Below are positions 1 through 64,000 of a DNA stretch of 64,000 nucleotides, one piece after another. Under the pieces are notes generated by a model. The model ran no database searches and had not been told where the DNA came from. It saw only the letters and a program-made list of their open reading frames with translations. The DNA is from Rhodocaloribacter litoris (GTDB lineage: Bacteria > Bacteroidota > Rhodothermia > Rhodothermales > ISCAR-4553): assembly GCF_011682235.2 (NCBI RefSeq), contig NZ_CP076718.1, positions 1,733,475-1,797,474 of the forward strand, in the 5' to 3' direction. How positions within the stretch are numbered: the stretch's first letter is position 1; each line of letters opens with the position of its first letter. Position numbers and translations under genes: made by a program.

Positions 1-2
1 GC

Positions 3-323
3 CGCCCCCTCATCGGCGCGGCGGGGACGGCCGTGGTGCTGGCCCTGCTGCACCGGGGCCTGTCCGCCTGGCCCCCCGGCGGCGTCACCCTCACCCGCAC
101 CGACGTGGTGCGGTGGCGGCGGCGCCTCCTGGCCGCCACGTACGACGAGGTGCTGGCCCTCAACCCGGCGCTCATGACCGGCCGCGCCGATGTCTTCCCC
201 ACCGGCGTGCTCCTCTTCGAAGCGCTGATGCGGCACACCGGGGCCACCGCCTGCCGGGTCAGCCCGCGCAGCCTGCGTCACGGCCTCGCCCTGCGTTTTT
301 TCTACCGGAACGGCCTACGTTGA
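3..323 (+). CDS. Ppx/GppA family phosphatase, C-terminal part (5' truncated)
   Basis: Only the last ~106 codons are present because the window starts inside the gene. The reading frame is open from base 3. The fragment begins with an IGAAGTAVVLALL stretch, matching the glycine-rich phosphate-binding segment of the Ppx/GppA fold. It ends with DVFPTGVLLFEALM and VSPRSLRHGLAL, the typical C-terminal signature of exopolyphosphatase/guanosine pentaphosphatase domains. Family members hydrolyse polyphosphate or pppGpp. Which substrate applies cannot be decided from this part. A RelA/SpoT enzyme lies 11 kb away, but no functional link is shown. The stop is TGA at 321-323, followed 86 bases later by mrp on the same strand. 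Confidence 0.82.
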   Translation, partial: RPLIGAAGTAVVLALLHRGLSAWPPGGVTLTRTDVVRWRRRLLAATYDEVLALNPALMTGRADVFPTGVLLFEALMRHTGATACRVSPRSLRHGLALRFFYRNGLR

Positions 324-409
324 GGATCGGACGAAGGCGGAACAATGGCTCCCGGCGCGGGTCCTATCGTCCCCATCCGGCTCCTTTTCGGCGCTCGACG
401 AACGGCCCC

Positions 410-1522
410 ATGACGACCTCTCTCGAACGGATTCTTGACGCGCTCGCCACGGTGGTGGACCCGGACCGGGGCAAGGACATCGTCCGTCTCGGGCTGGTGA
501 AGGATCTCCGCGTCGAGGGCGACACCGTCGCATTCACACTCCTGCTCAAAAACCCCGCCGCCCCCTTCGCGCGGACGGCGGCCGAGCAGGCCCGGCAGGC
601 GGTCCACGCGGCCCTTGGCCCGGCGGTGCAGGTGAACGTCCATGTCGACAACGAGATGATCGGCCTGGGCGATGACCTCACGCTCAGCGGCGCCGAGACG
701 CCGAAAGCCGAGGAACGCCCCGTACACACCATCGCCGTGGCCTCGGGCAAGGGCGGCGTGGGCAAGAGCACCGTGGCCGTCAACCTGGCCGTGGCGCTGG
801 CACGCGCCGGCTACGATGTCGGCCTGGTCGACACCGACATCTATGGCCCTTCCATCCCGACGATGTTCGGGCTGAAGGAGGCCCGGCCCCGCGTCAACGA
901 CGCTCGCAAGATCATTCCCCTGGAGCAGCACGGGGTGAAGCTGCTCTCGATGGGCTTCCTCGTGGATCCCGACAAAGCCGTCATCTGGCGGGGGCCGATG
1001 GTTTCGAGCGCCGTCAGGCAGTTTCTGAACGACACGGCCTGGGGCGCGCTCGACTTCCTCGTCCTGGACCTGCCGCCCGGCACCGGCGACATCCAGCTCA
1101 CCATCGTGCAGACCGTCCCGCTCTCCGGCGCCATCATCGTCTCGACCCCGCAGGACGTGGCCCTGGCCGACGCCCGCAAAGGAGTAGCCATGTTCGAACA
1201 GGTGAACGTGCCGGTGCTCGGCCTCGTCGAGAACATGGCCTACTTCACCCCGCCGGACCTGCCGGACCGCAAGTACTACCTTTTCGGCGAGGGGGGGGCA
1301 CGTCGCCTGGCCGAAGAGCTGGGCGTACCGCTTCTCGGAGAGGTGCCCATCGAACAGTCGCTCCGGGAGAGCTGCGACGCCGGCACCCCGGTCGTGCTCG
1401 CTGCCCCGGAGAGCGTCTCGGCCCGGGCCTTCACGCACCTTGCCGGGCAGGTGGCCCGCCAGACGGCCCTGCACCATGCCACACTCCCGTCCACCCCGCC
1501 GGTAGAAATCTCCTACCGTTAG
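410..1522 (+). CDS. mrp: Mrp/ApbC family iron-sulfur cluster carrier ATPase
   Basis: A 370-residue P-loop protein. Residues 1-90 form a MIP18/DUF59-like domain and the rest is a Mrp/NBP35 ATPase. The deviant Walker A is GKGGVGKS at 113-120, and DTDIYGPSIPTMFG and DLPPGTGD follow as family signatures. Mrp proteins bind and transfer Fe-S clusters in the cytosol. The ATG at 410 is chosen because it begins the conserved N-terminal domain; an in-frame extension back to 113 overlaps the upstream gene and looks non-coding. The usual CxxC after NM.YF is missing: the segment reads MAYFTPPDLPDRKYYLFG. The neighbouring nfu gene supports a Fe-S assembly role. Confidence 0.93.
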   Translation: MTTSLERILDALATVVDPDRGKDIVRLGLVKDLRVEGDTVAFTLLLKNPAAPFARTAAEQARQAVHAALGPAVQVNVHVDNEMIGLGDDLTLSGAETPKAEERPVHTIAVASGKGGVGKSTVAVNLAVALARAGYDVGLVDTDIYGPSIPTMFGLKEARPRVNDARKIIPLEQHGVKLLSMGFLVDPDKAVIWRGPMVSSAVRQFLNDTAWGALDFLVLDLPPGTGDIQLTIVQTVPLSGAIIVSTPQDVALADARKGVAMFEQVNVPVLGLVENMAYFTPPDLPDRKYYLFGEGGARRLAEELGVPLLGEVPIEQSLRESCDAGTPVVLAAPESVSARAFTHLAGQVARQTALHHATLPSTPPVEISYR

Positions 1523-1589
1523 GACGCCGCACCCGATCTTTTTGCATTGCCGGTCGTTAAAGCCCGAGCATCCTGACTGACTTCATCGC

Positions 1590-1907
1590 ATGACCATGCC
1601 CGACGAAAAGCAAACCCCGAAGCCGGCACCGGCCGAGGAGCCCTACCGTCCCGGCGAAGATCCGGAGCTGCGCCAGCGCATCGAGGAAGCGCTGGACATG
1701 CTGCGGCCCTACCTGATGGCCGACGGCGGTTCGGTCCGCCTGCTCGACATCACGGAGGACTACGTCGTCGAGCTGGAGCTGCTGGGGGCCTGCGGTACCT
1801 GCCCGATGAGCACGATGACGCTGCGGGCCGGCATCGAGCAGGCGCTCAAGCGCACGATCCCACAGATCACCCGCGTCGAAGCCGTCAACGCCCCGGCCGC
1901 CTACTGA
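1590..1907 (+). CDS. NifU C-terminal domain (Nfu) iron-sulfur scaffold protein
   Basis: A 105-residue protein with a proline-rich leader of ~25 residues and one Nfu domain. The domain carries LMADGGSVRLLDI and the conserved GACGTCPMST motif, with cysteines at 68 and 71 that bind a bridging cluster in Nfu dimers. The family receives Fe-S clusters from the assembly machinery and passes them to apoproteins. It lies 67 bases downstream of mrp on the same strand, so the two are probably co-transcribed, and a hairpin terminator follows the stop. A start at codon 3 (ATG at 1596) is equally possible. Confidence 0.93.
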   Translation: MTMPDEKQTPKPAPAEEPYRPGEDPELRQRIEEALDMLRPYLMADGGSVRLLDITEDYVVELELLGACGTCPMSTMTLRAGIEQALKRTIPQITRVEAVNAPAAY

Positions 1908-1936
1908 CGCACCCTTCCCTGCTCTCCGGCTCCCTG

Positions 1937-1968
1937 CCCCGAACGTTCCGGCGTGTCGGGGTTTTTTT
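1937..1968 (+). terminator. Rho-independent terminator after nfu
   Basis: CCCCGA (1937-1942) pairs with TCGGGG (1956-1961) around a 13-base loop and is followed by seven T residues. It lies 30 bases after the nfu stop on the same strand, so it probably ends the ppx-mrp-nfu transcription unit. Confidence 0.75.
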
Positions 1969-2127
1969 ATAGCGGAGGTCATGGTTATGGAGGGCATGGC
2001 TGCCCTTAGCGAACGGCCCACACGTAGCCGCGGATCTGGACGCGTTGCGCGTCCCGCCGGCCCGGGCACGCCGGCGGACAGGGGGCGCACCCATAAAGGG
2101 TGCGGCTACATTGCGCTGCACAACGAC
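1968..2127 (+). repeat. Intergenic repeat family A, copy 1 (shorter form)
   Basis: This ~160-base non-coding block is closely similar, in inverted orientation, to 9733-9927. Shared stretches include TAGCGGAGGTCAT, GAGGGCATGGCTGCCCT, GTAGCCGCGGATCTGGACGC and GGGTGCGGCTACAT. Relative to copy 2 it lacks ~60 internal bases around GTAGCCGCGGGCTTCAGCC. It starts directly at the nfu terminator T-run. No protein is predicted, and short open frames across it differ between the two copies. Confidence 0.85.
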
Positions 2128-2390
2128 ACTTCAACCAACGCTATATGCCCTGCTTTCCAGGTGCACGCAGCGGAGCCTCACCGCAGCGTCGACCGGCCGG
2201 GCAACACTACCAGTGGTCTGTCGGTGCGTCCGCTCACCGATACCATACACAAACATTTCGTAGAGCAGGTATCAAATGCACAGTGGGAGACCAGGCATCT
2301 GGTCTCCCACTGTGGCACGTTTCCTGCTGCCGGGTGGACAGGCAATTTTTGCCTGCCGGCAGGGGAAAATCCGGTGCGCTCTTAAGTGCC
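2128..2390. other. Intergenic region with a strong hairpin
   Basis: About 260 bases between repeat A copy 1 and the stop of the cohesin-domain gene. Apart from the 16-bp hairpin at 2279-2314 and a short palindrome near 2350 (GCCTGCCGGCAGG), no gene or recognised RNA was seen. Open frames here lack ribosome binding sites and recognisable composition. Confidence 0.6.
2279..2314 (-). terminator. Perfect 16-bp hairpin downstream of the cohesin-domain gene
   Basis: CACAGTGGGAGACCAG (2279-2294) is exactly complementary to CTGGTCTCCCACTGTG (2299-2314), with a GCAT loop. It lies 77 bases beyond the stop of the minus-strand gene ending at 2391. There is no clear U-run in the minus direction (CATTTGATACC follows), so it could be a 3'-end stabilising structure rather than a classical terminator. 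Confidence 0.5.
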
Positions 2391-3575
2391 TTACTTCAGG
2401 CGGACGACACGGGCCACGTGCTGATGTACCTTACCATCGTTGGCCGTAGCCCGCACCCTGAGGAAGTAGATGCCGGCCGACAGGCCACTGCCGTTCACGG
2501 CCAGCAGGTTGCCGGCCCCGGCAGCGAGGGTACCAAGCCGGTCCGTCCGCACTTCGCGTCCGAGCACGTCGTAGAGGGTAACTTCGACCGCCATCGGCTG
2601 GGGCAGATCGAGCCGTACGTTGATCCGGTCCTGGAACGGGTTCGGATAGATCCCCGTCAGGGCGAACTGGGACGGCACGGTTTCTCCCGGTTCGTTGGAG
2701 GTAGCACTGACCAGGATGGTCTTATCCCGCGTGACGACGGGCACCAGGTTGCCTTCCCCATCGACGAACTTGACGTTCTCGAAGCGTACTCTCACGCCGC
2801 TGTTGGGTGACACGTCGACGCCGAAAGCCAGCAACAGGCCGGCCCCGGAGAGGGGCGCCGTGTGGGCATAGACGACGCGGTAGCGCCCGTCTGCCACCTG
2901 CTGGGAGATGAACGAGGACCCCTGAACGTCAGAGAGGGTGCCTTCGCGCAGGACGTCGGTGATGGACAGCACGCCCGGGTCATAGACCAGGTCGAACTGA
3001 TAACCGTGAACGCCCAGGTCGGTCAGGTCGCCCACCTCCAGTGCCAGCGTGTCGGGCCGGTCGGTGAGCAGCACGTCGGTCGGGATGGTAACGTCCACAT
3101 TGCCGGCGACGGCCACCGTGCCCAGTTCGAACGTCTGGCTCTGCGGCGGGTTGTCGCCCACCGACAGCTTGACCGTGACGGTGGCTTCACTGGCCACCGG
3201 TTCATCACTCAGGGTAAAGCGCAGGGCGACGACCTGATCGCGCGTCACCTCGACGGCCGAGGCGGCGGCCGCGACAAAGCCGGTGCTGCCCTGCTGCGAA
3301 AAACCGCCGGCGGCGATCAGATCGCCGGCCACCGTACCCTCGGTTTCAGCCCCTTCGATCACCGCAGCGCCTTCCGTATCGAAGGCGACGTTAACCTGAA
3401 CCCCCGAAAGGGCCGGGCTATCGCTGATGAAGATGGGGACCGTCACCGTTTCGCCGGGTGCTCCGGCGATCGGGCCAACACTGACGGACTGGGCTGCCGC
3501 GCTCCCCACCGTTGCGCCAAGCAGCAGCATCCCCAGAAGCAGTGCTGCATTTCGTTCTGTAAGAAATTTCCTCAT
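2391..3575 (-). CDS. Secreted protein with two cohesin-like domains and T9SS type A sorting domain
   Basis: A 394-residue secreted protein. Residues 1-29 are a signal peptide (hydrophobic ALLLGMLLLGATVGSAAAQ). Two beta-rich cohesin-like domains follow, at ~30-165 (VSVGPIAGAPGETVTVPIF) and ~168-298 (DLGVHGYQFDLVYDPGVLSI). A C-terminal T9SS type A sorting domain carries YPNPF and LYDVLGREV and ends SAGIYFLRV...ARVVRLK. Cohesins bind dockerins, and the next gene upstream encodes a dockerin-like segment. The ATG at 3575 is preferred over 3605 because GAGG lies 8 bases before it and it begins the signal peptide. It is 100 bases after the giant dockerin gene and separated from it by hairpins. Binding is inferred from domain type only. 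Confidence 0.82.
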   Translation of the reverse strand: MRKFLTERNAALLLGMLLLGATVGSAAAQSVSVGPIAGAPGETVTVPIFISDSPALSGVQVNVAFDTEGAAVIEGAETEGTVAGDLIAAGGFSQQGSTGFVAAAASAVEVTRDQVVALRFTLSDEPVASEATVTVKLSVGDNPPQSQTFELGTVAVAGNVDVTIPTDVLLTDRPDTLALEVGDLTDLGVHGYQFDLVYDPGVLSITDVLREGTLSDVQGSSFISQQVADGRYRVVYAHTAPLSGAGLLLAFGVDVSPNSGVRVRFENVKFVDGEGNLVPVVTRDKTILVSATSNEPGETVPSQFALTGIYPNPFQDRINVRLDLPQPMAVEVTLYDVLGREVRTDRLGTLAAGAGNLLAVNGSGLSAGIYFLRVRATANDGKVHQHVARVVRLK

Positions 3576-3631
3576 GTCGGCAACCTCAATCTCTCGTGAT
3601 TTCATATGGGCAGAGCAAAAGCCTTTCAGGC

Positions 3632-3662
3632 GATCCGGGGCGCCGGTGTGGCGCCCCGGATC
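3632..3662 (-). terminator. Hairpin terminator after the dockerin-bearing gene
   Basis: GATCCGGGGCGCC (3632-3644) pairs perfectly with GGCGCCCCGGATC (3650-3662) around five bases. In the minus direction it is followed by a second small stem (GCCTGAAAGGC) and TTTT. It sits between the two T9SS-protein genes, so it may terminate or attenuate transcription into the cohesin-domain gene. Confidence 0.65.
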
Positions 3663-3675
3663 ACCCGGCTGGCAA

Positions 3676-6600
3676 TTATCGGACCAACATCATCTTGCGC
3701 ACAGCCGAGAAGCTGCCGGCCTCCAGGCGATAGAGGTAGAGACCGGAGGCAGCCGGCGTGCCGGCATCGGTCCGCCCATCCCAGATCACCGTGTGGTAAC
3801 CAGGCTTCTGGGCCGAATCCACGAGCCGTGCGACCTCACGTCCCTGGATGTCATAGACCACCAGGCGGACGTGGACCTCTTCCGGAAGCTGGTACTTGAT
3901 GTTCGTATGGCTCCGGAACGGGTTCGGATAGCTGGTCTCCAGGGCATAGACCTCGGGCACTTCGACGAGTGCCACCGGAGCCAGCTCGGCCGTCGTCTTG
4001 GCGTTGAGGCGCACCGTGCCCTGCAGCCCGTTGACCGTCTTCACATCGCCCTGTGCACGGAAGTGCAGGCGGACGACCTCATCGGCGGCCGGCTGCAGCC
4101 CCGCCATCGCCACACGCAGCACCCGTGCTTCGGCGTCGAAGTGGTGGGCCACCATCCAGCCTTCAGGCAGCGAGGCCTGGATCGCCTCGAACTCCACTTC
4201 CTGCGGCACGGGGATCTCCAGCTCGATGCCGTGCACGTTCTGGGCGGCTTTCAGCGCCACCGGGACGATCGCCACGCCGTTTTCGAACGTGACTTCACCC
4301 CAGGCGGCCTCACCGGCCACGTCGCTCAGACGCACGGCCGTCGTCTTGCCGGAGCCGCCGGCGAGCGCCTGCAGCATCAGCACCACGTCGGCCACATCGA
4401 CCTCGCCGTCGCCGTTGAAGTCGGCCGCAGCCTGCTGCACATCCGTGAGCGTCACCTGGCCGACGATGGCCTGCAGCACCAGCACCACATCGGCCACGTC
4501 GAACGAGGCGTCGCCGTTGACGTCACCCTGGGACAGCCCCACGGCCACTTCGAAGCTGAAGCCGGCCTGCACACCGAGCGAGTCGGTGGCCGTCACCGTG
4601 ATCGTGGCCATGCCGGCCGCCACGGCCGTCACCGTCAGGGTGTCCCCGCTGACCGCAGCCGTGGCAACGGCCTCGTCGCTGCTGGCGGCGGCGAAGGTGA
4701 CCGGCGGCGTGCCGCCGGCGAAGAGACCGCTCAGCGTGGCCGTGCTATCCTCGCCCACGATCAGGGTGATCGTACCGAGCGAGTCGACGGCGACGAGCCC
4801 GGTGTTGACCGTGACCGAGAAGGCCTGCGTGGCCGTGTCGCCCAGGGCGTCGGTGGCCGTCACCGTCACTTCGGCCGTACCGGTGCCGACGCCCGTGACC
4901 GTCAGCGTATCGTTGCTGACCGCCACGGTGGCTACCGTCGTGTCGTTCGAGGCCGCCGAGAAGGCGTAGGGCGCCTTACCACCGGTGAAGTACGTTCCCA
5001 GCGGGGCGACCTGGACCGTCTGGTTCAGGTTGACACCCCGGTTGGCAATCGTACCCTGCGCCACCAGGTCCGCGTTGACGGTGACATCGAGCGTCGTGCT
5101 CGTGCTCACCCCCAGGCGGTCGGTGGCCGTGATCGTGATCGTGGCCGCACCGGCCGCCACGGCCGTCACGACGAGCGTGTCGCCACTCGTGGTCGCCGTC
5201 GCCGCGTCCGCGTTCGACGTGCTCACCACATAGGTGTAGCTCGGCGGAGGCGTCAGGAAGGGCGACCCGCCCATGAAGACGTCCGGCGTCAGCGTGACGT
5301 TCGCCGTCATGCCGGCGTTGAGTTCCACGGCATCCGGCTGCTCGGCCACCAGGTTGGTCTCCAGACCAAAGGTGAAGCGCTGGGTCGTGGTCTCCACGGC
5401 CCCGGAGACGCCTCCGACACGGACCACCGGATGATCGTTCGACGGGCTGGCGTTGAAGTTGTTATACCCGGCCGTACCGGTGATCAGGGCCCACGGGTTC
5501 GCCGTCGAACCGTCGAAGCGGCGGATCAGGCGCGTGTTGTTGACGTCTTCGGCCACGAACTCGTTGTAGCCCTCCGCTTCAAACCGCAGGTCGTACACCA
5601 CGTTGCTCGGCAGCGTCCCGCTGCTCCGCACCAGCCAGTAGAAGCTCGGGTAGCGGTTGATGACGAGGCTGCCATCCATCAGCGGGAAGCCGTTGCTGCC
5701 GGCCGGGTCGCCGTCGAAGTAGCCGGCGAACAGGTGCTGCACGCCGCTGGCCTGCAGCGTCTCGTCGTTCTGGAAGGTGAACACGGCCGGCCGCAGGTGG
5801 GCCACGTCGGCATCGGCATCGTAGGTGCCCAGCGCACCGAACGTCAGCACATAAGCTTCCGCGTTGGTGTCTTCACTACCGGCATCCTCCAGAGGCAGGC
5901 GCACGTTGCCCCGGATGGCCCCCTTGCCCGAGGAGACGTCCACCAGGGCCGCATCGGTGGCGCTGTCAAACGCCGGCGCGATCCAGTTGGTGCTACCCGT
6001 CTGGAGCAGCCCCTTGGTCAGGATGATCGTGTTGACGTCGTTGTCGTTGATGGTCAGGTTGCCCCCCGAGACCATGACGCCGGCCGCGTTGTTGACCTGC
6101 AGGTGAACCGGATCCGGGCTGCCGGAAGCAAACGTCATCCCGGCGGACGGCACCGTGAAGGTCTGCGCCGACGAGCCGGCAAACGCCAGCGTCCCCGGAT
6201 TACCGGCCCCGGCTTCCACGTTGCCTACGCCGATGACCGTGGCATTCCCGGTAACCGTCAGCGTCCGGCTGGCCGACGTGGTGGTGATGTAAACCTCACC
6301 ATTATCCAGGATCAGGTCCCCGACCGTGACATTGGCATCCGGGAGATCAAGCGTGGGGGTACCGGCCACACCGGTGTTCGTGTCTTTCACCGTCAGCGAG
6401 AGGATGTTTGCCGACGTTTTCAACTCCCCACCGGCAACATAGGCCGTACCCACATCATCCGAATACACCAGGTGATAGTCGGTGACGGCGATTTTGTCGT
6501 CGGACGTCTCGCTAAACGAGCCATTATTGGCACGTTCAATCGTACCGCCCGAGGCCACCGTCAACGTGACCGTAGCACCGCCGTTGCTCACAGAAATCGC

Positions 6601-8793
6601 GGCACCGTCGGCCGTCAATTTGCTGTTGACGGTGACATTCTGATCAACCGTCAGAGCGGCCTGCGCGGTGAGCGTGGCCACGGAAGCCGGAAGCTCGACA
6701 TTCGTAGTCGCCGCGCCCGTGTAGGTCACATTCAGGTCACTCCCCAGCACCACGTCGTCGGCATCGGTGCCCAGGGCCTGGTCGACGCCATAGGTGACGG
6801 AAGCCCCGTCGAGGATGATCACGTCGCCGCTGTCATCGCTGTCACCATCCACCGAGATGGCGGCATTGGCGACGAGGGTGTTCCGGATCTCGATGCTGTC
6901 GTCGTTACCGGCCGTGAGCGCCTGGCTGACCGTCAGGTTCGGGAAGGACACCGTGCCGCCGCCCGTGCTGAAGGTGCCGGCGCTGTTCCAGATGACGTTC
7001 CCGCCATTGGCCACATAGGAGCCGGCCGTATAGGTGTAATTACCCTGGAACTCCAGATGGTTGCTGCCGAGGGAAACCTCGCCCTGCGTGTGGGTAAAGG
7101 TCCCCTGCACCTGGAACGTACCGGAGCTCGGTCCACTGGAGGTGAGCATGACCCCGGCGGCCGCGTCGATGGTCACCGCCGGGAGCTGCACGGTCGTGAA
7201 GCCGGCATTCGAGTCGAAGGGGGCCTGGACCATCGTGCCTCCCACCTTCAGCGTACCGGTCGCGGCGGCGAAGTCATCCTTCAGGGTCACCGTGCCGGAG
7301 GCCGTCACGGTGTTACCACCTGCAATGGTAAACAGCCCCTCACCCGAGGTGGTGTCACCATCATCCACCGTCAACGAACCCGTCACCGTCACGTTGCTGT
7401 TGATCGTCGCCGCAGCTGCGACCGACAGGTTGGCAATCGACTTGCCGTTGAAGTTATGACCGGCGGTGCTGCCCGTCAGCTTGAAGGTACCGGTGCCCGC
7501 TACGGCAGCATTGGTCGCCACCGTAATATCATCTCCGAGCGTGAGCGTATGGGTGCCGATATCCAGCGTGGCAAAGTCTACTACGGTAAAGGTTCCATTC
7601 ACCGTCACATTGCCGGTCAGCAGCATGGAGCTGGGCTGAAGGCTGATGGCGTTCACCGTTACATTGCCACTGACCGTGGCATTGCCCAGGCTCAGGCTGG
7701 CATTCTGGTTCACCGTAACGTTTCCGGTGATCGTAGGGCTGCTGCCGCCCAGCGAAGCCTGAAGGCTGGCCTGCGAGGCAACCGTCACATCCCCGGCAAT
7801 GGTCTTGACACTCTGGATGGTCGCACTCGCGTTCGAGGCAACCGTCACATTGCCCAGCTCCGAGGCCACGCTGCTGCCCGTGTCCCCGTTGATCGTCACA
7901 CCGCTGGCCGAGATCTGCAGCGAGGGATCCACATCGCCCGACACCGTGTGGGTCGTGTTGGCACCGCTCAGCGTCACCGTACCGGTACCACTCAGCACAC
8001 CGGTAACGGTGAGGCTACCGCTAACCGTGGGCGTGGTGGCACCAAAGGCTGCCGTATGGTTGGAACCAATGGTAAGATTCGGGAAGGTCCCGCTGCCGTT
8101 GAAGGTCGAGCTGGTCGCCGTGCTGCCACTGGCTGTGGCCACCGTGCCGTTCTGGATCAGACCATCGTTCGTCAGCGTCGCGCCGTTGGCCACGGTGAGC
8201 GTGTTGCCGCCGAGGTCCACAACGGCGGGCGTGGTACCGGAGTCGCCACCGTCGGGATCGACAGCCAGCGTACCATTCACGGTCAGGTTGGCCGCAAGCG
8301 AGAGCGTACCACCGTCATTAACCGTGAGCGTAACACCATTGCTAAAGATGCTACCGCTGCCGATGGTCACCGAGGCCTGGGCCGCCACCGTAACCGCCAT
8401 GGCACTCGGCGACTCGATCGTCAACCCCAGGCTGTTCAGCACAAACGTCGAGGCGTCCGTACCATCGCCGAAGTTAACCGTCCCCGCGTTCAGGTTCAGG
8501 CTGTTCAGCGTTACACTACCGCTTTCGGCAACGAACGTGATGTTATCCTCCTTGTTGGTCAACGCCTGGGTAATCGTAAACGAACCGGGGTTGATGGCAA
8601 CCACAATGGACTGTGCCCCATTGCTCCCCACCCCGTTGATCGCCGTGATGGCCGCATCAACGGTGGTATAGGTACCATTGATGGTCCCTTCACCCCCGGA
8701 AACGGTTACCTGTGCCCGGGCGCCTCCGGCACCGACGAGCAGAAAGGCAAAGACGGCCAGTAAGGCCGCCGGCAGTCGTTGCAACGTGCTCAT
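3676..8793 (-). CDS. Giant secreted beta-solenoid/Ig-like/dockerin protein with T9SS sorting domain
   Basis: A 1705-residue secreted protein. A signal peptide ends near ARAQ. Residues ~30-1080 are Thr/Val/Gly-rich NVTVNG/GTLTV repeats typical of a right-handed beta-helix. Residues ~1160-1415 hold three bacterial Ig-like repeats (SNADAATATTSGDTLVVTAV and variants). A dockerin-like pair at ~1417-1472 reads GDVNGDASFDVADVVLVLQ and FNGDGEVDVADVVLMLQ, with calcium-loop Asp/Asn spacing. A cohesin-like beta domain follows to ~1600. The last ~85 residues are a T9SS type A domain (YPNPFRSHTNIKYQLP, DIQGREVARL). The ATG at 8793 has AGGAGGT 7 bases upstream; the GTG at 8802 is less likely. Probable surface adhesin or scaffold partner; the ligand is unknown. 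Confidence 0.85.
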   Translation of the reverse strand: MSTLQRLPAALLAVFAFLLVGAGGARAQVTVSGGEGTINGTYTTVDAAITAINGVGSNGAQSIVVAINPGSFTITQALTNKEDNITFVAESGSVTLNSLNLNAGTVNFGDGTDASTFVLNSLGLTIESPSAMAVTVAAQASVTIGSGSIFSNGVTLTVNDGGTLSLAANLTVNGTLAVDPDGGDSGTTPAVVDLGGNTLTVANGATLTNDGLIQNGTVATASGSTATSSTFNGSGTFPNLTIGSNHTAAFGATTPTVSGSLTVTGVLSGTGTVTLSGANTTHTVSGDVDPSLQISASGVTINGDTGSSVASELGNVTVASNASATIQSVKTIAGDVTVASQASLQASLGGSSPTITGNVTVNQNASLSLGNATVSGNVTVNAISLQPSSMLLTGNVTVNGTFTVVDFATLDIGTHTLTLGDDITVATNAAVAGTGTFKLTGSTAGHNFNGKSIANLSVAAAATINSNVTVTGSLTVDDGDTTSGEGLFTIAGGNTVTASGTVTLKDDFAAATGTLKVGGTMVQAPFDSNAGFTTVQLPAVTIDAAAGVMLTSSGPSSGTFQVQGTFTHTQGEVSLGSNHLEFQGNYTYTAGSYVANGGNVIWNSAGTFSTGGGTVSFPNLTVSQALTAGNDDSIEIRNTLVANAAISVDGDSDDSGDVIILDGASVTYGVDQALGTDADDVVLGSDLNVTYTGAATTNVELPASVATLTAQAALTVDQNVTVNSKLTADGAAISVSNGGATVTLTVASGGTIERANNGSFSETSDDKIAVTDYHLVYSDDVGTAYVAGGELKTSANILSLTVKDTNTGVAGTPTLDLPDANVTVGDLILDNGEVYITTTSASRTLTVTGNATVIGVGNVEAGAGNPGTLAFAGSSAQTFTVPSAGMTFASGSPDPVHLQVNNAAGVMVSGGNLTINDNDVNTIILTKGLLQTGSTNWIAPAFDSATDAALVDVSSGKGAIRGNVRLPLEDAGSEDTNAEAYVLTFGALGTYDADADVAHLRPAVFTFQNDETLQASGVQHLFAGYFDGDPAGSNGFPLMDGSLVINRYPSFYWLVRSSGTLPSNVVYDLRFEAEGYNEFVAEDVNNTRLIRRFDGSTANPWALITGTAGYNNFNASPSNDHPVVRVGGVSGAVETTTQRFTFGLETNLVAEQPDAVELNAGMTANVTLTPDVFMGGSPFLTPPPSYTYVVSTSNADAATATTSGDTLVVTAVAAGAATITITATDRLGVSTSTTLDVTVNADLVAQGTIANRGVNLNQTVQVAPLGTYFTGGKAPYAFSAASNDTTVATVAVSNDTLTVTGVGTGTAEVTVTATDALGDTATQAFSVTVNTGLVAVDSLGTITLIVGEDSTATLSGLFAGGTPPVTFAAASSDEAVATAAVSGDTLTVTAVAAGMATITVTATDSLGVQAGFSFEVAVGLSQGDVNGDASFDVADVVLVLQAIVGQVTLTDVQQAAADFNGDGEVDVADVVLMLQALAGGSGKTTAVRLSDVAGEAAWGEVTFENGVAIVPVALKAAQNVHGIELEIPVPQEVEFEAIQASLPEGWMVAHHFDAEARVLRVAMAGLQPAADEVVRLHFRAQGDVKTVNGLQGTVRLNAKTTAELAPVALVEVPEVYALETSYPNPFRSHTNIKYQLPEEVHVRLVVYDIQGREVARLVDSAQKPGYHTVIWDGRTDAGTPAASGLYLYRLEAGSFSAVRKMMLVR

Positions 8794-9321
8794 AGAGCGC
8801 ACCTCCTTTTCTGAGTCTGGTTGGTATCTTGCTTCTCGCTTGCTGCTAGAGTATAGCCCCGCAACAGAACAGGGCCCCCCGTACGGTTTCTGGTTTCAGG
8901 TTAAGAAAAAGCGTTAGAAAGTTAGACGGCACAGGCCAGAAACACAAGCCTGCCGTCCGTCGAAGGTATACACACGAAGAAATGGCAACACTCTATCGCC
9001 CCCTTCCCTCTCGTGCGCCTTCACGCTTTATTCACAAAACGACTTTTTCGAACGCGCCAATATAAATATCCATGCCCGGACAGATCAAGCAAAAAGGTCA
9101 TTCCTGCGCTTTTATCCCTTTCTCAACCCGATCTGGTACAGAACCATCCCGGTTTGCCGCTGTAGCAGCGTACACGAAAATTTGCCCATCCCGCTCTATG
9201 CATTTATGCCAGGCCCGGCGAACACATGCGTGACGGCTCACAACGGCCCGGGCAAGAAAAAACAGGAAGTCTTTGTTTTACAAACTGATGTTACGCAGTT
9301 GAAACCTGTGGGATAGCAGGA
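8794..9321. other. Long non-coding region upstream of the dockerin gene
   Basis: About 530 bases lie between the dockerin gene start and the tandem repeats. The part nearest the gene holds its ribosome binding site and a candidate promoter (8917-8947). The remainder is less GC-rich than its surroundings, with AT-rich patches near 9060. I see no credible gene, tRNA or riboswitch in it. Confidence 0.5.
8917..8947 (-). promoter_or_regulatory. Candidate promoter for the dockerin gene
   Basis: On the minus strand TTG (8947-8945) is followed after 20 bases by TAACTTTC (8924-8917). This matches 7 of 8 positions of the Bacteroidota -7 element TAnnTTTG, with the TTG element upstream. It lies ~124 bases before the ATG. 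A similar TTG-N20-TAnnTTTN arrangement precedes pyk. Sequence match only. Confidence 0.4.
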
Positions 9322-9494
9322 CTACCCCTCCGTCGCTTCGCGACACCTCCCCTTCGCATGGGGAGGATCCGGACGGCCGCGTCGTGCCAACCCGAGCCCT
9401 TCCCCCTGGCCGCCCCCGGCGGCCGCACAGGGGGAAGTACCCCGAAGGGGGGATGGGGGTCAAACCCCGCCGCGACATCGCCATCGTCCAGATC
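9322..9494 (+). repeat. Repeat family B, copy 1
   Basis: First of two tandem units with a 173-base period. It opens with CTACCCCTCCGTCGCTTCGC, continues through CCCCTTCGCATGGGGAGGAT, then CCCTTCCCCCTGGCCG and CAGGGGGAAGTACCCCGAAG, and includes GGGGGGATGGGGGT. Several segments are internally self-complementary. No coding function is apparent. Confidence 0.8.
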
Positions 9495-9628
9495 CTACCC
9501 CTCCGTCGCTGCGCGACACCGCCCCTTCGCATGGGGAGGATCTGGTGCGACGCACTGCGCAACGCCAGACCCTTCCCCCTGGCCGCAGGCCACGCAGGGG
9601 GAAGGTCCCCGAAGGGGGGATGGGGGTC
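9495..9628 (+). repeat. Repeat family B, copy 2
   Basis: Second, slightly shorter unit. It shares CTACCCCTCCGTCGCTGCGC, CCCCTTCGCATGGGGAGGAT, CCCTTCCCCCTGGCCGC and CAGGGGGAAGGTCCCCGAAG with copy 1. The variable part lies between the two conserved blocks. The copies differ by substitutions, which argues against a very recent duplication. Confidence 0.8.
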
Positions 9629-9732
9629 GCCCTCTCCCTGGTCGAGGGGCCTGCCACGAAGCGAAAGGAAAGCAACGTGACGGCTTCGTCGCCTACTGCG
9701 TAACTCTCAAGCGGGTCATAGCCATTGAAGGC

Positions 9733-9927
9733 GTCGGTGTGCAGCGCGATGTAGCCGCACCCTTCACGGGTGCGCCCCATGGCCCACCGGAGAACCCGGG
9801 CTGAAGCCCGCGGCTACACGTGGGCAGCCCGGGCCGACGGGACGCGCAACGCGTCCAGATCCGCGGCTACACGTGGGCCGTTCGCTCAGGGCAGCCATGC
9901 CCTCAATAAAAATGACCTCCGCTATAA
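9733..9927 (-). repeat. Intergenic repeat family A, copy 2 (longer form, inverted)
   Basis: Reverse-complement counterpart of 1968-2127. It additionally contains a direct internal duplication of CCGCGGCTACACGTGGGC at 9808-9825 and 9861-9878, and the palindrome-like GGGCTGAAGCCC. It ends 32 bases before the ruvX stop codon on the complementary strand. Together with copy 1 it brackets the cohesin and dockerin genes. Confidence 0.85.
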
Positions 9928-9959
9928 TACAGCCTTCGGAGCAGCACGTTGCTGCGCCG

Positions 9960-10397
9960 TCATTCCCGAGAACCGGCGTCCAGGTATTCCTGCAGGATGA
10001 CGGCGGCGGCGGCGGCATCGACGCGGGCCCTGTCGCGGCGGGCTTTGCGACGGGCTCCCGCCTCCCGGATGGCCTGCCGGGCCATCTCCGACGTGTACCG
10101 CTCGTCCCACGTGACGATCTCGACCCCGGGCAGGGCGTTCCGCAACCGGTTGATGTACTGTCGCACGCGCCGGGTGGCCGCGCCTTCGGTGCCGTCGGGC
10201 AGGAGCGGCCACCCGACGACGATCACCTCGATGCCCTCCTCGGCCCGGAGCTGCCGGAGCACCGCCACGGCCTCCGACGGGCCATAGGTCCCGAACGGAC
10301 GGGCAAAGAGACGGAGCGGATCCGCCACGGCCAGGCCGACGCGCTTCGTTCCATAATCGACCGCGACGATACGCGGCGCTCCGATCGGTTCCAGCAT
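9960..10397 (-). CDS. ruvX: Putative pre-16S rRNA nuclease / Holliday junction resolvase RuvX (YqgF)
   Basis: A 145-residue RNase H-fold protein. The N-terminal VAVDYGTKRVGLAV has the first catalytic aspartate at D14. VVGWPL, WDERYTSEMA and VDAAAAAVILQEYL supply the other acidic positions of the family. Members process the 5' end of 16S rRNA precursors and have been proposed as Holliday junction resolvases. Length fits the family (~140). The start ATG at 10397 follows a repeat-rich spacer. HU lies upstream on the same strand but a terminator separates them. Confidence 0.93.
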   Translation of the reverse strand: MLEPIGAPRIVAVDYGTKRVGLAVADPLRLFARPFGTYGPSEAVAVLRQLRAEEGIEVIVVGWPLLPDGTEGAATRRVRQYINRLRNALPGVEIVTWDERYTSEMARQAIREAGARRKARRDRARVDAAAAAVILQEYLDAGSRE

Positions 10398-10475
10398 GAC
10401 GTGTCGAACACCCGTTCAAAACTGAATCGGCATCGTGCCTCCCGGCCGGGCGACCCGCCGCCCACATACAACGTG

Positions 10476-10547
10476 CAACCTGAAAACGTTCAACGGGCAA
10501 CCTGAAAACGTTCAACGGGCAACCTGAAAACGTTCAACGGGCAACGG
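10476..10547 (+). repeat. Three tandem 22-bp repeats
   Basis: The unit CAACCTGAAAACGTTCAACG followed by GG occurs three times without a gap, at 10476-10497, 10498-10519 and 10520-10541, followed by a partial CAACGGGC. The copies are identical. The array lies between ruvX and the HU terminator and contains the palindrome AACGTT in each unit. Confidence 0.9.
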
Positions 10548-10549
10548 GC

Positions 10550-10588
10550 AAAAGGAACGGGCCGAAGAGCCTCCGCTCCTCCGGCCCG
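10550..10588 (-). terminator. Terminator after the HU-family gene
   Basis: CGGGCCG (10558-10564) pairs with CGGCCCG (10582-10588), and the minus-strand read-out continues TTCCTTTT. It lies 38 bases after the HU-family stop codon. Confidence 0.6.
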
Positions 10589-10625
10589 CCCGTAACACGT
10601 CCGGCGCGTGCGGGATCCCCCCCGC

Positions 10626-11018
10626 TCAGGAACGACCGTTCTCGTGCAGGACGGCCTCCTCGGGATGATCGGCACTCCCTTCAGGGATTTCGTAGTTCAA
10701 CTCCTTCAGGGGCTTCTGCAGCACCTCCTTCAGCCGCTTGCTCGGCTTGAAGTGGGTTTTCCGCCGGCTGGGGATGAAGACCGTCTCGTTGGTCTTGGGG
10801 TTGCGTGCCTTCGGTTTGGCCTTCGTCTTCTTCACCTCAAAGACGCCGAAATCCCGCAGCTCGATGCGCACTTCCGGGTCGGCCTCGATCATGAGCTCGC
10901 CCAGCGCGGTTACGACCGCACTCACCCAGGGCTCGCTCTTGTAGATCGGCTCGTTCATCAGCTCGGCGACACGCCGTGCGACATCCTTCTTCGTCAGCGT
11001 CACAGGTTTTTCCGACAT
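10626..11018 (-). CDS. HU/IHF family DNA-binding protein with C-terminal tail
   Basis: A 130-residue nucleoid-associated protein. LTKKDVARRVAELM begins the helical dimerisation region, and DFGVFEVKKTKAK followed by RNPKTNETVFIPSRR is the DNA-binding arm with the proline intercalation loop. HU proteins are ~90 residues; this one has ~30 extra C-terminal residues that are acidic at the end (EIPEGSADHPEEA). The ATG at 11018 is chosen because AAGGAG lies 9 bases upstream and it matches the family N-terminus; a longer frame to 11159 lacks such support. It probably bends and compacts DNA. Whether it is HU or an IHF-like paralogue cannot be decided here. Confidence 0.9.
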   Translation of the reverse strand: MSEKPVTLTKKDVARRVAELMNEPIYKSEPWVSAVVTALGELMIEADPEVRIELRDFGVFEVKKTKAKPKARNPKTNETVFIPSRRKTHFKPSKRLKEVLQKPLKELNYEIPEGSADHPEEAVLHENGRS

Positions 11019-11416
11019 GGTCTGAACTCCTTGTTTCTTCATGAGGTTAGCTGGCTGTGGCGAAAAACCGATTCCGTTGGCGGTCCACCCGGCAGGCCGC
11101 CGCGCAGCGGCACATCGCACCGCCGGCAACGCCCCGGCCCCACAGGCAGGGCGGCCCATGCCGGTTCATCCTGAATCGGCCCGCTTCCTTCCCTCCGTAA
11201 GCCGGGCGGACGGAAGCGCTTGTGGCTTCTTCGCGGCGCGCCTGCGCCGCGCCGAAACATCCCGCTGGTGCCCGTACACCATCCCCCTCGAAATAAACAA
11301 CTTGAAGCCGTGCCGAAGATACGTTCTACCGGAAAGAAAAGGAAAAGACCCGGGGCGAGGTTTTTTTAACTTCTTGCGAACTATCACGCAATCTTCAAGG
11401 GCCTTTCACGCGGGGG
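11019..11416. other. Spacer between relA/spoT and the HU gene
   Basis: About 400 bases containing the HU ribosome binding site and presumably its promoter. A GC-rich stem (CGGCGC/GCGCCG) lies near 11235. No gene was recognised, and no convincing terminator for the upstream relA/spoT gene was found. Confidence 0.45.
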
Positions 11417-13696
11417 TCAGGACTCGTCCGCCTGTTCTTCGAAGCGATAGACCCCGTAGATGCCGTCGATGCGTTTGATCCGTTCGATGAGGCGGCGCAG
11501 GTGTTCGAGGTCGCTCACGTAGAGGACCAGCGTCCCCTCGAAGACGCCGTCCTCGCTGTCGACCGTGATCGAGCGGATGTTGGTCTTGAGGTTTTTGGAG
11601 ATGACGGTGGTGATGTCGCTGACGATGCCGACGCGGTCCTCCCCCATGATGCGCAGGGCCGCGACGAACTGCACGTCTTTCTGCCGGCTCCACTCGACGG
11701 GCACGACGCGGTCCGGGTGGTTGATGAGCAGGTGGGGGGCATTGCGGCAGTTGACGCGGTGGATCTTGATGCTGCCGGTCCGGCTCACATAGCCAAAGAC
11801 CTCGTCGCCGGGAATGGGGTTGCAACAGGTGGCATATTTGGTGACGATGTCGGTGTGCAGCTCGCCGTCGATCATGAGGGCGGGGCGCCCCGAGGCCTGT
11901 GCCGTGTCGAGGAACGACTCGTACTGCAGGCGCAGGGCGGCTTTCTCCTGTTCCGCCTCCTCGCCCGCGGCCGCGTCGTCCCGCTCCCGGAGGATGGCCC
12001 GCACCAGCTCGTCGGCATCGAAGAGGCCGACCCCGATCTCGTAGAACAACTGCTGCTGGTTCGGGAACTTGAGCCGGTTGGCGACGCGGTTGAGCTCCTG
12101 CTCGTCCACTTCCAGCCCGGCGCGGCGCGCGCGCTTCTGCCAGATCCCGCGCCCGTGCTCGATCGCCTTCCGGCGCGACTCGTTGATCCAGTGCCGGATG
12201 CGGCTACGGGCCTTGTGCGTGACGACGAACTTGATCCAGTCCGGGTTGGGTGATTGTTTCTTCGAGGTGATGATCTCGACCTGGTCCCCGCTCTGGAGCT
12301 TGTAGGAGAGGGGCACCATCTTGCCGTTCACCTTGGCCCCGATGCAGTGGAGCCCCACCTCGGTGTGCACCTTGAAGGCAAAGTCGACGGGGGTGGCGCC
12401 CCGGGGCAGCGTCATCAGGTCCCCGCGCGGGGTGAAGGCATAGATTTCCTCCTCGTAGAGGTTCAGCCGGAACTCGCGGACGAACTCGGTCGCCTGCTCC
12501 GGGCGCGGGTTCTCGAGCAGGTCCCGGACCCATTCGAGGAACTGTTCCATACGGGGGTCGGCCCGGGTAACGCCTTCCTTGTACTTCCAGTGGGCGGCCA
12601 CCCCGCGCTCGGCGATCTCGTGCATCTCGCGCGTGCGGATCTGCACCTCGACGCGGCGCCCCTCCGGCCCGAGCACCGTCGTATGCAGGCTCTGGTATCC
12701 GTTCGACTTCGGCACGGAGATGAAGTCGCGGAAGCGCTCGGGCAGCGGCTTGTACAGATCCGTGACGATCGAATAGACGCGCCAGCAGTCCTCCTTGCCC
12801 TTGCGTCCCTCGCTCTCGAGCACGATGCGGATGGCGAAGACGTCGTAGATCTCGTCGAGCGGCTTGTCCTGCCGCTTCATCTTCCGGTAGATCGAATACA
12901 GGTTCTTCGAGCGGCCATAGATCTCGAACCGGAAGCCGTCCTGTTCGAGGCGCTGCTTGAGCGGGCCGATGAAGGAGCGGATGTAGGCCTCCCGTTCCTG
13001 CTGCGAGGCCTTCAGCCCGGAGACGATCTCGCGGTAGGCCTCGGGGTTGAGCACCTTGAGCGACAGGTCCTCGAGCTCGCTCTTGACGGCGTTCAGGCCG
13101 AAGCGGTGCGCCAGCGGGGCAAAGAGTTCGAGCGTTTCGGTGGCGATCTTGATCTGCTTCGGACGCGGCAGCGAATCGATCGTCCGCATGTTGTGCAGGC
13201 GATCGGCGAACTTGACGAGGATGACGCGGATATCCGTCGCCATCGAGAGCATGAGCTTGCGGACGTTCTCGGCCTGGCCGAGCTCGCGGCTGGCGAAGAC
13301 GCCGCTGATCTTGGTGACCCCGTCGACGATGTTCGCCATCGTCTCGCCGAACTCCTCACGGATGAAGTCGAGCGAAAGCTCGGTGTCTTCGACGACGTCG
13401 TGCAGGAAGGCGGCCGCCACGCTGAGGTCGTCGAAGCCGATGTCGTGCACGACGATCTCGGCCACTTCGAGGGGGTGGACGATGTAGGGTTCTCCCGTGG
13501 CGCGGCGGTCGTTGCGATGCGCCCAGTAGGCCAGCCGGAACGCGCGCCGGATCAGTTCCTCGTCCACCGAAGGCAGGCACATGCGGCAACCGGCGAGCAA
13601 CCGCTCCAGCCGTTCCTCAAAGACGGGCTCGACGGCCAGGTCATGCCCCCTGAGGATGGCAGAGGCCTGTTTCAATATGGGAGAAGCCTGAAGCAT
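11417..13696 (-). CDS. Bifunctional (p)ppGpp synthetase/hydrolase, RelA/SpoT family
   Basis: A ~759-residue stringent-response enzyme. An N-terminal HD hydrolase domain shows ATGEPYIVHP (H74), HDVVEDT (H99, D100, E103, D104) and FADRLHNMRT. The synthetase domain has SIYRKMKRQ, IYDVFAIRIV and SVPKSNGYQSLHTTV. A TGS domain (YAFTPRGDLMTLPRGATPVDFAF) and a C-terminal ACT domain (RIMGEDRVGIVSDITTVI) follow. The intact HD residues imply hydrolase activity, and the synthetase motifs imply GDP/GTP pyrophosphorylation. The start at 13696 gives a typical N-terminus but has no strong Shine-Dalgarno; a frame open to 13834 overlaps probable non-coding DNA. The gene is divergent from nothing: the ribosomal cluster upstream ends at a terminator. 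Confidence 0.94.
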   Translation of the reverse strand: MLQASPILKQASAILRGHDLAVEPVFEERLERLLAGCRMCLPSVDEELIRRAFRLAYWAHRNDRRATGEPYIVHPLEVAEIVVHDIGFDDLSVAAAFLHDVVEDTELSLDFIREEFGETMANIVDGVTKISGVFASRELGQAENVRKLMLSMATDIRVILVKFADRLHNMRTIDSLPRPKQIKIATETLELFAPLAHRFGLNAVKSELEDLSLKVLNPEAYREIVSGLKASQQEREAYIRSFIGPLKQRLEQDGFRFEIYGRSKNLYSIYRKMKRQDKPLDEIYDVFAIRIVLESEGRKGKEDCWRVYSIVTDLYKPLPERFRDFISVPKSNGYQSLHTTVLGPEGRRVEVQIRTREMHEIAERGVAAHWKYKEGVTRADPRMEQFLEWVRDLLENPRPEQATEFVREFRLNLYEEEIYAFTPRGDLMTLPRGATPVDFAFKVHTEVGLHCIGAKVNGKMVPLSYKLQSGDQVEIITSKKQSPNPDWIKFVVTHKARSRIRHWINESRRKAIEHGRGIWQKRARRAGLEVDEQELNRVANRLKFPNQQQLFYEIGVGLFDADELVRAILRERDDAAAGEEAEQEKAALRLQYESFLDTAQASGRPALMIDGELHTDIVTKYATCCNPIPGDEVFGYVSRTGSIKIHRVNCRNAPHLLINHPDRVVPVEWSRQKDVQFVAALRIMGEDRVGIVSDITTVISKNLKTNIRSITVDSEDGVFEGTLVLYVSDLEHLRRLIERIKRIDGIYGVYRFEEQADES

Positions 13697-13835
13697 AGGG
13701 ACGCCATGATCATCCGCAACAACCCGCAGCCGTCCCGCCTGATCACGGGCACACCGGGAATCCAGATCTATTAACACCCAGAACGAGGTCAGTTCCGCAA
13801 ACCCGGGCCGGCCCGGTCTCAAAAACGGCACCAAC

Positions 13836-13876
13836 GCAAAAAGGCGCTCTCCGGCGTAACGAGAGCGCCTTTGCGA
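13836..13876 (-). terminator. Terminator of the ribosomal protein supercluster
   Basis: AAAGGCGCTCTC (13840-13851) pairs perfectly with GAGAGCGCCTTT (13861-13872) around nine bases, with flanking CGCAAA/TTTGCG also complementary. In the minus direction a T-run follows. It lies ~80 bases after rplQ and marks the end of the str-S10-spc-alpha cluster. Confidence 0.85.
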
Positions 13877-13957
13877 AACGGGGGTATTGCGTGGCCCGGG
13901 GCGTCGTTCGTGGGGGCGCCTCTGCTACGCCCGGCTCCGGTGCCCGCCGGCCGGTCG

Positions 13958-14659
13958 CTATTCCCCTTCCTTTTTTTCTTCCTCCGGACCGGCCTCATGA
14001 CCGGTATCGGCCGCTTCTTCCCCGGCTTCGGCCTTCGGCGTCGCTTCGGCCTCGGCCGGCTCTGCCGCCGCTTCGGCTTCGGCCTTCGGCGTCGCTTCGG
14101 CCCCGGCCGTTTCTACCGGGGTTTCCTCGACCGCCTCGGCGGCGGTCACGTCCTCCACTTCCGGCTCGGCCGGTGAGGGGGTGGCGGCTTCGGCCGCGGC
14201 AGCCGCCGGGGCGGCCTCGGTGCTCCGGCTCCGGCGACGGCGGCCCCCGCCCCGGCGCGTGCGGCGCCGCGAGGCCCCTCCGGCACCGGCAGGCTTGACG
14301 TCGTTGTAATCGACCAGCTCGATCATGGCCAGCTCGGCGGCATCGCCGGCCCGGCGGCCCAGCTTGACGATCCGCGTGTACCCGCCCGGCCGGTCGCCGA
14401 TGCGCTCGGCGATCTCACCGAAGAGCTCCTTGACGGCATGCTTGTCCTGGAGGTAGCGGAAGACCTGCCGCCGGTTGTGCGTGGTGTCCTGTTTGGCCCG
14501 GTTGATCAGCGGCTCGACGTACATGCGCAGCGCCTTGGCCTTGGCCACCGTCGTGGTGATGCGCTTGTGGCGAATCAGCGCGTTCGAAAGGGCGGCCAGG
14601 GTCGCCTTCCGGTGGCTGTGCGTCCGGCCCAGCTTGAATCCTTTGTGTTGGTGTCTCAT
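13958..14659 (-). CDS. rplQ: 50S ribosomal protein L17 with long low-complexity C-terminal extension
   Basis: The first ~120 residues are a normal L17 ([51 protein letters not shown]). About 110 extra residues follow: an arginine cluster ([17 protein letters not shown]), then an Ala/Glu-rich acidic tail with a duplicated ATPKAEA segment, ending EEEKKEGE. Bacterial L17 is usually 116-130 residues. L17 binds 23S rRNA near the tunnel exit, so the tail would probably project from the ribosome surface. Final gene of the cluster, 99 bases after rpoA and followed by the terminator. Confidence 0.95.
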
Positions 14660-14758
14660 GACTTCCGTACGGGATTGATCGGTTGAACGGCAGGCCGTGG
14701 CCGGGCTCCGGGCGGCCCCGCATCCGGCTTGCGATACGCGCCGCCGCCAACCGGCACG

Positions 14759-15742
14759 CTAGCTGCGAACTTCTTCGAGGTACTTGTCCACGTCCATGCC
14801 GAAGTGCAGGTTGCGTTCTTCGAGCACCTGGATCAGCTCCTGGAGGGACTTCCGGCCGAAGTTGCGGAACTTCAGCATCTCGGACTCTTCGCGGCGGACG
14901 AGGTCGCCGATCGTCTTGATGTTGGCCGTCTTGAGGCAGTTGTGGGCCCGCACCGAGAGGTCGAGTTCGTCGACCGACTGGGCCAGCAACTCGCGGATAC
15001 GCTGCACCTCGGCGTCGACCTCCTTCTCCTCGGGGGTCGGCTGGGGCTCGCTGTCCATCTTGATGAACAGGTTGACGTGGTCCCGCAAGATGGTGGCGGC
15101 CTGTGCCAGGGCCTCGTCCGGGGCGATGGAGCCGTCGGTATCGATCTCCATCGTGAGCCGTTCGAAGTCGATCTTCTGTCCCACGCGCGTCTGCTTGACG
15201 GTGTACCGGACGTTTTCGATCGGCGTGAAGATGGCATCGACGGCGATGACCCCGATGGGGTCGTCGGCGCGTTTGTTCTCGTCGGCGGGGACGTAGCCGC
15301 GCCCGCGCCCGAGCCGCAGTTCGACGCTCAGGTGGGCATCGTCGGCCAGCGTGGCGATGTGGTGGTCGGGGTTGAGCACCTCGTAGTCGCTCGTGGCCTT
15401 GCCGATGTCGGCGGCCGTCCAGGCCCCCGGGCCGTTGAGCGTCAGGTGGATGACGCCTTCGGCGTTTTCGTTCGCCTTGAAGCGTACCCCTTTGAGGTTC
15501 AGGATCACGTCGGCCACGTCCTCGGTCACGCCCGGGATCGTGGAGAACTCATGCTGCACCCCGTCGATCTTGACGGCCGTGATGGCCACCCCCGGCAGGG
15601 AGGACAGCAGCACACGCCGCAGGGCGTTCCCGATGGTCACGCCGAATCCCCGTTCCAGCGGTTGAATCACAAAGCGCCCGTAGGTCTCGGTGATCTCTTC
15701 TACTTCAACGCCTTCCGGCATTTGAATCGCAAACGTGCTCAT
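14759..15742 (-). CDS. rpoA: DNA-directed RNA polymerase subunit alpha
   Basis: A 327-residue alpha subunit. The N-terminal dimerisation domain contains FVIQPLERGFGVTIGNALRR and VLLSSLPGVAITAVKIDGV. A Pro/Glu-rich linker near residue 230 leads to the C-terminal domain (LSVRAHNCLKTANIKTIGDL, FGRKSLQELIQVLEE), which contacts promoter UP elements and activators. Length is normal. Lies in the alpha operon between rpsD and rplQ, as in most bacteria, which ties polymerase assembly to ribosome synthesis. Confidence 0.97.
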   Translation of the reverse strand: MSTFAIQMPEGVEVEEITETYGRFVIQPLERGFGVTIGNALRRVLLSSLPGVAITAVKIDGVQHEFSTIPGVTEDVADVILNLKGVRFKANENAEGVIHLTLNGPGAWTAADIGKATSDYEVLNPDHHIATLADDAHLSVELRLGRGRGYVPADENKRADDPIGVIAVDAIFTPIENVRYTVKQTRVGQKIDFERLTMEIDTDGSIAPDEALAQAATILRDHVNLFIKMDSEPQPTPEEKEVDAEVQRIRELLAQSVDELDLSVRAHNCLKTANIKTIGDLVRREESEMLKFRNFGRKSLQELIQVLEERNLHFGMDVDKYLEEVRS

Positions 15743-15858
15743 AGTAGATCGATCAATACTTTAGCAGGATGGCAGGCGGCCCCGGCCGAGGCCGGCGCAC
15801 CTGCAGGATGGTTCCCTTCCGCCCGTGCAGGGAACCCACGCCCCGGCACCGCGCGGCA

Positions 15859-16461
15859 CTACTTCGAGTAGAGCTCGACGATGAGGTGCTCGCGGATGTT
15901 CTCCGGGATGTCTTCCCGGTTCGGGTAGTCGAGAAACTTGCCCTGCATCGCCTTGCGGTCCACTTCCAGCCAGGGGAAGCTGCGGCGACTGCGCTGGAGC
16001 GACTCCCGGATCACCTCGAGGTTACGGCTGCGCGGGCGGACGGCGATGACGTCCCCGCTGCGAAGCTGGTACGACGGGATGTCAACCACCTGGTCGTTGA
16101 CCATGATGTGGCCGTGGTTGACGAGCTGCCGGGCCTGGCGGCGCGTCCGGGCAAAGCCCAGGCGATAGACGGTGTTGTCCAGCCGGGCTTCGAGAAACTT
16201 GAGCAGGTTCTCGCCCGTGACGCCTTTCTTGCGCGAAGCTTTCTCGAACAGGTTGCGAAACTGGCGTTCGAGCAGCCCATAGGTGTACTTCGCCTTCTGT
16301 TTCTCTTTCAACTGCACGGCATACTCGCTCTCTTTCGAGCGGCGCGAGCGGCCGTGCTGCCCCGGCGGGTAGGGCTTGCGCTCGACGGCCTTGCTGGGGC
16401 CGAAGATCGGCTCCCGGAACCGCCGGGCAATCTTCTGTTTGGGGCCTCGGTATCGGGCCAT
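15859..16461 (-). CDS. rpsD: 30S ribosomal protein S4
   Basis: A 200-residue primary 16S rRNA binder. [19 protein letters not shown] and [10 protein letters not shown] mark the N-terminus, and the S4 RNA-binding domain reads [20 protein letters not shown]. The N-terminal region has no cysteines, so this is the zinc-independent form. In many bacteria S4 represses its own alpha operon by binding the mRNA; no such leader could be identified here. Located between rpsK and rpoA. Confidence 0.97.
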
Positions 16462-16551
16462 GGTCGGTGCTCCTGTCTCGTTTGTTTAAAAGGACAACAA
16501 ACGTACGGATACGCCCGCAGCGTATCCGTAACCGGGCTTAGGCCGAAGGGC

Positions 16552-16950
16552 TCACACGCGGCGGCGCTTCGGCGGCCGGCAGCCGTTGTGCGGAATGGGC
16601 GTCACGTCGCGGATCGTGGCGATCTCGAGGCCGGCGTTGGCCAGCGCGCGGATGGCCGACTCGCGGCCCGCGCCGGGCCCCTTGACGAACACGTCCACGC
16701 GGCGCAGGCCCAGGTCATAGGCTTCCTTGGCCGCCGCCGAGGCCGCCACCTGGGCCGCATACGGCGTGTTCTTGCGGCTTCCCTTGAAGCCCATCTTACC
16801 CGAGCTGGCCCACGAGATCGTGTTGCCGTACTGGTCGGTGAGCGTGACGATCACGTTGTTGAAGGTCGCCTTGATGTGGGCCTGCCCGTTCGATTCGACG
16901 ACGACGTTCTTCTTACGGACGCGGCTTCCGCCTCTCTGTCTCTTTGCCAT
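16552..16950 (-). CDS. rpsK: 30S ribosomal protein S11
   Basis: A 132-residue platform protein. [44 protein letters not shown] and [18 protein letters not shown] are diagnostic, and the basic end [11 protein letters not shown] contacts the 16S 3' domain near the Shine-Dalgarno helix. Length is normal. It sits between rpsM and rpsD, as in the canonical alpha operon. Confidence 0.97.
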
Positions 16951-17046
16951 AGTCTAGCTTGATGCGGTCGGCTCCGGACCGGCAGCCTCCGGCGGGCTCC
17001 GGTCTTCACGGGAAGACCCGGCCCGGCCCGGCCGCCGGACACGGTC

Positions 17047-17427
17047 TTACTTACGGGGTGCCTTCTTCTTGCCGGCAACGGTCTTGCGCTTCCCTTTGCG
17101 GGTGCGGGCGTTCGTCTGTGTGCGTTGCCCGCGTACCGGCAGCCCCCGGCGGTGACGCAGCCCCCGGTAGCAGCCGATGTCCATCAGCCGCTTGATGTTG
17201 AGCTGCACCTCCGTGCGAAGCTGCCCTTCTACGATGTAATGATCCTCGATCAACCGGCGGACGGTGCGGGTCTGCTCCTCCGTCCAGTCCTGCGGGCGCG
17301 TGTCGACGTCGAGCCCGGCCCGCTGCAGAATCTCCCGGGCCCGCGACCGGCCGATCCCGTAGATCGACGTGAGCGCGATCTCGCCGCGCTTCTGGGGAGG
17401 AACGTCAACTCCAGCGATACGTGGCAT
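17047..17427 (-). CDS. rpsM: 30S ribosomal protein S13
   Basis: A 126-residue head protein. It opens [19 protein letters not shown] with [15 protein letters not shown] (the helix-hairpin-helix-like part), has the conserved [19 protein letters not shown], and ends in a Lys-rich tail that reaches the P-site tRNA. It follows rpmJ by 79 bases, as in canonical alpha operons. Confidence 0.97.
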
Positions 17428-17506
17428 GTTTGATGGCAGGTTGTGGATTGCAGCGCACAGGGGGCCTCCCGGGGCCCGACGCCCACGCCTGAAATCCGGG
17501 ATGAAA

Positions 17507-17623
17507 CTACCCCTGACGCTGTTTGTGCTTGGGGTTCTTCTTGTTGATCACATAGATGCGGCCCTTCCGACGCACGATCTTGTCGTCGGCGCTCCGCTTC
17601 TTGACACTGGCACGAACTTTCAT
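17507..17623 (-). CDS. rpmJ: 50S ribosomal protein L36, zinc-free form
   Basis: A 38-residue protein. It begins [20 protein letters not shown] and ends [14 protein letters not shown], exactly the L36 framework. The canonical zinc ligands (three Cys and one His, as in CRNC...C) are absent: the protein contains no cysteine and only H in PKHK remains. It is therefore a C-minus paralogue form that does not need zinc. ATG at 17623, TAG at 17509-17507. It lies between infA and rpsM, the normal position. Confidence 0.95.
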
Positions 17624-17717
17624 GACGCTGGTCTGGGCTGGGTGGCTAAACAGGGAGCCGGGGAAACTTCGCGTAGCCGGTGTGTAACGCCGCTTCGCTC
17701 GATAAGTTCGCCGGACG

Positions 17718-17936
17718 TCATTTGTACCGGTAGACGATCCGGCCCTTGGTCAGATCGTAGGGGGAGAGCTCGACCTTGACGCGGTCACCCGGCAGGATCT
17801 TGATAAAGTGCATCCGCATCTTGCCCGAGAGCAGTCCCAGAATCTCGTGGCCGTTCTCCAGACGCACGCGGAACTGGGCGTTGGGCAGGGCCTCGATGAC
17901 CTCCCCGTCCTGTTCGATCGGCTTCTGTTTAGCCAT
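17718..17936 (-). CDS. infA: Translation initiation factor IF-1
   Basis: A 72-residue OB-fold protein. [41 protein letters not shown] and [21 protein letters not shown] are diagnostic. IF-1 occupies the A site of the 30S subunit and assists IF-2 and IF-3. Its ATG overlaps the end of map by 8 bases (ATGGCTAA), which suggests translational coupling. Confidence 0.97.
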
Positions 17937-18756
17937 GGTGAATGAGTTCTGCGTTGAGCTTGTAGGGAGGCGTCCCGATCACCTCCTCGATATAGGCGAA
18001 CGTGGTCAGCACTTCGGGGGGGCCGCCGCGCTGCACAGCCACCATGTGCTCGTAATGCGCCGAAGGTTGCCCGTCGGCGGTGCGGACCGTCCAGCCGTCG
18101 GCCTCGGTGACGACCTCGGCCGTGCCCAGGTTGACCATCGGCTCGATGCAGAAGGTCATGCCGGGCTTGAGCTTGCGGCCGGTCCCCCGTCGCCCGAAGT
18201 TCGGAACCTGCGGGTCCTCGTGCAGGCGACGGCCGATGCCGTGCCCGACCAGGTCCCGCACGACGCCGTAGCCGTACTGCTCGCAGTGGGTCTGCACGGC
18301 ATAGGCAATGTCGCCGACGCGGCGTCCCGCCACCGACTCGGCGATCCCTTTCAGCAGCGCCTCGTAGGTGACGCGGCAGAGCTGTACCCGCTCGGCCGAG
18401 ATCGCACCGACGGCAAACGTGTAGGCGCTGTCCCCGTAATAGCCGTTGAGCACCACCCCGCAATCGACCGAGAGCAGGTCCCCCTCCTCGAGCGGCACCT
18501 CGTCCGGAATACCGTGCACCACGACGTCGTTCCGCGAGACGCAGAGCGTGGCCGGGAAGACCCGCCCGCCCACCTGGTATCCCTTGAAGGCCGGCACGGC
18601 CCCGTGGCGACGGATGAACGCCTCGGCGACCGCATCCAGCTCGCGCGTCGTCACGCCGGGGCGGATGTGCCGGGCCACCTCGGCCAGCGTCCGGCCGACC
18701 AGCTCGGCACTCTCCCGCAAACGGGCCAGTTCGCGATCGCTCTTCAGATGTACCAT
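17929..18756 (-). CDS. map: Type I methionine aminopeptidase
   Basis: A 275-residue cytosolic metalloprotease that removes the initiator methionine. The five metal ligands appear in order: two Asp in [19 protein letters not shown], His in [13 protein letters not shown], Glu in [10 protein letters not shown] and Glu in AHYEHMVAV. The substrate histidine is in VVHGIPDEV. The ATG at 18756 starts [20 protein letters not shown], the usual N-terminus. It lies 17 bases after secY and overlaps infA, the normal spc-alpha junction. Confidence 0.97.
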
Positions 18757-18773
18757 CCGTCGCTGTCGTGTTT

Positions 18774-20093
18774 TCAGACGCGGCGCCCGCGCACGCGGCC
18801 GCTCTTCATGAACCCGTCGTAGTGACGCATCAGCAGGTGGCTCTCGATCTGCTGCAGCGTGTCCAGCGTCACGCCGACCAGGATGAGCAGGCTCGTACCT
18901 CCGAAGAAGTGGGCGAAGCCAGGCGTCACGCCCGCCTGCATGGCAATGGCCGGCAGGATCGCCACCACGCCCAGGAAGATCGCGCCGGGCAGGGTGATCC
19001 GCGTCAGGATGTTGTCGATGAATTCGCTCGTCTGCTTGCCCGGCCGGATCCCCGGGATGAAGCCGCCCTGCCGCTTCATCGTGTCGGCCATCTCCTTCGG
19101 GTTGACGGCGATGGCCGTGTAGAAATAGGTGAAGAAGACGCAGATGAAGAAGAAGACGATGGAGTACCCCCAGCCGGAGATGTCCGAGAACCAGGCCCCG
19201 AACTGCTGCATGAACGCACTGTCCGGGAAGAAGGACGCCACCGTGGCCGGCACGAACATGATCGACTGGGCGAAGATGATCGGCATGACGCCCGCCGCGT
19301 TGACCCGGAGCGGCAGGTACTGCGTCGTGCCGCCGTAGACCCGCCGCCCGACGACCCGCTTGGCGTACTGCACCGGGATCCGGCGCGTGCCCTGCGTCAC
19401 CAGCACCACCCCGGCCGTCACCAGCGCCAGCACGCCGATCTCGACCAGGAAAATGAACAGGTTGCCGGCCAGCTCGAACTCGTTGATGAGCGCCGTCGGC
19501 AGGAAGGCGATGATGCTGATCATGATGATCAGCGAGATGCCGTTGCCGATGCCGTTCTCGGTGATACGCTCGCCCAGCCACATCACGAAGACCGTGCCGG
19601 CCGTCAGCACGATCATCGTGGTGAAGATGAAGAAGGTCGGGTTGATGATGATGGCCTGCCCGGTGGCCCCGTACTGCAGGTTGATCGCAAACCCGACGGC
19701 CTGCAGGGCGGTGATGCCGACCGTCCCGTAGCGCGTCAGCTGGGTGATCTTGCGACGCCCTTCCTCCCCTTCGCGCTGCAGCTTCTGGAAGTAGGGCACC
19801 ACCGCCCCCATGAGCTGGATGATGATCGAGGCGGTGATGTAGGGCATGATGCCCAGGGCAAAAATGCCGGCGGCGCTGAAGGCGCCCCCTACGAACATAT
19901 CCAGCAGCCCGAACAGGTTGTTCTGATCCCCACCCGCCGCGTTGATCTCGGCAAGGACGTGGGCATCGACGCCGGGCAGCGTCACGTACGTGCCCAGGCG
20001 GTAGACGATGAGCAGGCCGAGCGTGTAGAGGATACGCCGCCGCAGCTCCTCGATCTTCCAGATGTTTCGAACACTCTCAGCGAGACCGGCCAT
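18774..20093 (-). CDS. secY: Preprotein translocase subunit SecY
   Basis: A 439-residue ten-helix membrane protein forming the Sec channel. LRRRILYTLGLLIVYRLGTY starts helix 1; GGDQNNLFGLLDMFVGGAFS is the plug region; YFYTAIAVNPKEMADTMKRQ and GGFIPGIRPGKQT form the cytoplasmic loop that contacts SecA and ribosomes. Length fits the family. Encoded between rplO and map. It serves the many signal-peptide proteins seen in this window before T9SS or TonB steps. Confidence 0.97.
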   Translation of the reverse strand: MAGLAESVRNIWKIEELRRRILYTLGLLIVYRLGTYVTLPGVDAHVLAEINAAGGDQNNLFGLLDMFVGGAFSAAGIFALGIMPYITASIIIQLMGAVVPYFQKLQREGEEGRRKITQLTRYGTVGITALQAVGFAINLQYGATGQAIIINPTFFIFTTMIVLTAGTVFVMWLGERITENGIGNGISLIIMISIIAFLPTALINEFELAGNLFIFLVEIGVLALVTAGVVLVTQGTRRIPVQYAKRVVGRRVYGGTTQYLPLRVNAAGVMPIIFAQSIMFVPATVASFFPDSAFMQQFGAWFSDISGWGYSIVFFFICVFFTYFYTAIAVNPKEMADTMKRQGGFIPGIRPGKQTSEFIDNILTRITLPGAIFLGVVAILPAIAMQAGVTPGFAHFFGGTSLLILVGVTLDTLQQIESHLLMRHYDGFMKSGRVRGRRV

Positions 20094-20164
20094 AACGGAT
20101 CGCGGATGATGGATGGCGCAGGACGAACGGGCCGGCCGGGCCCTCGCCCTCCGTCATCCGGAAT

Positions 20165-20629
20165 CTACGGTTGGATGACGGTGGTGCGGCCACCGGCCGC
20201 TTCGATCTTCTCCTTCGCAGAGGCGCTGAAGGCATGCGCCGAGACGTTCAGCGCCACCTCCAGGGTTCCGCTGCCCAGGATCTTGACGCGCTCCCCGTCC
20301 CGGGCGGCACCCGCCTCGACCAGGAGCGCCGGGGTGATCTCCTGCGCCGGATCGAGCCGCCCCGCCTCGACGAGCGCGGCCAGCCGGGTCAGGTTGATGG
20401 CGCGATAGGTCTTACGGAAGGGATTCTTGAAACCGAACTTGGGCACGCGCCGCTGCAACGGCATCTGGCCGCCCTCGAACCACGCCGGAATTTTTGCCCC
20501 GGAGCGGCTCTTCTGCCCCTTGGTGCCCTTCGTGGAGCTGTGCCCGCCGTAACCGGACCCGACACCACGCCCGATGCGCTTGCGCTTGCGCCGGGCCCCC
20601 TCGGCATGTTTGAGATTACTCAGGTTCAT
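20165..20629 (-). CDS. rplO: 50S ribosomal protein L15
   Basis: A 154-residue 23S rRNA-binding protein. MNLSNLKHAEGARRKRKRIG, GVGSGYGGHSSTKGTKGQKS and FEGGQMPLQRRVPKFGF are typical. The C-terminal domain ends KIEAAGGRTTVIQP. A late-assembly protein located between rpmD and secY. Confidence 0.97.
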   Translation of the reverse strand: MNLSNLKHAEGARRKRKRIGRGVGSGYGGHSSTKGTKGQKSRSGAKIPAWFEGGQMPLQRRVPKFGFKNPFRKTYRAINLTRLAALVEAGRLDPAQEITPALLVEAGAARDGERVKILGSGTLEVALNVSAHAFSASAKEKIEAAGGRTTVIQP

Positions 20630-20752
20630 GACTTGTCGCTGGCTAGGAACGCCCGCCCCGGCCGTATCCGGGACGAACTCGCTTAACGAATGGAAATGTA
20701 CGACCTTACGCCCGCTTATGTTTGCCTGCGGTCCGAAAAAAGGCCGCCGGTT

Positions 20753-20938
20753 CTAGGATTCGACCGTTTCGACCCGCACGAGGTGGTGCACCTTGTCGAT
20801 CATCCCGCGGATCTGCGGGGTGTCTTCGTGCAGAACGCTCTGGTGCAGGCGTCGCAGGCCGAGCGCGGCCATCGTCCGCTTCTGCGTCGCCGGCCGGCGG
20901 ATCGTGCTGCGTACCTGGGTGATTTTCAGCTTCGGCAT
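20753..20938 (-). CDS. rpmD: 50S ribosomal protein L30
   Basis: A 61-residue protein: [20 protein letters not shown], then [20 protein letters not shown] and [15 protein letters not shown]. This is the complete single-domain bacterial L30. ATG at 20938; a longer frame reading upstream is out of the rpsE-rpmD gap structure and unsupported. It lies 61 bases after rpsE. Confidence 0.95.
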
Positions 20939-20999
20939 GGGTCTTCGTCTCGGCCAGCGGCCTGCCGGCGGGCCGGCGGCCTGCTGGCGATTGTCGTTA

Positions 21000-21530
<531 letters not shown>

Positions 21531-21562
21531 GATCTATCTCGGCGTGATTCAAGGTTGCATGA

Positions 21563-21928
21563 TTAAAACTGCAGCCCGCCCTCGCGTGCCCCTTCGGCCA
21601 GGGCCCGAACGCGGCCGTGGTAGCGATACCCGTTGCGGTCGAACACGACCCGTTCGATGCCGGCCTGCCGGGCCTTTTCGGCCAGGCGCTGCCCGACGGC
21701 CTTGCTCACGGCCACCGGGCTGTCCCCGGCGATGCCGTCCTCGAGGCTGGAAGCGGCCGCCAGCGTGTGACCCGCCAGATCGTCGATCAGCTGGGCATAG
21801 ATGTGCCGGTTCGACCGGAACACGCTCAGCCGCGGCCGTTCCGGCGTGCCGGTGATCTTGCTCCGGATGCCCCGCCGGACGCGCTGGCGCCGCGCAAGCT
21901 TTTTGCGGATACTCGTCTTCGTTGCCAT
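21563..21928 (-). CDS. rplR: 50S ribosomal protein L18
   Basis: A 121-residue 5S rRNA-binding protein. The basic start [18 protein letters not shown] is followed by [20 protein letters not shown] and the conserved end [26 protein letters not shown]. It helps load 5S rRNA with L5. Located between rplF and rpsE. Confidence 0.97.
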
Positions 21929-22011
21929 ATCGCCTTTCCATTCGCCGAAGGATTGCCGACCCTTCGGCCTTTTCTTGCTTGGGGTTCACCGGGCCGCGTG
22001 GGCCCGCGCAC

Positions 22012-22566
22012 TCATCGGGCTGCCGTCTTGCCGGCCTTGCGCCGCACGTACTCGCCCACGTACCGGATGCCTTTGCCCTTGTAGGGCTCCGGCGGGCGCA
22101 ACGCACGGATCTTGGCCGCCACCTGCCCGACCAGCTGCTTGTCGATGCCTTCGACGGTGATGACGGTGTTCTGACCGCGGGCCGAGGTCACCGAGATGTC
22201 GATGCCCGGCGGGGGGACGAAATAGATCGGGTGGGAGTAGCCCAGCGCCAGCTCCAGCACACCGCCCGCCATCTCCGCCCGGTACCCGACGCCGATGACC
22301 TCCAGCTGGCGACGATACCCCTGCGTCACCCCCTCGACCATGTTGTTCAGCAAGGCCCGGTAGAGACCGTGCAGGGCCTTGTGGCGCTTCTGGTCCGTCG
22401 GGCGCGTCACCACGATCTCGCCATCCTCCAGCGCCACGCGGATGTCCGGATCCACCTGCAGCGTGAGCTGCCCCTTCGGCCCGGAGACCGTCACCACGTT
22501 GTTCGGCGCGACGTTAACCTTGACTTTGTCGCCGACGGGAATCGGCATCTTGCCAATGCGTGACAT
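22012..22566 (-). CDS. rplF: 50S ribosomal protein L6
   Basis: A 184-residue protein with two related domains. It begins SRIGKMPIPVGDKVKV and includes VVTVSGPKGQLTLQVDPDI, and the C-terminal hallmark PPEPYKGKGIRYVGEYVRRK AGKTA. It lies near the factor-binding site of the large subunit. Located between rpsH and rplR. Confidence 0.97.
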   Translation of the reverse strand: MSRIGKMPIPVGDKVKVNVAPNNVVTVSGPKGQLTLQVDPDIRVALEDGEIVVTRPTDQKRHKALHGLYRALLNNMVEGVTQGYRRQLEVIGVGYRAEMAGGVLELALGYSHPIYFVPPPGIDISVTSARGQNTVITVEGIDKQLVGQVAAKIRALRPPEPYKGKGIRYVGEYVRRKAGKTAAR

Positions 22567-22604
22567 CTTCCGCTCGTTTTTGAGGTTTGCCTGATGCGGG
22601 CCGG

Positions 22605-23006
22605 CTAGTAGACGTAGGCCAGCACCTCACCGCCGATGTGGAGGCGGCGGGCCTCTTTGTCCGTCATCACCCCGCGCGACGTGGAGATGATGGCGATCCC
22701 GAGGCCGTTGCGCACACGGGGCAGGTCATCGGCCCCCACGTACCGGCGCAGCCCGGGCCGGGAGACCCGCCGCAGATCCCGGATGGCCGGGTTGCCGTCG
22801 GCGTCGTACTTGAGATAGATGCGCAGCAGCCCCTGCTTGCCGTCGTCGATGTTGAGGTAGTTGCGGATATACCCCTTGTCCTGCAGGATCTGCGTGATGG
22901 CACGCTTGAGCCTGGAGGCCGGGACATCCACATGCCGGTGCCGGGCCTGCTGCCCGTTGCGAAGCCGGGTCAGGTAGTCGGCAACCGGATCGGTTATTCC
23001 GCTCAT
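22605..23006 (-). CDS. rpsH: 30S ribosomal protein S8
   Basis: A 133-residue 16S central-domain binder. DPVADYLTRLRNGQQARHRH opens the protein, and the C-terminal ISTSRGVMTDKEARRLHIGG is diagnostic. In Escherichia coli S8 represses the spc operon; no matching mRNA site was identified here. Located between rpsN and rplF. Confidence 0.97.
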   Translation of the reverse strand: MSGITDPVADYLTRLRNGQQARHRHVDVPASRLKRAITQILQDKGYIRNYLNIDDGKQGLLRIYLKYDADGNPAIRDLRRVSRPGLRRYVGADDLPRVRNGLGIAIISTSRGVMTDKEARRLHIGGEVLAYVY

Positions 23007-23091
23007 AGGTCTGTCCTTATCTTTCAGCCAGTTCGCCCGGGGCAGGTCCCCGCCGGCGCTTGGCCACTAAGTGAAGGAGGGCCGGGCCACG

Positions 23092-23361
23092 TCACCAGCT
23101 TGCCTTCCGCACGCCCGGAATCTTGCCCGAGAGGGCCATCTCACGAAACACGATGCGGGAGACGCCGAAACGGCGCAGGTACCCGCGGGCGCGCCCGGTC
23201 AGGGCGCAGCGGTTCCGCAGGCGCACCGGGCTGGCATTGCGCGGCAGCTTCTGCAGCGCCTCCCAGTTGCCTTCCTCTTTGAGGCGGCGGCGCTTCTCGG
23301 CGTATTTGGCCACCAGACGCCGGCGTTTGCGCTCACGTGCGATCCAGCTTTTCTTTGCCAT
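23092..23361 (-). CDS. rpsN: 30S ribosomal protein S14, long zinc-free form
   Basis: An 89-residue S14. [20 protein letters not shown] starts it, and [20 protein letters not shown] with [17 protein letters not shown] ends it. The ~61-residue zinc form has two CxxC pairs; this long form has only one cysteine, so it cannot bind zinc that way. Located between rplE and rpsH. Confidence 0.97.
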
Positions 23362-23408
23362 ATTTTTTCGCTCTTCGTATCGGTCTTACAGGGGGGCACC
23401 CGCAGGAC

Positions 23409-23987
23409 TCAGGCGGCTTCTTCGACCGCTTCCGCCCGGCGGACGAAGGGCATGCCCAGCGCCTTGAGCAGGGCATAGGCCTCCTCGTCCGTCTCGGCCG
23501 TGGTCACGAACGTCACGTCCAGCCCGCTGATGCGGTCGATCTTGTCGACGTCGATCTCGGGAAAGATGATCTGTTCCTTGATGCCCAGCGTGTAGTTGCC
23601 CCGCCCGTCGAAGCTCCGCTCGGGCACGCCGCGAAAGTCGCGCACGCGGGGCAGGGCCAGCGTCACGAGGCGGTCGAAGAATTCCCACATGCGGTCGCCG
23701 CGCAGCGTCACCATCACGCCGACGGGCATGCCGGCGCGCAGCTTGAAGTTCGAGACGCTCTTGCGGGCTTTCCGCACGACGGGGTGCTGCCCCGTGATGC
23801 GCCGCAGCTCGTCGACGGCGTCGTCGAGCACCTTCTTGTTCTGCGAGGCCTCTCCGACGCCCTTGTTGACGCAGATCTTCACCAGGCGCGGCACCTGCAT
23901 GACGTTCTTGTAGCCGAACTGCTTCATCAGCTCGGGCACGACCTCGTCCTGGTACTGCTTTTTCAGTCTCGGTACGTAACCGTCCAT
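23409..23987 (-). CDS. rplE: 50S ribosomal protein L5
   Basis: A 192-residue 5S rRNA and P-site tRNA contact protein. [40 protein letters not shown] and [20 protein letters not shown] are typical. The C-terminal extension past [10 protein letters not shown] is ~12 residues of acidic sequence. Located between rplX and rpsN. Confidence 0.97.
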
Positions 23988-24091
23988 GGCTTTGTCTTTC
24001 TCGGTCTTAGGCGGCCTGCCTGGGGGCAGCGCAGACGGGTGGAAATCACCGGCCGGCGCGCGGGTTCCGCCTGCATGGAAGCTTCACCGGT

Positions 24092-24448
24092 TCAGCGGTC
24101 GAGTTCCTCGCCGGTGGTCTTGGCATAGCGGATCCAGCGGCCGCGCCCGGTCTCCGGGTCCTCGATCCGCTTGCGCCCGACGCGCGTCGGCTCGCCGTTG
24201 CTGTCCAGCGGCATCACGTTCGAGACGTGGATCGGCATCTCCCGCTCGATGCGCCCCCCTTCCGGGTAGACCTTGTTCGGGCGGGTGTGCCGGATCCGCA
24301 CGTTGACCCCTTCGACGATGACGCGCTCTTTCTCGGGGAACACGACGAGGATCTTGCCCTCCTTGCCCTTTTCGTTCCCGGCGATTACGCGCACCATGTC
24401 GCCCTTGCGAACGTGCAGCTTCTTCTGCTTGTTCTTCGTGCGAGGCAT
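24092..24448 (-). CDS. rplX: 50S ribosomal protein L24
   Basis: A 118-residue assembly initiator. The KOW motif reads [20 protein letters not shown], followed by [20 protein letters not shown] and the end [20 protein letters not shown]. It binds the 5' end of 23S rRNA near the tunnel exit. Located between rplN and rplE. Confidence 0.97.
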
Positions 24449-24505
24449 CGTTCAATTTCGGATTAGTGGCTTGCGGCGTGGCGCCCGCCGGCGCCCGTTT
24501 TGCAA

Positions 24506-24874
24506 TCAGAGGACTTCGGGGGCCAGCGAGACGATGCGCATGAACTGCTTCTCGCGCAGCTCGCGGGCCACCGGGCCGAAGATACGGGTTCCGCGCGGCT
24601 CGCCCTGGTTGTTGAGCAGCACGGCGGCGTTCTCGTCGAAGCGGATGTAGGAGCCGTCCTTGCGGCGGTACTCCTTCTTCGTGCGCACGACGACGGCGCG
24701 CGAGACGTCCCCCTTCTTGACGTTGCCGCCGGGGATGGCGCTCTTGACGCTGACCACGATCAGGTCGCCCACGCGGGCGTAGCGCCGCCCGCTGCCGCCC
24801 AGCACCCGGATGCAGAGCACTTCCTTCGCCCCGCTGTTGTCGGCAACCTTCAGTCTGGATTCCTGCTGAATCAT
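24506..24874 (-). CDS. rplN: 50S ribosomal protein L14
   Basis: A 122-residue, highly conserved protein. [28 protein letters not shown] marks the N-terminus and [19 protein letters not shown] the C-terminus. The ATG at 24874 matches the universal start and follows AGAAGGACG; an upstream in-frame start at 24940 is rejected. L14 forms an intersubunit bridge. Located between rpsQ and rplX. Confidence 0.97.
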
Positions 24875-24952
24875 CGTCCTTCTCCAGGTTTCGGGTTCAG
24901 GGTGCGGAGGCCGGGCACCTGGCGGCGGCCCGGCCCGCACGTATGCGGAACG

Positions 24953-25216
24953 TTACTTGGCGCGCTCGACGATCTCGACGAGACGCCAGCGCTTGCGCTT
25001 GCTGAGCGGGCGCGTCTCCATGATGCGCACCGTGTCGCCCTCGTTGGCTTCGTTGTGCTCGTCGTGCGCCATCAGCTTCGTCGTCTTCTTGACGAACTTG
25101 CCGTAGATGGGGTGCTTCACCTGGCGCTCGATGGCCACCAGGATGCTCTTGTTCATCTTGTTGCTGACGACTACGCCGACGCGCTCTTTGCGTGCGTTTC
25201 GGGTCTGCTGTTCCAT
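24953..25216 (-). CDS. rpsQ: 30S ribosomal protein S17
   Basis: An 87-residue OB-fold protein. [20 protein letters not shown] and [20 protein letters not shown] with [17 protein letters not shown] are characteristic. The ATG at 25216 is preferred over 25261 because it gives the usual length. S17 binds 16S helices 7 and 11 during early assembly. Located between rpmC and rplN. Confidence 0.96.
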
Positions 25217-25287
25217 GTTGCTCTCTCTGGCTTGGTGAGCCGTAGGCCGTTTCCTCACCAACTACCGGGTGAACGGGGCGGCCTGCC

Positions 25288-25491
25288 TCAGGCGGCCGCC
25301 TCCGCTTTTTCTTTCTCGTTCAGGATGGTTTTCAGGCGCGCGATGAGCCGGCGCTTCTGGCGCAGGAGCATCGGGTTGGGCAGCTCGGCGATGGCGTGCT
25401 GGAAGTTCAGCTGGTTGAGCTGGTCTTCCTCTTCCTTGATGCGCGCCCGGATCTCTTCGGCACTGAGCTCGCGTATCTCCTTGGCTTTCAT
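25288..25491 (-). CDS. rpmC: 50S ribosomal protein L29
   Basis: A 67-residue two-helix protein: MKAKEIRELSAEEIRARIKE, then LNQLNFQHAIAELPNPMLLR and a helix ending KAEAAA. L29 lies at the tunnel exit and contributes to SRP and trigger factor docking. It is only 14 bases downstream of rplP. Confidence 0.96.
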   Translation of the reverse strand: MKAKEIRELSAEEIRARIKEEEDQLNQLNFQHAIAELPNPMLLRQKRRLIARLKTILNEKEKAEAAA

Positions 25492-25505
25492 GGTGCTTCC
25501 GGGGT

Positions 25506-25931
25506 TTAGGCGCCCTGGTAATCCGGACGTACGACAAACTTGGTCTTGATCGGCAGCTTGTGCTGGGCCAGGCGCATGGCCTCACGGGCCAGCTCGAGCG
25601 AGACCCCGCCGCCGACCTCGAACATGATACGCCCCGGCTTGACGACGGCCACCCAGTACTCGGGCGAGCCCTTGCCTTTCCCCATGCGGGTCTCGGCGGG
25701 CTTCTTCGTGATGGGCTTGTCCGGAAAGATGCGGATCCACACCTTGCCGGCACGCTTCATGCGGCGGGTCATCGCAATACGGGCCGCCTCGATCTGGCGG
25801 CTCGTGATCCGGCCCGGCTCCAGCGCCTTGATCCCGAAATCGCCAAAGCTGATCCGATGGCCGCGCGTGGCGATCCCCTTGATGCGACCTTTTTGCACCT
25901 TGCGGTGCTTGACGCGCTTGGGCATTAACAT
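25506..25931 (-). CDS. rplP: 50S ribosomal protein L16
   Basis: A 141-residue protein that positions A-site t[40 protein letters not shown] and [20 protein letters not shown] are diagnostic. GAGAGG before ATG 25931 favours this start; the ATG two codons later at 25925 gives the more usual MPKRV start. Located between rpsC and rpmC. Confidence 0.96.
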
Positions 25932-26000
25932 GGTCGTACCTCTCTGGCTTGATCGGCGCCTGCCCGGCGGGGCCGGCGCTTGCGTTCGACGAACGGAGCG

Positions 26001-26732
26001 TCAGCCTCTCTCGGCCCGGCGGCGACGCCGGCGGCGACGCTCGGGCGAGGGCTCCATCTGCTGCATCTGCTGGCGCTGTGCCTGCACGTTCGGGCTCAGG
26101 TCCGGCCGCCCGAGGATCTCACCCCGGTAGATCCACACCTTGACCCCGGTCGTGCCGTAGATCGTGTAGGCCGTCGCCTCGGCGTAGTCGATGTCCGCCC
26201 GGATGGTATGCAGCGGTACGCGCCCCTCCAGGTACTGCTCGGTGCGGCTCATCTCGGCCCCGCCGAGCCGGCCGCTGAGCCGGATACGGACGCCCTCGGC
26301 CCCCATCCGCATCGCGGCCGTGATGGCCTGCTTCATCGCCCGGCGGAACGAGACGCGCCCTTCGAGCTGCTGCGCAATGTTCTGCGCCACCAGGCTGGCG
26401 TCCAGCTCCGGCCGCTTGATCTCGTTGATGTTGATCTGGATGTCCTTGTTCGTCAGCTTCTTGATCTCCTCGCGAAGCTTCTCCACCTCGGCCCCGCCCC
26501 GCCCGATGACGACGCCGGGGCGGCTGGTGTGGAGCGTCAGGATCACCCGGCGGGGGGTGCGCTCGATGACAACCCGGCTCAACCCGGCCCGGCGCAAGCG
26601 CGCCGTCAGGTACTTCCGGATCTCCTCGTCCTCGACGAGCTTCTCGGAAAAATCCTTCTCGGCGTACCAGTTGGAATCCCAGCCCCGGATGACACCGAGG
26701 CGAAACCCTACGGGGTGTGTTTTCTGACCCAT
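26001..26732 (-). CDS. rpsC: 30S ribosomal protein S3
   Basis: A 243-residue protein at the mRNA entry site. It starts [20 protein letters not shown], carries a KH domain ([20 protein letters not shown]) and the family signature [20 protein letters not shown]. The end is a Gln-rich then very Arg-rich tail (about ten Arg in the last 15 residues), a clade-specific extension. Located between rplV and rplP. Confidence 0.97.
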
Positions 26733-26802
26733 TATCGATCTCGGATTGAGGCCGGCAACCGGCGGCCGTACGCTGCCGCTCGCCGCGCCTGCCTGTATCT
26801 GC

Positions 26803-27168
26803 TTATGAAACGGCTTCTTCAGCGGCCTCGAGGGTGCCGACGACGACGGTCAGGTGGGCCGAGCGCTTGCGGATGGGGTGTGCCCGCCCCCGCGGCGCCG
26901 GACGGTACCGCTTCAGGCGCGGCCCCTCGTCCACCCGGATCTCGCGAACCACCAGGGCGTCCTCGTCGATCCGCTCCTCCGGGTGCTGGTTGATCAGGTT
27001 GTGCACCGCCGACAGGATCGCCAGCTTGACCTGCCGGGTGACCTGCTGCGGCAGAAAGTTCAGGATGTCGAGCGCTTCGGGCACCCGCTTGCCGCGCACC
27101 ACGTTCACCACGGGGCGCATCTTGCGCGGCGAACTCCGGATGTACTTGCGTACCGCTCTTGCTTCCAT
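26803..27168 (-). CDS. rplV: 50S ribosomal protein L22
   Basis: A 121-residue protein with a tunnel-lining hairpin. [43 protein letters not shown] and [20 protein letters not shown] are standard; the last is the beta-hairpin near the macrolide site. Located between rpsS and rpsC. Confidence 0.97.
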
Positions 27169-27257
27169 CGTCCGATCTCAGATTTTGCTTCCGGAGGCGT
27201 GGACCCGGGATCCGACCGAAACGCCGACCGGCCCCGGCCCCTCCTCACGAAAAGGTT

Positions 27258-27542
27258 TTACCGTTTTCCGCGCTTGTCCTTCTTCGTCCCGGCATGCCCG
27301 CGAAACGTGCGCGTGGGGGCGAACTCGCCCAGCCGGTGCCCGACCATGTTCTCCGTCACATAGACGGGGACGAACTTGTTGCCGTTGTGCACGGCAAAGG
27401 TGTGCCCGACGAACTCCGGCGTGATCAGCGAGGCCCGGCTCCAGGTTTTGATGACCTTCTTCTTGCCGCTGCGGTTCAGCTCGTCCACCTTGCGCTGGAG
27501 CTTGTAGTAGACGTAGGGGCCTTTTTTCAATGACCGCGACAT
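27258..27542 (-). CDS. rpsS: 30S ribosomal protein S19
   Basis: A 94-residue head protein. [40 protein letters not shown] and [20 protein letters not shown] are diagnostic. It pairs with S13 near the A site. It lies 21 bases after rplB. Confidence 0.97.
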
Positions 27543-27563
27543 AGCTTTTTTCCGGCAAAGGTT

Positions 27564-28391
27564 TTACTTCTGCGTGCGACGACGGATGATGTACTTGTTC
27601 GAGAGCTTCCGCTTCCTGCGCGTCTTGAAGCCCTTGGCCGGCTGTCCCCAGGGCGAGCGGGGATGCCCGCCGGAGGCCTTGCCTTCGCCACCGCCCATGG
27701 GGTGGTCGATGGGGTTCATCGCCACACCGCGCGTCTTGGGCCGTACGCCGAGCCAGCGCTTGCGCCCGGCCTTGCCCAGGTCGATGTTCATGTGGTCCGG
27801 GTTGCTGGTGGTCCCGATCGTGGCCATGCAGGCCGCCGGGATCATCCGCGTCTCGCCGGAGGGCAGCTTCAGGATGGCGTAGTCGCCTTCCCGGGCCGTA
27901 AGCTGGGCATAGGTACCGGCCGAGCGGGCCAGCTGGGCGCCCTTGCCGGGGCGCATCTCGATCGCGTGCACAAACGTACCGACCGGCACGTGCGTCAGCG
28001 GCAGGCAGTTACCCGGCTCAGGCGGTGCTTCCGGCCCGTTCATCACCGTCATGCCCACCCGCACCTCGTTCGGCGCGAGGATGTACCGCTTCTCCCCGTC
28101 GGCATAGACCAGCAGGGCGATGCGGGCCGAGCGGTTCGGGTCGTACTCGATGGCCGCCACACGGGCCGGCACACCGAACTTGTTCCGTTTGAAGTCGATC
28201 ACACGGTAGCGGCGCTTGTGGCCGCCGCCCTGGTGCCGCACCGTGATGCGCCCGGCATTGTTGCGCCCGCCCTTCTTCTTCAGCGGCTCCAGCAGGCGCT
28301 TCTCCGGCTTCGACTTCGTGATCTCGTCGAACGTCGCCACCGAGCGCTGCCGCTGCCCGGGTGTCGTCGGTTTCAGCTTCTTGATTGCCAT
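27564..28391 (-). CDS. rplB: 50S ribosomal protein L2
   Basis: A 275-residue protein needed for peptidyl transfer and subunit joining. [20 protein letters not shown] is the N-terminal signature and [20 protein letters not shown] carries the invariant histidine near the peptidyl transferase centre. The end [11 protein letters not shown] is typical. Located between rplW and rpsS. Confidence 0.97.
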
Positions 28392-28473
28392 GGGAATCTT
28401 GACGCTCGGGCCTACCTGCTCCCCGCCGTCGCGACGAGCTTTGCGCCCGGTGAATGGTTAAAGGTTTCAGCCG

Positions 28474-28773
28474 CTATACCTGCTCGTAGAAATCGATCGG
28501 GTCGCTGTCGGCCGTGAGGGTGACGATGGCCTTCTTGTACGACGCCTTGCGCCCTTCGACCGGACCGCGCCGGGTGAACTGGCGACGCCGCTTGCCGCGC
28601 ACGATCATCGTGCGGACCTCTTTCACCTTCACGCCGGGATAGTGGGCCTCCACCGCGCGCCGGATCTGCACCTTGTTGGCATCTTTGTGCACCTGGAAGG
28701 CATAGTGCCGCTCCTCCATGAGGGCGGTCATCTTCTCGGTCACGATGGGGCGAATCAGGATTTTCTCGATCAT
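28474..28773 (-). CDS. rplW: 50S ribosomal protein L23
   Basis: A 99-residue protein at the tunnel exit, docking site for trigger factor and SRP. ILIRPIVTEKMTALMEERHY, VHKDANKVQIRRAVEAHYPG and VRTMIVRGKRRRQFTRRGPV are standard. It lies 30 bases after rplD. Confidence 0.97.
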   Translation of the reverse strand: MIEKILIRPIVTEKMTALMEERHYAFQVHKDANKVQIRRAVEAHYPGVKVKEVRTMIVRGKRRRQFTRRGPVEGRKASYKKAIVTLTADSDPIDFYEQV

Positions 28774-28803
28774 GGCTTTTGGGTTCTGCTATCCCCGGAG
28801 ACG

Positions 28804-29454
28804 TTATTCGGCGGACGCCGGGGCCGCCTGGCCGAGCTGGGCCGTGAGCGCCTCCAGGGCGCCCACCTGCATCAGGACCACCTGGGCCCCGAGCAGGTCG
28901 AGCGTCGAGGCGTTGCGGGCCTCGCGCACGGTTACCTTCGGCACGTTGCGGCCGGAGCGGTAGACGGCCGCCTGGTGCCCGGCCGTCAGGATGAGCACGC
29001 GGCGCCCGTCGACGCCGAAGGCGGCCAGCAGCTCCTCCAGCCAGCGGGTGCTCGGCGCCTCCAGGCTGAAGTCCTCGACGACCCGGATGGCCTCCTCGCG
29101 GGCCTTGTACGTCAGCGCGGACCGGCGGGCCAGCTGCTGCGTCTTGCGGTTGACCTTGAGCCCGTAGGTACGCGGGCGCGGGCCGAAGATGGTGCCACCG
29201 CTCCGGCGTATCGGGCTCTTCGCATCGCCCGCGCGGGCGTAGCCGGTGCCTTTCTGGCGGTAGAGCTTGCGCGTCGAGTGCGCGTTCTCACTCCGCTCCT
29301 TCACCTTGTGCGTGCCCTGGCGCGCGTTCGCCTGAATGCGGCGCACGTCCAGCCAGATCGCATGGTCGTTCGGCTCCACGTCGAAAACCGAAGCGTCGAG
29401 CGTCACCGTCGTACCCGCCTCGCTGCCGTCCTGCCGGTAGACCTTCAGTTCCAT
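28804..29454 (-). CDS. rplD: 50S ribosomal protein L4
   Basis: A 216-residue protein with a tunnel-lining loop (RKLYRQKGTGYARAGDAKSP, RSGGTIFGPRPRTYGLKVNR). The ATG at 29454 begins MELKVYRQDGSEAGTTVTLD, the usual start; a longer frame into the rplC gap is rejected. In enterobacteria L4 represses the S10 operon through a leader; no equivalent structure was recognised here. Confidence 0.97.
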   Translation of the reverse strand: MELKVYRQDGSEAGTTVTLDASVFDVEPNDHAIWLDVRRIQANARQGTHKVKERSENAHSTRKLYRQKGTGYARAGDAKSPIRRSGGTIFGPRPRTYGLKVNRKTQQLARRSALTYKAREEAIRVVEDFSLEAPSTRWLEELLAAFGVDGRRVLILTAGHQAAVYRSGRNVPKVTVREARNASTLDLLGAQVVLMQVGALEALTAQLGQAAPASAE

Positions 29455-29531
29455 AGCTGTCTTTCGGATTGCGGAGGGCAGGCTTCGGATCGAACCCTTC
29501 CGTAAAGGGCCCGCCTCCCCCCGTGCGTGCA

Positions 29532-30161
29532 CTACTGTTTCTTGTAGATCTCGACCAGCCCGCCTTTCGGCCCGGGCACGGCACCGCGCACCAGCAGCAG
29601 GCTCTGATCCGCCAGCACGCGGACCACCTCCAGGTTCTTCATCTTGACGCGGACGTGGCCCGTACGCCCGGCCATGCGCATCCCCTTCCACACGCGGGAA
29701 GGATCCGACGAGGCCCCGATCGAGCCGGGCGCCCGCTCCCGGTTGTGCTGGCCGTGCGTCTGCATCCCGACGCCGCCGAAGCCGTGCCGCTTGACGACAC
29801 CCTGAAAGCCTTTGCCCTTCGAGACACCGGCCACGTCGACGCGTTCACCCTCGGCGAAGAGGTCCTCGAGGCGCACCTCGTCCCCCAGGGACACCTCCAG
29901 GCCGAAATCCCGGAACTCCTTCAGCTTGCGCTTCGGGGTGGTGCCGGCCGCCTCGAAGTGCCCGCGCAGGGCTTTCGACGTCCGCTTCGCCTTCTTCTCC
30001 CCGTAGGCGAGCTGCACGGCGCGGTAGCCGTCGGTCTCCTCGGTCTTCACCTGGGTGACCACGTTCGGCTTCGCCTCAATGACGGTACAGGCGATCTGGT
30101 TGCCCGCCGCGTCGAAGACGCTCGTCATGCCGAGCTTCTTTCCTATCATACCGCTGCTCAT
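29532..30161 (-). CDS. rplC: 50S ribosomal protein L3
   Basis: A 209-residue protein that initiates 23S rRNA folding. It begins [20 protein letters not shown]. The long loop reads [32 protein letters not shown], and [20 protein letters not shown] is the family signature. Unusually it does not directly follow rpsJ: a lipoprotein gene intervenes, 64 bases upstream. Confidence 0.97.
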
Positions 30162-30225
30162 TGCAATCCCCTTTGCTGTGATCCCCGCTCCGGGATCGGA
30201 TTGATAAGCACGTCCGTTCTCGCGC

Positions 30226-30702
30226 TCACGCCCGCGAAAGCGTCAGCACGACCTCCCCTTCCAGCGTCGTGTTCAGAACCAGGTTGAGCACGTTGCTGGC
30301 CCCCCGGACTTCCAGCGTATCCTCCCCCCGGAAGGTAAACCCGAAGGGCACCGGCGTCGGCGCACCGCCGAACTCGACCGTGAGCGTCAGCGTCCCCTGG
30401 GCCTCGCTGAGGGCGTAGGGCCCCGAGAGGGTGAGGTCATCACCTTCCACCAGGTCGACGACCAGGCGATAGGTGCCGTCGGCGTCGAAGGTCGCCTGCA
30501 CGCTGTTGAAATTCTGCTGGAACGTGGGGGTCTGGTCGCCGCGGGCGTCCGAGACGCCCACCAGCACCCAGCTCCCGACGATCAGCTCCGCCGGCGCGGG
30601 CTCGTCGCCGCCGCTGTCGCAGGCTGCCAGCCCCAGCGCCGCCAGCACCAGCACGCAACCCCAGCGCCTCAGCACGCCTCCGTTTTCCGTCGCCGGCGTC
30701 AT
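30226..30702 (-). CDS. Lipocalin-like lipoprotein encoded inside the S10 operon
   Basis: A 158-residue predicted lipoprotein. A basic N-terminus and hydrophobic stretch lead to the lipobox LGLAAC with C28, followed by [12 protein letters not shown]. The rest resembles small lipocalin-like proteins of Bacteroidota: [16 protein letters not shown], then [15 protein letters not shown] and repeating beta strands ([34 protein letters not shown]). Its ATG overlaps the rpsJ TGA (ATGA at 30702-30699), and GGAG lies ~8 bases upstream within rpsJ, so it should be translationally coupled. rplC follows after 64 bases on the same strand. No ribosome-related motif is visible. Envelope location is likely; function is unknown. 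Confidence 0.85.
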
Positions 30703-31007
30703 ACCTTGATCTCCACGTCGACGCCGCTGGGCAGCTCCAGCTTCATCAGCGCATCGACCGTCTTGCTGCTGGTCGAGAGGATGTCGATCAGCCGCTTGTG
30801 GCTGCGCGTCTCGAACTGCTCGCGGCTCTTCTTGTCCACGTGCGGGCTCCGCAACACCGTGTAGACGGACTTCTTCGTGGGGAGCGGGATCGGCCCGCTC
30901 ACGACGGCCCCCGTCGACTTCACGGTGCGGATGATCTTCTCCGCGCTCTTATCGATCAGGCTGTGGTCGTACGACTTCAGCTTGATGCGAATCTTCTGGC
31001 TGGCCAT
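30699..31007 (-). CDS. rpsJ: 30S ribosomal protein S10
   Basis: A 102-residue head protein that also acts in transcription antitermination as Nus[41 protein letters not shown] and [18 protein letters not shown] are diagnostic. It lies 21 bases after tuf and overlaps the lipoprotein gene by four bases. Confidence 0.97.
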
Positions 31008-31028
31008 AAAAGTTTGCCCTGAAAAAGG

Positions 31029-32225
<1,197 letters not shown>

Positions 32226-32315
32226 GGCGTAAGCTCCTGTCTCTTTCTCGTAGGGTATCCTGTTGATGGAAAACGGGGAACGCGGGGGCGTGCCCCCGAG
32301 ATGCCGGTGCAGGCC

Positions 32316-34412
32316 TCAGGCGGTCGCCACACCGGAAGCCCGTGCGATGACCTCGTCGGCGATCTGCTTCGGCACCTCGACGTACTGGTGAAACTGCATG
32401 GTGTAGATGGCCCGGCCCTGCGTCAGCGAGCGCAGGTCGGTCGAATAGCCGAACATCTCGGCCAGCGGCACCAGCGCCTTGATGACCTGGGCATCCTGGC
32501 GCTGCCCCAGGCTCTCGATGCGGCCCCGGCGGCTGTTCAGGTCGCCGATGACCTCACCCATGTATTCTTCCGGCGTGACGACCTCGACGGCCATGACGGG
32601 CTCCATGAGCACGGGCTCGGCGCGGCGCGCCGCCTCACGGAACGCCATGCGCCCGGCGATCTCGAACGACATCTGGTCCGAGTCGACGGCGTGGAACTTG
32701 CCGTCGTAGAGACGCGCCCGGATGCCTTCGATGGGATAGCCGGCCAGCGGCCCCTGCGACATGGCGGATTCGATACCCTTCTGCACCGACGGAATGAACT
32801 CCTTCGGGATGGCCCCGCCGACGATGTCGTTGATGAACTCGAGCCCGACCCCCGTCTCGTTCGGCCCGATCTCCACCCAGACCTCGGCGAACTGGCCGCG
32901 CCCGCCCGTCTGTTTCTTGTGCGTGTAGCGCTGGTCCACGGTCTTGCGGATGGCCTCGCGGTAGGCCACCTGCGGCCGCCCCACGTTGGCCTCGACCTTG
33001 AACTCGCGCCGGAGACGGTCGACGATGATTTCGAGGTGCAACTCGCCCATACCGGCGATAATGGTCTGCCCCGTCTCCTCGTCGATGCTGACCTTGAAGG
33101 TCGGGTCCTCTTCGGCCAGCTTCTGCAGGCCCTGGCCCAGCTTGTCGCTGTCCGCCTTGGTCTTGGGCTCGATGGCGATGCGGATGACCGGCTCGGGAAA
33201 CTCCATCTGTTCGAGCAGGATGGGGCGGTCCACGTCGCAGAGCGTGTCACCGGTACGGATCTCCTTGAGGCCGACGGCGGCGGCGATGTCGCCCGCCCGC
33301 ACCTCGTCGATGTCCTCGCGGTGGTTGGCATGCATGAAGAGCAGCCGGCCGATGCGCTCCTTCTTGCCGGTGGTGGCGTTGAGCACCTGCGACCCCTTCT
33401 GCAGCGTCCCGCTGTAGACCCGGAAGAACGTCAGCTTCCCGACGTAGGGGTCCGTCATGATCTTGAAGGCAATGGCGCTGAAGGGCTCTTCCGGATCCGG
33501 GCGCCGCACCTCCTCCGTCTCCGTCCCCGGCACCATGCCCTTGATGGCCGGGATGTCCAGCGGGCTCGGCAGGTAATCGATGACGCCGTCGAGCAGGCGC
33601 TGCACGCCCTTGTTTTTGAAGGCCGAACCGCAGAAGACCGGCGTGATGTCCATGCTCAGCGTCGCCTCCCGCACCACGGCCCGGATCTCCTCGGGGGTGA
33701 TCTCCTCGCCTTCGAGGTACTTCATCAGCAGCGCGTCGTCATGCTCGGCGACGGCTTCGAGCAGGTTGATGCGCCAGTGCCGCGCCTCCTTCTTGAGGTC
33801 GTCCGGCACGGGAATCTCGTCCCAGGTGGCGCCGTGGGTTTCGTCGTGCCAGATGATGGCCTTGTTGGCCACCAGGTCGATGACGCCCCGGAACATGTTG
33901 CCCGTGCCGATGGGGATCTGCACGGGAACCGGATTGGCCTTCAGCCGCTCGCGCATCTGGTTGATGGCGGCCTCGAAGTCCGCGCCCGTCCGGTCCATCT
34001 TGTTGACGAAGGCGATGCGGGGCACCCGGTACTTGTTGGCCTGCCGCCAGACCGTCTCGGACTGGGGCTCGACCCCGCCGACGGCACAGAAAAGCGCCAC
34101 GGCCCCGTCGAGCACACGCAGCGAGCGCTCGACCTCGACGGTGAAGTCGACGTGCCCCGGCGTGTCGATAATGTTGATGCGGTGGTCTTTCCAGAAGCAG
34201 GTAGTCGCCGCGCTGGTGATGGTGATGCCGCGCTCCTTTTCCTGCTCCATCCAGTCCATCGTGGCACCGCCCTCGTGCACTTCACCCATGCGGTGCACGC
34301 GGCCGGTATAGAAGAGAATGCGCTCGGTGGTGGTCGTCTTACCGGCATCGATGTGCGCCATGATGCCGATGTTGCGCATTCGCTCCAGCGGATATCGTTT
34401 GTCGTCAGCCAT
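32316..34412 (-). CDS. fusA: Elongation factor G
   Basis: A 698-residue translocase. G1 is [14 protein letters not shown]3 is [16 protein letters not shown] and G4 is [10 protein letters not shown]. Domain IV contains [18 protein letters not shown], and the C-terminal domains end [19 protein letters not shown]-like sequence. It moves tRNAs and mRNA after peptide transfer and works with RRF in recycling. Located between rpsG and tuf. Confidence 0.98.
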
Positions 34413-34464
34413 GATCTATGCGAAAAAGTGAACCTCCCTCTCGGGCCGGCGGCACCGCCGGATG

Positions 34465-34932
34465 CTAGAACCTGAAATGGGCGAACGCCTTGTTGGCCTC
34501 GGCCATGCGGTGGGTATCGTCTTTCTTCTTGATGGCCCCGCCTTCGCCACGGGCCGCACTCATCAACTCGTTGGCCAGGCGGTTCGCCATGCTCTTGTCG
34601 TTGCGGGCACGAGCGTACTGGATCAGCCAGCGGAACGCCAGCGTCATGCGCCGCTCCGGCCGCACCTCGATGGGCACCTGGTAGGTGGCCCCACCGACAC
34701 GGCGGCTGCGCACCTCCACCAGCGGCGCCACATTGTTGACGGCCTTCTTGAACACCTCCAGGCCGGGCTCCTTCGCCCGCTCTTCGATCAGGTCGAAAGC
34801 CTGGTACACGATGCGCTGCGCCACGCTCTTCTTACCGTTCTTCATCACGGCGTTGACGAAGCGCGCCACCAGCTCGTCGTTGTATACCGGATCAGGCAAT
34901 ACCTGACGCCGTTCTGCTCGTTTTCTACGCAT
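34465..34932 (-). CDS. rpsG: 30S ribosomal protein S7
   Basis: A 155-residue head-assembly protein. [40 protein letters not shown] and [19 protein letters not shown] are diagnostic. It nucleates folding of the 16S 3' major domain. Located between rpsL and fusA. Confidence 0.98.
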
Positions 34933-35023
34933 AGGAATATCGGACTGTCAAGAAGCCGGCCGCCGGCGAGCGACCGGCCCACACGTTGACCCTGCAAGCG
35001 AAACGGGGACGCCCCACCAACCC

Positions 35024-35398
35024 CTACTTCTTGGGCCGCTTGGTCCCGTACTTCGAGCGCCCCTGTTTGCGATCCTGTACGCCGGAGGCGTCGAGCGCAC
35101 CGCGCACGATGTGGTACTTCACCCCCGGCAGGTCCTTCACACGCCCTCCCCGCACCAGCACGATGGAGTGCTCCTGAAGGTTGTGCCCCTCCCCGGGAAT
35201 GTAGGCGATCACCTCGACACCGTTGGTCAGGCGCACCTTCGCCACCTTGCGCAGGGCCGAGTTCGGCTTTTTCGGCGTCGTCGTATACACACGCGTGCAC
35301 ACGCCGCGCCGCTGCGGGCACGAAGAAAGCGCCGGCGACTTCGTCTTCCTGGTCTTGGGATGACGTCCTTTCCGAACAAGCTGCTGAATCGTTGGCAC
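35024..35398 (-). CDS. rpsL: 30S ribosomal protein S12 (GTG start)
   Basis: A 124-residue decoding-centre protein. [20 protein letters not shown] is the start and [17 protein letters not shown] carries the lysine associated with streptomycin sensitivity, here unmutated. [20 protein letters not shown] is typical. The start is GTG at 35398, because GAGGAG lies five bases upstream and homologues begin exactly here; an ATG-initiated extension to 35503 would be non-homologous. First gene of the cluster. Confidence 0.97.
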
Positions 35399-35494
35399 GT
35401 ACGCTCCTCGTTTGACCTCAAGATTGCTTTCCCTTGCCTGCAAGGCAACGAGCGGCCTGCCACACCCGGAAGGCCCCCGTCGCTTGAGCTTCGC

Positions 35495-35524
35495 AATATA
35501 CAACAGAGGAGCGCTTTCTATCCA
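35495..35524 (-). promoter_or_regulatory. Candidate promoter of the ribosomal supercluster
   Basis: On the minus strand TGGATA (35524-35519) and TATATT (35500-35495) are separated by 18 bases, ~100 bases before rpsL. The TATATTGC octamer is also found at the strong promoter candidate 60302-60330. Fits a housekeeping promoter with a weak upstream element. Confidence 0.45.
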
Positions 35525-35642
35525 GCCACTCTATGAAGAAACAGCGATTTGCACCCCGAAACAGCCGTTTTCCCCGGTCCCCTCCGCCAGGATCCGGCTT
35601 TCAAACCAGAGGTATCGAGATGTTGATATATATCTCATGATC

Positions 35643-35670
35643 AAAAAAGGCGTATGCGGGGCCGGACGCC
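35643..35670 (-). terminator. Terminator after ftsH
   Basis: Minus-strand GGCGT (35670-35666) pairs with ACGCC (35653-35649), directly followed by six T residues, 12 bases past the ftsH stop. The stem is short but the position and T-run fit a terminator isolating ftsH from the ribosomal cluster. Confidence 0.5.
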
Positions 35671-35681
35671 CTCCCTGTGCC

Positions 35682-37748
<2,067 letters not shown>

Positions 37749-38039
37749 GTTGCTACGCGGTTTATCTCGACGGTGTACCATGACACCGGTATGGACAAAA
37801 AAGCGCCGCGCCGATGGACCGTCGCGGGCTCTCCGGGGTACGCTTCCCTGTGGGCGAAGGGTTCAGGTCGAAGCAGCCGCCCCCCCGGCAAAGGGCGCTT
37901 CGGCCGGGGTGACACAAAGGCAAGGTTTTCAATGCCTAACTCGTGCAGATGCCGAACCCGCCACGCCCCGCTTTGGTTCCATCCGCCGATCGCAGGCCGG
38001 AGGGATCCGCCGGCCGTACGCCCCGCACAGGGCCTCGTT

Positions 38040-41000
38040 TCAACGTAATTTGAACGGAATGGTGAGGGTGAGACGGACCTTCACGGGCCGGCCGCCCAGC
38101 ATTCCCGGCCTGAAGCGGGCCTCCCGCACGACCCGCAGCGCCTCCTCGTCACAGGCCGGGCAGAGCCCCGCCTCCACGACCGGTTCCACCGGCATCCCCT
38201 GCTCGTCCACCACGAGCCGCACCACGACCTCACCCGTGATCCCCTCCCGGGCGACCTCCGGGGGATACCGCAGCTGCCGCAGCAGCATTTCCATGCCGCC
38301 CCTCAGTTCAGGCGGCGTCTCGACCCCGTCGCGGTCGTAGACCGCGTCCGGTGGGCCCGCCGCAGGCGTCCCGCCGTCTCCGGTGGCTCCCCGTGCGGAA
38401 TCCCCCGGCAGGCTCCGCTGCTTCCTTTCGAGGAGTTCGCGGTCGCGTTCGTCCAGCAGGCGCCGTTTCTCCGGTACCGGCGGTGTTTCGTTGCCGCGGT
38501 CGCCTCCGGCTTCGGCCTGCACGGGTGTGACGCGGGCCGTGTCCGCGGCCACCGCGAGCGTATCGGCCGGGCCGGCGAGCGAGTCCGGCATCACGGCCAG
38601 GGTGTCGGTGAAGCCGGCGGGGGCCGCCGTCGTGTCGGGGGCGGGGCGCCGTTCTTCAAGCGCGGCGAGGAGGTGGCGTGCCTGCTCGGCATACGGCGTG
38701 CCGCCATAGCGCCGGCCGATGGTCTGATAAAGCTGTTCGAGCGAGACGGGAAAGGGGCGGGCCGGCGCCGCGTCCATGCCGGTCACCAGGGCCACGTCGG
38801 CCTGGACCAGGCTGTCGGCCGGCGGGTCGGCGGCAGGAAGGGCCAGCCGGTCGTTCCCGGAATCCGGCACGTTACCGCCCTCCCCGCCTTCGGGCACGGC
38901 GGCCCCGGACGGTACCGTGCGCGCGGCCGCCTCCAGGCTGTCCGTGGAAGGCGGGTCCACGAGCCCGGCCTGTTGCAGCAGCCAGCCGGAGACGGACAGG
39001 GGGAGCGGGGCAAACAGGTCGAGGCTGTCGCGGCCGGCCCATTCCATGTAGATCGCACCGGCGGCCAGCAGGGCGCGCGGCGCAACCCCGGTGGCCGCAT
39101 AGGCCCCGGCCGTGCGCACCATCTCGTTGAGGGCCCGTGCATAAGCCCCGCGTTGCCAGGCCTGATAGGCCCGTTCATAGGCTTCCTCGGCCAGGCCGAG
39201 CGAGTCGACGGCCCCCCCGGACGCTTTCGCCAGGCCGAGCCGTTCGCGCACCCGGTCGGCAAAGTCGGAGTTCGGATAGGCGGCGAGCACCTCTTCGTAG
39301 AGGCGACGGGCGGCCCGGTCGTCTCCCAGGGCCCGCTGTACCTCGGCCAGGGCATAGTAGGCACGCTGCGCCACCGGCTGATCGCCGTCCTCTTCGATCA
39401 CCATGCGATACCAGACGGCGGCCGAGTCCGGCCGGTCGATCCCCAGGAAAAGCACGTTGGCCAGTTCATAGCGTGCGATGGCCCGGGCGGCCCGCATACG
39501 GGCCTGCGCGAGGGGATCCCGGGGAACCGCGGAGACATCGATCGGCGGCAGCGTCCCGGCCGCCTCGTCACCGGGCAGGGTTTCGCCCTCTGCGATCACG
39601 GCTTCCGTTTCCGGATCGACGCCCTGGTTCGAGATGGCATCGATCCGTCGCCAGTTGGGCACGCGGGGCCGGTCGCCCCAGCGGCTGATGAAAAGGCTGC
39701 GCGCCTCCTGCAGGCGTACGGGGTCCCGGTGATACAGGAAGCCGGCCTCGCCCCGTTCCTCCGGTGCATTGACACCGGGGACGACTTTCCCGTCCGGCAG
39801 GCCGCTGTTCTGGAAATTGTTCGTTTGCCCGGCGGCGCCTTCCCGGAACCGCTGTTCGATCTGCCGGGCTTCCCGGAGGCGGCGTTGCTGCTCCAGTTCC
39901 CGTGCCCGCTGCCGGCGCAGTTCGAGGATGAAGGCTTCGAACTCCCGGGGCGGCATGCGGCCAAGGGCCAGCAGCGAATCCATCCGGGACACTTCGCGGT
40001 AGACCCGGGCATAGTTTCCAAACTGTTCGCGCAGGGAGGCGGCATCCAGGATCGCCTCGGGGGCAAACGCGGCGGGGTCACGCTCGGTGGCGAGGCCCGT
40101 TCCGCCCCGGCTGGCCGTCGTGCCGCCGGCCGAGCCGAGCGCCACGGCCGCCGAGTCGAAATAGGCGGCGGCACGCACGAAGTCTTCGTAGACGTCGCGG
40201 TGGATCTCGCCGAGGGCATAGTGGATGCGTCCCCGCACCCGGGAGATGTCCAGCGAGCGATCGTCGTTGTAGAGCAGGCCGTGATAGACGGCACGGGCTT
40301 CCTCCGTCCGCCCCATGGCCTGCAGGATGCGCCCGCGCAGGTAGGCCAGGTCGGCGCGGTAGACGTAGTGCTTGTCGTCCCGCTCCATTTTGCGCAGCAG
40401 CTTCAGGGCGCGCTCGCCGTCGCCATAGCGTCCTTCAACCCGGATGGCGCTGTAGCGTGCGGCATAGCCCAGCTCGTAGAGCGGGTTAAACCGGGCCACC
40501 CGTTCGAACGCGGCCACGGCATCGGCATACCGGCCCATCGTCTCATAGACCTGTCCCAGCAGAAACTGGGCCCGCGCGCCGGTGTCACGATCCGGCACGT
40601 GGGCCAGGCCCCGTTCCAGCGCTTCGGCGGCGGCCTCCCAGTCCGCCCGTTTGACGTAGAGCTCGCCGAGGGCCAGGTGGAGCATCGCCGCCCACGCTTG
40701 CTCCAGCCCTTCCCGCACCAGGCTCTCCTGCAGATGGGCGGCGGCCTCGTCGTAGGCCTGGCCGGCGATCAGGGTACGCGCCAGCCAGAAGCGGGCCTCA
40801 TCCTCCAGGTCCGATCCCAGCTCGATCACCTCGCGGAATTTCTGCTCGGCCCCGACGTAGTTCTGCTGGTAGAAGTAGGATTTGCCGATCAGCAGGAGCG
40901 CATCGTCGACCCACTTCGAGCGCGGGTGATCCCGCAGCACGTCGGCGCTTTTCTTGATGGCATCCTCAAAATCCTTCGACTTCGCAGTCCGGCTCGGCTC

Positions 41001-41207
41001 GCTGAAGATGGGCAGGTACCGGTTCCGGTCGACGGGGGTGTCGTTGCGGGAGAGGGATTTGACACCGCGCTCGTAGGCTTTCCGGGCGTTGTAGAACGTG
41101 TTATAATAGGCCGTGAAGTTGTCGAACCGGCGGCCCAGAAACGAGCTGGAGCCACAGCCGGAAAGCACCAGGATCAGGCCCAGCAACAGGAAACGGCGAC
41201 CCAGCAT
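38040..41207 (-). CDS. PorW/SprE-like TPR lipoprotein fused to a TonB C-terminal domain
   Basis: A 1055-residue lipoprotein. The lipobox is LSGC with C18. The following FLGRRFDNFTAYYNTFYNAR and KAYERG resembles the start of SprE/PorW, a T9SS component of Bacteroidota. Tetratricopeptide-like helices run from ~100 to ~780, including SKWVDDALLLIGKSYFYQQN and NYVGAEQKFREVIEL. A Pro/Ala/Asp-rich linker follows. Residues ~965-1055 form a TonB C-terminal domain (GMEMLLRQLRYPPEVAREGI, RFRPGMLGGRPVKVRLTLTI). A start at 41207 gives the lipoprotein signal. The fusion suggests a link between secretion and TonB energy coupling; that role is inferred. Confidence 0.8.
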   Translation of the reverse strand: MLGRRFLLLGLILVLSGCGSSSFLGRRFDNFTAYYNTFYNARKAYERGVKSLSRNDTPVDRNRYLPIFSEPSRTAKSKDFEDAIKKSADVLRDHPRSKWVDDALLLIGKSYFYQQNYVGAEQKFREVIELGSDLEDEARFWLARTLIAGQAYDEAAAHLQESLVREGLEQAWAAMLHLALGELYVKRADWEAAAEALERGLAHVPDRDTGARAQFLLGQVYETMGRYADAVAAFERVARFNPLYELGYAARYSAIRVEGRYGDGERALKLLRKMERDDKHYVYRADLAYLRGRILQAMGRTEEARAVYHGLLYNDDRSLDISRVRGRIHYALGEIHRDVYEDFVRAAAYFDSAAVALGSAGGTTASRGGTGLATERDPAAFAPEAILDAASLREQFGNYARVYREVSRMDSLLALGRMPPREFEAFILELRRQRARELEQQRRLREARQIEQRFREGAAGQTNNFQNSGLPDGKVVPGVNAPEERGEAGFLYHRDPVRLQEARSLFISRWGDRPRVPNWRRIDAISNQGVDPETEAVIAEGETLPGDEAAGTLPPIDVSAVPRDPLAQARMRAARAIARYELANVLFLGIDRPDSAAVWYRMVIEEDGDQPVAQRAYYALAEVQRALGDDRAARRLYEEVLAAYPNSDFADRVRERLGLAKASGGAVDSLGLAEEAYERAYQAWQRGAYARALNEMVRTAGAYAATGVAPRALLAAGAIYMEWAGRDSLDLFAPLPLSVSGWLLQQAGLVDPPSTDSLEAAARTVPSGAAVPEGGEGGNVPDSGNDRLALPAADPPADSLVQADVALVTGMDAAPARPFPVSLEQLYQTIGRRYGGTPYAEQARHLLAALEERRPAPDTTAAPAGFTDTLAVMPDSLAGPADTLAVAADTARVTPVQAEAGGDRGNETPPVPEKRRLLDERDRELLERKQRSLPGDSARGATGDGGTPAAGPPDAVYDRDGVETPPELRGGMEMLLRQLRYPPEVAREGITGEVVVRLVVDEQGMPVEPVVEAGLCPACDEEALRVVREARFRPGMLGGRPVKVRLTLTIPFKLR

Positions 41208-41404
41208 ATCCAGTCGGAGCAGGCAATGAGCGAACGAGCCGGTGGTGCGCGATCCGTCCGGGCGCATGCATGCGACGGCCGTCAGGCCGGAACGGATCTC
41301 CGGAGACACCGGATGGACCCGGCGTGTTACGGGTTGTCCCGGCACGGGGCCGGGCAGGCATCGTATCCGTGCTTCATGCGGCTCGTCGTCCGGCTTCGAA
41401 GGGC

Positions 41405-42820
41405 TCAGATGCGGCTGACATGCACCATGTTGGTCCGGCCTTTGGCAGGCAGGGGCATGCCGGCGGTGATGACGATGAGGTCGCCCGGGCGGGCCAGGTC
41501 GTGCTCGACCAGCACGCGGTGCACGCAGGCCACCCCCTCGTCCGTGTCTCGCTGGAAAGGAATGGCGAAGGCTTTTGTTCCCCAGGTGAGGCCCAGTTGC
41601 CCCACGACGCGCTCGTCGTCCGTAAAGGCGTAGACGGGCACGCGGGGACGGTGGCGGGCGATGGCGCGGGCGGTGGCGCCCGAGGCCGTCAGGCAGGCGA
41701 TGGCGACGGCCCCGACCTGCCCGGCGAGCTGGTAGGCCGTATAGCTGACGGCATCGGTCACGTCGAAGGAGGCCCGCATATCCGGCAGGTGCTCGATGAT
41801 CTGGCCGTAATGCCGTTCGGCCTCACGAATGATCTGGTCCATCACCTCGACGACGCGGACGGGGTACTTGCCGACGGCCGTCTCACCCGAGAGCATCAAG
41901 GCGTCGCTGCCGTCGAGCACGGCGTTGGCGACGTCGCTCACCTCGGCGCGCGTCGGGCGCGGGTTCTCGATCATGCTTTCGAGCATCTGGGTGGCCGTGA
42001 TGGCGGGCTTGGCGGCTGCCAGGCACTTCTTGATGATCCGTTTCTGGGCGCCGGGCACCTTCGAGAGGCGCATCTCGATCCCCAGATCACCCCGGGCCAC
42101 CATGATACCGTCGGCCTTGGCGAGGATCTGGTCGATCCGTTCGACGGCTTCCGGCTTCTCGATCTTGGCGATGACGCCGACCCGCCGGCCGGACTCACGC
42201 ACGCGGCGGATCAGGTCCGTCACGTCGGCCTCGTCCCGGACGAACGAAAGGGCGATCAGATCCACCCCGACCGAGAGCCCGAACTCGAGGTCTTCGAGGT
42301 CCTTCTCCGTCAACGACGGCGTCGAGGTGCGGATGTTGGGCAGGTTGACCCCCTTGCGCGAGCGCAAGGGCCCTCCGACGACCACCTTCGTCACCACCTC
42401 GCTTTTTCGCTTCTCGACGATCTCCAGCTCCAGCTGGCCATCGTCGAGCAGGATGTGCCCGCCGACCTCGGTGTCCTGGGCCAGCGTCGGATAGCTGACG
42501 TAAACCCGCTCGGCGGTGCTCTCCTCCATCGGCTCGGACGTGAGCACGAGCGTCTGCCCTTCGCGCAGCAGCACCACGTCCCCCTTCACCTTGCCGATGC
42601 GGATCTTGGGCCCCTGCAGGTCCTGCAGGATCGGCACGACGCGCCCGGCCCGGGCCGCCTCTTCCCGCACACACTCGATCACACGGCGGTGGTCGGCATG
42701 CGAGCCGTGCGAAAAGTTCAGGCGGGCCACGTCCATCCCGGCTTCGATGAGGGCCCGGATGGTAGCCTTGTCCGAAGAGCTGGGGCCAAGCGTACAGACA
42801 ATCTTGGTACGGCGTGTCAT
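41405..42820 (-). CDS. pyk: Pyruvate kinase
   Basis: A 471-residue glycolytic enzyme converting phosphoenolpyruvate and ADP to pyruvate and ATP. TKIVCTLGPSS, AGMDVARLNFSHG, the metal-binding VARGDLGIEM and the catalytic segment CLAAAKPAITATQMLESM are present. The C-terminal domain includes SGETAVGKYPV and TASGATARAIARHRPRVPV. Length is normal for the short bacterial form. It is 197 bases upstream of the PorW-like gene on the same strand, with a candidate promoter of its own. Confidence 0.97.
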   Translation of the reverse strand: MTRRTKIVCTLGPSSSDKATIRALIEAGMDVARLNFSHGSHADHRRVIECVREEAARAGRVVPILQDLQGPKIRIGKVKGDVVLLREGQTLVLTSEPMEESTAERVYVSYPTLAQDTEVGGHILLDDGQLELEIVEKRKSEVVTKVVVGGPLRSRKGVNLPNIRTSTPSLTEKDLEDLEFGLSVGVDLIALSFVRDEADVTDLIRRVRESGRRVGVIAKIEKPEAVERIDQILAKADGIMVARGDLGIEMRLSKVPGAQKRIIKKCLAAAKPAITATQMLESMIENPRPTRAEVSDVANAVLDGSDALMLSGETAVGKYPVRVVEVMDQIIREAERHYGQIIEHLPDMRASFDVTDAVSYTAYQLAGQVGAVAIACLTASGATARAIARHRPRVPVYAFTDDERVVGQLGLTWGTKAFAIPFQRDTDEGVACVHRVLVEHDLARPGDLIVITAGMPLPAKGRTNMVHVSRI

Positions 42821-42857
42821 ACGGGCGATCCCGAACGTGAGACAGGAGAGCTCGGGC

Positions 42858-42888
42858 TAAAGGTACTGCGCACGCGGACCCCGTTCAA
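42858..42888 (-). promoter_or_regulatory. Candidate promoter of pyk
   Basis: Minus-strand TTG (42888-42886), 20 bases, then TACCTTTA (42865-42858), matching 7 of 8 positions of TAnnTTTG. It lies ~38 bases before the pyk ATG. Confidence 0.4.
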
Positions 42889-42953
42889 TGAGACGCGCTT
42901 AAGGAGATGTTGAAGCCTTCCGTGCAACGCACGCCGCCGGGGCCGTCCGGCTG

Positions 42954-44060
42954 TCAGGACAGGGCCTCCCGCCGGGAGGCCGGCTGCTGCAACGCGGCGT
43001 GAATCATCATCAGCTCGCCTACGTTCTCGAGCGTGAGCAGCCCCACCAGCCGCCCGGCCCGGACGACCGGCGCCGCCTCCACCCCCTGTTCCTGCATGCG
43101 CTGAAAGGCTTCGTCGAGCATGCAGGTGTCCTCGAGCACGAAGTCGCTCTCCGGCACCACGTCCCCGACGCGGGTCTGCGGCCCGTGTTCGGCCAGTGCC
43201 CGGAGCAACCGCTTGCGCGTGAGCATCCCGCACACGTGCCCGTTGCGAACCACCGGAAAGTCCTGATCGCTGCCGGCCAGCAGTTCTTCCACGGCCACGC
43301 GCAGCGGGTCATCCGGCGTGAGGGTCCGGAAGCGCGTCATCATGGCCTGGCGCACCGGGATGCCCTGCACCAGGCTGCGCATCATGGCCTGCTGGGCCTC
43401 CTGTTGCGCGCCGATGTAGACGAAGAGGGCGATGAACAGCAGGATCGGGTTGAACCCGACCAGGCCGACGAGCCCGAAGAGAATCGCCATCCCCTGCCCG
43501 ATGCCGGCGGCGATCTGGGTGGCCCGCGCATAGTCCATACGGGTCGCCAGCAGGGCCCGGAGCACCCGCCCGCCGTCCATCGGGAACGCGGGCAACAGGT
43601 TGAAACCGACCAGGAGCAGGTTGATCCACAGCAGCGCCCCGACGACGTCGCCCGAAGGCGCCGTCATCGCCGCGGGCGAGAGGCTGCCGCCGGTTGCCAG
43701 CTTGACCCCGAGCAGCAGCACGGCGATCACGACGTTGACCGCCGGCCCGGCCACCGCGATCCAGAATTCCTGCATCGGCGCCTCCGGAATGCGCTGGAGC
43801 CGCGCCACCCCGCCGATCGGGTACAGCGTGATGTCCCGGGTGGGGACCCCGAAGTGACGGGCCGTCAGGGCATGCCCCAGCTCGTGCAGCACAACACACG
43901 CAAAAACCACCAGGATCAGCCCCACGCCGACCAGCGCCGCCTCGATGCGATCGCCTTTCAACAGAAAGAAGGCGAAGATGCCGGCCAGCAGCAGCAGGAA
44001 CGTCCAGTGCAGGTAGATACCGATGCCGGCAACCGATCCAACCTTGAGGGAATGTTTCAT
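42954..44060 (-). CDS. Site-2 protease family protein with CBS domains
   Basis: A 368-residue intramembrane metalloprotease. HELGH at 59-63 lies in a transmembrane helix, and FPMDGGRVLRALL supplies the third zinc ligand. About six hydrophobic segments span residues 1-215. Two CBS repeats follow at ~225-345 (MTRFRTLTPDDPLRVAVEEL, CMLDEAFQRMQEQGVEAAPV), likely sensing adenine nucleotides. S2P enzymes with this layout cut membrane-bound substrates during regulated proteolysis; the substrate is unknown. The ATG at 44060 begins MKHSLKVGSVAGIGIYLHWT. Start codon context is weak. Confidence 0.93.
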   Translation of the reverse strand: MKHSLKVGSVAGIGIYLHWTFLLLLAGIFAFFLLKGDRIEAALVGVGLILVVFACVVLHELGHALTARHFGVPTRDITLYPIGGVARLQRIPEAPMQEFWIAVAGPAVNVVIAVLLLGVKLATGGSLSPAAMTAPSGDVVGALLWINLLLVGFNLLPAFPMDGGRVLRALLATRMDYARATQIAAGIGQGMAILFGLVGLVGFNPILLFIALFVYIGAQQEAQQAMMRSLVQGIPVRQAMMTRFRTLTPDDPLRVAVEELLAGSDQDFPVVRNGHVCGMLTRKRLLRALAEHGPQTRVGDVVPESDFVLEDTCMLDEAFQRMQEQGVEAAPVVRAGRLVGLLTLENVGELMMIHAALQQPASRREALS

Positions 44061-44157
44061 GACAGCGAAGGGCCACAAACGCCCCGGGCGATCCAACGAA
44101 CGGTTTCAGGATACGGAAAAAATACACACTTTTCCGCCACGGGCCCGTTCTGCCGGA

Positions 44158-44919
44158 TCAACTTTCGTGCGGCATGTCGGGGGGGCGTTCCGGCACCGAC
44201 CCGCCTCCGGGACGGGCTTCCCGGTGCTCCAGCCGGTAGAGCCGCATTTTCCGGTTCCGTGTACGCCGGGACGCGCCGAGCCGGCGATGTACCTCGGGAA
44301 AGCGAGCCAGGATCTCGTCGCGCAGGGCCTCGACCTCCCGGGCGGCCTTGCCGCCGGGGGCCACGTCGAGCACCGTCATGCCCCGGGCAAGGGCCTCGGC
44401 ATAGACGATGCGCTGGGTCAGCCGGCTCTGGAGCACGGGCAGTTCGAAGGCTTCGAGGGTCGCCGGCGCCGCCGGCCGCGCCCCGGGGATCTGCCGGGAA
44501 ATCACGAAGGCGGCCTGCGGGCACCCCCCGTACATCCGCCGGCGCGTCCGGACCATCTCCGCCAGGCCCGAGACGGCCCACAGGTCCGCCGCGGACGGCT
44601 GGACGGGGATCAGCACCAGGTCGGCCAGGTGCACCAGGTACCCCACCCCCTGCACCACCTTGGCGGTTCCGTCCACGATCACCACGTCGTAGCCCAGCGC
44701 CAGGGCGCCCAGCTCCTCCGCAAAACGCTCCGGCTCCAGCCCGACAACCGGCGGCTGGTCGCTGCGGCGGCCCTGCCGCGCCTGCCAGTGCCGCAACGTC
44801 CCCTGCGCGTCCGTATCGATGAGCAACACCGCATGCCCCAGCCGCTGCAGGGACCGCGCCAGGTTCGTCGCCAGCGTCGATTTGCCACTGCCCCCCTTCA
44901 GGTTGAGCACCGCCACCAT
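44158..44919 (-). CDS. Orphan ParA-family ATPase
   Basis: A 253-residue ATPase with deviant Walker A KGGSGKS at 8-14 and the downstream VLLIDTDAQGTLRHWQARQG and YDVVIVDGTAKV. No parB gene, DNA-binding helix-turn-helix or nearby centromere-like repeat was seen. The last ~35 residues are basic and Arg-rich (RRTRNRKMRLYRLEHREARP), perhaps for non-specific DNA binding. It may position a cellular cargo such as chromosome, protein cluster or secretion complex. The ATG at 44919 fits the family start; a longer frame to 45078 lacks support. Confidence 0.85.
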   Translation of the reverse strand: MVAVLNLKGGSGKSTLATNLARSLQRLGHAVLLIDTDAQGTLRHWQARQGRRSDQPPVVGLEPERFAEELGALALGYDVVIVDGTAKVVQGVGYLVHLADLVLIPVQPSAADLWAVSGLAEMVRTRRRMYGGCPQAAFVISRQIPGARPAAPATLEAFELPVLQSRLTQRIVYAEALARGMTVLDVAPGGKAAREVEALRDEILARFPEVHRRLGASRRTRNRKMRLYRLEHREARPGGGSVPERPPDMPHES

Positions 44920-45180
44920 CACGGCCGCCGCCGATGGACCCGCGTGCTCCCACGGCCCCTGTTCCTGCACTCCTTCGAACGGTCTTGAGACAGGCGAATC
45001 GCTCACTCGACGCACGGACGACACCCCGCATCCACATGAAACACTGATCGGATCTGCACGGGGCAGATATCGGCACACCGGCCGAAAAACTTGAGTCGCC
45101 CGCCCTCATTCGAAATTCTCGAAACCGCACCCCCCGATCCCGGTTCGATTCCTGCCTGTCCACTACGAAGGCAGCGGCTT

Positions 45181-46167
45181 ATGCTGGACGTGATCATCAT
45201 CGGGGCGGGGCCGGTCGGGCTGGCCTGCGGCATCGAGGCCCGGCGGAACGGCCTCTCGGCGCGGCTCATCGAGAAGGGAGCCCTCGTCAACTCCTTCCTC
45301 GGGTACCCGACCAACATGGAGCTCTTCTCCACGCCGGACCTGCTCGAGATCGGCGGCCATCCCTTCCCCACCCACCGGTACAAGCCCCTCCGCGAGGAGA
45401 CCATCGACTACTACCGGCGCGTGGCCCAGGTGGAACGTCTCGACGTGCGCCTCTACGAGCGGGTGCTACGGGTCGAGGGCGAGGCCGGGCACTTCGTCGT
45501 GCACACGGACCGGGGCACCCACGAGAGCCGCTTCGTGGTGGCGGCCACGGGCTTCTTCGACGTGCCCAACCGGATGGACGTGCCGGGCGAGGACCTGCCC
45601 AAGGTGACGCATTATTACAAGGAGCCCTTCGCGTACACGGGAATGGAGGTGGCCGTCATCGGCGCGAAGAACTCGGCGGCGAAGGCGGCCCTCGAATGCT
45701 TCCGCCACGGCGCCCGGGTGACACTGGTGGTGCGCGGCCCCGCCGTCAGCGACAGCGTCAAGTACTGGATCAAGCCGGACCTGGAGAACCGCATCCGCGA
45801 GGGCTCGATCCGGGCCTACTTCAACACCACCGTCGAGGCCATCACCGAGCAGACGATCCGCCTGCGTACCCCCGAAGGACCGGTCGAGTTGCCGAACGAC
45901 TTCGTCCTGGCGATGACCGGCTACCGGCCGGACTACACCTTCCTCACCGAAGCGCTGGGCATCGCGGTGGCGGACGACCCGGCCCGCACGCCCGTGCACG
46001 ACCCCGAGACGTTCGAGACGAACCGCCCGGGCGTCTACCTGGCCGGCACCGTCTGCGGGGGGCTGAACACGAGCCGCTGGTTCATCGAGAACGGCCGCTT
46101 CCACGCCGCCCAGATCATGCGCCACATCGCCGAGACTGCAACGGCGGACTGGAAGGTTGAAGGTTGA
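45181..46167 (+). CDS. ypdA: YpdA-family putative bacillithiol disulfide reductase
   Basis: A 328-residue flavoprotein. The FAD-binding N-terminus is MLDVIIIGAGPVGLACGIEA. NSFLGYPTNMELFSTPDLLE IGG is characteristic of YpdA. The second dinucleotide site reads VAVIGAKNSAAKAALECFRH, and ATGFFDVPNRMDVPGEDLPK follows. The classic CxxC of thioredoxin reductases is absent, as in YpdA, which uses NADPH to recycle bacillithiol disulfide. Whether this organism makes bacillithiol is not shown here. The last codons lie in a run of AAGGTTG repeats, so the C-terminus may be a recent change. Divergent from the ParA gene. Confidence 0.88.
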   Translation: MLDVIIIGAGPVGLACGIEARRNGLSARLIEKGALVNSFLGYPTNMELFSTPDLLEIGGHPFPTHRYKPLREETIDYYRRVAQVERLDVRLYERVLRVEGEAGHFVVHTDRGTHESRFVVAATGFFDVPNRMDVPGEDLPKVTHYYKEPFAYTGMEVAVIGAKNSAAKAALECFRHGARVTLVVRGPAVSDSVKYWIKPDLENRIREGSIRAYFNTTVEAITEQTIRLRTPEGPVELPNDFVLAMTGYRPDYTFLTEALGIAVADDPARTPVHDPETFETNRPGVYLAGTVCGGLNTSRWFIENGRFHAAQIMRHIAETATADWKVEG

Positions 46168-46180
46168 AGGTTGAAGGTTG
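46153..46180 (+). repeat. Four tandem 7-bp repeats (AAGGTTG)
   Basis: AAGGTTG occurs four times in a row at 46153-46180. The ypdA stop codon lies inside the array. It runs directly into a sequence complementary to 47550-47565. Confidence 0.85.
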
Positions 46181-46193
46181 CAAATTACAGATT
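46178..46193 (-). repeat. Inverted counterpart of the 14-bp ATCTGCAATTTGCA repeat
   Basis: The reverse complement of 46178-46193 (AATCTGTAATTTGCAA) matches 47550-47565 at 15 of 16 bases. The insertion sequence lies between the two arms. Confidence 0.75.
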
Positions 46194-46218
46194 GGAAGAT
46201 TGAAAATTGGATGCTTGG

Positions 46219-46228
46219 GATGGCATCG
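46219..46228 (+). repeat. Target site duplication, left copy
   Basis: GATGGCATCG occurs immediately outside the left end of the insertion sequence and again immediately outside the right end at 47460-47469. A 10-bp duplication fits the ISAs1 family (8-10 bp). Confidence 0.92.
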
Positions 46229-47459
46229 CAGGGCGAGCGCATTCTAAAATAGGCTAGTGTTAATGGCCTGGGATGTCGTAAGCTGTGCCGGTTCGTCAGC
46301 CGTTCCAGTTTGCTCCCCTCCGTTCATGTCTGAGACCTGCTTTATTCGCTATTTTGACCACCTTGAGGACCCCCGACGCGATCAGGGCAAACGCCACCGG
46401 CTCGAGCACGTGCTCGTGATCGCCCTCTGTGCCGTTGTTGCCGGTGCTGAGGGCTGGGATGACATCGCCACGTTCGCCCAGGCCAAAGTCTCCTGGCTGA
46501 CCCAACGGCTCGACCTCAAACATGGCACGCCCTCGGGCGACACCTTCCGCCGCGTCCTGGCCGCCATCTGCCCGGAGGCCTTCGCCCGCGGCTTCGTACG
46601 CTGGGTGGAGGCGCTGGCCCAACAGACGGCCGGCGAGGTCATTGCCATCGATGGCAAGACGCTGCGCCGCAGTTACGACAAAGACGACCCGAAGGCCGCC
46701 CTGCACATGATCTCGGCCTGGGCGTGTGAGCAGCATCTGGTGCTGGCGCAAGAGAAGGTCTCGGCCAAGAGCAATGAGATTACCGCGATTCCGGCGCTTC
46801 TGGAGGTGTTGGACCTCGAAGGCTGCATTGTGACGCTCGATGCGATGGGCACGCAGACCGAGATTGCCGAAGCGATCTGCGCGCAGGGGGCGGACTACGT
46901 GTTGGCCCTGAAGGGCAACCAGGGCCTGCTCCACCGTGAGGTGCGGGCCTACTTCGAGCAGGGGCGCACGCGGCACTGGCGGGCGATGCCGGTCGCCTAC
47001 GCGGAGCGCTGTGACCTGGGGCACGGGCGCAAGGAAGTGCGTCGGCTGTGGATCTCGACCGATGTGGCCTGGGTGCCCAAGGCCGAGGCGTGGCGTGACC
47101 TGAACAGCCTCGTGATGGTCGAACACGAGCGCCACACGCAGCAGGGCGTGAGTCTGGAGCGCCGCTTCTACATCAGCAGCCTCGCGACCACAGCGGAGCA
47201 GATGCTGGATATCATCCGGAGTCACTGGGGCATTGAGAATCAGCTGCACTGGGTGCTCGATGTGGTGTTTCGGGAGGATGAGAGCCGTATTCGGCGCGAT
47301 CACGGGGGGCAGAACATGGCGGTGGTGCGGCAGCTAGCGCTCAACCTGTTGCGCAAGGACGAAACGAAGCGGTTGAGTCTGCGCATGAAGCGAAAACGGG
47401 CCGGTTGGGACGATGCCTTCCTGGCGCAGATCGTCGGAATTTAGAATGCGCTCGCCCTG
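46229..47459 (+). mobile_element. Complete ISAs1-family insertion sequence (1231 bp)
   Basis: Exact 20-bp terminal inverted repeats bound the element: CAGGGCGAGCGCATTC then TAAA at 46229-46248, and its complement at 47440-47459. A 10-bp direct duplication flanks it. It contains one full-length transposase gene whose stop codon is inside the right repeat. Intact ends, intact duplication and an open transposase indicate a fairly recent insertion. It sits in the intergenic region between ypdA and the GH13 gene and interrupts no protein. Confidence 0.95.
46326..47444 (+). CDS. ISAs1 family transposase
   Basis: A 372-residue DDE transposase. The N-terminal DLEDPRRDQGKRHRLEHVL-type region and GDTFRRVLAAICPEAF match ISAs1 proteins. 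Candidate catalytic residues are Asp in VIAIDGKTLRRS, Asp in IVTLDAMGTQTEIA, and Glu in SHWGIENQLHWVLDVVFRED. It is full length with no frameshift. The ATG at 46326 gives MSETCFIRYFDHLEDPRRD; an in-frame extension to 46257 is possible. It catalyses cut-and-paste or copy movement of the element. Confidence 0.95.
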   Translation: MSETCFIRYFDHLEDPRRDQGKRHRLEHVLVIALCAVVAGAEGWDDIATFAQAKVSWLTQRLDLKHGTPSGDTFRRVLAAICPEAFARGFVRWVEALAQQTAGEVIAIDGKTLRRSYDKDDPKAALHMISAWACEQHLVLAQEKVSAKSNEITAIPALLEVLDLEGCIVTLDAMGTQTEIAEAICAQGADYVLALKGNQGLLHREVRAYFEQGRTRHWRAMPVAYAERCDLGHGRKEVRRLWISTDVAWVPKAEAWRDLNSLVMVEHERHTQQGVSLERRFYISSLATTAEQMLDIIRSHWGIENQLHWVLDVVFREDESRIRRDHGGQNMAVVRQLALNLLRKDETKRLSLRMKRKRAGWDDAFLAQIVGI

Positions 47460-47469
47460 GATGGCATCG
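47460..47469 (+). repeat. Target site duplication, right copy
   Basis: GATGGCATCG, identical to 46219-46228, directly abuts the right terminal inverted repeat. Confidence 0.92.
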
Positions 47470-47550
47470 CCTGGCGCCACGTGCCCTGGTGGCTGATCTT
47501 CTGCCACTGCAGGGCCATGAAAGCCGGAAAGTGAAGGGCAGGCCATCAAA

Positions 47551-47581
47551 ATCTGCAATTTGCAATCTGCAATTTGCAATC
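47551..47581 (+). repeat. Two tandem 14-bp repeats (ATCTGCAATTTGCA)
   Basis: ATCTGCAATTTGCA at 47551-47564 and again at 47565-47578, followed by a partial ATC. The unit is inverted relative to 46178-46193, on the other side of the insertion sequence. Confidence 0.85.
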
Positions 47582-47655
47582 CAAAAGAAGGTATTTGCGA
47601 ATGAGGGGCGAGCGGGCGTAACCTGACGGGTCCTCTGTCCCAGCCCGTCGCCCCC

Positions 47656-49569
47656 ATGCGCCCCCCTACCCTCCTGCTCGTCCTGCTCGCCGGCCTGACC
47701 GGTGCGTGCACCCGCTTCGACACGGTGCCGCTCCCCCGTGCCGTCCCGCCCTCGGTGGACGTGCCCGAGTGGGCCAAGGACGCCGTCTGGTACCAGATCT
47801 TTCCCGAGCGCTTCCGCAACGGCGACCCGTCGAACGACCCGACGGTGGACGACCTCCGGGGGTCGTGGCCCCACCTGACCCCCGAGGGCTGGCAGATCGC
47901 CCGCTGGACCGCCGACTGGTACGCCCGCGCCGGCTGGGAACGCGCCGCCTCGGACGACTTCTACCTCTCCGTGCAACTCCGCCGCTACGGGGGCGACCTC
48001 CAGGGCATCCTCGACCGCCTCGACTACCTCGACTCGCTCGGCGTGACGGCCCTCTACCTGAACCCGATCTTCGAATCGCCCAGCCTGCACAAGTACGACG
48101 GGGCGATGTACCACCACGTGGACGACAACTTCGGCCCCGACCCGGCCGGCGACCGGGCGCGCATGGCCGCCGAGAACCCCGTCGACCCGGCCACCTGGAC
48201 GTGGACCGCCGCAGACACCCTCTTCCTGGCGCTCGTCCGCGAGGCCCACGCCCGCGGCATGCGGGTCATCCTCGACGGCGTCTTCAACCACATGGGCCTC
48301 CGCTCCTTCGCCTTCGAAGACGTGGTGGCCCGGCAGCAGGCTTCCCCCTTCGCCGACTGGTTCACCATCACCGCCTGGGACGACCCCGCCACCCCCGACA
48401 CGAACGAGTTCGCCTATGCGGGATGGCTCGGCGTGCGGGAACTGCCCGAGCTGCGCGAGGACGAACACGGCCTCATCCCGCCCATCCGCGCCTACGTCTA
48501 CGCCTCCGTGCGCCGCTGGATGGACCCGAACGGCGACGGCGACCCCTCCGACGGCGTCGACGGGTGGCGCCTGGACGTGGCCGAGATGGTGCACCTCCGC
48601 TTCTGGCAGGACTTCCGCGCCTTCGTCCGCGGCCTCAACCCGGAAGCCTACCTCGTCGGCGAGGTGTGGTGGGAGGAGTGGCCCGAGCGCATGTTCAACG
48701 CCCGCCCCTGGCTCGAAGGAGACGCCTTCGACGCGGTGATGAACTACCGCTGGGCGCGGGCCGTCCGCCGCCTGTTCCTCGGGGCCGACCTCGAACCCGG
48801 CGCCCCCTACGGCCCGTCGGCCTTCGCCCGCGAACTCCGCACCCTCTACGAGGACTACCCGCCCGAGGTGAACTTCGTCCTGATGAACACCCTCGGCTCG
48901 CACGACACCGACCGGCTCGCCTCGCAGGTGGTCAACCCGGATGTCCGGTTCGACTACCGCGCCGGCGTGCGGGACAACCCCGCCTACCGCGTCCGCAAGC
49001 CGAACGCGGCCGAGCGCACGACGCAGCGCCTCATCCTGGCCCACCAATTCACGTACGTCGGCGCACCGCACCTTTTCTACGGGGACGAGGCCGGGATGTG
49101 GGGCGCCGACGACCCGGACGACCGCAAGCCGATGGTCTGGCCGGAGCTGACCTTCGACGACGAGGCGTCCCACCCGCTGGGCCTCGAACGCCCCCGCGAC
49201 GCGGTCGGCTTCGACCACGACCTGTTCGCCTACTACCGCACGCTGGTTCACCTGCGCCGCGCGAGCCCGGCCCTGCGGCGCGGCAGCTTCGAGGTGCTCC
49301 ACGCCGACGACGCCACACGGACGCTGGCCTACGCCCGCCGCTTCGGCGACGAGCAGGTGTGGGTGGCCTTCAACCTGGACGAGGCGCCGCACGAACTCGC
49401 CCTGGACGTGCAGACGACCTTCCCCGCCGCCGGGCACACCCCCGCCCGTTCCCTGGTCGGCCGCACCGTGCGCGACGTCCTCTCCGGCGAGACGGCCCGC
49501 CTCGAACGCGCCACGCTCACCTTCCCGATGCCGCCCCGCTCCGCCCGGATCTGGATGATGGAGGAATGA
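47656..49569 (+). CDS. Glycoside hydrolase family 13 lipoprotein (amylase/neopullulanase-like)
   Basis: A 637-residue predicted lipoprotein. The lipobox is LTGAC with C18. The GH13 barrel begins AVWYQIFPERFRNGD. Region I is DGVFNHMG, region II DGWRLDVAE (nucleophile D307), region III VGEVWW (acid/base E336) and region IV LGSHDTDR (D417). A C-terminal beta domain ends PRSARIWMMEE. Members cleave alpha-1,4 glucosidic bonds in maltodextrins, pullulan or cyclodextrins; the exact substrate cannot be read from sequence. The anchor suggests periplasmic or outer-surface action, as for SusA/SusG-type enzymes. No Shine-Dalgarno precedes the ATG. It lies just downstream of the insertion sequence. Confidence 0.92.
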   Translation: MRPPTLLLVLLAGLTGACTRFDTVPLPRAVPPSVDVPEWAKDAVWYQIFPERFRNGDPSNDPTVDDLRGSWPHLTPEGWQIARWTADWYARAGWERAASDDFYLSVQLRRYGGDLQGILDRLDYLDSLGVTALYLNPIFESPSLHKYDGAMYHHVDDNFGPDPAGDRARMAAENPVDPATWTWTAADTLFLALVREAHARGMRVILDGVFNHMGLRSFAFEDVVARQQASPFADWFTITAWDDPATPDTNEFAYAGWLGVRELPELREDEHGLIPPIRAYVYASVRRWMDPNGDGDPSDGVDGWRLDVAEMVHLRFWQDFRAFVRGLNPEAYLVGEVWWEEWPERMFNARPWLEGDAFDAVMNYRWARAVRRLFLGADLEPGAPYGPSAFARELRTLYEDYPPEVNFVLMNTLGSHDTDRLASQVVNPDVRFDYRAGVRDNPAYRVRKPNAAERTTQRLILAHQFTYVGAPHLFYGDEAGMWGADDPDDRKPMVWPELTFDDEASHPLGLERPRDAVGFDHDLFAYYRTLVHLRRASPALRRGSFEVLHADDATRTLAYARRFGDEQVWVAFNLDEAPHELALDVQTTFPAAGHTPARSLVGRTVRDVLSGETARLERATLTFPMPPRSARIWMMEE

Positions 49570-49575
49570 CGGCGT

Positions 49576-49621
49576 GCGTGGTGCGTAAAAAGCCCTACGA
49601 AATACGAAATACGCACCACGC
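49576..49621. terminator. Bidirectional hairpin between convergent genes
   Basis: GCGTGGTGCGTA (49576-49587) is complementary to TACGCACCACGC (49610-49621). The loop contains a duplicated ACGAAAT. It lies between the GH13 stop at 49569 and the cytochrome gene stop at 49625, so it could serve both transcripts. No long T-run is present. Confidence 0.5.
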
Positions 49622-49624
49622 CAT

Positions 49625-51787
49625 TCAGAGCGCCGCCAGGATCTGGCGGGCGAGCGGATGGCCGGGTGCCAGTTCCAGGGCACGCCGGGCGTACCGTGCG
49701 GCCGCCTCCATGTCGTCGTGGCGGAAGTGGGCCAGGGCCAGGTTGGCCAGCGCGTCGACGTAGTCCGGGCGGACTTCGACGGCGCGGGTGAGCAGGTCGA
49801 TGGCGCGGTCGAGCCGGTCTTCCTCCAGGTAGAAGGCCCCCAGGTTGCCCAGCGCGATGGGATGCGAGGGAGCCACCGCCACGGCACGTTCGAGATACGG
49901 GCGGGCCGCCTCACGCGCGCCACGGAGGATATGGGCCAGCCCCATGTTCGTCAGCGCGTCCGGATCGTCGGGGTTCAGTTCCAGGGCACGGCGCAGCGCC
50001 GCCTCGCCCGCTTCCATGTCGCCGTCGCGCAACAGAGCCGACCCCAGGTTATAGTGGGCCCGGACGAGCCAGGGTTGTTCCTCGATGGCCTGCCGGTACA
50101 GCGCAACGGCCTCCTGAAGCCGTCCCTGTGCCTCCAGGAAACGGCCATAGTTGACCCGTATGCCGGCCAGCGCCGGCTGGAGATCGAGCGCCCGCCGGTA
50201 GAGCCGGGCGATGACGGCGGGATCGCGACCATCGGCCTCGTAGGCCTGCGCCAGCGTGTTGAGCCGCTCGGGAACGCCGGGATCGAGCCGCACGGCGGTC
50301 TCCAGCGGCGGGATGGCTTCCCCGACCTCCCCCAGCCGAAGCCGGGCGAAACCCAGCAGGTACTGCGCCTCCCCGTGTTCCGGGTCTTCGGCCAGGGCCC
50401 GCGCGAGGCGACGGATGCCTTCCCGCAGCGCCAGCGTATCGCCGCGTTGCGTGCCATAGACGACGTAGGCCATGCCGGCATAGCGCAGGCCGTCCGTTCC
50501 CCCGGCGTCCCGTTCGAAGTAGGGTTTCAGCACGGGTGGCCGGTGAACGGGCTCCGGCGATGGCGCCGGTTCATCCCGTACCACCCGGATCAGGTGGTCG
50601 GTAAAGGTGGTGTGCGGCGTTCCCTCGCCGGCCACCTTCGGCATGTGGCAGGCGATGCAGTTGGCCTCCGGGGTGTGGCGCTCACGGGCCGCCGGCGTGT
50701 CGAACCGTTCGACCAGCGCCGCCGGGGCATGGCAGTCCTGGCAGGTCGTGTTGAAATACGCCGGTCCCTTGTCGCGGAAGCCCTCGTGGGGGTTGTGGCA
50801 CGTGATGCACTCCATCGGGTTGCCCTGCGCCAGCGTGGCCTGGAAGCAGGCGCTCTTCTTCATGCGGTCGGCGTGCGAGATCACGTCGATCCGGTCGACG
50901 CGGGTGGGCTCCTCCCGGTAGAAGAGCGACACGTGGGCCGAGAGCGGCTCCGACGGGCGGAAATCGAACGCCGAGCGTCGCTCACGGAGTATCGAGACGG
51001 TGCCGGAGAGGTGGCATTGCTGGCACACGTCGAGGCGGCGTTCGAAGGGCAGGTGGGCCGGGTTGACGATCGTCGGGTCATAGTCGCCCACCACCTCCGG
51101 ATCGGCCAGGCGGACCTCCACGTGCAGGTCGCCGGGTCCATGACAGCGCTCGCAGCCGATCCCTTCCGGCATCCGCTCGTATTTCCCCTCGACGAACGGC
51201 ACCGAAACGGGATAGCTGTTGTGGCAGGCCACGCACCGATCCGGGATGAGGCGGTCGAAGCGGGGATTGTCTTCGCGGTAGCCGGGGCTGAAATCCCACC
51301 GCCCGGTCTGGGTATACCAGGTCAGCGGCAGTTCGTAGAGGTAGCCGTTGTTTTCCGTCAGGTAGGTTCGTGCCGCCGTGCCGCTGCCGACGACGTGGTG
51401 CATCTCGCGTACGAGCCGGTGCGTCTTTTCGCCGTCCGGCCCGAGACGATATTCCTCCTGATAGAAGCGCCCCGCTTCCTCGAAGGCCCGGTAATAATAG
51501 CCGCGCCCGGCATGGTAGATCGGAGGCGAGGGAAAGGTCTCGACGGCGTTTTCCGGTGTAAGGCGGTACCAGGACCGGGCCATCCCGTGGGCCTGGTAGC
51601 CGTGGTATTCGGCCTCGTGGCAGGAGGCACAGACGGCATCCCCGACGAAGGCGACGCCGGCTTCGACGTTTCGGAACCGCACCGCTTCGCCGGACGACCC
51701 GGCGGGCGAGCCGGGCGCAGCTTCTTCCTGCCCGCCGCAGCCGGCGAGCCCCACCACGATCAGGCTCAGCAGCACGAAACGTTGCAT
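49625..51787 (-). CDS. Seven-haem cytochrome c / tetratricopeptide lipoprotein
   Basis: A 720-residue predicted lipoprotein. The lipobox is LAGC with C17. Seven CxxCH haem-binding motifs follow: CASCH, CVACH, CERCH, CQQCH, CITCH, CQDCH and CIACH, all in the first ~400 residues. Residues ~450-715 are tetratricopeptide repeats (VRAHYNLGSALLRDGDMEAG, PDALTNMGLAHILRGA, PIALGNLGAFYLEEDRLDRA). Such fused proteins occur in several environmental phyla, and their electron partners are generally unknown. The ATG at 51787 follows AGGTG by 9 bases. The TPR part probably mediates protein contacts. Convergent with the GH13 gene. Confidence 0.9.
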   Translation of the reverse strand: MQRFVLLSLIVVGLAGCGGQEEAAPGSPAGSSGEAVRFRNVEAGVAFVGDAVCASCHEAEYHGYQAHGMARSWYRLTPENAVETFPSPPIYHAGRGYYYRAFEEAGRFYQEEYRLGPDGEKTHRLVREMHHVVGSGTAARTYLTENNGYLYELPLTWYTQTGRWDFSPGYREDNPRFDRLIPDRCVACHNSYPVSVPFVEGKYERMPEGIGCERCHGPGDLHVEVRLADPEVVGDYDPTIVNPAHLPFERRLDVCQQCHLSGTVSILRERRSAFDFRPSEPLSAHVSLFYREEPTRVDRIDVISHADRMKKSACFQATLAQGNPMECITCHNPHEGFRDKGPAYFNTTCQDCHAPAALVERFDTPAARERHTPEANCIACHMPKVAGEGTPHTTFTDHLIRVVRDEPAPSPEPVHRPPVLKPYFERDAGGTDGLRYAGMAYVVYGTQRGDTLALREGIRRLARALAEDPEHGEAQYLLGFARLRLGEVGEAIPPLETAVRLDPGVPERLNTLAQAYEADGRDPAVIARLYRRALDLQPALAGIRVNYGRFLEAQGRLQEAVALYRQAIEEQPWLVRAHYNLGSALLRDGDMEAGEAALRRALELNPDDPDALTNMGLAHILRGAREAARPYLERAVAVAPSHPIALGNLGAFYLEEDRLDRAIDLLTRAVEVRPDYVDALANLALAHFRHDDMEAAARYARRALELAPGHPLARQILAAL

Positions 51788-51872
51788 CACAGCGGGCACC
51801 TATCGAAGCAGCCGGCAGACGAGCACCGGAACCAACCCGGCCGGCGACACCGGGTTTCCCGGCGAAGCGGGC

Positions 51873-51919
51873 AAAAAAAAGCGCGGGGTGACCCCGGCCA
51901 GGCCGGCATCACCCCGCGC
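51873..51919 (-). terminator. Terminator of the TonB receptor/T9SS cassette
   Basis: GCGCGGGGTGA (51881-51891) pairs with TCACCCCGCGC (51909-51919). In the minus direction the stem is followed by eight T residues. It lies 20 bases after the PorV-family stop codon. Confidence 0.88.
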
Positions 51920-51938
51920 ATGCATGCTGCGTGACGGG

Positions 51939-52988
51939 TTACAGCGTCACCGAGGCCGTGAACATCTGCACGCCGTCGAAGAAGTCGGTCGAGCGGTAGG
52001 CGTAGTCGACCACGAGCGTGGTGCCGCCCAGGTCCAGGTTCAGGCCGGCACCGAAGTTGGTGCCGCTGTAGAACGTCAGGTCCTGGTCGCTTTCCTGCAT
52101 CGAGTAGCCGCCCCGCACGAACAGGATGTTACGGAAGCCCAGTTCGAGGCCACCGGCAAACTGGTCCTGATCGAACGAGTTGGAGCGGAAGTTACCGAAG
52201 ACGTTGACCACGGCCCCGGCGCCGACCTCCCGGGTGTAGCTGATGCCGAAGTTGAGCATCGACGGGAGTTCGAAGTCGGCACCGTCGAGCCGCAGGGCGT
52301 TCGGCGTCGCATTGGGGCGCTGGTCCGGCAGGCGGACGAGCTTCACCATGCCGGTGCCGCCGTAGCTCATCTGGGGCCCGATGTTTTTCAGGCTCACGCC
52401 CAGGCGCAGGCCGCTTTCACCGACGGTGTAGTTCATCCCGGCGTCGAAGGCGATGCCGGTGGCCTGCGTATCGTCGATCGACTCGTTGATCACCTTGAAC
52501 GTGACCCCGGCCGCCATGCGGTCGGTGAACTGGCGGGCGTAGGAGAGGGCCGCCGTGATGAACGAGGCCGAGAAGGTCAGCGAGCTGATCTCCGGGCTCG
52601 TTTCGGTCGTCAGCGGGATGTCCCCGAAGTCCCAGGCCGTGAAGGTGATCGCCAGGTTGTTGTTGCCGAAGCGCTGGGCCACGCCGAAGTAGTTGACGCC
52701 GATATCGGCCACATACTCGATGCGGCTGAAGATGGCGTTCGTCCCCGGGTTGAGGGCCAGGCCGGCGGGGTTCGAGTAGAGGGCTTCGAGGCCCGAGGCG
52801 TTGGCCATGCCGGCGGTCATGGCATTGCCCAGGGCCGCCGTGCGGGCGGTCGGCGGCACCAGCAGGTGGTCGGCGCCGGCCGTACCCCGCCGTTTCTTGT
52901 CACCGGCCTGGGCCTCGGGGGCCAGCAGGCCCACCAGGAAGGCCGCCAGCAGGCCGTAGACGAGCAGTCGCGTTCTATTCGCTTTCAT
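51939..52988 (-). CDS. PorV/PorQ family outer membrane beta-barrel protein
   Basis: A 349-residue outer membrane protein. Signal peptide residues 1-28 end EAQA. AGADHLLVPPTARTAALGNA and GLEALYSNPAGLALNPGTNA are typical of the PorV family, which shuttles T9SS cargo from the translocon to the attachment complex. Beta-strand pattern continues to the C-terminal MFTASVTL. The ATG at 52988 has GAGGT 7 bases upstream; an earlier in-frame start at 53024 lacks it. It is 48 bases after the large T9SS protein, suggesting dedicated pairing with that cargo. Confidence 0.85.
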   Translation of the reverse strand: MKANRTRLLVYGLLAAFLVGLLAPEAQAGDKKRRGTAGADHLLVPPTARTAALGNAMTAGMANASGLEALYSNPAGLALNPGTNAIFSRIEYVADIGVNYFGVAQRFGNNNLAITFTAWDFGDIPLTTETSPEISSLTFSASFITAALSYARQFTDRMAAGVTFKVINESIDDTQATGIAFDAGMNYTVGESGLRLGVSLKNIGPQMSYGGTGMVKLVRLPDQRPNATPNALRLDGADFELPSMLNFGISYTREVGAGAVVNVFGNFRSNSFDQDQFAGGLELGFRNILFVRGGYSMQESDQDLTFYSGTNFGAGLNLDLGGTTLVVDYAYRSTDFFDGVQMFTASVTL

Positions 52989-53036
52989 CGTAAACCTCAC
53001 AGTTGCATTCGGTGGTACGTGCATGCATCGGGCCTG

Positions 53037-56000
53037 TCAGAGCAGGTCGAGCTGGATCCGCTTCTTCACGACGGCGAACTTGAGCACCTTTTCCCCGACG
53101 CCCGGCACCTCCACGTGGATGAGGTAGATGCCGCTGGCGATCGGCAGGGCTTCGTCCGTCTGCAGATCCCAGTTGACGAACGTCGTCTCGGGACTGCGTT
53201 TTTCGATCGTCTTGATCAGCGTACCGCTGAGGGTGAAGATGCGGATCGTGGCACGGCCCGGCAGGTTGGTGATGCGTACCACGTCGTTGAGGTTACTGAC
53301 CTCGTAGGTCGAGGCGCCTTTGTAGGGGTTCGGCACGATGGTGATCGCCTCGAGGGCGTTTTCCAGCACCGAGGCCACCCCGCGCTGCGCACCGAAGCCT
53401 TCGGTGCTGAAGGTGAAGACGTCGCCCGGGAGGTTCGGCTTGGTCGTCAGGAAACGCACCACCGTGCCGGCCCCCAGGTCACCCGGATGACGCACGTTCG
53501 GGTCCCCCGTGGCATCGTCGAAGATGATGCGCTGGATCGGACGACCCAGCCCGAAGGCAATCAGATCCTCGATGGCACCGCCCGTCGCGTCGAAGGCGTT
53601 CGGGCAGCCGTTCGGGTCGGCATCGACGAGCGGCTTGACCACCGCTTCGAAGTCCTCATACGTCGTCGTCGGGTAGTACGCATAGACGCGGTCCGTAGCG
53701 CCGTTGGTACCCGAGGCGAAGAAGGGACTGGGCAGCTCACCGTAGGCGAACTCGCACTCGCCTGCGTTGTCCGAGAAGAGGTTCGGGATCATCCGCACGT
53801 CGTCGCTCGGATCGTTCTCCCCGAAGGCCCCGACCGGACCGATGTCCCACACCTCGAACGGCACCCAGATGGCATTGCCGGTGGTGAAGGGATGGTAGGC
53901 ATAGGAGCCCGTCTCGGTGAAGCGGATCTCGAAGTCGTTCGGCGCATAGTTGCCGATCACGGCTTCCGGCCCGGCGCCCTGGTGGTACATGACGTACTGG
54001 CCGGTGCCGTTGAAGGAGGGGTAGAGCCAGTTGCCGCCGACCTCGGCACAGCCGAACGTGGAGACGGCACCCGGGCCGCAGGGGTCGAACCCGCCGGGGC
54101 CGACGATCTCGATGAAGGCCCACTCTTCGGCGCCCGGCTCGATGTCCAGCGGGCCGGGTTCAGGTCCCTGCACGTTGAACGAAAGCCCGTCGGCCGTGAA
54201 GACCGCCCGGCGCTGGGGCGCCGCCTTGCCCGTCCGGGTGATGGCTCCGTTCGGGCCGGTACCGCCGTCGAAGATCTTGTCCGATCCGCGGTAGATGTCG
54301 TAGGTGGTCACCGTCGCGGCCACTTTGGCGGCCGGCAACGGGCGCTGCTGCGCGAGCGGGCCGTTGGCCTCTTCCGGCAGGTCCTCGACCTGCACCGTCC
54401 GCGTCTTGGCGGGCAGTTCGGCGGAGTAGAACTCGACGCGGTACGTGGCATCGACGACGGCCGCCGGGTCGATCACGTCGGCCGAGACGATGCCGCCGCC
54501 TTTTCCGGCGGTGCGTTCGGCCGAGAAGTCCGGCTCGGCGGCACTGGCCACGGCGGCGAGGGCTGCATCGGCCAGCACGGTGCCGCCGTCCCGGGCATCG
54601 ACGCGCGAGGGAACGACCGTCACGGTCGTCATCGGGCTCGGGAAGATCTTGTTGACATCGGTCTCCGGGTCATAGGCGAAGGCCTGCACCCCGAAGTAGT
54701 ATTCGGTGTAGTTGGTCAGGTTGTCCACCTTGAGCGAATGCTGGATGCCGGTGTCGTTGAGGCCCGGCGCGCCGAAGAACGTCAGCCCGTTCGGCAGGGA
54801 CTCCAGCGTGTGCTGTTCCACGACGCCGTTCTGGACGTCGAAGATGGCGATCTGCCGGGCGTCGCTCAGCTTGAACTCGGCCGTCGGGAACTGGTAGACG
54901 CGATACCCCTCGAACGTGTAGGTGCTGCCGAGCGGGTTCTCCGCCTGATAGCTTTCGAGGTAGTTGTTGTCAGTCGGCAGGTTGGTCCACTTCAGGATGA
55001 CCGAACCGTCGAGCTGCGTCACCGAAACGCGCGGGGCATTCGGCGGCGAGGGCAGCTGGAAGTTCGCGTCGAAGGCGGCCTGGGCCAGGGCGTCGGCGTC
55101 GCGCATCTTGGCGACGGAGTCCAGGTTGTCGGCACCGAAGCCGGTCACGATGCCATAGACGATCTCCTGCACGTCGCCGGGGTTCATCGTGAAGGGCCCG
55201 GTGGACATGAGGAAGCGGCGGTCGCTCGGCGGGTTGGGAGTGCCGTTGCCGTCGATGTTGAACTCGCTCCAGTAGGCCTTCGTGACCGGGTCGCCCGGGT
55301 ACATGAAGTTGGCCGTCTGGGCGCAGTTGTTCGGGTTGAAGCCGTTGCCCCCGAAGCACATGCGCGAGCCATCCTGCCAGATCCCCCGGAGGTAATTATA
55401 CCAGTCGGAGGTCAGGTCACGGGGGTTGCCGAACTCGGATGAGTCATTGTTATAGTAGAGGAAGCGCGTCATTTTCAGACGCGTTTTGTTCTCGTGGACG
55501 GTGCCGTCCGGGTCGGTCCACGTCTGCCCCGGCGCATCGACGAGCGGCCCCTGGAAGAAGTCGTAGCCGGTCGCGGGCGGGGCTTCGCCGTAGCCGTCGG
55601 AGCCTTCGTCGTCGTTGTCGGCGTTGTAGACGAAGCCCAGGCCGAGCGTGGTGTCGCTGCCGACGTAGTCGTCGGTGGCGTTGCCGAGGTCGGGGTCGGA
55701 CCAGATGCCGAACCAGGTGTCGGTCATCGGGGCCTTGCCCTTGTAGATGAGCTTGTACTTGTAGAAGGTGGTGTTGCCCAGGTCACCGGCCAGGTTGAAG
55801 GCGAAGGCCGAGACCTGCACTTCCAGGCCCATGGCGGGCGTTCCGGTGGTGCCGTGCGTGTTGCCGACGTCGTTCATGACCCACCAGGCCATCTGGTCGC
55901 CCAGGATGTCCGGGCGGTCCCCGTCGGCGACGTTGTAGACACCGTCGCCGTTGGCGTCGATGAAGGGGGCGCCCAGGTCGGCCGGCCACTCGGCGATGTC

Positions 56001-56441
56001 GGCCGTGGGCGGAACGCCTTCATCGAGGGCCTGGATCTCCGCCCGGCTGACCTTCCAGATGCGGTCGTAGCGGGAGCAGTTGCCGTCGCCGGGCAGCTCG
56101 CCGTCTTCGGTGAGCGGGCCGGGCCAGAACTCCCAGCGGGCGTAGTCGGCCGCCGCAGCGCGGAGCTGCCCGTTGACGAGGCCGCCGATCCAGATGCCCG
56201 AGGCGAAGATGGCGTTGGGGGTGATGGGCTGCCCTTCCGGGGCTTTGGGGATGTTGTAGACGTTACCGGCGCCTTTCCAGAAAAGGCCTCCCATGTTGAA
56301 AAGGCGTGCCCGGACGTTGTTGATGTCCAGGTCGGTGGTGGCACTCCCGAGCTCACAGCTGCCCGTGGTCTGGGCGGCTGCCGGGGTGCTCCAGACGAGC
56401 CCGAGCACGACGAGCAGGAGTAACGGTTTATAGGTTCGCAT
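53037..56441 (-). CDS. Large secreted surface protein with T9SS-type C-terminal domain
   Basis: A 1134-residue secreted protein. The signal peptide (1-24) ends STPAAAQ. The N-terminal half has FDANGDGVYNVADGDRPDI-like acidic loops (IDANGDGVYNVADGDRPDIL) that may bind calcium. A fibronectin type III-like segment occurs at ~450-570 (SVILKWTNLPTDNNYLESYQ). The end has IVPNPYKGASTYEVSN and LPGRATIRIFTLSGTLIKTI, a T9SS type A-like domain, then a short basic tail. The ATG at 56441 has GGAGGT 7 bases upstream. It lies 144 bases after the TonB receptor gene and 48 before the PorV-like gene. Substrate or ligand is unknown. Confidence 0.83.
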   Translation of the reverse strand: MRTYKPLLLLVVLGLVWSTPAAAQTTGSCELGSATTDLDINNVRARLFNMGGLFWKGAGNVYNIPKAPEGQPITPNAIFASGIWIGGLVNGQLRAAAADYARWEFWPGPLTEDGELPGDGNCSRYDRIWKVSRAEIQALDEGVPPTADIAEWPADLGAPFIDANGDGVYNVADGDRPDILGDQMAWWVMNDVGNTHGTTGTPAMGLEVQVSAFAFNLAGDLGNTTFYKYKLIYKGKAPMTDTWFGIWSDPDLGNATDDYVGSDTTLGLGFVYNADNDDEGSDGYGEAPPATGYDFFQGPLVDAPGQTWTDPDGTVHENKTRLKMTRFLYYNNDSSEFGNPRDLTSDWYNYLRGIWQDGSRMCFGGNGFNPNNCAQTANFMYPGDPVTKAYWSEFNIDGNGTPNPPSDRRFLMSTGPFTMNPGDVQEIVYGIVTGFGADNLDSVAKMRDADALAQAAFDANFQLPSPPNAPRVSVTQLDGSVILKWTNLPTDNNYLESYQAENPLGSTYTFEGYRVYQFPTAEFKLSDARQIAIFDVQNGVVEQHTLESLPNGLTFFGAPGLNDTGIQHSLKVDNLTNYTEYYFGVQAFAYDPETDVNKIFPSPMTTVTVVPSRVDARDGGTVLADAALAAVASAAEPDFSAERTAGKGGGIVSADVIDPAAVVDATYRVEFYSAELPAKTRTVQVEDLPEEANGPLAQQRPLPAAKVAATVTTYDIYRGSDKIFDGGTGPNGAITRTGKAAPQRRAVFTADGLSFNVQGPEPGPLDIEPGAEEWAFIEIVGPGGFDPCGPGAVSTFGCAEVGGNWLYPSFNGTGQYVMYHQGAGPEAVIGNYAPNDFEIRFTETGSYAYHPFTTGNAIWVPFEVWDIGPVGAFGENDPSDDVRMIPNLFSDNAGECEFAYGELPSPFFASGTNGATDRVYAYYPTTTYEDFEAVVKPLVDADPNGCPNAFDATGGAIEDLIAFGLGRPIQRIIFDDATGDPNVRHPGDLGAGTVVRFLTTKPNLPGDVFTFSTEGFGAQRGVASVLENALEAITIVPNPYKGASTYEVSNLNDVVRITNLPGRATIRIFTLSGTLIKTIEKRSPETTFVNWDLQTDEALPIASGIYLIHVEVPGVGEKVLKFAVVKKRIQLDLL

Positions 56442-56585
56442 TCGCGCTACCTCCAAGTCGATAATTCCTTTGTGGCGTCAACGGGATCCGGTGCGGCACG
56501 GCAGGCCGGGCGGGCAGGCCGTGGGAAGAGGGTCTCCCGGCGGCCTGCCGCACCGCAACCGGCGGACACGGGTTCGCAGTTCAGC

Positions 56586-59500
56586 CTAGAAGTTCAGACG
56601 GAATCCGAGGCGGGTCTGGCGCGGGATCCCGTAGTTGAACGGATCACGCAGGCGGAACTGGTAATACATCCGTCCGGACGAGCCCGGCGGGAATTCGGCC
56701 AGGCCGTCGTCGGTCTCCAGGTATCCGTCGTTGTCGGGGTCCCCCGTGGCCGGCCAGACGTCCAGCACGTTGTCCTGGTCGAGCAGGTTTTCGATCCACA
56801 GGAATGCAGTGAGGGTCGTCCGGTCGTTGAGCCTGAACTGGCGGTCGAGGCGCAGGTTGATCAGCGTCGTCGTGGGGAGGTTCTCGCCGTTGATTTCGCC
56901 CTTGAGCCCGGTCAGGCGCACGGGTGCGTGCCGCGGGTAGGGTGCGAGCAGGCGGGAGTAGGGCTGGCCGCTCTTGAGCGAGCCGATGATGTTGACGCCG
57001 AAGTTCTCGAGCAGCTTGCTGCCGAAGATCGTCGGTCCTTCCCCTGCGCCGAGCCGGTAGTCCAGCGTCACGTGGGCGGTGTGCCGGCGGTCGAAGTCCA
57101 GCGGGCTGAGGAAGTTGGGGACGATCGGGTTGGCCTCGCGCAGCCAGAAGATGTTCGACGTCGTGGTCGCATCGGAGCCGGTACCGCGGGCCACCGAGAA
57201 CGTGTAGGAGACGTTGAGCGCCACCCCGCCGGTGCGACGCAGGTCGAACTCGAACTCGGCCCCCTTGACCGTCCCGAAGTCCACGTTCTGGAACGTGCTG
57301 TAGTTGTTCGGGAAGACGTTCTTGAGGGCACGGAGCTGGATCAGGTCTTTGATCTGCCGGAAGAAGCCGGAGATCTGGATGGCCGCGCGCGCGCCCAGGC
57401 GCTGCCGGAAGCCCAGCTCATACTCGATCGTCTTCTGCGGCTTCAGGTTCGGATTGCCGATGCTGCCGCTGGAAGCCAGCCGGCTCTGGAACATGTCCAG
57501 CGTGGCGATCTGCCGCGTCGTCGGCCGCTGCGTCAGCACGTCGTAGTGGGCGAAGAACAGGGCCTGGTCCGTCACCGGGAACGTGACGCCGATGCGCGGC
57601 TGGAAGTTGACCTGCGGGTCGTAGTCCGTGAAGACCTCCTCGTAGAGCTGGTTCCGCTCGAAGCCGTCGCGGAGCTGCGGCGTTCCGCGCGTGACGACTT
57701 CCGTCGCTCCGACGACCTGCCCGTTCCGGTTGTAGAAGGTGCCGTTCAGGTCACGGTAGCCGACGACGCGATCGGGCGAGGAGCAGTCCCCGTTGGTGCA
57801 GTAGACGGCAAAGTCGCCGCCGATGTTTTCGGGCGCACCGCCGACGTCGGCCACCCGCCTGATCGGCACCAGGGCGTACGGATCGCGCAGGACGCGCTGG
57901 TTGTTGTCGAAGACGTCCACGCGGACGCCGACCTGCAGCACGATGTCGCGGAATTCGACCTTGTCCGAGATATAGCCCGCGTAGTAGATCGGCTCGTAGG
58001 GGGCAATGTTGAAGGCCGAGTTGCCGACGGCGTTCTGATCGCCGGTGGTGTAGGCCCGCAGGTCCTCGCTGTCGACCTCCTGGAGGCCGCGATAGTCGTA
58101 CCCGTAATAGGTAATCCCACCGATCTCGTCAAGCACGGAGAACTGGAAGTCATCCCAGCGGGAGACCGCCTTTTCCACATCGCCTTCGATGTCGCCGTCG
58201 TCGTAGAAGCGGGCCAGCGACTGGGCGCCCGAGAAGTTGAAGACCGGCACCTCATAGTAACGCTGCGTCCGCTTTTCATACTCGCCGCCGAACTCGATCT
58301 GGTGGATGCCCAGCTGCGTGGTCACGTTGGCCGAGAAGCGGAGCTGCTCGCTCCGGCCCTTGCTGAAGCCCGAGCCCACGGCGCCCGGCTGTGCGAACTG
58401 CGACGCCACACCCGAAAGCCCCGGGAAGGTCCCGTCTTCGAACTGCTGCACGAAAACGGCCGTGTCGGGCGTGCCGTCCCCGTCGGTATCCTCGAGGCGA
58501 TCGAACTGGCGGTAGCGGGCGGCGACGGCGTTGTTCGGGTGATCGATGTCGCCGTAGAAGAGCACGTCGCGGATGTCGTCGCTGAAGCCGTTCTGCCAGT
58601 TGGCGAACTTGTAGTTGGTGTAGTCTACCTGCAACTGGTAGAACGTGGCCGCCGAGAGGTAGTGCGTCCAGTTCAGGTACACCCGGCTCGTCTGCTGCGA
58701 TCCCTGGCCGCTGTTGTGCGGGCTGAAGATCGAGCGCTGCAGGCTGTAGCTCTCATAATCCCGGTCGACGTACTGCCCCCCCAGGCGAATACGCACCGAC
58801 CTGCTCGGGCTGAAGCTGACGTTGCCGTTGAGGTTCAGGTTCTTGTTCTCGGCGTTGCGCCGGGCGTTACGGAACTCGAAGTCGTCCTCCGTAAAGAAAC
58901 GCGTCACCGAGACCGGGTCATAGTTGAGCACCGATTCGCCCTCACCCAGGCCAAGCTGCGCATTCAGGTCGGCGAGGCTCACCCGGGCCTCCCCGTTCTG
59001 GCCCAGCTCGAAGGCCGACACCGGCACGGCCCGCACGTTCCCACTGGCATCCTGAATCTGGATGGCCTCGGGCACGTTCTGGATCGCCTCCAGGCGGTCA
59101 TCCGGCAACTGCGGCGTCGGGATGGCACGCGGGTTGGCGTCATACTCCGACTGGTACTCCGCCGACAGGAAGAAGCTGACCTTCTCCCCGGCGACCGGGC
59201 CTCCGATCGCGACCGAGCCGAGGTTGTACTCGTAGTCGTCGAAGAACTGCGACGTGATGCCCTCGGCCGAGCCGAAGAAACGGCTCGCACCGCCCTTGGT
59301 CGACACCGAGATCACGCCGCCCATGGCGTCGCCGTATTTGGCCGGCAGCCCGCCGATGAGCATCTCCTGTTCGGCAATGGCCTGCTGGGCAACCCCCAGG
59401 TTCCCGACAACCTTCACGCCGTCGACGTAGTAGACGACCTCTTCATCACGCCCGCCGCGGATGTTGAGGGTGGAGGAGCCTTCGTTGGACACCACGCCGG

Positions 59501-59957
59501 CCTGCAGCGAGGCCACGGTGGCCACACCACGCACGGGCAGGTTCTGGAGCTCCTCCCCCGTCACCACGCGCGGCGCACCGAGGGCGTCCTTCTGGATGAG
59601 CGGGCGCTCGTACTCGACGACGATCTCGTCGAGTTCCACACCCGGCCGGAGCGCAAAGTTGAGCTCGCGCGTATAGCCGGCGTTGACCTCCACACCGGTC
59701 TGGGTGACGGTCTGATAGCCGACGAACGAAACCTGCACGTCGTACTCACCCACCGGCACGCCGAGCAGCAGGTACTGGCCGTCGACGTCCGTAATGGTCC
59801 CGAACTGCGTGCCCACCAGCACGACGCTGGCTCCCGGCAGCGGGTCACCGGTTTCGGCATCGGTGACGACACCGGTCAACTTACCGGTATTCTGCGCCAG
59901 GGCGAGCATCGGCGTAATGAGCACCAGCAGCACAAGCGTGCCCCATTTACGTAACAT
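56586..59957 (-). CDS. TonB-dependent outer membrane receptor with carboxypeptidase-regulatory-like domain
   Basis: A 1123-residue receptor. Signal peptide 1-22 ends ALAQ. A carboxypeptidase-regulatory-like domain (24-105) includes GVVTDAETGDPLPGASVVLV and SFVGYQTVTQTGVEV. The plug has LNIRGGRDEEVVYYVDGVKV and EMLIGGLPAKYGDAMGGVIS. A large beta-barrel ends TRLGFRLNF. The ATG at 59957 has AGGAGGT 6 bases upstream. The ligand is unknown. Receptors of this layout import large substrates with TonB/ExbBD; a TonB-like C-terminal domain is encoded at 38040. First gene of the cassette behind a near-consensus promoter. Confidence 0.93.
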   Translation of the reverse strand: MLRKWGTLVLLVLITPMLALAQNTGKLTGVVTDAETGDPLPGASVVLVGTQFGTITDVDGQYLLLGVPVGEYDVQVSFVGYQTVTQTGVEVNAGYTRELNFALRPGVELDEIVVEYERPLIQKDALGAPRVVTGEELQNLPVRGVATVASLQAGVVSNEGSSTLNIRGGRDEEVVYYVDGVKVVGNLGVAQQAIAEQEMLIGGLPAKYGDAMGGVISVSTKGGASRFFGSAEGITSQFFDDYEYNLGSVAIGGPVAGEKVSFFLSAEYQSEYDANPRAIPTPQLPDDRLEAIQNVPEAIQIQDASGNVRAVPVSAFELGQNGEARVSLADLNAQLGLGEGESVLNYDPVSVTRFFTEDDFEFRNARRNAENKNLNLNGNVSFSPSRSVRIRLGGQYVDRDYESYSLQRSIFSPHNSGQGSQQTSRVYLNWTHYLSAATFYQLQVDYTNYKFANWQNGFSDDIRDVLFYGDIDHPNNAVAARYRQFDRLEDTDGDGTPDTAVFVQQFEDGTFPGLSGVASQFAQPGAVGSGFSKGRSEQLRFSANVTTQLGIHQIEFGGEYEKRTQRYYEVPVFNFSGAQSLARFYDDGDIEGDVEKAVSRWDDFQFSVLDEIGGITYYGYDYRGLQEVDSEDLRAYTTGDQNAVGNSAFNIAPYEPIYYAGYISDKVEFRDIVLQVGVRVDVFDNNQRVLRDPYALVPIRRVADVGGAPENIGGDFAVYCTNGDCSSPDRVVGYRDLNGTFYNRNGQVVGATEVVTRGTPQLRDGFERNQLYEEVFTDYDPQVNFQPRIGVTFPVTDQALFFAHYDVLTQRPTTRQIATLDMFQSRLASSGSIGNPNLKPQKTIEYELGFRQRLGARAAIQISGFFRQIKDLIQLRALKNVFPNNYSTFQNVDFGTVKGAEFEFDLRRTGGVALNVSYTFSVARGTGSDATTTSNIFWLREANPIVPNFLSPLDFDRRHTAHVTLDYRLGAGEGPTIFGSKLLENFGVNIIGSLKSGQPYSRLLAPYPRHAPVRLTGLKGEINGENLPTTTLINLRLDRQFRLNDRTTLTAFLWIENLLDQDNVLDVWPATGDPDNDGYLETDDGLAEFPPGSSGRMYYQFRLRDPFNYGIPRQTRLGFRLNF

Positions 59958-60037
59958 AATGCTACCTCCTCTGGTGATGTGTGGCTTCGAACGGGAACTG
60001 CCCGTAGGCCGACCGGACACAACCCGTCCACGGGTAT

Positions 60038-60058
60038 GTTAAGCGTATAACACTTAAC
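60038..60058. promoter_or_regulatory. Imperfect 21-bp palindrome, candidate operator
   Basis: GTTAAG (60038-60043) and CTTAAC (60053-60058) form a palindrome matching its own complement at 16 of 21 positions. It lies ~80 bases before the TonB receptor start, downstream of the predicted promoter. It could be a regulator site or part of a leader hairpin. Confidence 0.35.
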
Positions 60059-60301
60059 CGGGTATTACCTGGCGTAAAGCACACCCGGCTGCGCCACCCT
60101 CAACATACGGGGGCCGCACCCGGAACACCTCCCTACGGCCCGACCAGACACACGCGCCACCGGGCCGCGCACTGACCCGGAAAACCGGCGCGCTCTGGCA
60201 AACAGCGTCTTACGAAAGGTGCGGGGGGATGGAAAAGCCGTAGCGAAGGTTCGGATCGTGTGCCTTACGGTCGGTTCATGGGTTCTTCGTTTCGGTGTGG
60301 C

Positions 60302-60330
60302 AATATATTGGGGTGCACAACTTTTGTCAA
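60302..60330 (-). promoter_or_regulatory. Near-consensus promoter of the TonB receptor cassette
   Basis: On the minus strand TTGACA (60330-60325) and TATATT (60307-60302) are separated by exactly 17 bases. The -35 is a perfect match and the -10 matches 5 of 6 to the primary sigma consensus. The first downstream gene starts at 59957. Confidence 0.75.
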
Positions 60331-60389
60331 GGGAATGCTGCGTCCCCTGTGGGCAGGGACGTCGTTTTGCACATCCCGTGCAGGCCCGC

Positions 60390-61979
60390 TCAGACATAGA
60401 TCAGGTGCACGTCTTCGACCCCCTCGAGCGCGGCGATGCGGCGCAGCACCTCCGGCGGCACCGCCTCGTCCACGCTGATGGCCGTCAGGGCCATGGCCCC
60501 CTTGCCCGTACGCCCGAGCGCCAGCGCCCCGATGTTGATCCCGGCCTCGGCCAGCGCCCCCCCGACGGAGGCCAGCATGCCGGGCCGGTCCACGTTCCGG
60601 TAGAACAGAAGCCAGCCCTCGGCCCGCACCTCGAACCAGAACGCATCGACCCGGACCAGACGGGGGTCGTCGGCCCCGAAGATGGCACCGGCCACCTCCC
60701 GGCGGGTCCGGTCCGTCTCCACGGCCACCTCGATCAGGTTCGTGAAGCTGTCCCGTCCTGAACGCACCTCGGCCACCACGTCCAGCCCCAGCTCCCCGGC
60801 CAGCACCGGGGCGTTGATCAGGTTGACCGGACCGCTCTGCGAGCAGCTCAGCAGGCCCTTGAGCACCGCAATCTTAAGCACTTCGGCATAACGCTGCGGC
60901 ACGTCCCCGTGGCACCGGACGACGACGCGGTTCAGGTGTGCTGCGGCCAGTTGCCCGGCGATCAACCCCAGCTTCTCGGCCAGGCGCAGGTAGGGCTGCA
61001 CCTCCTGGTGAGCCGCCATGCGGATCGCCATGGCGTTGACCGCCGACGTGACCGGCTCCCCCCGGAGCGCCCGGATCACCTGCTCGGTGACCTGCCGCGC
61101 CACCTTCTGCTGGGCCTCCTCCGTCGAGGCTGCGATGTGCGGCGTGGCCACCACACGCGGATGCGCGATCAGGCCGGCCAGCGCCGGGGGAGGCGGCTCC
61201 TGCGAGTATACGTCGAGCGCCGCCCCGGCCACCTGCCCGTCTTCGAGCGCCGCCAGCAGCGCCGCCTCGTCGACGATGCCGCCCCGGGCACAGTTGACGA
61301 TGTACACCCCGCGCTTGCACCGCGCCAGCGCCCCCGCATCCAGCATCCCCCGCGTGGCCTCGTTGAGCGGCGTGTGGAACGTGATGAAGTCGCTCTTCTC
61401 AAAAATTTCGTCGAGCGATACGAGCGTGATGCCCAGCCGCCCGGCCACCTCGGGGGCCAGCACGGGATCATAGCCGAGCACCGTCATGCCGAAGCCCTGC
61501 ATGCGCTCCGCCACGGCCCGTCCGATCTTGCCCACGCCGACGATGCCCAGGGTCTTCTCGTAGAGCTCGGAGCCCTGAAACGACTTCCGGTCCCATTTCC
61601 CTTCCCGCAGCGAGGCATTCGCCTGCGGGATGCGGCGTGCCAGCGCCAGCAGCATCGCCACCGTATGCTCGGCCGTGGAGATGGTGTTGCCGTCGGGCGC
61701 GTTGATGACCAGAATGCCGCGCCGGGTGGCGGCCTCCACATCGATGTTGTCCACACCGACGCCGGCCCGGCCGATGACTTTCAGGTTCTCGGCGGCCTCG
61801 ATCAGGTCGGCGCCGATCCGCGTGCCGCTGCGGATGATCCAGCCGTCGGCGCGGGCCGCGTGCCGCCGCAGCACCTCGGGCGGCTGCTTGAGCTGCACGT
61901 CGGCCTCCATCCCGGCCTCCCGCAACATCTCCATGCAGACCGGATCGACGGCATCGGTGATCAAAATGGTGTGCGACAT
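60390..61979 (-). CDS. serA: D-3-phosphoglycerate dehydrogenase, long form
   Basis: A 529-residue enzyme starting serine synthesis by oxidising 3-phosphoglycerate. The NAD site is GIVGVGKIGRAVAERMQGFG. Catalytic Arg/Glu/His lie in NCARGGIVDEAAL, the segment near 265 and HIAASTEEA. An intervening allosteric substrate-binding domain and a C-terminal ACT domain (NVDRPGMLASVGGALAEAGI) suggest serine feedback. The ATG at 61979 follows a GGGGA and a tandem TTTATCAGGG repeat. It reads toward the receptor cassette but has a separate promoter downstream. Confidence 0.95.
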   Translation of the reverse strand: MSHTILITDAVDPVCMEMLREAGMEADVQLKQPPEVLRRHAARADGWIIRSGTRIGADLIEAAENLKVIGRAGVGVDNIDVEAATRRGILVINAPDGNTISTAEHTVAMLLALARRIPQANASLREGKWDRKSFQGSELYEKTLGIVGVGKIGRAVAERMQGFGMTVLGYDPVLAPEVAGRLGITLVSLDEIFEKSDFITFHTPLNEATRGMLDAGALARCKRGVYIVNCARGGIVDEAALLAALEDGQVAGAALDVYSQEPPPPALAGLIAHPRVVATPHIAASTEEAQQKVARQVTEQVIRALRGEPVTSAVNAMAIRMAAHQEVQPYLRLAEKLGLIAGQLAAAHLNRVVVRCHGDVPQRYAEVLKIAVLKGLLSCSQSGPVNLINAPVLAGELGLDVVAEVRSGRDSFTNLIEVAVETDRTRREVAGAIFGADDPRLVRVDAFWFEVRAEGWLLFYRNVDRPGMLASVGGALAEAGINIGALALGRTGKGAMALTAISVDEAVPPEVLRRIAALEGVEDVHLIYV

Positions 61980-62257
61980 GGCTTCCCCGCCCCTGATAAA
62001 CCCTGATAAACAACGTGCCGGTGAATGGGCTAAACTAAATTGAACACCGCCTCCGTGCGCCCCCGCATTGTGATGAAACGTAGAAAGGCGCGTGACGAAA
62101 TGGTAAAGGCACCCGGCACACGCCGCCGGGCGAAGGCGGGTTTCAGCCTGCAGGGAAGCCGGGGGCGGATCGTACCCCGCCCGTACCTTCCTCGAACCTC
62201 CCCCCTGCGTGCCGCGTTAGACGCCCCGCTCCGGCCCGCCAAGAAGCACCCCCGAAC
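61980..62257. other. Divergent spacer between serA and ispH
   Basis: About 280 bases separating divergent genes. A 10-bp tandem duplication (CCCTGATAAA at 61991-62000 and 62001-62010) directly precedes the serA start. Promoters for both genes must lie here, but none stands out. A 91-codon open frame at 62040-62315 overlaps ispH and has no recognisable features. Confidence 0.5.
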
Positions 62258-63502
62258 ATGGCCCGTCAGTTCAACGTCCCGGCTTTCTACCGCAGCCCGG
62301 TCATCGGGCGGGTGAAAGAGGCCCGCCGCGTGACCGACCCGCGCAAGCGCGACCTGTCCCCCTCGGTGCTGGACTTCGGGCCGGTGCGCTTCAAGCTCGC
62401 CCGTCACTTCGGCTTCTGCTACGGCGTCGAGAACGCCATCGAGATCGCCTACCGCGCCCTCGACGAGAACCCCGGCCGCCGCCTGTTTCTGCTCTCCGAG
62501 ATGATCCACAACCCGCACGTCAACGACGACCTGCGGCGGCGCGGCATCCGGTTCCTCCGCACCACCCGGGGCGAACAGCTCATCCCCTTCGACACCCTCA
62601 CCCCGGAGGACGTCGTCATCATCCCCGCCTTCGGGGCCTCGCTCGAAGTGGAAGCCGAGCTCGCCCGCCGGGGCGTCGACACGGTGCGCTACAACACCAC
62701 CTGCCCGTTCGTCGAGAAAGTGTGGAAACGCAGCGAGCAGATCGGGCAGAAGGGCTTCACGGTGGTGGTCCACGGCAAGCGGTACCACGAGGAAACCCGG
62801 GCCACGTTCTCCCATGCGAAAGAGGCGGCCCCCGTGGTCGTCGTGCGCGACCTCGGCGAGGCCGAAGACCTGGCCCGCGTCATCCGGGGCGAGGCCGGCC
62901 GCGCCTTCTTCTTCGAACGCTTCGCCGACCGGCACTCCGACGGCTTCGATCCGGACCGCGACCTCCGCCGCATCGGCGTCGTCAACCAGACGACCATGCT
63001 CGCCACCGAGACGCAGGCCATCGCCGACCTGCTCCGCCGGGCCATGATCGACCGCTACGGCGAGGCCGACCTCCACGAACACTTCGCCGACACGCGGGAC
63101 ACGCTCTGCTACGCGACGAACGAGAACCAGGACGCCACGAAAGCCCTCCTGGCCGACGGCGGCGACCTGGCCCTCATCGTCGGCGGCTACAACTCCTCGA
63201 ACACGAGCCACCTGGTGGAACTGGCCGCCGCCACCATGCCCGCCTACTTCATCAGCGGAGCCGGAGAGATCGAGGGGCCGAACGTGATCCACCACTTCGA
63301 CCTGCACACGCACGCACGGCGCACCACCACCGGCTGGCTCCCCGCTCGCCGCCCCCTCGACCTCGTCCTGACGGCCGGCGCCTCCTGCCCCGACGCCCTC
63401 CTCGACGAAGTCCTCCACCGGGTGCTGGACTTCTTCCCCGGCGCCCGCACCGTGGAGGAAGCCCTGGCTCCCTTCGAACGCCCCTCGACCGAACCGGCAT
63501 GA
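62258..63502 (+). CDS. ispH: 4-hydroxy-3-methylbut-2-enyl diphosphate reductase, long form
   Basis: A 414-residue iron-sulfur enzyme, last step of the non-mevalonate isoprenoid pathway. Three cluster cysteines are visible: C54 in GFCYGVENAIEIA, C149 in NTTCPFVEKVWK and C377 in GASCPDALLDEV. EMIHNPHVNDDLR and GYNSSNTSHLVELA are conserved. It is ~100 residues longer than the E. coli enzyme, as in the cyanobacterial-type long forms, with the N-terminus beginning MARQFNVPAFYRSPV. Its stop overlaps the next start (ATGA). Confidence 0.96.
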   Translation: MARQFNVPAFYRSPVIGRVKEARRVTDPRKRDLSPSVLDFGPVRFKLARHFGFCYGVENAIEIAYRALDENPGRRLFLLSEMIHNPHVNDDLRRRGIRFLRTTRGEQLIPFDTLTPEDVVIIPAFGASLEVEAELARRGVDTVRYNTTCPFVEKVWKRSEQIGQKGFTVVVHGKRYHEETRATFSHAKEAAPVVVVRDLGEAEDLARVIRGEAGRAFFFERFADRHSDGFDPDRDLRRIGVVNQTTMLATETQAIADLLRRAMIDRYGEADLHEHFADTRDTLCYATNENQDATKALLADGGDLALIVGGYNSSNTSHLVELAAATMPAYFISGAGEIEGPNVIHHFDLHTHARRTTTGWLPARRPLDLVLTAGASCPDALLDEVLHRVLDFFPGARTVEEALAPFERPSTEPA

Positions 63503-64000
63503 GCTGGTACCGGGAATGGTTCGACCGCGACGAGTACGAACTCGTCTACCGGCAGCGGGACGACCGCGAGGCCGAGCGTGTGGTCGACCTGATCGAGCGC
63601 ATCGTCCGGCCCACGCCGGGCGCCGCCATCCTCGACGTCGGCTGCGGGCGCGGGCGGCATGCCCGCAGCCTGGCCCGCCGGGGCTACCGCGTCACCGGCA
63701 TCGACCTCTCCGAACGCGCCCTCGAACAGGCCCGCCGCCGCGCCGCCGAAGAAGGCCTGCCGGTCACCTTCGAACGGGGCGACATGCGCCTTCCCGCCTG
63801 CGACCGCTGCTTCGACGGCGTCGTCAACCTGTTCACCGCCTTCGGCTACTTCGACGACGACGCCGACCACGCCCGCGCCCTCGGCGCCATGGCCACGGCC
63901 CTGCGCCCCGGCGGCTGGCTCGTCCAGGACTTCCTCAACGCCTCCTTCGTGCGGCGTCACCTCATCCCCGAAGACGTGCGGCACGAGAACGGCCTGCTCA
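63499..64000 (+). CDS. SAM-dependent methyltransferase, class I (3' truncated)
   Basis: The first 167 codons are present and the window ends inside the gene. Motif I is LDVGCGRGRH at 45-54, followed by GYRVTGIDLSERALEQ and VNLFTAFGYFDDDADHARAL. The sequence MSWYREWFDRDEYELVYRQR is typical of small-molecule methyltransferases of the UbiE/Methyltransf_25 type. Its ATG overlaps the ispH stop, so the two are probably coupled. Substrate is unknown. Confidence 0.88.
   Translation, partial: MSWYREWFDRDEYELVYRQRDDREAERVVDLIERIVRPTPGAAILDVGCGRGRHARSLARRGYRVTGIDLSERALEQARRRAAEEGLPVTFERGDMRLPACDRCFDGVVNLFTAFGYFDDDADHARALGAMATALRPGGWLVQDFLNASFVRRHLIPEDVRHENGLL

Follow-up and report, generated by a model that had tools for sequence, protein, structure and literature searches.

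A giant dockerin protein and its co-encoded two-cohesin partner: a probable T9SS-exported surface assembly in Rhodocaloribacter litoris

Two neighbouring minus-strand genes of Rhodocaloribacter litoris encode a giant protein, P0002, and, directly after it in the direction of reading, a small protein, P0001. Both lie in the window, the whole 64,000-nucleotide stretch of contig NZ_CP076718.1 that was analysed, whose positions are used throughout. The pair comprises the following features:

3676..8802, minus strand: P0002, the giant that carries the dockerin (1708 aa if read from GTG 8802, 1705 aa if read from ATG 8793)
5308..8709, minus strand: P0002 long beta-rich part, of no known family (boundaries approximate)
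4549..5307, minus strand: P0002 Ig-like (Big_2-like) repeats, three weak Pfam matches at 19 bits, below the cut-off of 22.8 (boundaries approximate)
4363..4527, minus strand: P0002 type I dockerin with two calcium loops (PF00404)
3964..4317, minus strand: P0002 domain X, divergent cohesin-like (hhalign; 3e-34 with an in-house X profile whose alignment includes this X)
3679..3930, minus strand: P0002 T9SS type A sorting domain (TIGR04183)
3627..3667, minus strand: G+C-rich hairpin of 18 pairs, within the 70 bp gap between P0002 and P0001 (MFE -52.3, z -6.3)
2391..3605, minus strand: P0001, cohesin-bearing partner of 404 aa ending in a T9SS type A domain (open reading frame, stop included)
3492..3605, minus strand: P0001 N-terminus, read by eye from the translation as a signal peptide (n-region, hydrophobic stretch, ...SAAAQ)
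3144..3485, minus strand: P0001 cohesin 1 (PF00963, 22.3 bits alone; in-house cohesin profile 3e-22)
2712..3074, minus strand: P0001 cohesin 2 (PF00963, 27.7 bits alone; best Pfam stretch 190-298)
2394..2651, minus strand: P0001 T9SS type A sorting domain (PF18962 and TIGR04183)

The two cohesin-like domains that the initial annotation had proposed for the smaller protein are borne out. By the curated cut-off of 24.1 bits, P0001 is a member of the Pfam cohesin family (PF00963; E 1.5e-11, 45.1 bits over two stretches), with cohesin 2 above this threshold and cohesin 1 just below it when each is scored singly. A profile built from same-order cohesins, including those of P0001, matches the solved cohesin 1g1k (2.7e-15), which, together with the PF00963 profile, places these domains among the cohesins and not in other Ig-like families. 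It was likewise correct that both proteins end in a T9SS type A domain, as NCBIfam TIGR04183 (‘T9SS type A sorting domain’, cut-off 23) gives 36.5 bits for P0001 and 31.3 bits for P0002; P0001 also reaches 40.8 bits against Por_Secre_tail (PF18962, cut-off 27). Used as a query in relatives, P0001 mostly retrieves T9SS domains, and these matches were left out of the counts. A pattern search for relatives matched 42 stretches, of which eight encode a relative, the matches lying mainly over the T9SS domain.

ATG 8793 is the likelier start of P0002, with a signal peptide, read by eye in the translation, next to it. The two dockerin-like calcium loops noted in the larger protein prove to be one two-loop type I dockerin (PF00404, residues 1426–1480; E 8.7e-8, 32.7 bits, cut-off 22.9). 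Each of its 12-residue loops is complete, and the two agree at 15 of 24 aligned residues. Its closest solved relative is the dockerin of Clostridium thermocellum xylanase Y (2ccl/1ohz, 7.9e-8). Between the dockerin and the sorting domain, at about residues 1496–1613, lies domain X, a second, divergent cohesin-like domain; hhalign comparison of 12 X domains with 18 cohesins gave 96.4% (E 1.2e-9). Residues 1–1174 have no matches in Pfam or the PDB. Hydrophobic residues in the long part alternate in a beta-strand-like manner (lag 2, z 3.8), and the N-terminal part may form a beta-solenoid. Pfam scans found no enzyme domain in P0002 and no carbohydrate-binding module in the pair. Single-chain structure models of P0001 and of the C-terminal part of P0002 were poor (mean pLDDT 49 each) and were not used.

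The sequence of the intergenic hairpin has one copy in the genome. A hairpin occupies the equivalent place in 17 of 18 giants, hand-picked from giant-type pairs, versus 33 of 170 same-strand controls; five other pairs (L068, L076, L087, L109 and L132), in which the dockerin protein is shorter or has no sorting domain, were not counted among the 18 and scored 7.2 to 10.1. A role as terminator was considered and set aside, the P0002–P0001 hairpin not having been listed by a consensus scan.

The scan for further dockerins suggested earlier was also run, as a genome-wide profile search, and returned two dockerins and four cohesins in total, all within two giant-plus-partner loci. The second locus, which accounts for the other dockerin and two of the four cohesins, has the same layout; its dockerin sits on a subtilase, with a full cohesin directly before it. 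Each of the two dockerin proteins has its own T9SS domain. The genome encodes the T9SS translocon SprA (1.1e-85) and holds 83 matches to the sorting domain, so that P0001 and P0002, with their C-terminal domains, class as T9SS type A cargo in an organism that has the system. The two dockerins differ at loop positions (VA/VA versus SF/AF) that we take to set specificity in C. thermocellum, and, should the pairing proposed below be right, may offer orthogonal natural cohesin–dockerin pairs.

Among 60 genomes of the same order there are 58 dockerin matches (one, G016:C589, having no frame long enough), of which 20 fall in reading frames 1200 aa or more in length, two of these being cut by contig ends. 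In 13 of the 18 assessable giants the next same-strand downstream gene encodes a cohesin, as judged by in-house profiles of the cohesin, dockerin and T9SS domains, to which some of the loci scored had themselves contributed matches; these 13 are spread over families f1, f4, f5, f7, f8, f10, f12 and f13, which are related, and the events are not independent. A further two giants (G004 and G028) are orthologues of a cohesin-adjoined case, their own cohesins being sub-threshold, and the remaining three lack an adjacent cohesin, which counts against a pairing. By chance, the draw of 300 control frames took in further giants as well as an additional cohesin-like protein, and these scored. Some partner cohesins in the order score weakly, and the nearest relative compared (G001, of the same family) has neither domain, which again counts against. 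At the level of genomes, 17 have both domains, six a dockerin only and six a cohesin only (p 2e-5). In G022, G006 and, more weakly, G043, a dockerin protein without a T9SS domain adjoins a protein with cohesin and T9SS domains, an arrangement to be expected if dockerin and cohesin proteins bind.

The pattern extends through the phylum. Going by the matches listed, 106 of 296 genomes have a dockerin, 98 a cohesin and 71 both (odds ratio 12, p 3e-20). Adjacency was assessed on 150 listed dockerin and 150 listed cohesin matches: for at least 38 of these dockerins, a lower bound, a listed cohesin lies no more than 6 kb away in a different frame, compared with a mean of 1.0 and a maximum of 7 in 2000 random placements, which rules out chance adjacency of the two kinds of gene. 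The nearby cohesin is downstream in 35 of the 38 (in one case also upstream), with strands read by eye.

The giant is also orthologous across families. Full-length orthologues of the first 1414 residues of P0002 were found in family f5 only. In five of the six, the gene immediately after the giant encodes a T9SS protein carrying a pair of cohesins, as judged by in-house profiles of the kind described above, and so has the same partner design as P0001; the other (L150, at G029:C1) has no adjacent cohesin. In a tree, P0001 cohesin 2 clusters with cohesin 2 of the f5 partners (support 90/88), with long branches for both P0001 cohesins, which counts against. So does loop 1 of the f5 dockerins, where calcium-binding residues have been lost, yet the cohesin partner persists; a Pfam dockerin was not found in the two f5 giants scanned.

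Recurrence of a dockerin giant followed by a cohesin gene, in the order and in the phylum, is best explained by a surface complex. From these sequences, the dockerin of the giant probably docks on the co-encoded cohesin partner to give a two-part assembly at the cell surface. A signal peptide and a C-terminal type A domain in both proteins lead to the expectation that the T9SS would carry P0001 and P0002 across the outer membrane. Its cargo loses the type A domain by cleavage and then either stays attached at the surface or leaves it; either might be the fate of these two proteins. P0002 would present a long beta-rich arm, possibly an adhesin, and its dockerin, near the C-terminus, would plug with calcium into a P0001 cohesin in trans. 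As to stoichiometry, the two cohesins of P0001 could grip the giant a second time or tie one giant to another. The giant, earlier cast as a possible scaffold, would then be the docked partner, and the cohesin-bearing scaffold role falls to the small protein.

The dockerin might instead act in cis, on X or, in relatives, on the preceding cohesin, stiffening the base of the giant next to a merely co-located cohesin gene. The position of X directly behind the P0002 dockerin, and of the full cohesin directly before the dockerin in the second pair, speak for this, but P0002 itself has no upstream cohesin, and neither the separate cohesin gene after 13 (15 with orthologues) of the 18 giants nor the persistence of two-cohesin partners in f5 is explained, leaving such an arrangement unlikely. 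Were both domains simply stable calcium-binding and Ig-like building blocks of one surface operon, with no direct contact, then the degenerate first loop in f5, the weak scores of some partner cohesins and the three partnerless giants would be accommodated. The complete, symmetric loops of P0002 and the strong co-occurrence of dockerin and cohesin, both in the 60 genomes and among the matches listed for the 296, argue otherwise, and we consider this quite improbable.

It is barely credible that the pair belongs to a cellulosome-like enzyme complex whose dockerin enzymes have their genes at other loci of the genome. Such a combination, several dockerin enzymes with a T9SS-bearing cohesin scaffoldin, is present in family f9 of this order, but the only dockerins found here by the profile, which divergent ones might escape, are on P0002, with no enzyme domain found, and on a subtilase. 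A cellulosome proper was rejected, as two dockerins and four cohesins in two pairs, one giant being without an enzyme domain, do not amount to one. Within f9, 19 of 28 dockerin proteins lack a T9SS domain, as does a metalloprotease in G022. From this a broader and rather doubtful idea can be framed, in which cohesin–dockerin binding is a general means of T9SS coupling across the Bacteroidota: T9SS-bearing cohesin proteins would anchor and dockerin proteins hang from them, the dockerin would replace the T9SS domain in some lineages, and giant-plus-partner would be the simple form from which cellulosome-like systems are derived. Proteins without a T9SS signal could then be brought to the surface, or kept there, by a T9SS-bearing partner that carries them.

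If the pairing of giant and partner is right, a pair of domains studied almost only for plant cell wall digestion would also serve, widely in the Bacteroidota, in the assembly of T9SS-exported giant surface proteins, usually as a two-gene unit recognisable in genomes. The recurring arrangement suggests a widespread surface-assembly unit distinct from cellulose-digesting complexes. Clostridial cellulosomes use the same two domain families; the P0002 dockerin is nearest to one of theirs and the cohesins match solved scaffoldin cohesins. Here, in contrast, there is a one-to-one gene pair, both members with T9SS domains, and no enzymes, multi-cohesin scaffold or carbohydrate-binding module were found. 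Cohesin and dockerin modules have reportedly been described in organisms without cellulosomes (Peer et al. 2009); what distinguishes the present case is that a giant gene is recurrently followed by a partner gene and that the pair carries T9SS domains.

The occurrence of these domains outside cellulosomes, to which the initial annotation had pointed, has a precedent: in 2021 Ca. Stygibacter (Cloacimonadota) was proposed to have a cellulosome-like system anchored through the T9SS, in which several dockerin enzymes assemble on one scaffoldin of 3,755 aa (PMC8542988). Among the open-licence papers listed, none was evidently on a giant-plus-cohesin T9SS gene pair, and a passage of PMC5831590 yielded no cohesins or dockerins. 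The proposed Ca. Stygibacter system shares with ours a cohesin protein with a T9SS C-terminal domain and dockerin proteins on the same surface (PMC8542988). Assignment to that type was rejected, the two dockerin proteins here each having their own T9SS domain; instead of several enzymes on a large scaffoldin, there is one giant with no known enzyme domain and a single small partner encoded by the neighbouring gene. The pair is a variant that extends the known non-cellulosomal cohesin–dockerin systems.

The giant dockerin gene P0002 and the adjoining cohesin gene P0001 appear, from domain content and gene order, to exemplify a two-gene surface unit that recurs across the order and phylum. The features in the window are:

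8802–3676, minus strand: P0002, first in the reading direction, with ATG 8793 as likely start
3627–3667: hairpin of 18 pairs, directly behind the P0002 stop codon, between the two genes
3605–2391, minus strand: P0001, 70 bp after the giant gene

Pfam and profile matches agree with the initial annotation in placing cohesin, dockerin and T9SS domains on adjoining genes. Both proteins bear a T9SS type A (sorting) domain. To this P0001 adds two cohesins, and P0002 a long beta-rich part without a match to known families, then three weak Big_2-like repeats and a single type I dockerin. As the host genome has the SprA translocon and 83 sorting-domain matches, T9SS export of both proteins is plausible. 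The annotation's further reading, a surface complex, is partly supported and can be extended, the pair being no isolated oddity.

Among 60 genomes of the order, the host's included, dockerin matches occur in 23, cohesin matches in 23 and both in 17 (p 2e-5). The surroundings of 58 dockerin matches were fetched and 57 examined, one lacking a usable frame. Giants, defined as dockerin matches whose frame reaches 1200 aa or more, numbered 20 (two cut by contig ends); in 13 the next same-strand downstream gene encodes a cohesin, two are orthologs of a partnered case with sub-threshold cohesins, and three (G007:C210, G049:C114 and G019:C54) have no adjoining cohesin. What recurs is the dockerin end together with the partner; the N-terminal parts, where scanned, are variable and comprise subtilases, a metalloprotease, CARDB repeats or sequence of no known family. 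In an even sample of 296 genomes from across the phylum, a dockerin occurs in 106, a cohesin in 98 and both in 71 (p 3e-20). For at least 38 of 150 listed dockerins (75 genomes) a cohesin lies in a different frame no more than 6 kb away, these 38 being spread over 30 genomes, against a mean of 1.0 and a maximum of 7 in 2000 trials of random placement; among the matches listed, and with strands read by eye, the cohesin is downstream in 35 of the 38. The statistical link between dockerin and cohesin genes is strong.

Full-length relatives of P0002 residues 1–1414 were found only in family f5 (six loci, five genomes), at 30–36% identity across about 1150–1300 aa. At five of the six loci the next gene after the giant encodes a protein of 726–767 aa that combines two cohesins with a sorting domain, and a one-cohesin gene comes after it; the partners scanned, in a set of seven proteins, also bear CHRD or cadherin-like domains. 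A tree of 19 cohesins places P0001 cohesin 2 among the second cohesins of these f5 partners and P0001 cohesin 1 among the other cohesins, at 90/88 support and with long branches. By gene order and tree, the two-cohesin partner design therefore accompanies the giant. The first loop of f5 dockerins is degenerate, which counts against a simple account, and the Pfam dockerin was not detected in the two f5 giants scanned.

Between the dockerin and sorting domain of P0002 lie ~120 residues with no Pfam match, here called X, which were absent from the initial annotation's reading. Twelve regions of this kind, taken within the order from dockerin proteins that include giants, align, and their profile matches 18 cohesins across 100 columns (probability 96.4%, E 1.2e-9), so that the C-terminal order is dockerin, divergent cohesin, sorting domain; matches to the PDB were few and weak, with cohesins first (0.019). 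Many relatives have an additional full cohesin immediately N-terminal of the dockerin. With X at its side, the P0002 dockerin could bind X in cis, which we consider the less probable reading. We infer instead direct contact between the P0002 dockerin and a P0001 cohesin: both proteins would be exported by T9SS, the beta-rich arm of P0002 would project, and the P0002 dockerin, lying close to the sorting domain that would be cut off, would dock on P0001, which would thereby anchor or cross-link giants.

Profile searches of the whole genome (4.50 Mb), a scan the initial annotation had proposed, found four cohesins and two dockerins, one beyond that of P0002. The additional dockerin belongs to a second pair:

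L007:4215–12125, same genome: 2182 aa subtilase-like giant, then 397 aa cohesin protein

This giant has Peptidase_S8 (9.7e-38), cohesin, dockerin, X and sorting domains, and its partner also bears a sorting domain; subtilase giants with a matching C-terminal end occur in L066 and L074. At two dockerin loop positions, which we take to be specificity-setting, P0002 has VA in both loops and the L007 giant SF and AF, a difference that suggests two separate pairs.

The 18-pair hairpin is single-copy in the host genome. Behind 17 of 18 selected giants a hairpin scoring at least 13 starts within 60 bases of the stop. The figure is 33 of 170 for other genes that have a neighbour on the same strand, 14 of 37 for genes of this kind with a sorting domain, and none of five for further pairs of non-giant type. 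Giants have the position of the hairpin in common but not its sequence, and it may set the ratio of giant and partner transcripts. Copies of a dispersed intergenic repeat (1960–2127 and 9733–9934) flank the gene pair, inverted and 7.8 kb apart. A search of the genome with a 176 bp query gave 59 matches (of 127 candidates, 40 were scored). The genome is rich in repeats, and the flanking may be coincidental.

Elsewhere in the order a dockerin stands in place of the sorting domain:

L068:6777–13414, genome G022: fungalysin (M36) metalloprotease, then 999 aa cohesin protein
L084 and L105–L137, genomes G009, G021 and G030: cellulosome-like system of family f9

The metalloprotease (PF02128, 3.2e-135) has a C-terminal dockerin but no sorting domain, whereas the cohesin protein that follows does have a sorting domain; G006 and, more weakly, G043 resemble this arrangement. 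In f9, a sorting domain is missing from 19 of 28 dockerin proteins, and a Pfam scan of 17 of these found it in none; their domains include polysaccharide lyase 14, apiosidase-like, beta-helix, PA14 and F5/8, several f9 dockerin proteins being polysaccharide-lyase-like. Scaffold proteins of f9, which have between one and six cohesins, carry the sorting domain; one of them is a 1201 aa protein with six cohesins and a T9SS domain. One partner (L132:574–3117) combines three cohesins with a peptidase M23 domain. The f9 gene content supports cohesin–dockerin contacts as a probable surface hold for proteins in this group. A T9SS-anchored cellulosome-like system has been proposed for Ca. Stygibacter (PMC8542988), and f9, by its gene content, has a system of this kind, with scaffolds that carry the T9SS domain and dockerin proteins.

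Follow-up and report, generated by a model that had tools for sequence, protein, structure and literature searches.

Results

A SprE/PorW-family lipoprotein ending in a TonB domain

The window, by which we refer to the whole stretch of 64,000 nucleotides from Rhodocaloribacter litoris that was analysed, contains on its minus strand an open frame at positions 38040-41207, whose product of 1055 amino acids starts with the lipoprotein signal MLGRRFLLLGLILVLSG, followed by C18 and then by GSSSFLGRRFDNFTAYYNTFYNARK. An alternative GTG start at 41345 would lead to a longer frame; since the lipoprotein signal arises from the ATG at 41207, this codon was taken as the start. The gene is organized as follows:

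38040..41207, minus strand: SprE/PorW-family lipoprotein gene with C-terminal TonB domain (1055 amino acids, ATG at 41207, stop codon included)
41154..41207, minus strand: lipoprotein signal peptide, residues 1-18, with the lipobox LSG followed by C, assigned from the sequence (Cys18 is invariant in 38 relatives)
38643..41141, minus strand: SprE TPR core, precursor residues 23-855, delimited by the AlphaFold2 model, the match to 8gl8_I and stretches matching NF052312 (window 40137-41174 and 39051-40034)
38325..38651, minus strand: disordered linker rich in Ala, Pro, Asp and Thr, residues 853-961 (109 amino acids), defined by composition and AlphaFold2 pLDDT
38046..38276, minus strand: TonB C-terminal domain (Pfam TonB_C, residues 978-1054), assigned by Pfam, a six-frame search and the predicted fold

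An initial annotation had likened the N-terminus to SprE/PorW, which is borne out by the curated equivalog model for T9SS PorW/SprE (NCBIfam NF052312, T9SS_PorW_SprE), scoring 303.9 bits (E 2.8e-90) at a cut-off of 250 bits, and by a phmmer search of the PDB, where SprE from F. johnsoniae is the top match (8gl8_I, E 9.8e-19, residues 6-525). The sequence that had been quoted behind the lipid-modified cysteine is found as GSSSFLGRRFDNFTAYYNTFYNARK after C18, the FDNFTAYYNTFYNA motif is present behind the lipobox cysteine, and Cys18, Y35, N40 and A41 are invariant in an alignment of 38 rows. The middle part had been described as tetratricopeptide-like, and several Pfam TPR models indeed match above their cut-off. 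The proposed TonB C-terminal domain in about the last 90 residues (965-1055) was also placed correctly: TonB_C (PF03544) covers residues 978-1054 with 56.6 bits (E 3.6e-15, Pfam gathering cut-off 24.6), and the same location is recovered when the genome is searched in six frames (C1:1771520-1771750, corresponding to window 38046-38276). TonB_C is the sole domain detected by Pfam in this tail, which does not pass the SPOR model PF05036. The domain retains the hallmark residues of TonB (YP, G..V, DEEA and F.PG) and is 46-51% identical to canonical TonBs and 52% identical to the corresponding SprE domain of a sister genus. At the N-terminus, no inner-membrane helix for docking to ExbBD is found; instead, a cleavable lipoprotein signal precedes the SprE core. 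Both the family match and the TonB_C scores are far above chance, and the protein is confirmed as the SprE/PorW of Rhodocaloribacter litoris, a lipoprotein with a TonB C-terminal domain. A chimeric assembly or a frame artefact is ruled out by the single-contig genome (4.50 Mb, 99.9% complete), the intact frame and the presence of the same tail in the sister genus.

The genome holds two further uncommon versions of TonB_C, one in a TonB-like protein where the domain is split in two by an insertion, a pattern that recurs in several relatives (L008/L009, C1:2948634-2948906, plus strand), and one at the end of a 464-residue membrane protein that by eye resembles a BlaR1/M56-type sensor (L002, C1:3946814-3950041). 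About 5 kb from sprE lies an apparent ISAs1-type transposase gene, recognized by eye (window 46257-47444, plus strand).

Predicted structure of the core and the tail

In an AlphaFold2 model of the mature protein, built from 33 sequences, the TPR core and the tail are well predicted and the intervening linker is of low confidence, with a pLDDT of about 27-61 over most of its length and one predicted helix. The predicted core adopts the TPR fold of SprE, with 8gl8 chain I as top match in the PDB (Z 30.2 over 595 residues) followed by an unrelated TPR protein at Z 23.9. Residues 6-838 of the model align with residues 27-755 of F. johnsoniae SprE, which constitute its entire ordered part. Because the modelled core covers the whole of this part and is succeeded by linker and tail, the TonB domain occupies the position of the last 113 residues of F. 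johnsoniae SprE, which are not resolved in that structure. The last 100 residues (956-1055, window 38043-38342), modelled on their own, reach a mean pLDDT of 95.3 and match best the TonB of P. aeruginosa in complex with the receptor FoxA (6i97_D, Z 11.2, rmsd 1.8 over 88 residues), with the TonB domains of N. meningitidis (Z 11.2) and E. coli (Z 10.2) among the other matches. The AlphaFold2 models support both halves of the protein, the predicted SprE core and the predicted TonB C-terminal fold.

Tails of SprE proteins among relatives

The nearest named relatives of the source genome belong to the Rhodothermales, where SprE was found in 40 out of 40 genomes of the order, in 33 of them above the cut-off, and 80 named SprE loci were retrieved for comparison. 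Pfam recognizes SPOR in 18 and TonB_C in 6 of 36 intact Rhodothermales tails, the window included among the latter. By local HMMs, SPOR is found in 54 rows of the 107-row tree set and the TonB_C label was placed on 25, two of which (L163 and L164, family f16), both part of the Balneolales HMM and with tails that look disordered, were relabelled as having none. SprE proteins ending in TonB_C occur in family f1, comprising the window and its sister genus, in family f2 together with its neighbours HDS-18, HKST-UBA127 and Co_bin.317, in family f4, that is UBA2364 and its kin, and in the Balneolales. In the latter, profile comparison relates the SprE tail to TonB_C (hhalign 97%, E 7e-11) and the tail from Aliifodinibius exceeds the Pfam cut-off, the domain being degenerate, with 17-21% identity to that of the window and most TonB consensus residues lost. 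The fusion is thus found in at least four lineages, which excludes a one-off oddity. The sister genus has its SprE gene divided over two contigs, with the C-terminal one starting inside the gene; its tail scores 74 bits for TonB_C and is followed by ftsH, rpsG and fusA in the same order as in the window. This shared tail and gene order argue strongly against a local artefact. Neither of two grounds for dismissing the initial annotation, a lack of similarity to SprE/PorW or a domain combination missing in all relatives, applies, since the protein is a SprE/PorW with a genuine TonB domain and the combination recurs.

SPOR resides at the tail of SprE in Rhodothermus, Roseithermus and Rubrivirga (L132, L057, L106) and in most Rhodothermales loci. 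These proteins share with that of the window the same SprE core and a linker-borne domain at the same place, whereas the domain itself (PF05036) is unrelated in sequence to TonB_C. No recognized domain is found at the tail in Salinibacter and a few others. Only SPOR and TonB_C, both periplasmic modules of the wall or outer membrane, were detected at this site in Rhodothermia. In the published, mainly open-access literature, we found no description of either domain on SprE/PorW.

SprE proteins from Bacteroidia contain a different conserved C-terminal region of about 110 residues (L133-L159), present in many of the 27 loci from outside Rhodothermia, whose likeness to SPOR extends over the full length but is weak (hhalign probability 3%).

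Repeated capture of TonB_C at one site

In a tree of the SprE core, the TonB_C-bearing Rhodothermales appear in three places among the SPOR-bearing ones and separate from the Balneolales. An approximately unbiased (AU) test on a reduced tree of 38 rows rejects a single Rhodothermales TonB_C clade with a p-value of 0.0013, which is weaker than it appears because the tested group was named after the larger tree had been seen. In a tree of the TonB_C domains, weakly resolved with its 85 columns, the SprE domains of f4 nest beside the TonBs of the same family (99/96), the two f1 domains form a group (94/94), those of f2 and of the Balneolales stand apart, and a single origin is found in 0% of 200 bootstrap trees. 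On the grounds of the AU test and the domain tree, a single origin of the fusion is ruled out, and several independent captures of TonB_C on SprE provide the best reading. Homology between TonB_C and SPOR finds no support in hhalign, where it is not detectable (probability 0.1), and we therefore regard their exchange as domain replacement instead of remodelling. The C-terminus of SprE is hence a swappable site in Rhodothermia that carries SPOR, TonB_C or nothing recognized, and the fusion in the window is real, not unique, and the product of one of several captures of TonB_C at this site.

Such exchange might reflect a nearly neutral passenger, where a tail that SprE does not need would gain and lose domains freely, with TonB_C as a common nearby source. 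The variation of tails between lineages, their absence or lack of recognition in Salinibacter and others, and the degeneration of TonB_C in Balneolales would fit this account, as would the dispensability of the tail in F. johnsoniae (PMC10994853). Conversely, the site in Rhodothermia holds two types of domains and not a random mixture, and TonB_C persists across the Balneolales and in both f1 genera, in the latter at 52% identity with intact hallmarks, which suggests selection. We consider a neutral passenger unlikely.

The T9SS of the source genome and its motor

A T9SS is present in the source genome, as evident from SprA (2030 bits) and from the T9SS sorting domain TIGR04183, which is matched 83 times. 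Three such matches are located within the window, at 2445-2651, 3688-3930 and 53100-53333, all on the minus strand and the third marginally above the cut-off, so that T9SS cargo is encoded near sprE. The motor searches, which covered GldL, GldM and GldN, gave no match in the source genome while finding family f2, a result to be read with the possibility of extreme divergence, given that TIGR03513 alone missed divergent GldL. For GldM (TIGR03517), five Bacteroidia control genomes score 262-502 bits and the source genome yields no match. Family f2 and one Balneolales genome contain diverged Gld operons, where GldK, GldM and GldL were assigned by NCBIfam or Pfam, some of them below the cut-off, while GldN was recognized solely from its position and from mutual similarity. 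When 30 Rhodothermales genomes (the source and 29 others) were searched with models derived from these operons, GldL, GldM and GldN were identified in f2 alone. The positive operon loci of this search are:

L197, 5593-8433, minus strand: diverged Gld operon
L198, 6334-9136, minus strand: diverged Gld operon

The canonical motor may thus be lacking in the source genome and in further genomes that encode T9SS cargo, for instance Rhodothermus.

TonB is coupled to ExbBD through an inner-membrane anchor, and a Ton-type motor, either ExbBD-TonB or a heterodimer formed with the C-terminal domain of TonB, could in principle pull on the translocon via the SprE tail and replace the missing GldLM. The source genome contains several tonB genes, and the lack of detectable GldL, GldM and GldN contrasts with its SprA, SprE and numerous sorting domains. 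However, this lack does not track TonB_C: family f2 combines a TonB_C-bearing SprE with a GldKLMN operon, and many genomes with SPOR-tailed SprE are without detectable GldLMN. Moreover, the protein is anchored by a lipid and lacks a transmembrane helix for binding ExbBD. We find such a motor very improbable. More speculative still is the generalization that, in T9SS lineages without the GldLM rotary motor, the C-terminal module of SprE could serve as docking point for a Ton-type motor that powers the translocon.

Discussion

The C-terminus of SprE/PorW is known as a lineage-variable tail (PMC10994853; PMC8754138), and the site of the TonB domain is equivalent to both the dispensable tail in F. 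johnsoniae and the tail of P. gingivalis PorW that binds PorN. The protein of the window resembles F. johnsoniae SprE (8gl8 chain I; PMC10994853) in its equivalog family, its predicted TPR fold over the ordered part, its lipoprotein nature and the presence of SprA in the genome, but it bears a TonB C-terminal domain on a long linker where the last ~113 residues of its counterpart are poorly ordered, dispensable and not recognized as a TonB domain. Neither secretion nor gliding was detectably affected when the F. johnsoniae tail, which was called not conserved, was deleted (PMC10994853), and the TonB domain may thus matter little. PorW from P. gingivalis likewise carries a lineage-specific extension (D6) behind its TPR core, which in contrast to TonB_C is alpha-helical in a model and binds PorN (PMC8754138), a partner (PorN/GldN) undetected in the source genome. 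PorE/PG1058 is comparable as a T9SS-associated TPR lipoprotein with a terminal envelope-binding domain, although its end is OmpA-like and peptidoglycan-binding and it belongs to a different family, as judged from published descriptions (PMC7192894; PMC12204202). With TonB of E. coli and P. aeruginosa, the protein shares the fold and hallmark residues of the C-terminal domain, but it differs in being a lipoprotein, in its TPR scaffold of over 800 residues and in lacking an inner-membrane anchor or ExbBD-binding segment.

As the SprE/PorW of its organism, the protein of the window would probably be a lipoprotein anchored in the outer membrane that, by analogy to F. johnsoniae, forms with its TPR scaffold the periplasmic dish of the type IX translocon around SprA. 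At the end of this scaffold, a TonB domain on a disordered linker of about 109 residues would act as flexible tether or docking arm that most likely holds the translocon to peptidoglycan or to a β-strand segment, resembling a TonB box, of a neighbouring outer-membrane protein. It would be an accessory module, given that most relatives have SPOR in this position and some have no recognized domain, and an energy-transducing role is unlikely for a lipid-anchored protein without inner-membrane anchor or ExbBD-binding helix. We assign a probability of about one half to the TonB tail being such a tether, an accessory module not involved in energy transduction. The repeated capture of small linker-borne domains at one site suits this function, and the best interpretation of a place where SPOR, TonB_C or a PorN-binding tail can be attached through a linker is a tether or docking arm.

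Peptidoglycan binding has reportedly been proposed for TonB C-terminal domains. SPOR domains bind denuded peptidoglycan glycan (PMC6895207). The domain might alternatively bind TonB boxes, either in TonB-dependent receptors or in an outer-membrane protein of the T9SS, and thereby bring the translocon close to receptors and co-localize uptake with the secretion of polymer-degrading enzymes. Its conserved fold and hallmark residues would agree with such a contact, as would the TonB-FoxA complex as best structural match. The identity to canonical TonBs, nearly as high as to the sister SprE, may fit binding of a TonB box as well as a wall tether. However, SPOR, which occupies the site in most Rhodothermales, has no reason to bind receptors, and a tether to the wall or the periplasm in general would therefore explain the site at least as well. 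Additionally, most consensus residues are lost in the Balneolales versions, and no receptor gene is found beside sprE, which is surrounded by what appear to be ftsH, pyruvate kinase and ribosomal genes. We thus hold a tie to receptors to be possible but doubtful. Within the preferred interpretation as tether, the tail of SprE would probably constitute a docking site where a TonB domain was acquired repeatedly, and SPOR in other lineages.

Our results bear on a part of the protein on which views of the T9SS power train differ, since the SprE/PorW C-terminus binds PorN in P. gingivalis and is dispensable in F. johnsoniae. If the lack of GldLMN in T9SS-rich Rhodothermales holds, it would reopen the question of what powers secretion in these organisms. 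The fusion also places a TonB domain outside of TonB, on a putative outer-membrane lipoprotein, and together the TonB and SPOR tails offer natural domain swaps for asking what the translocon must be tied to.
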